DNA from: a bacterium c-19
GTDB taxonomy: Bacteria; Bacillota_I; Bacilli_A; Erysipelotrichales; Erysipelotrichaceae
Assembly: GCA_009917405.1 (NCBI GenBank)
Contig: QZED01000019.1
Coordinates: 1 to 35,791 of the forward strand
DNA: 35,791 nucleotides
Direction of reading: 5' to 3'
Position 1 is the stretch's first letter, and the number at the start of each line of letters is the position of its first letter. A program made the translations under genes and the position numbers. Under the pieces are notes generated by a model. It was not told where the DNA came from, did no database searches, and saw nothing but the letters and a program-made list of their open reading frames with translations. This document shows, piece after piece, positions 1-35,791 of the stretch.

Positions 1-1
1 G

Positions 2-733
2 AAAGCAGTAATCAATGTAGATACCGATGGAGATGGAATCCCAAATATCAATATCGATAACAAGGGAGATTTCAAACCGCATTTGAATATCGCCAAAGAC
101 GGAGAAAACCCAACAGTCAACTTAGTAGGAATCCATGAATGGAAACCAAAGAAGGACTACAAAACAGGCAAATATACATTTGACAGTATCGGAAAAGAAG
201 ACTTCAAACCGGAACTAAATATCGATAGCGATGGAGATGGCTATCCAGATATTAATATTGATATAGACGGAGATGGAGAACCAGACATCAATAAAGATTT
301 GGATGGTGATGGAATACCTGATATAGATATAGACAGTACGGGTGATGGTATTCCCGATGTGAATGTAGATACAGACGGAGATGGCAAACCTGATGAAAAC
401 ATCAAAAAGATCACAGAATGGAAACCGGGCAAGAATGTAGAAGGAGACTTACCATACGATACGATGGATTTCAATGATAATGAAGATCCTGAAAAACCTG
501 ATGAACCGAATGGAAATGATCCCAATGATAAGGACAATCCCGGCAATCCAAACGATACAGACGACCCTAACGGAAATGACCATGACACATCGGTAAAAGG
601 CATGTATAATCCAGTCACAAGCATGGGCGGAGCGAATACAGGTGATACTACCAATCTGATGTATTACATGGGAATCAGTCTGTTATCCTTAAGTTTACTA
701 TTCTTTATTGGCTATAAACGAGAGAGCAAATGA
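2..733 (+). CDS. C-terminal part of a calcium-repeat, cell-wall-anchored surface protein (5' truncated)
   Basis: The frame is open from base 2, so the gene begins left of the window; the first possible internal start, a TTG at 83, is not a real start. The visible part contains 12-residue units of the type NxDxDGDGxPDx: five in tandem at 218-397 and degenerate ones from about base 14. These resemble the Asp-rich calcium loops of thrombospondin type 3 and dockerin-like repeats. Two EWKP-containing linkers follow the repeat groups. Next come an Asn/Asp/Pro-rich spacer that probably spans the wall, a TGD motif (NTGDTTN), a hydrophobic segment (MYYMGISLLSLSLLFFIGY) and a KRESK tail. This order is that of a sortase sorting signal, although no strict LPXTG is present. 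Role is inferred as an exported, calcium-stabilised stalk or adhesin. A terminator follows directly. Confidence 0.85.
   Translation, partial: KAVINVDTDGDGIPNINIDNKGDFKPHLNIAKDGENPTVNLVGIHEWKPKKDYKTGKYTFDSIGKEDFKPELNIDSDGDGYPDINIDIDGDGEPDINKDLDGDGIPDIDIDSTGDGIPDVNVDTDGDGKPDENIKKITEWKPGKNVEGDLPYDTMDFNDNEDPEKPDEPNGNDPNDKDNPGNPNDTDDPNGNDHDTSVKGMYNPVTSMGGANTGDTTNLMYYMGISLLSLSLLFFIGYKRESK
218..397 (+). repeat. Five tandem 36-base units encoding DxDGDGxPD calcium-loop repeats
   Basis: Five consecutive 12-codon units each encode NxDxDGDGxPDx, with one variant in which STGDG replaces DGDG. A degenerate pair of the same units lies at 14-85. The Asp spacing fits calcium coordination. Confidence 0.8.
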
Positions 734-744
734 TCATCATAAGG

Positions 745-778
745 GCAGAGAAAACTAAAAAATCTCTGCTCTTTTCTT
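745..778 (+). terminator. Rho-independent terminator of the left-edge surface protein gene
   Basis: GCAGAGA (745-751) pairs with TCTCTGC (763-769) across an 11-base A-rich loop and is followed by TCTTTTCTT. It lies 12 bases after the stop codon. Confidence 0.85.
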
Positions 779-805
779 GAGCTAAACGAAAGGATATAAT
801 ATAAT
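777..805 (+). promoter_or_regulatory. Candidate sigma-A promoter for the secreted protein / ECF sigma / anti-sigma unit
   Basis: TTGAGC (777-782), 17-base spacer, TATAAT (800-805). The -35 overlaps the end of the preceding terminator. A second TATAAT lies at 859-864 without a convincing -35. An ECF-dependent autoregulatory promoter cannot be excluded. Confidence 0.5.
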
Positions 806-910
806 TAGTTCATAAGTAACACGCAAAAAAAATATTATTTTTGAATGGATTGCGAATTTATAATCGTATTATAAGTGAGAACAAAAAAATTATTACGGAG
901 GTTTAAATTT

Positions 911-1426
911 ATGAGAAAAATAATCATTGTGATAACAACCATTATTACAGTCGCGGCAGTCGGAACGACAACCACATTAGCGCTAAATTCAATGAACGAT
1001 ATAAAAATCGAGGCAAATGAAGCGACCGATATTCCGGAAATAAAAATTACGGAGAAACAAGCGGCACAAACAAGCGAGAAAGCGAAAACTGTTGAAATTG
1101 AAAAAACAGTTACTAAAGATACAACTTCATCACCGACAGAAGAATTGCCGGCAGTACCGAAGACAGAGGCGACTGTTCCTGACAACGAGCAGACTGTTCC
1201 TACCGAAATTATTTGCGACTATTGCGGCGGTGCTTACGGACATCATTATGTGGGTGCGAACGGTGATGGCATCTGTGATCACTACAGCGGTAGTCACAAC
1301 GGCGGATACGGAAACCATCATCGTTATTACACAGATGAAAACGGTGACGGCATCTGCGATAATTACGGAAACGGCGGTTATGGTCAAGGCGGCGGATACG
1401 GACATCACGGCAGACACCACCGCTAA
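911..1426 (+). CDS. Small secreted His/Gly-rich protein with two NGDGICD motifs
   Basis: The start is the ATG at 911, because GGAGGT at 897-902 lies 8 bases upstream; an in-frame GTG at 875 has no ribosome binding site. The 171-residue product begins with a short basic end and a hydrophobic stretch (MRKIIIVITTIITVAAVG), a signal peptide or anchor. A Glu/Thr-rich linker follows. The last 70 residues hold CDYCGGAYGHH and two copies of a DxNGDGICDxY motif separated by Gly/His/Tyr-rich sequence. Paired Cys, paired His and the Asp-rich loops suggest metal binding outside the membrane. I do not recognise a named family. The downstream ECF sigma factor and the anti-sigma factor, whose tail is also His/Gly-rich, suggest it belongs to the same sensing unit; this is inference. 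Confidence 0.8.
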   Translation: MRKIIIVITTIITVAAVGTTTTLALNSMNDIKIEANEATDIPEIKITEKQAAQTSEKAKTVEIEKTVTKDTTSSPTEELPAVPKTEATVPDNEQTVPTEIICDYCGGAYGHHYVGANGDGICDHYSGSHNGGYGNHHRYYTDENGDGICDNYGNGGYGQGGGYGHHGRHHR

Positions 1427-1486
1427 TGACCGATATGTTTCAGTGGAAAAACTGCTCCACGGAAAACAATATCAAAGGAAAAGGTT

Positions 1487-1969
1487 ATGCGAAGTGAACA
1501 AGAGGTAAACATAGCGATTGATCAATACAGCGATATGATACGCAGATTGTGTATGATCTACTTGAAAAATTACGCAGATACCGAGGATATATTTCAGACG
1601 GTATTTTTAAAGTACGCCTTAAATGATCAAAAATTCGCATCTCAAGCCCATGAAAAAGCGTGGCTGATTCGAGTTACAATCAACGCCTGCAAGGATCTTT
1701 TAAAAAGCTTTTTTCGGCGTCGAACTGTTACCTTGGATGAGGTGATAGAACAAGCCGCTATACGACAAAATGAGCACCGTGAAGTATTAGAAGCAGTATA
1801 TGCATTGCCGCAGAAATATCGAGATGTTGTATATCTGCACTACGTAGAAGGCTACAGCGCCCCCGAAATCAGCGAAATTCTAAAAAAGAATGTGAATACC
1901 GTATATACTTTATTGACACGTTCTAAGCAAATACTGAAGGAAAAGCTGGGAGATGATGGAAATGAGTGA
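1487..1969 (+). CDS. ECF-type RNA polymerase sigma factor
   Basis: A 160-residue protein with the two-domain ECF layout. Region 2 lies at about residues 10-75 (YADTEDIFQTVFLKY, then HEKAWLIRVTINACKDLLK). Region 4 lies at about 98-150 (LPQKYRDVVYLHYVEGYSAPEI with the helix-turn-helix ending VNTVYTLLTRSKQILKEKL). It directs core polymerase to a stress or surface regulon. An AAGGAAAAGG stretch precedes the ATG. The gene starts 60 bases after the secreted His-rich protein gene and its stop overlaps the start of the anti-sigma gene, so the two are translationally coupled. It is much shorter than SigI of Bacillus although its partner is RsgI-like. Confidence 0.93.
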   Translation: MRSEQEVNIAIDQYSDMIRRLCMIYLKNYADTEDIFQTVFLKYALNDQKFASQAHEKAWLIRVTINACKDLLKSFFRRRTVTLDEVIEQAAIRQNEHREVLEAVYALPQKYRDVVYLHYVEGYSAPEISEILKKNVNTVYTLLTRSKQILKEKLGDDGNE

Positions 1970-2738
1970 ATCGATAAAAACGGTATTTGAGCAAGTTCAT
2001 GCCGAAACAGATTTAAAAGAAAATACTAAAGCTTATATCGCCCGACAATACCGAGAGGAGCCAAAGCATAAAACAAGCAGTGTTCGATATATGAAATATG
2101 CCATTGCGTGTGTGTGTATAATATTAATATCGCTTACGGCTCATCGTGTGTATTTTACGGCCACATCAAAAATCAGTATCGATATCAATCCATCTATCGA
2201 ACTGAATGTTAATCGCTTTAATCAAGTAATCTCTGTCAATAGTTATAATGATGATGGTAAAGAATTAGCGAAACAATTAAATGTCCGTTATCAAAATTAC
2301 GATGATGCGATCCAAGCAATCGTGAAGAATGAGATCATTGCCGAATTATTGGCAGATGATGAACTTATTACATTCACGGTAGCCGGCAGTGATTCAGGAC
2401 AGGCAAACAAAATTCTGTCTGAGTTAAAGGCTGAAACCGCTGATCAAGAAAATACGTATTGTTATCACGCATCAAATAAGGATGTACAAAAAGCCCACGA
2501 GGCAGGACTTTCCTTTGGGAAATATCGAGCTTATTTAGAGTTGAAAAAGCTTGATCCGACTATCGAAGCTGATTTCATCTCACAAATGACGATGCGTGAA
2601 ATACATGATTTAATTCATGAGCATTCTCAAGATAATACTGATACAAACGAAAGTACAAGCGGAAACGCTCATCACGGTCATAACGGTAACGGACATGGAA
2701 ATAAAAATGGTAAAGGCAAACATCGAAACAGTGAATAA
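1962..2738 (+). CDS. RsgI-like membrane anti-sigma factor with His/Gly-rich ectodomain tail
   Basis: Three ATGs (1953, 1956, 1962) are possible. I chose 1962 because GGGAG at 1948-1952 is then 9 bases away; the product has 258 residues. A cytoplasmic segment of about 43 residues (SESIKTVFEQVHAETDLKE) presumably holds the sigma factor. One membrane span follows (YMKYAIACVCIILISLTAH). The outside domain opens with ISIDINPSIELNVNRFNQVI, the signature of RsgI juxtamembrane (SEA-like) domains. In B. subtilis and clostridial RsgI proteins that domain autoproteolyses, and ectodomain release triggers intramembrane cleavage. The last 30 residues are His/Gly/Asn/Lys-rich (NAHHGHNGNGHGNKNGKG), a possible metal- or wall-binding tail. 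A terminator follows at 2751. Confidence 0.85.
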   Translation: MSESIKTVFEQVHAETDLKENTKAYIARQYREEPKHKTSSVRYMKYAIACVCIILISLTAHRVYFTATSKISIDINPSIELNVNRFNQVISVNSYNDDGKELAKQLNVRYQNYDDAIQAIVKNEIIAELLADDELITFTVAGSDSGQANKILSELKAETADQENTYCYHASNKDVQKAHEAGLSFGKYRAYLELKKLDPTIEADFISQMTMREIHDLIHEHSQDNTDTNESTSGNAHHGHNGNGHGNKNGKGKHRNSE

Positions 2739-2750
2739 GAGCGTAAAAGG

Positions 2751-2782
2751 CAGAAGCAGCGATGTTTCTGTTTTATTGTTTC
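2751..2782 (+). terminator. Probable terminator of the ECF/anti-sigma unit
   Basis: CAGAAGC (2751-2757) pairs with GTTTCTG (2764-2770), including one G-T pair, around a 6-base loop. TTTTATTGTTT follows. It lies 13 bases past the anti-sigma stop. Confidence 0.65.
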
Positions 2783-3127
2783 AAGCAATCGAAAAAACAG
2801 CCGGAAAACAGAAAAGGGTAAAGAATAATAAAATAAATATAAATAACAGCGGCAAAAAGAATACAAAAATGCGTCTGTGAAAACGGCATTGAATCGTCGG
2901 TGTCCCCTGATCATATTTCTGTAATGAAGATAATAAAGTTTTTTTCACAACGTGCAACGCAAATTTTCTGTGAATCAAGGTTCGACACTGTCTAAAACCG
3001 TAAATGAAAGAAAATAGAAATACGAGTCAAAATCGTTGAGAAAAGTTGTCGTCATATCAGCGAAACTGTGTTAAAATAATACTGATAACTTACAGAAAGA
3101 TATAAAATCCAAAACGGAGGTATAAGA
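2783..3127. other. Intergenic stretch before secA
   Basis: Together with the terminator this makes a 389-base gap. Apparent reading frames here lack ribosome binding sites and are A-rich low-complexity sequence. I see no RNA gene. An extended -10 (TGTTAAAAT, 3069-3077) followed by GGAGG at 3116-3120 probably serves secA. The -35 is unclear (TTGTCG at 3046-3051 would leave a 20-base spacer). Confidence 0.5.
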
Positions 3128-5485
3128 ATGGCAAATTTTATCGAGCGCTTATTCAGCGGTGAGAAAAAAATATTGGCAAGATTAGAAAATATTGCCAATC
3201 AAGTAGATGCGCTGAGTGAAGCGATGCGATCATTAAGCGATGAAGAATTAAAAGCAAAAACAGAAGAATTTAAAGCACGCTATGAAAAAGGTGAAACTTT
3301 AGATGATTTACAAGTAGAGGCATTTGCGGTTGCCAGAGAAGCAGCCGGACGTGTCATTCATGAATATCCGTACAAGGTACAGATCATGGGTGCGGCAGCG
3401 ATGCATCAGGGTGATATTGCTGAGATGAAAACCGGTGAGGGTAAAACCCTTACCGCCGTTATGTGCGTATACTTGAATGCACTTGCACAAAAGGGTCTGC
3501 ATGTGATCACCGTCAATGAATATTTGGCAGGACGTGATGCGGAATGGATGGGTGCGATTTATCGCTTCTTAGGCTTGAGTGTCGGGGTAAATATGCGTTC
3601 ACTTGCGCCGCATCAAAAACGCGCCGCATATGCGTGTGATATTACGTATACAACCAATTCGGAATTAGGTTTTGATTATTTGCGTGATAATATGGTGACA
3701 GATGTCAAAGAACGTGTACAGCGCGGTCTATATATGGCGATTGTCGATGAGGTCGATTCTATTTTAATCGATGAATCAAGGACACCACTGATTATATCCG
3801 GCGGTCGTAAACAAACAGCGAATTTGTATATTCAGGCAGATCAGTTTGTAAAGCGTCTGCATGAGGGTGATTATGAAATTGACGAAAAGACAAGACAAGT
3901 ACAGCTGAGTGAAAAAGGTGTAACGCTTGCCGAACGTAAATTTAAAATTAAAAATCTGTATGATATTGAGCATACGCAGTTAGTACATCATATTCAGCAG
4001 GCATTAAAAGCTAACTATATTATGATGAAGGATGTAGAATATGTCGTTCAGGAAGATGAAATTGTAATTGTCGATCAATTTACCGGAAGAACGATGCCGG
4101 GACGTGCCTATTCCGACGGTCTGCATCAGGCGATCGAAGCAAAGGAAGGCGTAAATATCAAAGAGGAAACAAGTACCTTGGCAACAATTACTTATCAGAA
4201 TTTCTTCCGTTTGTATGAAAAACTTGCAGGTATGACCGGTACGGCAAAAACCGAAGAAGAAGAATTCCTTGAAATTTATAATATGCGTGTTATTGTGATT
4301 CCGACGAACCGTCCGGTACAGAGAATCGATCATCCGGATTCCGTATGGGGAACCCGTGACTTGAAGTTTAATGCGCTGTGTGATGAGGTAGAGTCCTTAT
4401 ATCAACGCGGACAGCCGGTACTCGTCGGTACGATTGCGGTAGAGACAAGTGAATTGATTTCCGAAATGCTGACAAAGCGCAAAGTACCACATGAGGTACT
4501 GAATGCGAAAAACCATGCACGAGAAGCGGAAATCGTTGCGAAAGCAGGTCAGGTAAAATCGGTTACGATTGCGACTAATATGGCAGGGCGCGGTACCGAT
4601 ATTAAATTGAGTGAAGAATCACGTGCCTTAGGCGGCTTGGCTGTCATCGGCAGTGAACGCCATGAGTCACGACGCATTGATAACCAGCTGCGTGGACGAA
4701 GCGGTCGTCAGGGTGATCCCGGCTTCTCTCGCTTCTATGTATCGCTGCAAGATAACTTGATGATACGCTTCGGCGGTGAGCGTTTAGAAGGACTGTTCGC
4801 TACCATCGGCGATCAACAGGTAGAATCAAAATTGGTAACGAAATCAATCTCACAGGCACAAAGGCGTGTCGAAGGATATAACTTCGATGTGCGTAAACAA
4901 CTGTTGGACTATGATGATGTATTAAGAAAACAGAGAGAAATTATGTATGAACAGCGTAACTTTGTGCTGGAAAATGATGATGTACACAGTATTGTAAAAG
5001 ATATGACCGATCGCATCGTAGCCAATGTGGTAGAAGCGAATGTCGATGCGTCCAATCATGAAGATAAGATTGATGCATCAGGTGTTATTCAAGGTTTGGT
5101 GATGTTAGGCTTAGAGGAAGATGAAATCAAGCCGGAAGAACTTCGCGGTATGGATCGCGGACAGGCTGCGACTTATTGTGCTGATAAGATTTTCAACAGC
5201 TATGAAGAAAAAATCGCACCGATCAAGGATCAATTCTTACCGTTTGAGAAAACGATCGTATTGCGTAATATGGACCGCAACTGGATTGAGCATATCGATA
5301 TGATGGATAAGCTGAGAAGCGGAATTCATCTGCGCTCTTATGCACAGAATAATCCGTTACAGGCATATGTTTCTGAAGGTTATGAAATGTTTGAAGAAAT
5401 GATGCAGCGAATTGCGCGTGAAGTTGTATTCTTTGCCTTAAAGGTACAGGTTCAGCCGCAAGAGCCGCAACAGGAGAATGCGTAA
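3128..5485 (+). CDS. secA: Preprotein translocase ATPase SecA
   Basis: SecA drives unfolded secretory proteins through SecYEG using ATP. The 785-residue product shows Walker A KTGEGKT at residues 101-107, the DEVDSILIDE box at about 207-216, the preprotein cross-linking region after it, GTAKTEEEEF, and the second nucleotide-binding fold with TNMAGRGTDIKL and the RQGDPG motif. It ends QVQPQEPQQENA, without the CxCxSG...C(C/H) zinc motif of the longer Bacillus and E. coli proteins, so SecB- or lipid-binding functions of that tail are absent. GGAGG lies 7 bases before the ATG. The stop overlaps the prfB start as TAATG, so the two genes are co-transcribed and coupled, as in Bacillus. Confidence 0.98.
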   Translation: MANFIERLFSGEKKILARLENIANQVDALSEAMRSLSDEELKAKTEEFKARYEKGETLDDLQVEAFAVAREAAGRVIHEYPYKVQIMGAAAMHQGDIAEMKTGEGKTLTAVMCVYLNALAQKGLHVITVNEYLAGRDAEWMGAIYRFLGLSVGVNMRSLAPHQKRAAYACDITYTTNSELGFDYLRDNMVTDVKERVQRGLYMAIVDEVDSILIDESRTPLIISGGRKQTANLYIQADQFVKRLHEGDYEIDEKTRQVQLSEKGVTLAERKFKIKNLYDIEHTQLVHHIQQALKANYIMMKDVEYVVQEDEIVIVDQFTGRTMPGRAYSDGLHQAIEAKEGVNIKEETSTLATITYQNFFRLYEKLAGMTGTAKTEEEEFLEIYNMRVIVIPTNRPVQRIDHPDSVWGTRDLKFNALCDEVESLYQRGQPVLVGTIAVETSELISEMLTKRKVPHEVLNAKNHAREAEIVAKAGQVKSVTIATNMAGRGTDIKLSEESRALGGLAVIGSERHESRRIDNQLRGRSGRQGDPGFSRFYVSLQDNLMIRFGGERLEGLFATIGDQQVESKLVTKSISQAQRRVEGYNFDVRKQLLDYDDVLRKQREIMYEQRNFVLENDDVHSIVKDMTDRIVANVVEANVDASNHEDKIDASGVIQGLVMLGLEEDEIKPEELRGMDRGQAATYCADKIFNSYEEKIAPIKDQFLPFEKTIVLRNMDRNWIEHIDMMDKLRSGIHLRSYAQNNPLQAYVSEGYEMFEEMMQRIAREVVFFALKVQVQPQEPQQENA

Positions 5486-6586
5486 TGGAACTATATGAAA
5501 TAAAACAAGGATTGGATACTCACTCAAAAAAGCTTGCTTCTTTGAGTGAGTCACTTTGACTTAACCGAAAAAAGATATAAAATCGCTGAATTGACGCAAC
5601 AAAGCATGGAGTCTGATTTTTGGAATGATCCCGAACAGGCACAGCGGATTATACGCAAGTGTAATGGTATGAAGGAAATTGTAGATGCCTATGATTCCTT
5701 AGACCAAACGCTGTCCTCTTTATCAGAAAGCGTTGATTTGTTAAAACAGGAAAACGATGAAGATTTGTTTCAGCTTGTTGTTGAAGAATATGAACAAATG
5801 GCGGAACAGTTTGCGGATTTTGAAATTAAGGTACTGTTATCGCATGAATACGACCAATCCAATGCGATTTTGGAAATTCATCCGGGAGCCGGCGGTACGG
5901 AATCCTGCGACTGGGCAGAGATACTGTATCGCATGTACACACGATATGCGAATAAAAAGGGTTTTAAGGTCACTACCCTGGATTATCAGCCGGGCGATGA
6001 AGCCGGTATTAAATCGGTCACTTTCTTGGTTGAAGGGGAAAAGGCATACGGGTACTTAAAGGCTGAAAAAGGAGTACATCGGCTTGTGCGAATTTCACCG
6101 TTTGATGCAGGCGCAAGGCGACATACTTCATTTGCTTCTTTAGATGTCATGCCGCAGTTTCAAGATGAAATTGAAATCGATATTAAGCCGGAGGATCTGA
6201 TCGTAGAAACAAAGCGTGCCAGCGGTGCCGGCGGGCAGCATATTAATAAAACTGATTCCGCGGTTCGTATGGTGCATAAGCCTACTGGACTTGTCGCTAC
6301 ATGTCAAAGCGGGCGTTCGCAACATGAAAATCGCGAGGAAGCACTGCGTATTTTAAAATCACGACTCTATCAAAAAATGATTGAGGAACAAGAGGCAAAG
6401 CTTGCCGAAATCAAGGGCGAACAAAAGCTGATCGAATGGGGTTCACAAATTCGTTCTTATGTATTCCATCCGTATTCCTTAGTAAAGGATGTAAGAACCG
6501 GTCATGAAACAAGTCAGATTCAAAATGTGATGGACGGCGATTTAGATGAATTTATCTTTGCCTATTTGAAGCTTCAGATCGGATAA
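5485..6586 (+). CDS. prfB: Peptide chain release factor 2 (programmed +1 frameshift at 5554-5560)
   Basis: RF2 recognises UAA and UGA and releases the finished peptide. Translation starts at the ATG at 5485, with AGGAG 8 bases upstream. It runs 24 codons to CTT TGA C, slips +1 on CTT (5554-5556), and continues from GAC at 5558 to the stop at 6584-6586, giving 366 residues, the usual RF2 length. The anticodon-like SPF tripeptide is at residues 204-206 (RISPFDAGARR) and the catalytic GGQ at 249-251 (SGAGGQHINKT). The in-frame TGA is the known autoregulatory device: low RF2 raises frameshifting and so RF2 synthesis. It is not a mutation. A perfect hairpin precedes the slip site, and a terminator follows the gene. 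Confidence 0.97.
5518..5560 (+). promoter_or_regulatory. RF2 frameshift site CTTTGAC preceded by a perfect 11-bp hairpin
   Basis: ACTCACTCAAA (5518-5528) is exactly complementary to TTTGAGTGAGT (5541-5551), with a 12-base loop. Two bases later comes CTT TGA C (5554-5560), the conserved RF2 slip site. The usual strong Shine-Dalgarno-like stimulator is reduced here to GAGTGAG, which is also part of the 3' arm. Confidence 0.85.
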
Positions 6587-6607
6587 TAACAGAAAAAAAT
6601 AGAAAAG

Positions 6608-6632
6608 TGTCATGAGTTCATGGCATTTTTTT
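6608..6632 (+). terminator. Terminator of secA-prfB
   Basis: TGTCATG (6608-6614) pairs with CATGGCA (6619-6625), with one T-G pair and a 4-base loop, followed by TTTTTTTA. Confidence 0.8.
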
Positions 6633-6642
6633 ATATGTGATA

Positions 6643-6669
6643 TTCAGTCAAGAAAAAATATGATACAAT
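6643..6669 (+). promoter_or_regulatory. Probable mnmE promoter (extended -10)
   Basis: TGATACAAT (6661-6669) is an extended -10. The -35 region (around 6643, TTCAGT) is poor. It lies just past the prfB terminator and 26 bases before the mnmE start. Confidence 0.5.
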
Positions 6670-6694
6670 ACTGCATAGTACGGCAGGTGATACA

Positions 6695-8029
6695 ATGAGT
6701 GATACAATAGCGGCAATAGCGACACCGGTGGCAGACGGTGCGATTTCAATTATCCGAATCAGCGGTGATGATGCGATAGCGACAGCGAATCATCTGTTTG
6801 ATCGTGATTTACTAAGTAAAAAAGCCAATACAATTACCTATGGTTTTATTATTGATCCTAGAACAAATAAGCAAATTGATGAAGTTTTGGTTTCCCTATT
6901 CAAAGGACCTCATTCTTTCAGCGGAGAAGACGTTGTGGAAATTAACTGCCATGGTGGGCGCTTTATTACCGGGGAAATATTGAAACTAGTGTTATCACAA
7001 GGGGTGCGCTTGGCACAGCCGGGTGAATTTACACAGCGAGCGTTTTTAAACGGACGGATTGATTTAACACAGGCAGAATCTGTCATGGATATGATTGAAG
7101 CGGGAGATAAACTCAGTGCGCAAATGGCATTAAACGGAATCAGAGGCAGTGTGAAAAAGCTGTTAGAGCCGTTAATAAAAGATATTTTAGATATGATTGC
7201 ACATATTGAGGTGAATATTGATTATCCTGAGTACACCGACGTCGAGGAATTGACAAATGATATTTTGTTACCGAACATCAAGCAGTGGCTTTTGCATATC
7301 GATGAGATCTTGGAGCGCTCCGACAGCGGAAAAATCATTAAGGAAGGTATTAAAACGGCAATTATCGGAAAGCCGAATGTAGGGAAAAGCAGCTTGTTAA
7401 ATGCTTTGTTGGAAGAAGAAAAAGCAATCGTTACAGATATTGAGGGTACGACCAGGGATATTGTCGAAGGCAGTATTCATTTACAAGGGATAACTCTGCA
7501 TTTAATCGATACGGCAGGTTTAAGAGCCAGTGATGATAAAATTGAACAGATCGGTATCGCAAAGACTAAACAGATGATTGAAGAAGCACAGTTGATCCTT
7601 TTGGTGCTGGATGCTCAACGAGCATTAGATGAAGCCGATCGTGCATTGATTGAAAGCACCAAGGATAAACAGCGCCTGATCGTGTATAATAAGAGTGATT
7701 TAATTTCCTGTAAGGACGAGAATCAGATCTATATCAGTGCGATGCATCATGAGATCGATCCGCTCATTCAAGCATTAAAGCAGTTATATGGGCATCATTT
7801 TGAACTGGCAAACAGTCCGATTTTAAATAATGAACGTCAGATCGGTCTGCTTTATCATGCGAAAACGCATATGGAAAAGGCTTATCAAGCATTGTCAGAT
7901 AATTGTGAAATTGATCTTGTACAGATTGATATAGAAGCAGCATATAAAAACCTAAAAGAAATACTGGGAGAATATCATCGTGATGATTTATTGGATACAT
8001 TATTTGCGAATTTCTGTTTGGGGAAATAG
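6695..8029 (+). CDS. mnmE: tRNA modification GTPase MnmE (TrmE)
   Basis: With MnmG, MnmE adds the (carboxymethyl)aminomethyl group to wobble uridine 34 of several tRNAs. The N-terminal tetrahydrofolate-binding domain begins SDTIAAIATPVADGAISIIR. The G domain has G1 GKPNVGKSS at residues 225-233, G3 DTAGLR and G4 NKSD. The C-terminus ends in CLGK (441-444), with the cysteine of the family C-(I/L/V)-G-K motif. The length of 444 is close to the usual 455-460. GCAGGTG precedes the ATG. It stands as its own unit, separated from prfB by a terminator; the partner mnmG is not in the window. Confidence 0.97.
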   Translation: MSDTIAAIATPVADGAISIIRISGDDAIATANHLFDRDLLSKKANTITYGFIIDPRTNKQIDEVLVSLFKGPHSFSGEDVVEINCHGGRFITGEILKLVLSQGVRLAQPGEFTQRAFLNGRIDLTQAESVMDMIEAGDKLSAQMALNGIRGSVKKLLEPLIKDILDMIAHIEVNIDYPEYTDVEELTNDILLPNIKQWLLHIDEILERSDSGKIIKEGIKTAIIGKPNVGKSSLLNALLEEEKAIVTDIEGTTRDIVEGSIHLQGITLHLIDTAGLRASDDKIEQIGIAKTKQMIEEAQLILLVLDAQRALDEADRALIESTKDKQRLIVYNKSDLISCKDENQIYISAMHHEIDPLIQALKQLYGHHFELANSPILNNERQIGLLYHAKTHMEKAYQALSDNCEIDLVQIDIEAAYKNLKEILGEYHRDDLLDTLFANFCLGK

Positions 8030-8082
8030 TATCAGATTCATTTCTATATGATGAGATCGTTCATGTATCATGAAAAAATGAA

Positions 8083-8111
8083 GTGAAATTAGGATTCAAT
8101 GTTCATATGAT
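8083..8111 (+). promoter_or_regulatory. Weak candidate promoter before the TatD-family gene
   Basis: GTGAAA (8083-8088), 17 bases, TATGAT (8106-8111), 24 bases before the start codon. No terminator is visible between mnmE and this gene, so read-through is equally possible. Confidence 0.35.
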
Positions 8112-8134
8112 AAAGATTTTGAAAGGAGAACGCT

Positions 8135-8893
8135 ATGGGGTTAATCGATACTCATGCTCATTTAACTTGTGAGGAATTATATCCGCAGGTAGATGATATT
8201 CTAAAAAGAGCGCAGGACGCAAATATCGAGCGCATTTTATGTATTTGTATGAATCAAAAAGAATTAGAAAGAGGCTTTGCGCTACAGGAGCGTTATAATT
8301 TTATCGATCTTGCATTCGGTTATCATCCGAGTGATTTGGATACTTTGAGTAAACAAGATTGGGACTATCTGAATATAATTGCGACTGATGAACGGATTAA
8401 AGCAATCGGTGAAATCGGATTAGATTATCATTGGGGTGATATAGAAAGAGAAGTTCAGAAAAAAGCTTTTATTGAGCAGTTGCAGCTGGCAAACAAATGC
8501 AATAAGCCGGTGTTAATCCATATGCGTGATGCGACAGGTGATACGATGCAGCTGTTAAAGGAATATAAGCAGACCAAAGGGATTCTGCATTGTTACTCAG
8601 GAAGTGTTGAAACAGCACAGGAAGCAATTAAAATGAATATGTATTTGGCAGTCGGCGGTCCGTTGACCTTTAAAAATGCCCGTGGCTTGCCTGAAGTAAT
8701 GGCACAGCTTCCTTTGAACCGTATCCTGATTGAAACCGACTGTCCGTATTTAACTCCGCATCCGCATCGCGGAAAGCAAAATGAACCGATGTATATGGTC
8801 CATACGTTTGAAAAGTTGGCAGCGATTCGCCAAATGGATCAAACATCTTTAATGAATGAATTGAAAAAAAACTATTTCGAGCTGTTTCGCTGA
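8135..8893 (+). CDS. TatD-family metal-dependent hydrolase (DNase)
   Basis: The 252-residue amidohydrolase-fold protein begins MGLIDTHAHLTCEELYP, whose D-x-H-x-H binds the first metals (His7, His9). Further metal ligands are in AIGEIGLDYHW (Glu), VLIHMRDA (His), ILHCYSGS (His) and LIETDCPYLTP (Asp). TatD enzymes are 3'-5' DNases linked to repair of oxidised DNA and, in some hosts, D-aminoacyl or RNA processing; the exact substrate cannot be read here. AAAGGAGAA precedes the ATG. Its stop lies inside the loop of the following bidirectional terminator. Confidence 0.93.
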   Translation: MGLIDTHAHLTCEELYPQVDDILKRAQDANIERILCICMNQKELERGFALQERYNFIDLAFGYHPSDLDTLSKQDWDYLNIIATDERIKAIGEIGLDYHWGDIEREVQKKAFIEQLQLANKCNKPVLIHMRDATGDTMQLLKEYKQTKGILHCYSGSVETAQEAIKMNMYLAVGGPLTFKNARGLPEVMAQLPLNRILIETDCPYLTPHPHRGKQNEPMYMVHTFEKLAAIRQMDQTSLMNELKKNYFELFR

Positions 8894-8906
8894 GAAATAG
8901 TTTTTT
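8865..8906. terminator. Bidirectional terminator between convergent genes
   Basis: AACTATTTC (8870-8878) pairs with GAAATAGTT (8894-8902), with TTTT after it on the plus strand and eight T on the minus strand (complement of the A run from 8863). It ends both the TatD-family gene and the convergent ArsC/Spx gene. The TatD stop codon lies between the arms. Confidence 0.85.
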
Positions 8907-8967
8907 AATAGAAATCGTTATTATATAAGATTAACATTCATAATCCATAAGCTCGATATTTAATCAT

Positions 8968-9342
8968 TTATTGCTTTTCTGAATGAATCAATTCCAACCA
9001 CTGTGCGTCCTTAAAGCCAACCAACAGGGTACCGTTTCCGATCAACAGCGGTCTTTTAATTAACATGCCGTCACTTGCCAAGCATTCCAGCATTTCATCT
9101 TCACTCATCGTTTTCAAACAATTCTTTAAGCCGAGTGCGCGATATTTCTGTCCGCTTGTATTAAACAGCTTACTAAGCGGCAGATCACTGTTTGAAAGCC
9201 ATTGTTTCAATTCAGCCACACTCGGTGTTTGTTCGACAATATGCCGATCCTCATAATTAACCTGATGTTCATCTAAAAAACGTTTTGCCTTTTGGCAAGT
9301 ACTGCATTTAGGGTATTGGATAAATAAAAAGTTATGCTCCAT
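8968..9342 (-). CDS. ArsC/Spx/YffB-family thioredoxin-fold protein
   Basis: The 124-residue product (start at MEHNFLFIQYPKCSTCQKAK) carries a CxxC active site in the family context YPKCSTCQKAKRFLDE. Near the C-terminus is MLIKRPLLIGNGTLLVGF, the conserved loop with cis-Pro (KRP) found in arsenate reductase-like and Spx-like proteins. Members are glutaredoxin-like reductases or, as in Spx, redox regulators that bind RNA polymerase; I cannot tell which applies. The frame also allows an ATG at 9390 (140 residues), adding an odd CANC-containing extension. I preferred 9342 because family members begin just before the CxxC. Neither start has a good ribosome binding site. There is no arsenic gene nearby. 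Confidence 0.85.
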   Translation of the reverse strand: MEHNFLFIQYPKCSTCQKAKRFLDEHQVNYEDRHIVEQTPSVAELKQWLSNSDLPLSKLFNTSGQKYRALGLKNCLKTMSEDEMLECLASDGMLIKRPLLIGNGTLLVGFKDAQWLELIHSEKQ

Positions 9343-9446
9343 ATTCTTACTTTGACAGTTTGCACATATTTTGATCATAAAAAGAATCATTTCTCATCGA
9401 GTATGCTTTAAACTTTCATGATTCACTGTCTTTCCTTTCTGTTTTT

Positions 9447-9455
9447 ATTGTATCA
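9447..9455 (-). promoter_or_regulatory. Extended -10 promoter of the ArsC/Spx-family gene
   Basis: The minus strand reads TGATACAAT, a TGn-type -10. No good -35 is present. Confidence 0.45.
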
Positions 9456-9579
9456 TAATCAAGTTTTATCCGTATAGTGTATTGATTTAAAAAGCTTGTA
9501 TATCATCGCATTCTGTTTGTGTTTTCCTTGTAAATGAACCTATCTTACAAAATTGGTATTCATAATAAATTCATAATAA

Positions 9580-9608
9580 TTGTACTGATACCTTGACAGT
9601 GCTATAAT
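9580..9608 (+). promoter_or_regulatory. Candidate promoter of the RND transporter gene
   Basis: TTGTAC (9580-9585), 17 bases, TATAAT (9603-9608). A TTGACA at 9593-9598 is too close to this -10 to serve it. Confidence 0.5.
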
Positions 9609-9743
9609 AAAATCCTGAATTATTCAAGAATGATAAGCTGTAAAGAATATACAAAAATGATGAGAGTGACTGCTTATGAATGAACATAGATTGAATGAGC
9701 AGATGATCTGAATAAATATAAGAAAACAAGCGGAGGGATTATC

Positions 9744-12700
9744 ATGGCAGAATTCAGTGTCAGAAAACCATTGACGGTATTTGTCGGGGTTATATTAGTG
9801 TTAATATTAGGATTTGTATCATTTACGAATATGTCTACGGATTTACTTCCGGCAATGGATTTACCTTATGTAATGGTAATGACGACAAGTGTCGGGGATT
9901 CACCGGAAAAGATTGAGAAAAATGTCACAAAACCATTGGAACAACAGCTTTCTACAACCGGTGGAGTAAAAGAGATTCAAAGTATATCAAATGAAAATGT
10001 CAGTATGATTATTATGGAGTTTTATGAAAGCACCGATATGAACGCTGCGATGATTCATATCTCGTCCAAAATCGATTTAGCGAATCTCCCCGATGAAATT
10101 CCCAATCCGACAATTATTCAGATCAATCCCGATATGATGCCGATTATGGTAGGGGCGATTGATATTGATAATATGGAAATGAAAGAAGTATCCGCATTGG
10201 CGAAAGAACAGCTGATGCCGGCATTGGAGCGTGTTGACGGAGTGGCGTCTGTTACCGGCAGCGGATTATTGGAAGAATCCATTTCGATCTCACTGGATCA
10301 AACTAAGATTGATCATTTGAATGAACAGATTTTAGCACAGGTAGACAGCACATTGGCAGAAACCAAAGGAAAGCTGGATGAGGGAGAACGACAGCTTGCG
10401 AGTGCGAAGAAACAGTTGCGCATTGAGGAACAAAAGCAGCTGATGAATTTAATCGAGGGCGAAAGTACAATAAAAAATCTAAAAACGATTCTGTCAGCAG
10501 GCAAAGAGGGCATGGATCAGGCAGTTGTCGGTATGGGTGAAACGATGGCGGAAATCAAACAGAAGCTGAGCGAAGCGCAAGGGACAGGTATTGATACCTC
10601 ATTGTTAGAGGAAGCCTTCGGCAAAGCGAATGATTCTTATCAACAGCTTGCGGCAGGAAATCAGAAGCTGCATCAAACATTGAGTGATCTCAGTACGCAA
10701 GAAAATCAGTTGAACCAAGGTAAAAGTGTTTTTGCGGATAAAACTGCCGATGCATATGCGCAGATAGAAGCAGGAGAGCGTGCTATTATCCAAGGGAAAG
10801 CTGCTTTTGACACAGCGAGTAAAAATGCGTATCAGGCAGCCGGTTTAACCTCTATGTTAAGCAAGCAGTCGCTGAATCAAATTCTGACTGCCGAAAATAT
10901 GGAAATGCCGGCAGGCTATTTGACTGTGGACCAGGCAGCGACATTAGTAAAAATCGGTGATGAATTTAAAAGCATCGAGGAAGTCAAGCAGCTGACATTG
11001 ATTGATCAAGGGGATCTTCATATCACTTTAAATGATGTGGCAGAAATCAAAATCATTAATAACGCAGAGGAAAACTTTGCGAAGATCAACGGCAATGACG
11101 GATTATTGTTTACGATTCAAAAACAAAGTACCGCAAGTACATCTGAAGTATCCAAAGAGCTGCATCAAGTGATGGAACAGCTTCAAAACGAGAATAAACA
11201 GCTGCATATGACAGTATTAAGCGATCAGGGTGCGATGATTGAAATCGTGGTAGGATCAGTGCTTAATAATCTGATAACCGGCGGTATACTTGCGGCAGTG
11301 ATTCTGTTTCTGTTTGTAAAGGATCTGAAAACGACCTTTATTACTGCTTTATCTATTCCGATCTCTTTAATGTTTGCGATTGTTTTAATGTATTTCAGCG
11401 GTGTTAGCCTGAATATTATATCGTTGGCAGGACTGGCATTAGGCGTCGGTATGCTTGTGGATAACAGTATTGTTGTAGTAGAAAATATTTATCGCTTAAA
11501 GGCAGAAGGCAGCGATCTAAAAGCGGCTGCCGTAAACGGAACGAAACAAATGGCAGGAGCAATCTGTGCTTCTACAATGACTACGATCTGTGTCTTTTTG
11601 CCGATTGTATTTACAGAAGGTATTACGAGACAGCTGTTTACCGATATGGGATTGACGATCGCATATTCATTGATCGCTTCCTTTATCGTCGCTTTGACAT
11701 TGGTTCCGGCACTGTCCGGTAAGCTTTTGAATCATGAAAAAGAAAAGCCGCATGTACTTTTTGATCGGATAGTCAACGGATACCTCAAGGTATTGGAATT
11801 CTGTCTGAATAAAAAGGCGGCAGTGTTAAGTGCGGCAGTATTGTTATTTGGATTCAGCGGCTATATGGTGACAAGGATGGGAACGGAATTTATACCCCCG
11901 ATGGATTCGGAAATGATTACGGCGACAATCAGCGGAAATAAAGAATGGAGTAAAGCTGAATTTCGTAAAAAAGTAGAAGCATTTCTTCCGACCTTGGAAC
12001 AAGCGGAAGGGATTCAAACCGTCGGTGTGATGGAAGGCGGTTCAGCCATGACCGCTTCCATGAGTTCCCAAGGCAATTCAATGTCCGTGTATTTGATTTT
12101 GGAGCCGAAGCGTTCATTGAGTTCACAGGCGATTTCCGCTAAGATCAATGCGCTGAAGCCGGAAGCGGGGCTGCGTATCAATGCCAATGGATCTTCGATG
12201 GATATGTCCGCATTAATGGGCAGCGGTATTCAAATTGATATTAAAGGACAAGATTTAGATCAGCTTCAAAGCGTTGCAGGGGATATTAAAACACAGGTGA
12301 AGGAAATCAGCGGTATCAAAAATGCATCTGACGGTTCAGAGGCAGACGGAACGGAAATCGTCCTGCATGTGAATAAAAATGAAGCGATGAAACATCAGCT
12401 GACAGTTGCACAAGTATATGCGGAAATAGCAGCTTTGTTAAGTAAGGAAACGAAATCTACGTCATTGACTGATCAAGACGGCAGTGAGCTTCCGATCATT
12501 ATCAGCAATAAGACGCAGACAGAATCATTGGATCAGCTTTTAGAACATGAGCTGACAACGAAAACGGAAACAAAGGTGAAGCTGAAAGAGCTTGTATCGG
12601 TTACGAAGCAGGGATCCTTGAAATCGATTCATCATGATAATCAAGTGCGTACAATCAGTGTCAATGCATCTATAAAAGATGATGCTAATATCGGCATTGT

Positions 12701-13433
12701 TGGTAAAGATGTAAGTGAACTGTTGGATCATTATGAATTACCGAAAGGATATACAGCAGAAATGAACGGTGAGAATGAAACAATCAATGAAACGTTGCAG
12801 GATCTTGTAAAAATGATTGCGTTAGCGATCATGTTTATCTATTTAATTATGGTAGCGCAATTCCAATCACTGAAATCACCATTTATTGTCTTATTTACCC
12901 TGCCGTTGGCGTTTACCGGCGGTCTATTGGCATTATTAATCAGCGGAAGCAATCTTTCAATGATTGCGATGTTAGGTTTTTTAATTCTTTCGGGAATTGT
13001 CGTAAATAACGGAATCGTTTTTGTCGATTGCGTCAATCAATTAAAAGAAAGCGGAATGCCGCAAAGAGAAGCGCTTTTGACTAGCGGCAAGATTCGTATT
13101 CGTCCGATTATTATGACGGCTTTAACAACCATTTTGGGTCTTTCAACAATGGCTCTGGGAATCGGCAGCGGAGCTGATATGTTGGCGCCGATGGCGATAG
13201 TCACAATCGGTGGTTTGTTGTATGCGACATTAATGACTTTGTATGTCGTACCGTGTATTTATGATTTGATCCATCGTAATAAACATGCAGCACTTCGTTT
13301 CGCACACAGTCCTTCAAAGGCGGAAAGTAATGACTTGACCTTGAGTGATGTACAAAGTGAATCCGTAAAATCTGAAAGTGACACTATGCAAAGAGATACT
13401 CCGACAACTGACGAACAAACCGATACTGATTAG
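9744..13433 (+). CDS. RND-superfamily efflux permease (AcrB/SwrC type) with inserted coiled coil
   Basis: A 1229-residue inner-membrane exporter with the duplicated RND layout: an N-terminal helix (MAEFSVRKPLTVFVGVIL), a porter loop, helices 2-6, a second TM1-like helix (NKKAAVLSAAVLLFGFSGY), a second porter loop and helices 8-12. TM4 has GMLVDNSIVVVENIY, where Asp573 matches the first proton-relay Asp of AcrB and Asn574 replaces the second. TM10 has IVVNNGIVFVD at about residue 1088, where AcrB has Lys. Residues about 190-372 are a Gln/Lys/Glu-rich coiled coil (ETKGKLDEGERQLASAKKQL) inserted in the first porter domain. A polar tail of about 40 residues ends the protein. No membrane-fusion or outer-membrane gene is adjacent, consistent with a Gram-positive host. 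Drug, surfactin-like or lipid substrates are possible. AAGCGGAGG precedes the ATG. Confidence 0.92.
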   Translation: MAEFSVRKPLTVFVGVILVLILGFVSFTNMSTDLLPAMDLPYVMVMTTSVGDSPEKIEKNVTKPLEQQLSTTGGVKEIQSISNENVSMIIMEFYESTDMNAAMIHISSKIDLANLPDEIPNPTIIQINPDMMPIMVGAIDIDNMEMKEVSALAKEQLMPALERVDGVASVTGSGLLEESISISLDQTKIDHLNEQILAQVDSTLAETKGKLDEGERQLASAKKQLRIEEQKQLMNLIEGESTIKNLKTILSAGKEGMDQAVVGMGETMAEIKQKLSEAQGTGIDTSLLEEAFGKANDSYQQLAAGNQKLHQTLSDLSTQENQLNQGKSVFADKTADAYAQIEAGERAIIQGKAAFDTASKNAYQAAGLTSMLSKQSLNQILTAENMEMPAGYLTVDQAATLVKIGDEFKSIEEVKQLTLIDQGDLHITLNDVAEIKIINNAEENFAKINGNDGLLFTIQKQSTASTSEVSKELHQVMEQLQNENKQLHMTVLSDQGAMIEIVVGSVLNNLITGGILAAVILFLFVKDLKTTFITALSIPISLMFAIVLMYFSGVSLNIISLAGLALGVGMLVDNSIVVVENIYRLKAEGSDLKAAAVNGTKQMAGAICASTMTTICVFLPIVFTEGITRQLFTDMGLTIAYSLIASFIVALTLVPALSGKLLNHEKEKPHVLFDRIVNGYLKVLEFCLNKKAAVLSAAVLLFGFSGYMVTRMGTEFIPPMDSEMITATISGNKEWSKAEFRKKVEAFLPTLEQAEGIQTVGVMEGGSAMTASMSSQGNSMSVYLILEPKRSLSSQAISAKINALKPEAGLRINANGSSMDMSALMGSGIQIDIKGQDLDQLQSVAGDIKTQVKEISGIKNASDGSEADGTEIVLHVNKNEAMKHQLTVAQVYAEIAALLSKETKSTSLTDQDGSELPIIISNKTQTESLDQLLEHELTTKTETKVKLKELVSVTKQGSLKSIHHDNQVRTISVNASIKDDANIGIVGKDVSELLDHYELPKGYTAEMNGENETINETLQDLVKMIALAIMFIYLIMVAQFQSLKSPFIVLFTLPLAFTGGLLALLISGSNLSMIAMLGFLILSGIVVNNGIVFVDCVNQLKESGMPQREALLTSGKIRIRPIIMTALTTILGLSTMALGIGSGADMLAPMAIVTIGGLLYATLMTLYVVPCIYDLIHRNKHAALRFAHSPSKAESNDLTLSDVQSESVKSESDTMQRDTPTTDEQTDTD

Positions 13434-13627
13434 TTTTAAATGATCAAAAGCCTCATCAGACGAGTGCTCGGGTAGTCCACAATTTCTTTTGCTCTATAAG
13501 CTTAAAATACAATGTGCTTAAAAGCATCTCATGAATTTTAGCTGCTTAAAATTTACATGTAAAGTAGTTTTTCAGCAAAAAATTATTAATTTTGTACTTG
13601 TGAATTGAAATAATTATTGAAAATCGA
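13434..13627. other. Spacer after the RND gene
   Basis: No reading frame with a ribosome binding site and no convincing terminator. CAAAAG (13444) and CTTTTG (13489) form a long-range inverted repeat of low significance. Confidence 0.3.
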
Positions 13628-13656
13628 TTCACAATCTTGATTACCTGTGGTAATAT
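13628..13656 (+). promoter_or_regulatory. Promoter of the acidic coiled-coil membrane protein gene
   Basis: TTCACA (13628-13633), 17 bases, TAATAT (13651-13656), with TGG making an extended -10. AAGGAGG at 13671-13677 follows, 6 bases before the ATG. Confidence 0.65.
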
Positions 13657-13683
13657 AAGGGGTGTAGTTTAAGGAGGATTCTT

Positions 13684-14817
13684 ATGAAAAAAGACAATTC
13701 CAATGATGAGTTGCTGGATTTATCGGCAATGATAGATGAATACGAAGAAGACAGCGAATTACGCAGAAAAATAGAAGCTATGAAGCAGGCTCAAACTGAA
13801 AATGACGGTTATTCAGATGGACTTGAAACAGGCGAGGAACCTGAAATTTACAGTGCTTTTGCCTACCAGGGAAATGCTCAAGAAACAATCGAGGATGATT
13901 CAACTGTTTATGAGGAAGCGGAGTGTGATAAAACAAAGGTTGTTATGGAGCATCCTCATTATGATGAAGATGAGCAATCAGAGGATACAGAATCTGTTTA
14001 CCTGTATGATAATCATGAAGTGACTGAAGAAGAAATTACTGAAGATGATATTAATGAATTTTTAGGAGAAAATAAAAAAGGCGGAGATAAGCCGCCGATG
14101 GATCCTGAAAAGATGAATAAGATCGTGACAACAGTGATCATTGTCCTTGTATCAATTTGTTTATTGGTCGGTGTCGGCTTCGGTGTAAAAGCGATGTTTT
14201 TTAATTCAAATGATAAGCCGCTGACTGAGACGGATAAAGATAAAGACAAGGATAAAGATAAAGACAAAGATAACAATCAGGATGAGGACAAAAACAAGCC
14301 GATTACAACGCCTGATGATAATGTGACTGATAAACCGGAAGAGAATGAAACGCCGGTTGAGGACAACACAAAGAAGATTGCGGAAATTAAGGGCAACATC
14401 GAAGCCAATACGAAGCAGATAGATGTATATAATAATCAACTTAAAGAACAGCAGGATATTATGAAGGATAATACGATTGATGAAAAAGATCTATACACGA
14501 AACGTACAGAGCTTGATGATACGAGTCGTTTGATTGGAGCTGTAGCTAAAGAAATAGAGGATTATAAAGAAAAATGTCCGACACCTGATGAAGAAAATGA
14601 GCTTTGCGGAGATTTTGATGAGGAAGCAAAGGTTAAGGAAATGGAATCTTTAAATGAAAAGCTGAACACGTTAAAAGGTGAAGTCGGTGTTTTAGAGAAA
14701 AAGAAAGAGGAATATGATAAAGCAAACGCCAAAATTACTGAAATAAACAGTGAGGTTACACGTTTGAACAATCTGAATAATGAACTTCAAAATCAGCTCA
14801 GTGCTTTACAAAATTAA
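13684..14817 (+). CDS. Acidic single-pass membrane protein with extracytoplasmic coiled coil (function unknown)
   Basis: The 377-residue protein has three parts. Residues 1-144 are strongly acidic, without Cys-rich or known catalytic motifs, and presumably cytoplasmic. One membrane span follows at about 146-166 (VTTVIIVLVSICLLVGVGFG). Outside, a (Asp-Lys)6 stretch at 184-196 and an Asp/Pro/Glu linker lead to a heptad-rich coiled coil from about 238 to the end (NTKQIDVYNNQLKEQQDIM; EVTRLNNLNNELQNQLSAL). Its two cysteines (298 and 308) could form a disulfide at the hairpin turn. I do not recognise the family. The layout, acidic cytoplasmic head plus external coiled-coil hairpin, suggests a scaffold or envelope linker. 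It has its own promoter and terminator. Confidence 0.85.
   Translation: MKKDNSNDELLDLSAMIDEYEEDSELRRKIEAMKQAQTENDGYSDGLETGEEPEIYSAFAYQGNAQETIEDDSTVYEEAECDKTKVVMEHPHYDEDEQSEDTESVYLYDNHEVTEEEITEDDINEFLGENKKGGDKPPMDPEKMNKIVTTVIIVLVSICLLVGVGFGVKAMFFNSNDKPLTETDKDKDKDKDKDKDNNQDEDKNKPITTPDDNVTDKPEENETPVEDNTKKIAEIKGNIEANTKQIDVYNNQLKEQQDIMKDNTIDEKDLYTKRTELDDTSRLIGAVAKEIEDYKEKCPTPDEENELCGDFDEEAKVKEMESLNEKLNTLKGEVGVLEKKKEEYDKANAKITEINSEVTRLNNLNNELQNQLSALQN
14233..14271 (+). repeat. GATAAA-type microsatellite encoding (Asp-Lys)6
   Basis: Alternating GAT/GAC and AAA/AAG codons give thirteen alternating Asp and Lys residues just outside the membrane span. Confidence 0.8.
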
Positions 14818-14818
14818 C

Positions 14819-14855
14819 AAAGCTGCTCTCCGCACGATGCGGAAGGCAGCTTTTT
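14819..14855 (+). terminator. Terminator of the acidic membrane protein gene
   Basis: AAAGCTGC (14819-14826) pairs with GCAGCTTT (14846-14853), with an inner CCGC/GCGG helix, ending in a five-T run. It sits between convergent genes. Confidence 0.88.
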
Positions 14856-14868
14856 CAGTAGTATAGTA

Positions 14869-15258
14869 TTAATCGAAATCCAGCCATTCCAACAGCCAAG
14901 ATTTCGTTTTCACCTCAGGGAGACATGTTTCGTTCGCTTCTAAATCACCGTGAATGACCGCCCCTTGACCATCACCGATCGTAACGATTAATTCGCCGCT
15001 GTCCCATTTCGCGTCCATCTGATCATTCCACATAAAATAAGCTAGATTATGTGCAACCAGCACTGCTTCACTTTCTTCATGGACGCCGCGTATCAATTCG
15101 CGATAATTATTTAAAATTTCCTGCTTTACTTCTGCACTGTTGTTTGAGTTAGTGTCAAAATAAACCGTATAGGTTAAAGTACTCGCTTTACTGTTTACGG
15201 CACAGCCTAATACACACAGCCATATTGTCGCTGCTAATAAATAATATTTTGTTTTCAT
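14869..15258 (-). CDS. Small exported protein, possible lipoprotein; faint SpoIIR-like pattern
   Basis: I chose the start MKTKYYLLAATIWLCVLGC at 15258 because AAAGGTGA on the minus strand is then correctly spaced; the frame extends to 15300 without a ribosome binding site. The 129-residue product has a hydrophobic signal followed by VLGC, a possible lipobox with a lysine-poor n-region. The mature part includes YTVYFDTNSNNSAEVKQEIL and, near the end, ELIVTIGDGQGAVIHGDL. These two stretches vaguely recall the RILANSNS... and VxIGEGxG segments of stage II sporulation protein R, but the NWWCVLFP core is absent. SpoIIR is therefore only a weak possibility. It lies downstream of the GNAT gene on the same strand, 92 bases away. 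Confidence 0.65.
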   Translation of the reverse strand: MKTKYYLLAATIWLCVLGCAVNSKASTLTYTVYFDTNSNNSAEVKQEILNNYRELIRGVHEESEAVLVAHNLAYFMWNDQMDAKWDSGELIVTIGDGQGAVIHGDLEANETCLPEVKTKSWLLEWLDFD

Positions 15259-15350
15259 CATTTCACCTTTCATGACTTGTGTCACATGCCTTTCTGTCAT
15301 AAAGGAGTATGAGCGAAAAAAAGCTGTTTAAACCTAAACAAATAAAAAAA

Positions 15351-15782
15351 TTATGTGCGTTTCCAAGTCATCAAGAGTTCTTTTTCGTGATGCACAGCCT
15401 CTATCTGTTCATCTTGAATACGAAACTGCTCGCGAAGATAAAAAGCGACAGCTCGCTCATTCTTTGCGTAGACATGTAAATTCAGATTTGATTTAATTGT
15501 TTTTGTATAATCCAACAGCTGTTTTCCAAACCCGTTAGATCGAGCATGTGCCTTAACAAAAATTCCGGCAATAAATTGATCATTTAAACCGATAAAGCCT
15601 ACGATTTGTTTCGTGTTATCACATTCATATACATAAACTTCTGCTTGAGTAATCATTGTTTTGACCGTTGAATAATTATCGATCCAATACGTATTCGCAA
15701 TAAAAGAATGCGCTTTTTGATTGGCATCAAGCCAAATATTCATTACTTCATCAATATCATGTTCGGATAAATTTCTGATCAT
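15351..15782 (-). CDS. GNAT-family N-acetyltransferase
   Basis: A 143-residue single-domain GNAT. The N-terminus MIRNLSEHDIDEVMNIWLDA is the first strand and helix. Acetyl-CoA-binding motif A is at AGIFVKAHARSNGFGKQLLD (R-x-x-G-x-G/A), and motif B is at LHVYAKNERAVAFYLREQF. The IWLDANQKAHSFI opening is like that of the YiaC/YhhY-type acetyltransferases, so peptide or lysine N-acetylation is possible; the substrate is unknown. AGGAG lies 6-7 bases before the ATG, and a TATAAT promoter lies upstream. The exported-protein gene follows on the same strand. Confidence 0.93.
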   Translation of the reverse strand: MIRNLSEHDIDEVMNIWLDANQKAHSFIANTYWIDNYSTVKTMITQAEVYVYECDNTKQIVGFIGLNDQFIAGIFVKAHARSNGFGKQLLDYTKTIKSNLNLHVYAKNERAVAFYLREQFRIQDEQIEAVHHEKELLMTWKRT

Positions 15783-15809
15783 ACATTGTCTCCTAATTCA
15801 TCTTGAATC

Positions 15810-15839
15810 ATTATACAGCACATAAGATTGCCACGTAAA
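15810..15839 (-). promoter_or_regulatory. Promoter of the GNAT gene
   Basis: On the minus strand TTTACG (15839-15834), 18 bases, TATAAT (15815-15810), 28 bases before the ATG. Confidence 0.6.
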
Positions 15840-15919
15840 CAAATAAGTGACATAAAGGACAGTGTCATTTAAAGAAAGAGAATAAGCGATATTTGATTTT
15901 TGCTTGCTTGAACTGATCG

Positions 15920-15958
15920 TTTGATCAAATATTAAAACTAGATATTTCCAATGGAAAT
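15920..15958 (+). promoter_or_regulatory. Two palindromes upstream of the addB promoter
   Basis: TTTGATCAAA (15920-15929) is a perfect 10-bp palindrome. ATTTCC-AAT-GGAAAT (15944-15958) is a 6-bp inverted repeat ending 4 bases before the -35. They are possible operator sites; no regulator is identified. Confidence 0.35.
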
Positions 15959-15961
15959 GAT

Positions 15962-15990
15962 TTGTCTAACACATTAAAAAACGCTATAAT
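15962..15990 (+). promoter_or_regulatory. Promoter of the addB-addA-DUF5662-tag operon
   Basis: TTGTCT (15962-15967), 17 bases, TATAAT (15985-15990). GGAGG at 16011-16015 precedes the addB start. Confidence 0.75.
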
Positions 15991-16022
15991 ATGATTATTA
16001 GATTGCGAAGGGAGGAACACAG

Positions 16023-18668
16023 ATGAAACAAACGGGTACGATATTGTTGGCACCTGCGCATATTCATGATCAGCTGCGAATTCAACTGGCGCAACGTGAT
16101 TATCAGCCGCAATCAGTCACAATATTAACAATATCCGCTTTTCTGCAACGGGAAATACAACATAAAACAGACCCGATTGAAGTCATTCTGCGCTATCGGG
16201 AAGCTCTGAAACCGTTTCAAGCAGTGCTGTATCAAAATATCTTGTCCTCATTGGATTTTCTTGAACAATGCTTTCAGCTGATCGAAACATTGAAGCTGTA
16301 TCAAATACCTGTGGATGCATTGCCGAGTGAGGATGCGAAACAAGCGGAGCTGAAACAGATCGTATCGATTCTGTATCTGATTCATACACCGCAGGACGAT
16401 GAAAATACGACATGGAAAAAGCTTGCGGCACAAAAGCTTGATCATGTGCGAATCATTGATCCGATGCCAAATGAAGCGGACTTTGAACGTATTTGTCGGT
16501 TGACCTCTTTAGGCGCTGTTTATCATGAATTGCCTAAGCAAACACCTGAAATTCAATATGTACATACGTTAAATAAGCGCAAGGAAGCAGAATATATTGC
16601 ACAATGGCTGATTCAGGAAAGGCTGAGTGCGAAAGATATCCAAATTACCGTCTGTGATGCTTCCTATGCACAGCTGTTTCAACAAGTCTTTGAGCGTTAT
16701 CATATTCCCTTTACTATTATGAAACAAACGATGCCGAGCATGATCGCTCAAAAGGCACAAGCGCTTATACAATATCTATTAACACCGAATCAAGCTGCTG
16801 TTATTGCGATTTTGGAAACACATGCGGTTTATGTACCTTATCAAAAGGAATATATCGATTATGTGACACTGTTCGGTAAAGAACTCAATGACAGCTTTGA
16901 TCATATTAAAACAAAAGGGCAGCCTTCGCAGTTGATTTCAAAGATCGATCTTGAGCGGTTATTGCGCTTGGAACAAAAGGCAAATGAATGTAGATCGGCA
17001 CTGATGCCGATACTCGAACAACTGGATGATGCGAACACACCGCAGGAAATGTTAAGCTGTATTGACAAAATCATTCGTGAAGGCATCGGCAAGCATGACT
17101 ATGATCAGCTGTTAATGCTGAAAAAAATGCAGGCATTGTTTGTTGTTTTTGTATCCTATTTTCATGAGCGAAGCGATATTAGCTTTTTACTTGAGCTGTT
17201 AGCGAATCAAAAGGAACAAAAACAGGAGAAACAATATCACGGAGTCTTGATCACAACACTTCATGAACCGTTGTTGCCAAGCCGCATTCAAATCATTGCC
17301 GGTGCGACGCAGAAGCTATATCCGGCATTTCCAAAACAGACCGGTTTCTTTCATGAAGCCTATTTGGCAAAAATTGAACATTATCCAAGCTTAATGACAC
17401 GGTATCAGCGTTATCTAAAGCAATTAGAAGCGTATCTGTTTGCTTGTTCTATGTTATTTGTTTCGTATCCGTTGGGCGGATATGACGGAAAAAGTAATGA
17501 AAGTGCATTGGAAATGGAACAGCTTTTAAAACAAAATGCGGTATTAAAAGAACCGTATCGACAGTATTTCAGAAAAGAGACGAGACATCAAATCAGTGAA
17601 GAAAGTGCGGAACAATTATTTTTGCATCAAGGAAAGCTGTATGGTTCTATATCATCTTTAGAAAAATATTCACGCTGTCCGTTTGCGTATTTTTTAACCT
17701 ACGGCTTAAATATGAAAGAACCGATTGATTACGAATTTTCCCAAACCAGAATCGGTACATTAATGCATTATGTACTTGAAACACTTGTGAAGCGATACCG
17801 GAAAGCTTATCCAAATGCGACAGACAGTGAAATCGAGGAATTGCTCGATCATGAATTAAGCAGTGTCAAAGCTGTTTATCCACTGTTGAATGATCGTTTG
17901 ATGAGTTTGAAAAAGCGCTTGCTTAAAGCGATTCGCTGTAATCTTGAACAGCTGCGGGATATGGAAGCACATTCCTCTTTGCATCCGTTTGAATGTGAGC
18001 ATGAGTTTTGGTGGGATATTAATTTAAAAAATGTGCAAATGTGTTTGCACGGATTTATCGACCGCATCGATACAAATGATGATTTTATGCGCATTATTGA
18101 TTATAAAAGCTCTAAAAAAACAATGTCAGAAACAGACTTCTGTGCAGGGATGCAGCTGCAATTGTGTGCCTATGCCTTGTATGTGCATGAAACATGGCAA
18201 AGGCGGATGTTGGGAGCCTTCTATTATTCCTTTAAGCAGGAAAATATCAATGCGGACGCGGGTAAAATAAAACGTCGCCCGATCGGCTTTGTTTCTTATG
18301 ATAACAGTGATTGGGAAGAACAGCGCAAAAATGCACAACGGCTGCGCGGCTGGGTGATGGATCCGGCAATCGAAGCGATGGATGATGACGGCACGCATAT
18401 CTATGGCGTGAAATGCAATAAAAAGCAGGAAATTAAAGCGACGAAAATGTATCCGATCGAGGATTTAAAGCGGTTGATGATGAATGTGCTGGAACATATT
18501 AGTAAGCAGATTCTGTCCGGTCACATTGCGTGTGAGCCGAGTGAGGATGCCTGTACATTCTGTCCTTACCATGATATTTGTCGCTTTCACGACTATGTTC
18601 GTATTGCAGAGCCGATTGTAAGCTTCGATCTGAAAACAAAGGAGAAAGCATATGCCGACATGGAATGA
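16023..18668 (+). CDS. addB: ATP-dependent nuclease subunit B (AddB/RexB)
   Basis: With AddA it resects double-strand breaks to a recombination hotspot for RecA loading. The 881-residue protein opens ILLAPAHIHDQLRIQLAQRD and shows no Walker A, so its helicase-like half is inactive, as in RexB. The C-terminal nuclease has Asp680 (GFIDRID), Asp693 and Lys695 (IIDYKSS) and QLQLCAYAL. Four cysteines for the iron-sulfur cluster that pins the nuclease are Cys552 (YSRCPFAYF) and Cys844, Cys847, Cys853 (CTFCPYHDIC). It is shorter than the about 1166 residues of B. subtilis AddB. GGAGG lies 7 bases before the ATG, and its end overlaps addA by 17 bases. Confidence 0.95.
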   Translation: MKQTGTILLAPAHIHDQLRIQLAQRDYQPQSVTILTISAFLQREIQHKTDPIEVILRYREALKPFQAVLYQNILSSLDFLEQCFQLIETLKLYQIPVDALPSEDAKQAELKQIVSILYLIHTPQDDENTTWKKLAAQKLDHVRIIDPMPNEADFERICRLTSLGAVYHELPKQTPEIQYVHTLNKRKEAEYIAQWLIQERLSAKDIQITVCDASYAQLFQQVFERYHIPFTIMKQTMPSMIAQKAQALIQYLLTPNQAAVIAILETHAVYVPYQKEYIDYVTLFGKELNDSFDHIKTKGQPSQLISKIDLERLLRLEQKANECRSALMPILEQLDDANTPQEMLSCIDKIIREGIGKHDYDQLLMLKKMQALFVVFVSYFHERSDISFLLELLANQKEQKQEKQYHGVLITTLHEPLLPSRIQIIAGATQKLYPAFPKQTGFFHEAYLAKIEHYPSLMTRYQRYLKQLEAYLFACSMLFVSYPLGGYDGKSNESALEMEQLLKQNAVLKEPYRQYFRKETRHQISEESAEQLFLHQGKLYGSISSLEKYSRCPFAYFLTYGLNMKEPIDYEFSQTRIGTLMHYVLETLVKRYRKAYPNATDSEIEELLDHELSSVKAVYPLLNDRLMSLKKRLLKAIRCNLEQLRDMEAHSSLHPFECEHEFWWDINLKNVQMCLHGFIDRIDTNDDFMRIIDYKSSKKTMSETDFCAGMQLQLCAYALYVHETWQRRMLGAFYYSFKQENINADAGKIKRRPIGFVSYDNSDWEEQRKNAQRLRGWVMDPAIEAMDDDGTHIYGVKCNKKQEIKATKMYPIEDLKRLMMNVLEHISKQILSGHIACEPSEDACTFCPYHDICRFHDYVRIAEPIVSFDLKTKEKAYADME

Positions 18669-21600
18669 TGAACAAATAAAAGCGATCTATACCAAGCATA
18701 AAAATGTCCTTGTTTCTGCATCGGCAGGTGCAGGGAAAACAACGGTACTAATTGCGCGTTTGGTAGAGCTTGTTATAAATAATCGAATCGGAATTGAGCA
18801 TATTTTAGCGATGACCTTTACTGAAGCGGCTGCCAATGAAATGAAAAAGCGTTTAGCGGCAGAGCTTCATGCATTATATCAAAAAAGTTCGGATGAAGCA
18901 GAAAAGCAATATATCAATGAGCAGCTTGCGGCATTACCGACTGCACATATTTCAACTATTCATTCGTTTTGTTTATCGATTTTGCAGGAGTTTTATTATT
19001 TATCCGATTTATCGGCTGAAGCGATTGAAAGTGTAATGGATGAAGCACAGATGTACAGCGCTCAGGCGAGTGCGATGGAAACGGTGTTGAAAGAACAATA
19101 CAAAATTGCCGATCCAGTGTTTGAGCGACTCTGTGCCATGTTTTCTGCCCGCAGTGAAGATGATGAAAGCCTTAGAAGTGCGGTTCGTCAAATTGCGGAA
19201 ACAGCAAATTCTCAAAGTGACAGTGAGCAATGGTTTAAAAAGTGCAAAGCATTTTGTGAACCTAGTGTCGCTGTCAAAGACCTGCCGAGTTCAACATTAG
19301 AACGCTTCTTCGCTTATCTTCAAGCACAAGTGAAACAATATGCGGATGCTTGTACGGTGTTGTGCGGCTTTTATGAACAGCGCTACACAGAAGAAACAGC
19401 GAAACAGGAAACGATCAAAAAGAAATGTCTGGGCCTTGCATGCTTGGATGAACACCTTCAAAACCATGATTACAGTGGTTTTAAGCAGGCGTTTTTGGCA
19501 GTTTGTCATATCGTACCGCCTACCAATCCGAATAAAAGCGATCAGCTTTATGAACAAACGCGTAAGCGCATCTTAGCGATTGAGGATACATTAGCGGCAA
19601 AACTCTATGATGAGCATCTGTTATTACAGGACATGGATGATGTAAAACCACTCATTGATAAGCTGATTGAAATGAGTAAAGCATATATGCATCATTATGC
19701 ACAGATCAAACGTTTGAGCAACGGGATTGATTTTAATGATATGGAACATTATGCTTTATGGCTGTTACGCAATCACAACGGACAGGTAGCGGATCATTAC
19801 CGTAATTTATTTGCGGAAATCATGGTAGATGAGTTTCAGGATTCTAATGATATTCAAAATGATTTAGTGAATCTGATCAGTCGCGGAAACAATGTATTTC
19901 GCGTTGGCGATATTAAGCAGTCGATCTATGGCTTTCGTCATGCCAAGCCACAGCTGATGCGCGGTTTAATCGATCATGCAGGGGTACAAGATGAAATTAT
20001 TTATTTATCACATAACTATCGCTCTAAAAAAGAAATCGTCGCATTCAATAATCAGCTGTTTTATGAATTAATGAATTTACAGGGATTTTCCTGTCGATAT
20101 GCGAAAGAAGACGATGTGAATATCGGTGTTAAAGCACAGGAAGAAGGCGGACAGCCGACGTATTTTCATGCGCTTTATTTAGAGGAACTACAGGAAGAAA
20201 GCGAAGTAAAACTTTCGGCAAATGAATGCAAGGCAAGTTATATTGCATCGCAGATTATTGAGATCAAGCAGAAGGAAAATCGCAGATGGAAAGATTTTGC
20301 GGTTCTGGTACGAGCCAACGAACGTAAAAAGGATTTAAAGCGTATATTTGATAAGTGGAATATTCCAAACTTTATTGATGTATCTAACGGCTTTTATCAA
20401 TCCAATGCCGTACAGATTATTTTATCGGCGATTTATGCACTGGCAGATCCGAGTGATGAAATCCATTTTATTGCGGCAATGAGTTCCCCGCTGTTCGATT
20501 ACAGTATGCAGGAATTAGCTGATATTCGCATAGCCAAAAAGGAGCTTTCCTATTATACGTTTATGAAGGAGCAGCACTGTCCGCAAATGGAACGATTTGA
20601 AGCATTGCGTTCAATGCTCAATACATGTTCAATCTGTGAATTATTAAACGCTCTGTATGCGCAGGCTGATTACTATACGCTGTATACGAATGAACAGGAA
20701 CGCTGTAATCTTGATTTGTTATATGAAAAGGCGATTGCCTTTGAACAGAAGCATCCGCACAATCTGTCTGCCTTTTTGCATCAGATTGATCATATGAAGC
20801 ATACGGACAGCAGCGAGGCAATGCCGATCGGCAGTGAAGATGATGTCGTTCGCGTGATGAGTATTCATCAATCCAAGGGATTGCAGTTTCCGGTTGTATT
20901 TCTTTGGTCCAATTCACGCCAAAGTGCGCTTGATTTTCGTTCCCTGATGGTCTGTGACAGCGATCTGGGAATTGCGCTGTCACATGTCGATGAAAATCGT
21001 CGTTTTATTCGCACGACAGTGCAGCGAATGGCGATTGAACATAAGAAAAATAAAGAGGAATTAGAAGAAGAAATGCGAATCCTGTATGTTGCGACTACAC
21101 GTGCCCAACAGCAGATGCATATAGTGGATTGTGTAAAAAATACGGAAAACTACGAAAGGGCATTGAGTGCTTCGCTTGTCTATGAGCGCGGCGGTTATAC
21201 TTCATGGCTTTTGCACAGTCACCTTGCACATCATGATGCTTCGCTTATGCGAATTCTTCCGGTGCATCATTTATGGAAAGAGGAAATTCAAAGTGAGGTG
21301 CTTAGACCTCAACAAAAGCTGATGCTTTATGAGGGAGTGGACCCAGTATGGAATGTCGTGAGCGCGACATCGAAAAAAATGTCACAGACGCACCTTTCTT
21401 TCCGTTCGCAGGCTGCCATGCAATACGGTACAAGAATCCATGCGTATATTGAAGCCTTGCCGAATCGTATTTGGAATCCATCTGATTATGAGTCACTGAC
21501 ACCGCTGCCGAGTGATCATGAACGCATGATTTTACAGAAGCTGAATGAAAATGCTCTGTATCGCAAAGCACTTTCTTATCATGAAGTCTATCATGAATAT

Positions 21601-21858
21601 CCGTTCTCGGTATGTATCGATCATGAAATTATTCACGGCTTTATAGACTTTGCGGCGATCGGGGAAGATATTATCATTATTGATTTTAAAACCGACAGCG
21701 CTTTAACGGCGGAAGCATTGATCAAGCGCTATCGGGAGCAGTTAGATGTCTATGCGAAGGCAATGCGGCAGCTGTATCCGAAGAAACAGATTCATACATA
21801 TCTTTATTCTTTGTCATTGCACAAAGATATTGAAGTCGGCAGTTACGTAAACGGATAG
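18652..21858 (+). CDS. addA: ATP-dependent helicase/nuclease subunit A (AddA/RexA)
   Basis: The motor of the AddAB enzyme: a UvrD-like superfamily 1A 3'-5' helicase with a C-terminal RecB-type nuclease. The 1068-residue product has Walker A SASAGAGKTT at residues 22-31, MTFTEAAANEMKKRL (motif Ia), IMVDEFQDSNDIQ (motif II), GDIKQSIYGFRHA (motif III), VMSIHQSKGLQFPVVFLW (motif V) and LYVATTRAQQQMHI (motif VI). The nuclease has Asp999 (GFIDFAA), Asp1011 and Lys1013 (IIDFKTD). It is about 160 residues shorter than the Bacillus protein. GGAG 7 bases before the ATG lies inside addB, giving overlap coupling. The stop TAG lies inside the AGGAGG of the next gene. Confidence 0.97.
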   Translation: MPTWNDEQIKAIYTKHKNVLVSASAGAGKTTVLIARLVELVINNRIGIEHILAMTFTEAAANEMKKRLAAELHALYQKSSDEAEKQYINEQLAALPTAHISTIHSFCLSILQEFYYLSDLSAEAIESVMDEAQMYSAQASAMETVLKEQYKIADPVFERLCAMFSARSEDDESLRSAVRQIAETANSQSDSEQWFKKCKAFCEPSVAVKDLPSSTLERFFAYLQAQVKQYADACTVLCGFYEQRYTEETAKQETIKKKCLGLACLDEHLQNHDYSGFKQAFLAVCHIVPPTNPNKSDQLYEQTRKRILAIEDTLAAKLYDEHLLLQDMDDVKPLIDKLIEMSKAYMHHYAQIKRLSNGIDFNDMEHYALWLLRNHNGQVADHYRNLFAEIMVDEFQDSNDIQNDLVNLISRGNNVFRVGDIKQSIYGFRHAKPQLMRGLIDHAGVQDEIIYLSHNYRSKKEIVAFNNQLFYELMNLQGFSCRYAKEDDVNIGVKAQEEGGQPTYFHALYLEELQEESEVKLSANECKASYIASQIIEIKQKENRRWKDFAVLVRANERKKDLKRIFDKWNIPNFIDVSNGFYQSNAVQIILSAIYALADPSDEIHFIAAMSSPLFDYSMQELADIRIAKKELSYYTFMKEQHCPQMERFEALRSMLNTCSICELLNALYAQADYYTLYTNEQERCNLDLLYEKAIAFEQKHPHNLSAFLHQIDHMKHTDSSEAMPIGSEDDVVRVMSIHQSKGLQFPVVFLWSNSRQSALDFRSLMVCDSDLGIALSHVDENRRFIRTTVQRMAIEHKKNKEELEEEMRILYVATTRAQQQMHIVDCVKNTENYERALSASLVYERGGYTSWLLHSHLAHHDASLMRILPVHHLWKEEIQSEVLRPQQKLMLYEGVDPVWNVVSATSKKMSQTHLSFRSQAAMQYGTRIHAYIEALPNRIWNPSDYESLTPLPSDHERMILQKLNENALYRKALSYHEVYHEYPFSVCIDHEIIHGFIDFAAIGEDIIIIDFKTDSALTAEALIKRYREQLDVYAKAMRQLYPKKQIHTYLYSLSLHKDIEVGSYVNG

Positions 21859-21868
21859 GAGGCTTGCC

Positions 21869-22429
21869 ATGAAGAAGCTATGGGGACATTTCTGCACAAT
21901 CACGCAGCATAAGTGGATTGTGATGAAGCTATGCTTTGCCTGCGGATATTATAAACAGGGGATTCTGCACGATTTATCTAAATACACATGGATTGAATTC
22001 TCTACCGGTGTTCGATATTATTGCGGCTTTCGCAGTCCCAACGGAGTAGAGCGCGAACGCTTCGGCTATTCTGCCGCATGGCTTCATCATAAAGGGCGAA
22101 ACAAGCATCATTGGGAATACTGGACGGAATTTAAAGGAGAGTGTATTGCGATTCGCATGCCGATTCGCTATGTGGTTGAAATGTGGTGCGATCGAATAGC
22201 CGCCACAAAGGTGTATGAAAAAGAACGCTATCAAAATGATAGTGCTTTGAATTATTTTCTGCGTAACTATGATAATGTGATTATCCATCCACAGACAAAA
22301 GCTCTATTGGAATTAATGTTGAGATATTGCGCGGTGCACGGCTGTAAAGAAACGATCCGTTGGATCAAACAAGAAGTAAAACCAAAGGGTTATACACTGG
22401 TTAAAGGAGCAGAGCATGAAACGATGTGA
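21869..22429 (+). CDS. DUF5662-family protein, HD-like metal-binding
   Basis: The 186-residue protein has the pattern I associate with the DUF5662 family: ILHDLSKYTWIEF, then a second cluster AWLHHKGRNKHHWEYW and an acidic motif EMWCDRIAATKVY. His-Asp, the paired His residues and the distal Asp resemble HD-domain phosphohydrolase metal sites, so a hydrolase acting on a nucleotide or nucleic acid end is plausible but unproven. The AGGAGG of this gene overlaps the addA stop, and its last 14 bases overlap tag, so it is translated within the repair operon. No signal peptide or membrane span. Confidence 0.85.
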   Translation: MKKLWGHFCTITQHKWIVMKLCFACGYYKQGILHDLSKYTWIEFSTGVRYYCGFRSPNGVERERFGYSAAWLHHKGRNKHHWEYWTEFKGECIAIRMPIRYVVEMWCDRIAATKVYEKERYQNDSALNYFLRNYDNVIIHPQTKALLELMLRYCAVHGCKETIRWIKQEVKPKGYTLVKGAEHETM

Positions 22430-22985
22430 ATGGGCAAAAGGTGAATATAATGAAAGCTATCATGACAATGAGTGGGGTAAGCCTCAGCATCATGATCAGA
22501 AATTGTTTGAATTGTTGGTTTTAGAAGGAATGCAGGCAGGGCTTTCTTGGGTGACGATTTTAAAAAAACGCGAAGCATTTTGTGAGGCATTTGATCAGTT
22601 TGATATCGATAAAGTCGCCGCCTATGATGAAACCAAGCAGCAGGAATTATTGAATAATGAGGGAATTATCCGTAATCGTCTGAAGATTAAAAGCGCGGTA
22701 TCCAATGCGCAGTGTGTACAGAGACTACAGCAGGAGTTCGGCTCATTTGATCGTTATTTATGGCATTTTACGGACGGTAAACAGATTGTGAATGCATATA
22801 CTGCACAAAGCGAGGTGCCTACCCATAATGAATTGAGTGATCTCATCAGTAAAGATATGAAAAAACGCGGTTTTCGTTTTGTCGGAACGACGATCATTTA
22901 TTCTTATTTAGAAGCAGTGGGAATTATTAACGATCATATGACATGGTGCCGTGAATATCATCGCTGTGCTGAAAAAAATGACTGA
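22416..22985 (+). CDS. tag: DNA-3-methyladenine glycosylase I
   Basis: Tag excises 3-methyladenine from alkylated DNA, opening base excision repair. The 189-residue protein keeps the four zinc ligands of E. coli Tag at matching places: Cys4, His16, His174 and Cys178 (NDHMTWCREYH). It also has CEWAKGEYNESYHDNEWG at the start and LFELLVLEGMQAGLSWVTIL, with the purine-pocket Glu. An AAAGGAG lies 6 bases before the ATG, inside the DUF5662 gene. It is the last gene of the addBA operon and is closed by a strong terminator. Confidence 0.97.
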   Translation: MKRCEWAKGEYNESYHDNEWGKPQHHDQKLFELLVLEGMQAGLSWVTILKKREAFCEAFDQFDIDKVAAYDETKQQELLNNEGIIRNRLKIKSAVSNAQCVQRLQQEFGSFDRYLWHFTDGKQIVNAYTAQSEVPTHNELSDLISKDMKKRGFRFVGTTIIYSYLEAVGIINDHMTWCREYHRCAEKND

Positions 22986-23010
22986 GGGACAGAAATAAGA
23001 TCAAAACACT

Positions 23011-23038
23011 AAAAAGCTTGCGGTTGTGCAAGCTTTTT
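23011..23038. terminator. Terminator after tag (symmetric)
   Basis: AAAAAGCTTGC (23011-23021) pairs perfectly with GCAAGCTTTTT (23028-23038) across a 6-base loop. Confidence 0.92.
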
Positions 23039-23109
23039 ATGTTGTACCTGTTTTTAAAGTATTAAATTTTTTAATAATTGAAATAACATTTTTACGATCA
23101 GCGCCACAT

Positions 23110-23140
23110 AAAAAAACGAGCCTTTAAATTAAAAGCTCGT
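23110..23140 (-). terminator. Terminator of the ABC exporter gene (minus strand)
   Basis: ACGAGC (23116-23121) pairs with GCTCGT (23135-23140), with an inner TTT/AAA. On the minus strand the hairpin is followed by a run of T from 23115 down. Confidence 0.85.
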
Positions 23141-23173
23141 CGGATTGTTAGTGATGGTTTTAGCTAAAAAGAA

Positions 23174-24949
23174 CTAAGAATCACTATACAGCATCGCATT
23201 GGTCTGCTTATCAAAATCCAGCCCCTCAAACTGCATACGATAATATTTCGCATAAACGCCGTTTAACTTCATCAGGCTTTCATGATCCCCACGCTCTGCC
23301 AAGCCGTTTTCGCTGATTACAATAATTTCATCTGCGTTGCGAATCGTAGATAAACGATGGGCAATCGTCACCGTTGTGCGATTTTTCGCCAGTTCTTCCA
23401 AGCTTTTTTGGATATGGCGCTCACTTTCATTATCAAGTGCACTGGTCGCTTCATCTAAGATCAAAATCTTCGGATCCTTCAAGAATACACGGGCAATCGA
23501 AATACGCTGTTTCTGACCGCCGGATAAGCGAGTACCGCGCTCTCCGACAAAGGTATCATAGCCTTGCGGCAAAGATAAGATAAACTCATGAATATTGGCT
23601 TTTTTCGCAGCCTCTATGATTTCCTCATCACTCGCTTTAGGCTTACCGTATGCGATATTTTCCTTAATCGTACCGGTAAATAAATAAACGTCCTGTTGAA
23701 CTATACCGATTGCCTTGCGCAAAGAGTACAGACTCAAGTCGCGTACATCCTTACCGTCAATCATGACACTGCCTTGATTGACATCATAGAAACGCGGCAA
23801 GAGCGAACAGATTGTCGTTTTACCGCCGCCGGACGGTCCGACCAAGGCAATGTTTTTGCCGGCATCAATATGGAAGTTTATATCTTCCAGTACCGGTTCA
23901 TCTGTTTGATATGCAAAAGTCACATGATGATAATCAATCACACCTGTAACATCTGTTAATTCAATGGCATTCGGCGCATCGACGATCGTCGGCTCAGTTT
24001 CAATGACTTCTAAGAAACGCTTGAAGCCGGAGAAGCCTTTTTGAAACATCTCTGTAAATTCCACCAAAATTTCGATCGGTGCTACAAATATATTAATATA
24101 TAGTGCATAAGTTGCGAGTGCAGTGGGAGCGATCGAACCATCTGCGACAAAATAAGCACCCGCTACCAAAATCACAATATACAACAAACCTTGAAAGAAA
24201 TTATTAAAGCCGTAAAATGACCCCATAATTTTATAGTTGTTTTCCTTGGATTTCAAAAAACGCTGATTAGACTGATAAAACTTTTCACGCTCTAAATCCT
24301 CATTCGCAAAGCTTTTCACTACACGGATCCCGGCAAGCGAATCTTGTAAGCGAGCATTTACACCGGCGATTTTTTTGCGGTTATCACTGAAAGTTTCCTG
24401 CATCCGCTTGTTTTGATGATAAGAGAATACGAGCATCACCATTGTGACCGCTAATAAAATAAGCGTCAGCGGAATATGAATCATTGCCAACAAAATAAAA
24501 CTGCCGCAAATTTTTAATAACGATATAAATAGATTTTCAGGACCGTGATGTGCAAATTCGGAAATATCAAATAAATCAGAAACAAGCTTGCTCATCATTT
24601 CTCCGGTATTATTCTGATCATAATAAGAAAAAGACAGTTTTTCATAATGATTAAAAAGATCCTGGCGCATATCGCTTTCCATTCGCGCTCCCATAATATG
24701 ACCCTGTCCGTTTACATAATAACGGCATAAAGCACGTACGATATACATCATCAATAAACCGAGAAACAAATACAACAGGCTATTTATGATAGCCTCTTTT
24801 GTATCTAAATATAATGTCTTATTTAAGTAATTCAATATTTGCGGAAAAGCTAAATCAATGATACTGATGGTAAATGCACAGATCATATCCAGTATAAAAA
24901 TCTTTTTATACGGGCGATAGTAGCTGATAAATTTTTTCATTACACTCAT
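23174..24949 (-). CDS. ABC exporter, fused permease-ATPase (MsbA/LmrA/Sav1866 type)
   Basis: A 591-residue half-transporter. Six membrane helices fill residues about 17-300. The nucleotide-binding domain has Walker A GPSGGGKT (371-378), Q-loop VQQDVYLF, signature RLSGGQKQR, Walker B ILILDEATSALD and H-loop TIAHRLST. These proteins export drugs, lipids or peptides as dimers. No second half-transporter gene is adjacent, so a homodimer is likely. AGGAGGG lies 7-8 bases before the ATG; a second ATG three codons in is less well placed. It is transcribed alone from a perfect -10 that overlaps a palindrome. Confidence 0.95.
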   Translation of the reverse strand: MSVMKKFISYYRPYKKIFILDMICAFTISIIDLAFPQILNYLNKTLYLDTKEAIINSLLYLFLGLLMMYIVRALCRYYVNGQGHIMGARMESDMRQDLFNHYEKLSFSYYDQNNTGEMMSKLVSDLFDISEFAHHGPENLFISLLKICGSFILLAMIHIPLTLILLAVTMVMLVFSYHQNKRMQETFSDNRKKIAGVNARLQDSLAGIRVVKSFANEDLEREKFYQSNQRFLKSKENNYKIMGSFYGFNNFFQGLLYIVILVAGAYFVADGSIAPTALATYALYINIFVAPIEILVEFTEMFQKGFSGFKRFLEVIETEPTIVDAPNAIELTDVTGVIDYHHVTFAYQTDEPVLEDINFHIDAGKNIALVGPSGGGKTTICSLLPRFYDVNQGSVMIDGKDVRDLSLYSLRKAIGIVQQDVYLFTGTIKENIAYGKPKASDEEIIEAAKKANIHEFILSLPQGYDTFVGERGTRLSGGQKQRISIARVFLKDPKILILDEATSALDNESERHIQKSLEELAKNRTTVTIAHRLSTIRNADEIIVISENGLAERGDHESLMKLNGVYAKYYRMQFEGLDFDKQTNAMLYSDS

Positions 24950-24968
24950 GGCATTCCCTCCTAATGAA

Positions 24969-24981
24969 CGCTATTATAGCG
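24969..24981 (-). promoter_or_regulatory. -10 box of the ABC gene inside a palindrome
   Basis: The minus strand -10 TATAAT is at 24978-24973, embedded in CGCTAT-T-ATAGCG, a 6-bp inverted repeat. The leader would be under 20 bases. The -35 is poor, so activation or repression at this site is possible. Confidence 0.5.
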
Positions 24982-25042
24982 CAATTTGTTAGAAAATGCC
25001 AGTAATGAACCAATCACGAAGATGGAAAGTTTCTAATATTTA

Positions 25043-25051
25043 TGATATGAT
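25043..25051 (+). promoter_or_regulatory. Extended -10 of the HAD phosphatase gene
   Basis: TGATATGAT is a TGn-type -10, 36 bases before the start codon. The -35 (TGGAAA near 25023) is weak. Confidence 0.45.
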
Positions 25052-25087
25052 GAACAAAAGCTAAGAAACACAAAGGAGAGCGATTTT

Positions 25088-25927
25088 ATGAAATATCAAA
25101 CAGTGGTATGTGATATAGACGGTACATTGATGCCTCCCGATCATGGAATTGTGTTAAAAGAAACAGTGGCACAGGCAATGCGGACATTGGAAGAGCATCA
25201 GGTGAAGATCATATTGGCATCAGCGAGAGCCTATGCCGGTATTCTTCCGATTGCGAAACAGCTGAAAATGGATCATTTCGGCGGGTATATCATCGCTGAA
25301 AACGGGGCCTCTGTTTACGATGTGAAGCTTGGTCAATTAATCTGTTTTCATGAGATGGCAAAAGATGATGTCCTTCAGCTATGGAAGCTATCTCAGGAAT
25401 ACAAGGTTGATTTTGCCTTTTCACAAAAGACACAAATGATCGCGTCCGGATTTTCCAAAGGGTTTGCTTTGGATCATCAAAACTGCGATATTGATTATAT
25501 TGTGACCAATCATCCGCAATCTTTTATGAAAGATGCGATTATGAAATGTTCACTCTCGGCAGAAGCAACAACGATCGCAGAAGTATTTCCGAAAATAAAA
25601 AGCGATGTGGAAGAACACTATCCGTATGAAGTTTATTACAGCACCGCAAATATCATCGATCTTTTGGCAAAGGGCTGCGGCAAGGAAACCGCTTTACAGG
25701 AACTTGTAAATCAAGGTTTGATGAAATGGCAAAGCACAGCAGCAATCGGTGACAGCTTCAGTGATATTAAAATGATTAAACAAGCACAGCTCGGGGTATC
25801 CTTAACAAGCGCCAAAGCGGAGTGCAGGGCAGCGGCAGATAAAACAGTCAACAGCTGTTTTGCGGACGGATGTTTGGAATTCTTTGCGCTGATCAAAAAC
25901 GCAAATGAAGCGAAACAGGAAGAATAA
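25088..25927 (+). CDS. Cof-type HAD-IIB family phosphatase
   Basis: A 279-residue haloacid dehalogenase-like hydrolase. Motif I is VVCDIDGTLMPP (nucleophile Asp9, acid Asp11), motif II is IILASARAY, and motif IV is AIGDSFSDIKMI with the two magnesium-binding Asp. The large insert between motifs II and III is the type IIB cap. Such enzymes dephosphorylate sugar phosphates, flavin precursors or similar small molecules; the substrate is not evident. AAAGGAGAG precedes the ATG. It is divergent from the ABC gene, and about 230 bases separate it from glgB. Confidence 0.93.
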   Translation: MKYQTVVCDIDGTLMPPDHGIVLKETVAQAMRTLEEHQVKIILASARAYAGILPIAKQLKMDHFGGYIIAENGASVYDVKLGQLICFHEMAKDDVLQLWKLSQEYKVDFAFSQKTQMIASGFSKGFALDHQNCDIDYIVTNHPQSFMKDAIMKCSLSAEATTIAEVFPKIKSDVEEHYPYEVYYSTANIIDLLAKGCGKETALQELVNQGLMKWQSTAAIGDSFSDIKMIKQAQLGVSLTSAKAECRAAADKTVNSCFADGCLEFFALIKNANEAKQEE

Positions 25928-26160
25928 ACAACGGAATAAATGTATTTTTGAAGCTTAAAGCAGAATATTATTTTTTAGAAGCTTTGACACTCCAACAATT
26001 TGCATTTCAAACCATAACCATGCGGTTTCCCGCTATTATCCTGTTTTTAACGCTGATTGAAGAAAGCATTATCATTTTTCCTTTAAATATACAAAATAAC
26101 TATGGGAATTCTATTAAAAATAAGGTAAAATAGTATAAGATGGATTAGGAGGATATCCTT

Positions 26161-28185
26161 ATGAATAATAAAATTGTTGAAGCATATTATCAAGGCCACT
26201 GCTTCAAAGCATATGAGCTGTTTGGCGCTCATCTATGCGAAGAGCATGGGAAAAAGGGAGTTCGCTTTACTACTTTTGCTCCCCATGCGCAAAGCATTCA
26301 GGTCATCGGTTCGTTTAACGAATGGTCCTGCGAGGGCTGCTTTATGGAGCGCAGCGATAATAAAGGTATCTGGTCTGTGTTTATTCCCGATGTGAAAGTA
26401 CATGATATGTATAAATATCGTGTGACACAGGCAACCGGTAGGGTCGTTGATAAAATGGATCCGTATGCATTTTACAGTGAGCTGCGTCCGAATACCGCCA
26501 GCATCGTTGCCGACTTGGATTTCCCGCTGTGGAAAGATGAGAAATGGCTGAGTCAGCGAACAAAGAATTTTGATCGACCAGTGAATATCTATGAGATGCA
26601 TGTCGGCTCGTGGAAAAAGCCTGAGGATGTGGAATGGATCAATTACCGTGAAATTGCCGCAGACTTAATTGCCTATTTAAAAGAAATGAATTATACCCAT
26701 GTGGAATTTATGCCGCTGTGCGAATTCCCGTTTGACGGTTCTTGGGGCTATCAGTGTTCCGGTTATTTCAGTGTGACGAGCAGATACGGTGAATGCATTG
26801 ATTTGGCATATTTGATCAATGAGCTGCATCAGGCAAATATCGGTGTGATTATGGATTTTGTGCCGGTACATTTTGTCAGAGATGACTTCTCATTGTCATA
26901 TTTTGACGGAACGCCGCTGTATGAATATGAAAAGGCACATGACGCAGATTCCCAGTGGGGTACCGCTAACTTTAATTTGTGGAAAGAAGAAGTACGCTCC
27001 TTCCTTATGTCAGCCGGTGCTTTCTGGCTTGATAAATATCATGTGGACGGTTTGAGAATGGATGCGATTTCCAATATCATTCACTGGCACGGAAACAAGG
27101 ATCTTGGTGAAAATCAGGGCGCATTGGACTTTATTCGCCGTATGAATTACAATCTATCCGCTAATTTTCCGGGTGTGATGTTAATTGCGGAAGATTCCAG
27201 TGACTATCCGAATGTCACTAAGCTTACGATTGACAACGGCTTAGGCTTTGACTATAAATGGGATCTGGGATGGATGAATGACACCTTGAAATATTTGGAA
27301 AAGGATCCGATTTACCGCAAGTGGCATCATAATCAAATCACCTTTTCCATGGCTTATTTCTATTCCGAGCGCTTTATGACCGAATTTTCACATGATGAGG
27401 TCGTACACGGCAAGAAGACGATTATCGATAAGATTTGGGGTACTTATGAACAAAAATTCTCACAATTAAGAACCTTATATATGTACATGTTTACGCATCC
27501 GGGCAAAAAACTGAACTTTATGGGAAATGAACTGGCGCATTTCAGAGAATGGGATGAATCCAAAGAAAACGATTGGTTCTTATTAACCTATCCGCTTCAT
27601 GATGCATTTCATAATTATTTTGCGAAGTTGGGTGAATTCTATAAAAAAGAGCCTGCCTTGTACGCAGATGATTATAATTATGAAAGCTTCCGTTGGATCG
27701 ATGCGGACAATGCCGATGAAAACCTGTTCAGCTATATTCGCAGAGGCGCAACGAAAGATATTGTAGTTATTTTAAACTTCTCACCAAATGCCTATGAAAA
27801 GCATCGCTTCGGTGTTTTAAGCAACGGCACATACAGCGAGGTTTTGAACAGTGAGGCTGATACATGGGGCGGTTGTAATATGACAAACCCGAATAAGATC
27901 AAGGCAGAGAAAATACCTTATAACAATATGGAGCGAAGCATCTGTGTAGATGTTGCGCCGTTTGGAGCGGTAATGTTGGAAGTGCGTAAGCGAAACAGTG
28001 TCGGCACAGCTAAAAAGCAAGCAAACACAAGTAAGCCTGTTGCCGTAAAGAAATCCGTTTCGAGCAAAACGGCAGCGAAAACAAAGGCGACAGCTAAGCC
28101 TAAAAAACAGACAAAAGCAGCTTCAACAAAAAAGACAACGAAAAAAGCAACTGGTACAAAGTCAGCTGCCGCTAAAAGAAAATAA
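26161..28185 (+). CDS. glgB: 1,4-alpha-glucan branching enzyme with a lysine/alanine-rich tail
   Basis: GlgB cuts alpha-1,4 chains and re-attaches them as alpha-1,6 branches in glycogen. The 674-residue protein has an N-terminal CBM48 domain (FTTFAPHAQSIQVIGSFNEW), the GH13 barrel with nucleophile Asp301 (GLRMDAISN), acid/base Glu344 (IAEDSS) and transition-state Asp412 (FSHDEVVHGKK), and a C-terminal beta domain ending about residue 608. Unusually it continues with about 65 residues of Lys/Ala/Thr/Ser repeats (KTAAKTKATAKPKKQTKAAS), like the basic tail of histone H1. TAGGAGGAT precedes the ATG. glgP follows after a terminator. Confidence 0.95.
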   Translation: MNNKIVEAYYQGHCFKAYELFGAHLCEEHGKKGVRFTTFAPHAQSIQVIGSFNEWSCEGCFMERSDNKGIWSVFIPDVKVHDMYKYRVTQATGRVVDKMDPYAFYSELRPNTASIVADLDFPLWKDEKWLSQRTKNFDRPVNIYEMHVGSWKKPEDVEWINYREIAADLIAYLKEMNYTHVEFMPLCEFPFDGSWGYQCSGYFSVTSRYGECIDLAYLINELHQANIGVIMDFVPVHFVRDDFSLSYFDGTPLYEYEKAHDADSQWGTANFNLWKEEVRSFLMSAGAFWLDKYHVDGLRMDAISNIIHWHGNKDLGENQGALDFIRRMNYNLSANFPGVMLIAEDSSDYPNVTKLTIDNGLGFDYKWDLGWMNDTLKYLEKDPIYRKWHHNQITFSMAYFYSERFMTEFSHDEVVHGKKTIIDKIWGTYEQKFSQLRTLYMYMFTHPGKKLNFMGNELAHFREWDESKENDWFLLTYPLHDAFHNYFAKLGEFYKKEPALYADDYNYESFRWIDADNADENLFSYIRRGATKDIVVILNFSPNAYEKHRFGVLSNGTYSEVLNSEADTWGGCNMTNPNKIKAEKIPYNNMERSICVDVAPFGAVMLEVRKRNSVGTAKKQANTSKPVAVKKSVSSKTAAKTKATAKPKKQTKAASTKKTTKKATGTKSAAAKRK

Positions 28186-28194
28186 TTAAAATGA

Positions 28195-28224
28195 GGAAGT
28201 GTTTTGAAAAATACTTCCTTTTTT
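28195..28224 (+). terminator. Terminator of glgB
   Basis: GGAAGTGTTT (28195-28204) pairs with AAATACTTCC (28209-28218), including one G-T, and six T follow. Confidence 0.88.
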
Positions 28225-28313
28225 GGGTACTTGATGCTTAAGCAAAAAGGATTGGTGCATACTATATACTGAAGATATATGCACATGCGTCACTAAGTAC
28301 TGTAATGTAGGAT

Positions 28314-28342
28314 TTGTCTTTTGATGAAATTTTTGGTAAAAT
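28314..28342 (+). promoter_or_regulatory. Promoter of glgP
   Basis: TTGTCT (28314-28319), 17 bases, TAAAAT (28337-28342), with TGG making an extended -10. The -35 hexamer and spacing match those of the addB promoter. Confidence 0.7.
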
Positions 28343-28366
28343 AAAGCTTACGAGAGGTGAAAAAGA

Positions 28367-30796
28367 ATGAAAAAGGAAACAGCGAAAAATAAATTTCAAA
28401 ACAAGGATGAGTTTAAAGAAGAATTTAAGCGCAGAGTAATTGAAAAATACGGACGTTCCATCGAACAGGCACATAAGACAGAAAAATATATGGTACTTGG
28501 TGAAATGATTCGTGATTTTGCGAGTGTGAATTGGAAGCTGAGCAAGGAAGCGATTGCCGCAAAGGAACAGAAACAGATGTATTACTTCTCAATGGAATTT
28601 TTAATGGGAAGATTGATGACAAATAATCTGATGAATTTAGGTATTTATGATATTGTAAAAGATGGTTTGGCTGATTTAGATATTGATATTAACGAGCTTG
28701 AGGATTTGGAAAGCGATGCAGGACTGGGAAACGGCGGTTTAGGTCGTTTGGCTGCCTGCTTCTTAGATTCTTTGGCAAGCTTGAATCTGCCGGGACACGG
28801 TAACTGTATTCGTTATCAGTACGGTTTATTTAAGCAGGATATTAGAAACAATGAGCAAGTTGAGCTTCCGGATAACTGGATGAAACTCGGCAATGTTTGG
28901 GAAGTCAGAAAACCGAAACATGCGGTTGATGTGAAGTTCGGCGGTCATGTCGATATGTGGATGGGCAGTGACGGCAAGGCAATTGTCAACCATATTCCCG
29001 AAATGGTTGTGCGTGCGGTGCCTTACGATGTACCGATTGTCGGCTATAATACCAAACTGACGAATACTTTGCGCTTATGGTCTGCAGAGGTTGCGGATGA
29101 AGCCGTAAAATCAAATGGTTTATCGGAATATGTTCATGATGTAGAGGAAATTAATCTGAATGTATATCCGGATGATTCGACCGAAAGCGGTAAGCTGTTG
29201 CGTTTGAAGCAGCAATATTTCTTTGTTTGTGCCGGCTTAACAGCAATTCTGAAGCAGCATTTGCGTGTATATCCTTCCCTGGATAATTTGGCTGATAAAG
29301 TAAGCATTCAGCTGAATGATACACATCCGGTATTGTGTGTACCTGAATTAATGCGTTTATTGATGGATGATTATGGTTATGGCTGGGATCAGGCATGGGA
29401 AATCACCACCAATACAATGTCTTATACCAATCATACGGTATTGAGCGAAGCACTGGAAAAATGGAATATTGCGTATGTGCAAAAGCTGTTGCCGCGTATT
29501 TATATGATTATTGAAGAAATCGATCAGCGTTTCCGTTTCCAAGTAGGACATGATTTCGGTCATCCGGAATTGGTGAATGAGGTTGCGATTTTGAAGGACG
29601 GTCAGGTGCATATGGCACATTTGGCAATCGTCGGTTCTCACAGTGTCAACGGTGTTGCGGCACTTCATACACGTATTTTAATGGAAGATGTTATGAAAAG
29701 CTTCCATACAATTTATCCGCACAAGTTTAACAATAAGACAAACGGCATCACACATCGCCGTTGGCTGTTGTATTCTAACCCGCAGCTGACTGATTTGATC
29801 AGCTCTTATATCGGAGATGATTTTAAAACCGATCCGAGTAAGCTTGAAGATCTGATGAAGTATGTTGATGATGAAAAACTTCAGAATGATTTTATGAAGG
29901 TGAAAGCAGAGCGTAAGCAGATTTTAGCTGATTATATCAAAGAAGCTACCGGTATTGAAGTTGATGTGAATTCAATTTTCGATGTCCAGGCTAAGCGTCT
30001 TCATGCGTATAAACGTCAGCTGTTAAACGTGATGCATATCATTCATCTTTATTTGCAGATGAAAGAGGATCCAAGCTTTAAGATTACTCCGAGAACCTTT
30101 ATTTTTGCGGCAAAGGCAGCTCCTTCTTATGTATTTGCGAAAGAAGTCATTAAGCTGATTCACTGCGTAGCCGATAAGGTAAACAATGATCCGCATGTAT
30201 CTTCTATGTTAAAGGTAGTGTTCCTGCCGAATTATGGTGTCTCTATGGCGGAAATTCTTCAGAATGCGGCAGATGTATCTGAACAGATTTCTACTGCCGG
30301 TAAGGAAGCCAGCGGTACCGGTAATATGAAGTTTATGATGAACGGTGCTATTACACTGGGAACTATGGATGGTGCCAATGTGGAAATCGTTGAGCATGTC
30401 GGTTTTGAAAATGCCGAAATCTTCGGTTTGCGTGCCGATGATGTCGCATTGATCAAGTTAGACAATATGTATAATGCATGGGATAAGTATAATCAAAATC
30501 CGAACTTGCAGAAAATTATCACGGCATTGACTGATAATACTTTCAGCGATGATCCTAATGCATTTAAGACAATTTACAATGAACTGATGTTTAAGAACGA
30601 CGAATATCTGTTATTGGCAGATTATGAAGCTTATGCATATGCACAGCGCAATGTTGAAAAGCGTTATGCAGAGAAACAATCTTGGGCAAGAATGTGTCTT
30701 GTGAATATTGCACAGTCAGGTTTCTTCTCAAGCGATCGTACTATTCAGCAGTATGCGGATGATATTTGGCATATTAAACCAGTAACTGTGAAGTAA
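28367..30796 (+). CDS. glgP: Glycogen/starch/alpha-glucan phosphorylase
   Basis: GlgP releases glucose-1-phosphate from alpha-1,4-glucan ends. The 809-residue length is typical. Visible family segments are YYFSMEFLMGR, LGNGGLGRLAACFLDSLASL, QLNDTHPVL and the pyridoxal-phosphate site EASGTGNMKFMMNGAITLGT, with Lys655 as the Schiff-base lysine, followed by DGANVEI. AGAGGTG precedes the ATG. It has its own promoter although it sits just after glgB, so the two can be expressed separately. No ADP-glucose synthesis genes (glgC, glgA) are in the window. Confidence 0.97.
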   Translation: MKKETAKNKFQNKDEFKEEFKRRVIEKYGRSIEQAHKTEKYMVLGEMIRDFASVNWKLSKEAIAAKEQKQMYYFSMEFLMGRLMTNNLMNLGIYDIVKDGLADLDIDINELEDLESDAGLGNGGLGRLAACFLDSLASLNLPGHGNCIRYQYGLFKQDIRNNEQVELPDNWMKLGNVWEVRKPKHAVDVKFGGHVDMWMGSDGKAIVNHIPEMVVRAVPYDVPIVGYNTKLTNTLRLWSAEVADEAVKSNGLSEYVHDVEEINLNVYPDDSTESGKLLRLKQQYFFVCAGLTAILKQHLRVYPSLDNLADKVSIQLNDTHPVLCVPELMRLLMDDYGYGWDQAWEITTNTMSYTNHTVLSEALEKWNIAYVQKLLPRIYMIIEEIDQRFRFQVGHDFGHPELVNEVAILKDGQVHMAHLAIVGSHSVNGVAALHTRILMEDVMKSFHTIYPHKFNNKTNGITHRRWLLYSNPQLTDLISSYIGDDFKTDPSKLEDLMKYVDDEKLQNDFMKVKAERKQILADYIKEATGIEVDVNSIFDVQAKRLHAYKRQLLNVMHIIHLYLQMKEDPSFKITPRTFIFAAKAAPSYVFAKEVIKLIHCVADKVNNDPHVSSMLKVVFLPNYGVSMAEILQNAADVSEQISTAGKEASGTGNMKFMMNGAITLGTMDGANVEIVEHVGFENAEIFGLRADDVALIKLDNMYNAWDKYNQNPNLQKIITALTDNTFSDDPNAFKTIYNELMFKNDEYLLLADYEAYAYAQRNVEKRYAEKQSWARMCLVNIAQSGFFSSDRTIQQYADDIWHIKPVTVK

Positions 30797-30811
30797 CAAA
30801 TTGTATACGGT

Positions 30812-30844
30812 ATTAAAACCACGTCTGTTAGGCGTGGTTTTAAT
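30812..30844 (+). terminator. Terminator of glgP
   Basis: ATTAAAACCACG (30812-30823) pairs perfectly with CGTGGTTTTAAT (30833-30844) across a 9-base loop. Confidence 0.88.
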
Positions 30845-30855
30845 TTGCAAAAGCG

Positions 30856-30892
30856 ATGATTTATTGAAATAAAAAAAATTTCATCATTTTTT
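30856..30892 (+). terminator. Second hairpin with T run after glgP
   Basis: TGAAAT (30865-30870) pairs with ATTTCA (30878-30883), and outer ATGA with TCAT around a bulge, followed by six T. It could be a backup terminator or insulate the Rpn gene from read-through. Confidence 0.5.
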
Positions 30893-30978
30893 GTAATCTC
30901 CCTTTTTAACGTGTATATGTAATATAGGGGCTTTTTAAAGCTGTACTATATAACAGTGAAAGGAGAGAAAACTAATAT

Positions 30979-32037
30979 ATGAATACAACGACAGAAATCG
31001 TTGAAACAATCAAGCACAGCAATTACAAAATCACTTATGATGAATACTGTAAAAAGATTCTATGTAATAAACAAATATTGGCTCGCATCATTAAAGAATG
31101 TGTTTCGGAATTTCATGATATTCCGTTAGCCGAGATACCGGATTATATGGAAAGCGAACCGACAATGAATATAAATGTTGATAAAGCAGCCGATAAAATC
31201 TATGGGATGAATACCGAGGATATTTCTGTACATGGTGCCAAAATCATCTTTGATATTTTAGTAGGAATCAGATTACCTAATTCACTGAAGGATAGCATTG
31301 GTTTAATACTAAACATTGAAGCACAGGCAAACAGTAATACTCCCTATCCTCTGTTAAGCCGAGCTGTATATTACTGTAGTAGATTACTCGCAAGACAAAA
31401 AAATCGCCCTGACGGCTTTCAACATTCTGAGTTTCAGAATCTAAAGAAAGTTTATTCCATATGGATCGTGATGAATTCCAAAAAGGCGACGGAAGGGGTG
31501 ATGAATCAGTATTCAATTAGTGAAACATGCTTAAAAAGAGTGTATCATTTTCCTAAAGAAGCGTATGATAAACTGACTGTCATCATGATTTATCCTAACA
31601 GTAAATATGATGTGAATGATGAGAACTACAGTTTGATGGAGCTGTTACATATCTTGTTTAAAGCAGAAATCTCAGCAAAGGAGAAAAAGTGCCAATTAGA
31701 AAAAAACTATGGTATAATGATGACAAAGGAAACAGAACAGGAGGTTGAAGGTATGTGTAACTTGTCACAGGTTCATGTGGATGCAGGTCTTAAACGCGGT
31801 CTGGCGAAAGGACGTAAAGAGGGACGTAAAGAGGGACGTAAAGAGGGTCTTAAACTTGGTTTGGCAAAAGGGATAGCAGAAGGAGTCAAAAAGCAAATGA
31901 TTAAGAATGTAGCTACTATAATGAAAAAAACCAATCAAACGATGACTGAAGTCATGGATTTGTTAGACATCGATGAGTCACTTCGACCTGAAATAAGAAA
32001 ATGTATGAAAGCCCAATGTGATCAAAACGAGATATAA
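30979..32037 (+). CDS. Rpn-family PD-(D/E)XK nuclease (recombination-promoting nuclease), long form
   Basis: The 352-residue protein carries the Rpn/transposase_31-type nuclease core: Asp92 (KIIFDILVGIRL), then Glu114-x-Gln116 (LILNIEAQANS), and a helix YPLLSRAVYYCSRLLARQ. The Asp...Glu-x-Gln set is the active site of these DNA endonucleases. After about residue 259 come the VDAGLKRGLAKG start and three RKEG repeats, then a helical C-terminal domain. In E. coli, Rpn proteins are toxins acting against phage, restrained by a short protein translated from the same gene's 3' part. The same layout is present here. AGGAGAG precedes the ATG. It is a single-gene unit closed by a terminator, not part of an insertion sequence. 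Confidence 0.9.
   Translation: MNTTTEIVETIKHSNYKITYDEYCKKILCNKQILARIIKECVSEFHDIPLAEIPDYMESEPTMNINVDKAADKIYGMNTEDISVHGAKIIFDILVGIRLPNSLKDSIGLILNIEAQANSNTPYPLLSRAVYYCSRLLARQKNRPDGFQHSEFQNLKKVYSIWIVMNSKKATEGVMNQYSISETCLKRVYHFPKEAYDKLTVIMIYPNSKYDVNDENYSLMELLHILFKAEISAKEKKCQLEKNYGIMMTKETEQEVEGMCNLSQVHVDAGLKRGLAKGRKEGRKEGRKEGLKLGLAKGIAEGVKKQMIKNVATIMKKTNQTMTEVMDLLDIDESLRPEIRKCMKAQCDQNEI
31710..31718 (+). promoter_or_regulatory. Intragenic extended -10 promoter inside the Rpn gene
   Basis: TGGTATAAT (31710-31718) is a consensus TGn-TATAAT. Transcripts would start near 31725, just ahead of the internal ribosome binding site. No good -35 is present, which an extended -10 can tolerate. Confidence 0.6.
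31753..32037 (+). CDS. Candidate intragenic short Rpn protein (RpnS-like inhibitor)
   Basis: An in-frame ATG (codon 259 of the long form) has a perfect AGGAGG at 31739-31744, 8 bases upstream, and an extended -10 ahead of that. The product would have 94 residues (MCNLSQVHVDAGLKRGLAKG...), containing the three RKEG repeats and the C-terminal helical domain but none of the nuclease residues. By analogy with E. coli RpnS proteins, it would bind and block the long form. Separate expression is inferred from these signals only. Confidence 0.65.
   Translation: MCNLSQVHVDAGLKRGLAKGRKEGRKEGRKEGLKLGLAKGIAEGVKKQMIKNVATIMKKTNQTMTEVMDLLDIDESLRPEIRKCMKAQCDQNEI
31810..31845 (+). repeat. Three exact 12-base repeats encoding RKEG
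   Basis: The unit GGACGTAAAGAG occurs three times in a row without a mismatch. Related degenerate units flank it (GLAKG, GLKLGLAKG). Exact identity at DNA level suggests recent copy-number change. Confidence 0.9.
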
Positions 32038-32053
32038 TCATCTCGTTTTTTTT
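32026..32053 (+). terminator. Terminator of the Rpn gene, overlapping its stop
   Basis: AACGAGAT (32026-32033) pairs with ATCTCGTT (32040-32047), followed by a T run. The stop codon lies in the loop. Confidence 0.9.
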
Positions 32054-32212
32054 ATTTACACAATCATCATGACTTACTTGTTGCATTTACGCAACATCAA
32101 TAAAAAATAACAGCTACAGTGCGTTTACAGAGAATCTTTTAACGATTATGATATATAGACATTATTTGCGCTTTTTGTCACTTTTACATATTATGTAATG
32201 TTAAATTAGAAT
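32054..32212. other. AT-rich spacer after the Rpn gene
   Basis: This is part of a 629-base gap (32038-32666) without protein genes. GTTGC/GCAAC flanking ATTTAC forms a small hairpin near 32080-32095, and TACAT-ATT-ATGTA lies near 32187. Neither has a clear role. Confidence 0.3.
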
Positions 32213-32249
32213 AAAAAAAGACTGCGTCCAACCTAAATAAAGACACAGT
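32213..32249 (-). terminator. Terminator of the candidate small RNA
   Basis: Minus strand ACTGTGTC (32249-32242) pairs with GACGCAGT (32228-32221), with one T-G pair and a 13-base loop, then C and seven T. Confidence 0.75.
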
Positions 32250-32311
32250 TTTGACATCTCACCCATGCATTCTGCCCACCCGAGAATGTTCCAGATGTCT
32301 CATTATCCCTG
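32213..32311 (-). ncRNA. Candidate orphan small RNA, about 98 bases, with own promoter and terminator
   Basis: On the minus strand a promoter (TTTACT, 17 bases, TATACT, 32345-32317) is followed about 7 bases on by a structured segment. GACATCT (32299-32293) pairs perfectly with AGATGTC (32259-32253). Inside it CATTCT (32288-32283) pairs with AGAATG (32273-32268) and displays the loop CGGGTGGGC; a single-stranded CATGGGTG joins the stems. A terminator hairpin and T run close it. The next gene in that direction (Rpn) is convergent, so it is not a leader of a gene. I recognise no known family: no T-box, riboswitch, SRP, 6S or tmRNA signature. Confidence 0.55.
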
Positions 32312-32316
32312 CCATT

Positions 32317-32345
32317 AGTATACTACATAATAGTCATATAGTAAA
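32317..32345 (-). promoter_or_regulatory. Promoter of the candidate small RNA
   Basis: Minus strand TTTACT (32345-32340), 17-base spacer, TATACT (32322-32317). Confidence 0.6.
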
Positions 32346-32598
32346 TAAGAATTTTCAAAAAAATTGATTTTTTTTGTTTCGTTTCGTAAAACTCTTATCG
32401 CATTATATGAAAACAGTAAACAAAGGCGAAAAATGAATTTCTGTATGTATTTCATTTATAAATAAGATTCATAAATTATCTATACAAAAAAACATGAAAA
32501 TCGCTGTTTCAGTAAAATTCACACAATAATAGTGTTTACATTTTTGCAAAACTTTGATAAAGTATAAATAAGGGGTGCTATGTAAATAAAGTTTCATT
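32346..32598. other. AT-rich leader region upstream of the membrane-tethered sigma gene
   Basis: T- and A-rich runs and no reading frame of note. A possible -10 (TATAAA, 32563-32568) lies about 100 bases before the sigma start, without a well-spaced -35. Confidence 0.35.
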
Positions 32599-32619
32599 AT
32601 TTACAATGTAATTGTAAAT
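32599..32619 (+). promoter_or_regulatory. Perfect 9-bp inverted repeat upstream of the sigma factor gene
   Basis: ATTTACAAT (32599-32607), centre GTA, ATTGTAAAT (32611-32619). Its dyad symmetry and place 48 bases before the start codon suit an operator. Confidence 0.5.
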
Positions 32620-32666
32620 ATGTTTTAATACAAATGTTACAAAAATAAAAATGCGGAGGTGAAAGA

Positions 32667-33722
32667 ATGACACAAGAAGAAATCAGACTGATTGAGGAAG
32701 CGATGCAAAGTAAAGAAGGGGCATTTGAGCAGCTGTTTGAATACTATTATTCAATGGCATATGCAATGGCAATGCGGGAAACAAAAAATGATGCAGATGC
32801 GAAGGATGCCGTACAGGAAGCATTTATCAGTATTCACAGATCGATTAATGAATTAAGAGATCCGCAGGCGTTTCCGGCTTGGCTGAAGACGATTGTGCAT
32901 TCTAAATGCTATAAGCTTTTTAGGAAGAAACATGATATACCGGCTGATCCGAATGTGATGAATGAAACATATTGTGTGGAAGAAAGAAGCTATATGGTAC
33001 CAGTCACTCATTACAATAACGAAAATGAAAAAGAAGTGATTCATCAATTAATCAAACAGTTGAAACCAAGATATCAAGAGGTAGTAGAGCTTGTGTATCT
33101 CAAACAGTTAAAAATTGAGGAAGCGGCGAATTTGCTTGGATTATCGGCAGGTACTGTGAAGACAAGACTTCATCGAGCAAAAAAGGATCTGTTTGTATTA
33201 GTAAAAGCATTTGAAAAAGAAAATAACCGTAAAATTAAATTTAAAGCAGATGCTTTGGCAGCTGATTCTTTATTGATTGTAATTTTCAAACAAATGAAGC
33301 AGCAGCTTTTGCAGACCAAAGAATATATCAGTGGAAATTTGTTGACATCGGCATGTATGGCATCTATGAGTGTGCTTATGGTAAGCGGAGCTGCGTTTGT
33401 TTATGATGATATGAAAGAAGCGAAAAAACAGGAAGATACTGCACAGATACAGGAAAAGGAAACACCATCTGATAAAACAGAAAATATTGATTTGAATCAT
33501 GCTGTTTTTAAAGCAAAGGTTTATCAGGATATGAATATTACCAACAGCAGAAGTGCTTATTATACATGTGTGAATTTTATTATGAATGAATTGGAAAAGG
33601 AACAGAGTGAAGCTGAGTGGAATGAAATTTTACCTGTTTATTATGCATTAAAGGATAAGAATGATGCTTATTATCAGTTATTAAAAGCTGAGGGTTATAC
33701 AGAAGCTTTTGAACAAAGATAA
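32667..33722 (+). CDS. ECF sigma factor fused to a membrane span and an outside domain
   Basis: The 351-residue protein starts with a complete ECF sigma factor: region 2 at about residues 21-88 (FEQLFEYYYSMAYAMAMRET, then DAKDAVQEAFISIHRSI) and region 4 at about 123-182 (LKPRYQEVVELVYLKQLKIE, LSAGTVKTRLHRAKKDLF). It then has a linker, one membrane span at about 225-246 (LTSACMASMSVLMVSGAAFV) and about 100 residues outside, ending in a Tyr-rich helical segment. No separate anti-sigma gene is adjacent, so the tail may itself hold the sigma at the membrane until released. CGGAGGTG precedes the ATG. A surface protein gene follows; control of that gene is inferred. Confidence 0.88.
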   Translation: MTQEEIRLIEEAMQSKEGAFEQLFEYYYSMAYAMAMRETKNDADAKDAVQEAFISIHRSINELRDPQAFPAWLKTIVHSKCYKLFRKKHDIPADPNVMNETYCVEERSYMVPVTHYNNENEKEVIHQLIKQLKPRYQEVVELVYLKQLKIEEAANLLGLSAGTVKTRLHRAKKDLFVLVKAFEKENNRKIKFKADALAADSLLIVIFKQMKQQLLQTKEYISGNLLTSACMASMSVLMVSGAAFVYDDMKEAKKQEDTAQIQEKETPSDKTENIDLNHAVFKAKVYQDMNITNSRSAYYTCVNFIMNELEKEQSEAEWNEILPVYYALKDKNDAYYQLLKAEGYTEAFEQR

Positions 33723-33784
33723 AAACTTTTTATTTTTTTGTAACTATTTGATTTTTGTTGTACTCCTAAAGGTGAAGGGAATAA

Positions 33785-33809
33785 CATGGGGATCAGTCCC
33801 CTGTTTTTT
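33785..33809 (+). terminator. Terminator of the membrane-tethered sigma gene
   Basis: GGGGA (33788-33792) pairs with TCCCC (33797-33801), loop TCAG, extended by CA/TG, followed by TGTTTTTTC. Confidence 0.8.
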
Positions 33810-33827
33810 CATCAGCGTTATTTTTTT

Positions 33828-33863
33828 AATAATTATGTAGTCTTTTACTACTACATGATTATT
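33828..33863 (+). promoter_or_regulatory. 14-bp near-perfect inverted repeat before the right-edge surface gene
   Basis: AATAATTATGTAGT (33828-33841) and ACTACATGATTATT (33850-33863) pair with a single T-G wobble across an 8-base loop. A possible -10 (TATAAA, 33873-33878) lies just after it, so it may cover the -35 as an operator or form an mRNA hairpin. Confidence 0.55.
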
Positions 33864-33899
33864 GAATAAGTTTATAAAAGATAGGAAAGGATGAGGAAT

Positions 33900-35791
33900 A
33901 TGAAAAAGATAGGGTATCTTATCAGTATCTTAGCGTTAGTGGTAATCAGTATACCGATACTTAACATAAATAATGATAAGATAAGTGCCGCCACGAATTA
34001 TGCGGCAGGTAAAAAGGTATATGTTGGAAACGATACCTATACCGTAATTGATTCAAACACAATGACTTTACTAAAGAACACTGCGACTGATGCAGGTGAA
34101 GTAACATGGAATGATGCAGTGGCTTCTTTAGATACATTGGCAGATAATTACGGTGAATTAGGAAGTAAAGCAGTGTCGGGAAAATTTACATTGCCTACAG
34201 CTTCAGATTTAACACCGGTAACAAACACGGATCAAACGTCATTGGTTAATATTGATCCGATAAGTACAGATTGGTGGCTTGGTGATGCTTCTGTGTATAA
34301 TCGCAGTAAGTTTGTTGGGGCAAATACGAATTCTTTAGTTGCGGACACGCCTGTTATAAAAAACATCGTCAGTCCCGATAAAACTACATGTTCATTGAAT
34401 CAAACAGTCATTGAGCAAGGTAAAAAACCTACTGCTGCGGAGAAGGATAAGGATTTAACTTATAATAAACCGATTATTATCGCAGAATTACGTTTAAACA
34501 ATAATCCGATTACAATATCCTACTGTTTAAACGATATATGTAATAGCGGCTATCATACCAACTTTAGCGAAAGCATATCACTGCAAGTAAACGGTACGAC
34601 ACCGCCTTCCGCTCAGCTTATAAACAATTTTAAACCTGAATATCATATATTCTATTATTTACTTACCGAAAATGGCGGAGATGAATATTTAAACCAATGT
34701 ATCGGGAATGGTTCAAAAATCGGAAACACTCCGATGCCGGCAGGCTCTGTTTGTCCTAATGATTCGTCATTAACTTTTGATCAAGGGATCGAAATACCCG
34801 GCGAAGTAAATAAGATTTTCAAGTGGGATTTAGTTGAAAAGTTGCCCGGTATCGCCGGTTACTATGGTTATGTTCCTGTGGATAAAGGCTCAACAACTTA
34901 TATTATAAACAAAGTAGAAAAAAGTGATGAAACGGAACCGGCTACTTGCCCCGGACTTGATCGTCCCGCCGGTACCTCATCAGTAAGACCTCTGCTTACT
35001 TTAGATAAAAGCAAGATTGCTTATTCAAGTAATGCGAAACCATCGTTTGACAGTAATGCAAGCTTAACGAATGCTGTACCGGTTGTTGACGGTAATAATG
35101 CTTATCTTTCACTTATTGATTCTGATTTAGGTATTACGCTTGATTCCACTAATTCCAATGTGAGCGGAAACAAGCTGAAAGCGAAAAGAGAACATCCACT
35201 TGTCTCTATCCCTGTTTCTTTAAGCGGTACGACTTCAGGTTCTCGCTATGTCAGTGCGGTTGCGGAAACGAATAACGGTATTAGATATAATGTTTTAGGT
35301 CAAGTAAACGGTTCTAAAGGTACTGTTCAACTTGATTTAACCTCATTAAAAGATTTTCAAACAACGAATGAATTCAATGTCACCCTTTATCAAGAAGTAG
35401 ATGAAGGTACGAATACTACTTATCGCGGTAACGGAAAAGAAATCACGATTGAAATAGAAGCAGCTCCTATTACAGATATTTCTTTCGCTACTAACTATCC
35501 AAGCGGTAACTCGGAATGGTCTGAGGGTGATGCAGGGATTACTACTGCCGGTGATATTGTCGGTTCCTTCTCTTTCACAGGCGGTACGAGCGGTACAGTT
35601 GATCCTACAAGCGGTAAGGATTATCAGAAATATGAAATCGTTGATTCTTCAGGTAATCCAATCTCCAATTCTAACTTCAGAATCAATAATAATGAATTGA
35701 TTCTAAAACAGAAGCTGACAGAAGGAAGCTATACCTTTTATGTAAAAGTGACTGATAATGCGAATGAAACCTTTAAGAAAGAGATCACGAT
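33900..35791 (+). CDS. Large exported surface protein, N-terminal 630 codons (3' truncated by window end)
   Basis: The frame opens at the ATG at 33900 (GATGAGGAAT before it, AGGAAAGG further up) and has no stop to the window end. The product begins with a signal peptide, MKKIGYLISILALVVISIPI, probably cut near KISAATNY. The mature part is Thr/Ser/Asn/Gly-rich, with few Cys, and looks like successive beta-sandwich modules. Near the visible end, FRINNNELILKQKLTEGSYT followed by FYVKVTDNANETFKKEIT has the form of a cadherin-like repeat (calcium-stabilised). A DWWLGDASVYN motif occurs about 120 residues in. I do not recognise the whole family. It is probably an adhesin or wall protein; the anchor would lie outside the window. 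Confidence 0.85.
   Translation, partial: MKKIGYLISILALVVISIPILNINNDKISAATNYAAGKKVYVGNDTYTVIDSNTMTLLKNTATDAGEVTWNDAVASLDTLADNYGELGSKAVSGKFTLPTASDLTPVTNTDQTSLVNIDPISTDWWLGDASVYNRSKFVGANTNSLVADTPVIKNIVSPDKTTCSLNQTVIEQGKKPTAAEKDKDLTYNKPIIIAELRLNNNPITISYCLNDICNSGYHTNFSESISLQVNGTTPPSAQLINNFKPEYHIFYYLLTENGGDEYLNQCIGNGSKIGNTPMPAGSVCPNDSSLTFDQGIEIPGEVNKIFKWDLVEKLPGIAGYYGYVPVDKGSTTYIINKVEKSDETEPATCPGLDRPAGTSSVRPLLTLDKSKIAYSSNAKPSFDSNASLTNAVPVVDGNNAYLSLIDSDLGITLDSTNSNVSGNKLKAKREHPLVSIPVSLSGTTSGSRYVSAVAETNNGIRYNVLGQVNGSKGTVQLDLTSLKDFQTTNEFNVTLYQEVDEGTNTTYRGNGKEITIEIEAAPITDISFATNYPSGNSEWSEGDAGITTAGDIVGSFSFTGGTSGTVDPTSGKDYQKYEIVDSSGNPISNSNFRINNNELILKQKLTEGSYTFYVKVTDNANETFKKEIT

Follow-up and report, generated by a model that had tools for sequence, protein, structure and literature searches.

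Between two protein-coding genes of the window—the whole 35,791-nucleotide stretch of bacterial DNA analysed here—the minus strand carries an element that is best explained, with moderate confidence, as a lineage-specific, stand-alone small RNA gene that would act in trans by pairing. Its elements, synteny, and pairing are preserved in one sister species. If transcribed, it would be one undescribed and probably young small RNA gene in the little-studied gut family Erysipelotrichaceae. The element is of an ordinary kind and leaves the general picture unchanged.

Layout and predicted structure of the element

The element sits between an Rpn-like gene, with which it is convergent, and an ECF sigma factor gene, from which it is divergent (Table 1). 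A first-pass annotation had described a promoter whose hexamers are 17 bases apart, a stem of 7 bp (P1) around a 6-bp hairpin (P2), and a terminator, and all of these are in place. An intergenic locus that has a promoter and an intrinsic terminator of its own is, as far as sequence can tell, what is expected of a trans-acting small RNA, and the element is present in a single copy in the genome, whereas a repeat or mobile element would have several. We propose that a sigma-A RNA polymerase would start near position 32311 of the minus strand and produce a transcript of ~100 nt ending at the intrinsic terminator. This RNA is predicted to fold into P1 and P2 with an exposed G-rich loop, the terminator hairpin would guard its 3' end, and the exposed G-rich segments would most likely pair in trans with C-rich stretches of mRNA or of other RNA. 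The folding programme did not choose a G-quadruplex when it was allowed to.

Table 1. Features of the candidate small RNA gene and its flanking genes (positions in the window).
Feature	Position	Strand	Remarks
Rpn-type nuclease / putative transposase gene	30979-32037	plus	distant (TIGR01784, below cut-off)
Predicted small RNA, ~98-100 nt	32213-32312	minus	start from -10 box, end from T run
Intrinsic terminator	32213-32249	minus	9-bp stem, 11-base loop, T7
T7 run after terminator stem	32219-32213	minus	
Terminator arms	32249-32241 and 32229-32221	minus	9 pairs, 2 of them G-U
P1 3' strand AGATGTC	32253-32259	minus	GGATGTC in sister species, pair kept as U-G
Unpaired segment CATGGGTG	32260-32267	minus	invariant in both species
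P2 hairpin CATTCT-CGGGTGGGC-AGAATG, 6 bp, within P1	32268-32288	minus	loop invariant
P2 strands CATTCT and AGAATG	32288-32283 and 32273-32268	minus	loop CGGGTGGGC
P1 5' strand GACATCT, 7 bp	32293-32299	minus	predicted fold
Sigma-A-type promoter, 17-base spacer	32317-32345	minus	hexamers with 9/12 consensus matches
-10 hexamer TATACT	32322-32317	minus	unchanged in sister species
-35 hexamer TTTACT	32345-32340	minus	unchanged in sister species
ECF sigma factor gene	32667-33722	plus	C-terminal extension

We compared the parts of the single sequence with shuffled sequences. The region holds 5 promoter-like sites against 5.6 in shuffles, which puts the promoter alone at chance level. The terminator hairpin is beyond chance (z -4.0; 4 of 1,000 shuffles), unlike the core fold taken by itself (z -1.4; 102 of 1,000 shuffles equally good). 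Core and terminator jointly have a z-score of -2.4, and the whole 116 bases one of -1.6. The terminator was missing from our terminator scan because the latter allowed loops of at most 8 bases and this one has a loop of 11. On the minus strand, an A/T-rich tract (~32346-32375) precedes the promoter. A near-palindrome, AAAAAAATCAATTTTTTT, lies at 32346-32375, upstream of the -35 box; its centre, CA, is TG in the sister species, i.e., the same sequence inverted.

The orthologue in a sister species

When the family was searched at the DNA level, one syntenic orthologue with 88% identity came up in a sister species of the same genus (G050), on contig CANOSP010000049.1 of an uncultured Erysipelotrichaceae bacterium, where the gene neighbours are the same as in the window. 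The two changes in the promoter are both in the spacer, and the hexamers are identical. The predicted RNAs of the two species show 13 differences. Among the pairs touched by these, only the outermost terminator pair is lost and one P2 pair is affected, and the rest stay paired. P1 has one change, from U-A to U-G, and there are no double changes in it between the two sequences. In the terminator, one pair changed on both sides, three changed on one side, and the outermost was lost. Compensatory changes in the GACATCT/AGATGTC stem, by which the first-pass annotation would have judged the RNA, are thus weakly in evidence: the U-G pair is the only change there, and the sole compensatory pair is in the terminator. 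The affected P2 pair loses its partner through a one-base deletion, and P2 in the sister species is a perfect 8-bp stem (GCATTCGC/GCGAATGC) with the loop GGGTGG. The G-rich loop CGGGUGGGC, GCAUGGGUG, and GCATGGGTG are invariant between the two species compared.

The orthologue's own core fold has a z-score of -4.8, matched by none of 1,000 shuffles. The RNAalifold consensus fold of the two sequences (z -3.2; 9 of 2,000 column shuffles as low) is unlikely to have arisen by chance. Owing to the one-base deletion, the structure that RNAalifold prefers between the P1 arms is not P2, so that the z-score speaks for P1 and the terminator rather more than for P2. The main support for the earlier proposal of a stand-alone structured RNA is this syntenic orthologue, which keeps every part.

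Substitutions between the sister species amount to 8.7% in the core (4/46), 20% in the terminator, and 30% (52/172), with many gaps, directly past the T run; the 160 bases in front of the sigma gene have none (0%). The contrast between the RNA (13/103) and the sequence behind the T run (52/172) has a P value of 0.0007, and the conservation boundary therefore coincides with the end of the predicted RNA. The drop past the terminator may come from a replacement on the side of the Rpn-like gene, whose proteins are 79% identical. The core rate equals that of the fourfold sites of the neighbouring sigma gene (8.5%, 9/106), so that purifying selection at the sequence level is not demonstrated for the core.

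Divergence of the core at the rate of fourfold sites is also what one would expect from a promoter and a terminator without any function in trans. These could be the relic of a leader (attenuator or riboswitch) that has lost its gene, or a stop shielding the Rpn-like gene from antisense transcription coming from the ECF side. We regard this as unlikely, albeit the most serious of the alternatives. It is favoured by the absence of the RNA from the other five genus members searched and by the adjoining Rpn-like family, which is multi-copy in the genus (up to 29 matches per genome, whole or partial), with many copies broken, and therefore indicates a neighbourhood in flux. However, pairing survives nearly all changes, the loop is invariant, and the core fold of the sister species stands out at z -4.8, which argues against a relic or a mere stop.

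Distribution and putative targets

No Rfam 15 family matched at the gathering threshold, and with E-values up to 10 there were two plant or plastid chance matches, both outside the element. We built a covariance model, R1, from the two sequences and searched overlapping sets of 272 family, 315 order, 395 class, and 392 phylum genomes, those of the class and the phylum being samples. It found the RNA in the two species alone, and neither the genome itself, the genus, the family and the order nor the class and phylum samples had another copy. Three other R1 matches (G070, G403, G497) were discarded as chance, since they covered just a terminator hairpin, in some cases preceded by a small hairpin. 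Plasmids and phages had no copy, and viral contigs no real match. Among the listed matches of the loop pattern in named genomes, those besides CANOSP010000049.1 were mostly in high-GC genomes, and 16 of the listed matches, when run with the covariance model, all scored below 20 bits.

Within the genus, the element was not found in the other five members. Two of them (G111 and G132) keep the block upstream of the ECF gene and AGTATAC at the place of the -10 box, and we found no comparable fold after that box that would suggest a diverged RNA at the same place. Beside 17 other ECF paralogues of the genome, and beside the top ECF homologues in three further genus members, no RNA counterpart was found; a weak match in L170 was a plain terminator. 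With the RNA in two sister species and not in the other genus members, two of which have a comparable ECF locus, the locus would be a case for studying the origin of small RNAs.

The complement of the loop, GCCCACCC, occurs at four places in the genome, one of which is the element itself. None of the three others is at a gene start, which leaves the first-pass proposal that the G-rich segments pair with C-rich targets unsupported. The single GCCCACCC site common to the sister species is inside a conserved GGPPTQH coding stretch of a 402-residue protein, presumably resembling an O-antigen ligase-type membrane protein; since the site codes for a conserved protein motif, its conservation is uninformative on pairing. 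For CACCCATG, the complement of CATGGGTG, there was no convincing gene start among the 15 sites inspected of 30 in the window's genome, or among the 15 inspected of 28 in the sister species. A sponge for CsrA was discarded, as the sister species has lost the GGA motifs. The evidence supports no target, ligand, or partner of the RNA.

In Gram-positive bacteria, the exposed seeds of many characterised small RNAs are rich in C/U and cover the sites where ribosomes bind; the segments predicted to be exposed here are G-rich. The candidate resembles stand-alone intergenic small RNAs of these bacteria, such as the Rli RNAs of Listeria (PMC8079631), in having a promoter and an intrinsic terminator of its own, one or two hairpins, a length of ~100 nt, and a narrow distribution, and differs from them in lacking any sequence or Rfam relation. 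It is also like the small RNA candidates of a survey of noncoding RNAs in 50 genomes, by the description of that category: not a 5' UTR and no consistent gene association (PMC11109978).

Other readings and the genomic neighbourhood

The first-pass annotation had excluded a riboswitch on the grounds that the next gene is convergent. This logic is unsafe: in Listeria, AspocR is an antisense RNA to pocR under the control of a B12 riboswitch (PMC8079631), and the candidate would, like AspocR, be a short terminated RNA that faces a convergent gene. One could thus imagine a terminator responsive to a ligand or protein, gating read-through into an antisense RNA against the Rpn-like gene, in which the P1 strand CATCTG/CATCTA would have two partners. 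An alternative pairing of the P1 strand, with TGGGTG of CATGGGTG in place of AGATGTC, can be modelled, worse by 4.2 kcal/mol in the window and by 1.2 in the sister species; riboswitch-controlled antisense RNA has this precedent (PMC8079631); and read-through would run into the Rpn-like gene, at its end, 176 bases past the terminator. Still, we find this reading improbable. Neither form of P1 overlaps the terminator stem, and hence no conserved antiterminator is seen; unlike AspocR, the candidate has no B12 or other known aptamer (Rfam); and the controlled gene would be mobile and variable. A riboswitch would show a conserved aptamer with covariation in several lineages, and the element is found in two species of one genus. 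Nothing here is in favour of the riboswitch reading.

We give equally little credit to a short peptide gene, which would start with an ATG at 32303 (minus strand) and read MRHLEHSRVGRMHG before the stop (14 codons). Its three in-frame substitutions are all synonymous and in third positions, but these changes are also compatible with the fold, and in the sister species the one-base deletion puts everything after the tenth codon out of frame, so that it reads MRHLEHSRVGECMGGMSKLRFLLG. The ribosome site is also poor: AGGG is separated from the ATG by only three bases and is close, by a few bases, to where transcription is expected to start.

Least probable of all, in our view, is a two-state, genus-restricted small RNA tied to the divergent ECF sigma gene, whose P1 strand CATCTG/A would pair with either AGATGTC or the conserved TGGGTG and switch the exposure of the G-rich segment. 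We take the possible pairing of P1 with TGGGUG as a lead and nothing beyond that.

The neighbourhood of the candidate small RNA gene has features of its own. The Rpn-like family, many of whose copies are short or interrupted, has variable GRKEG-type repeats towards the C-terminus. Upstream of the ECF gene, a block of 160 bases (32507-32666) is identical in both sister species, and two further species keep much of it (TTACATTGTAAATAATGAA, ATTTACAT, CCTTATTTATACTTTATCAAA, and ATGTAAACACTATTAT, minus strand). With a near-palindrome, TTTACAATTACATTGTAAA, inside it, the block has the look of a regulatory region. Beyond the ECF locus of G111 and G132 there is a separate conserved and well-folding intergenic stretch (L006 2040-2260 and L007 2040-2260; CATTCAAACAAYCTA...TTGTTTGRATGGG) with no match in Rfam. 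Finally, ECF sigma factors with the C-terminal extension have at least 24 matches in the 2.2-Mb genome, with similar counts in several other genus members, and this expansion is large for so small a genome.
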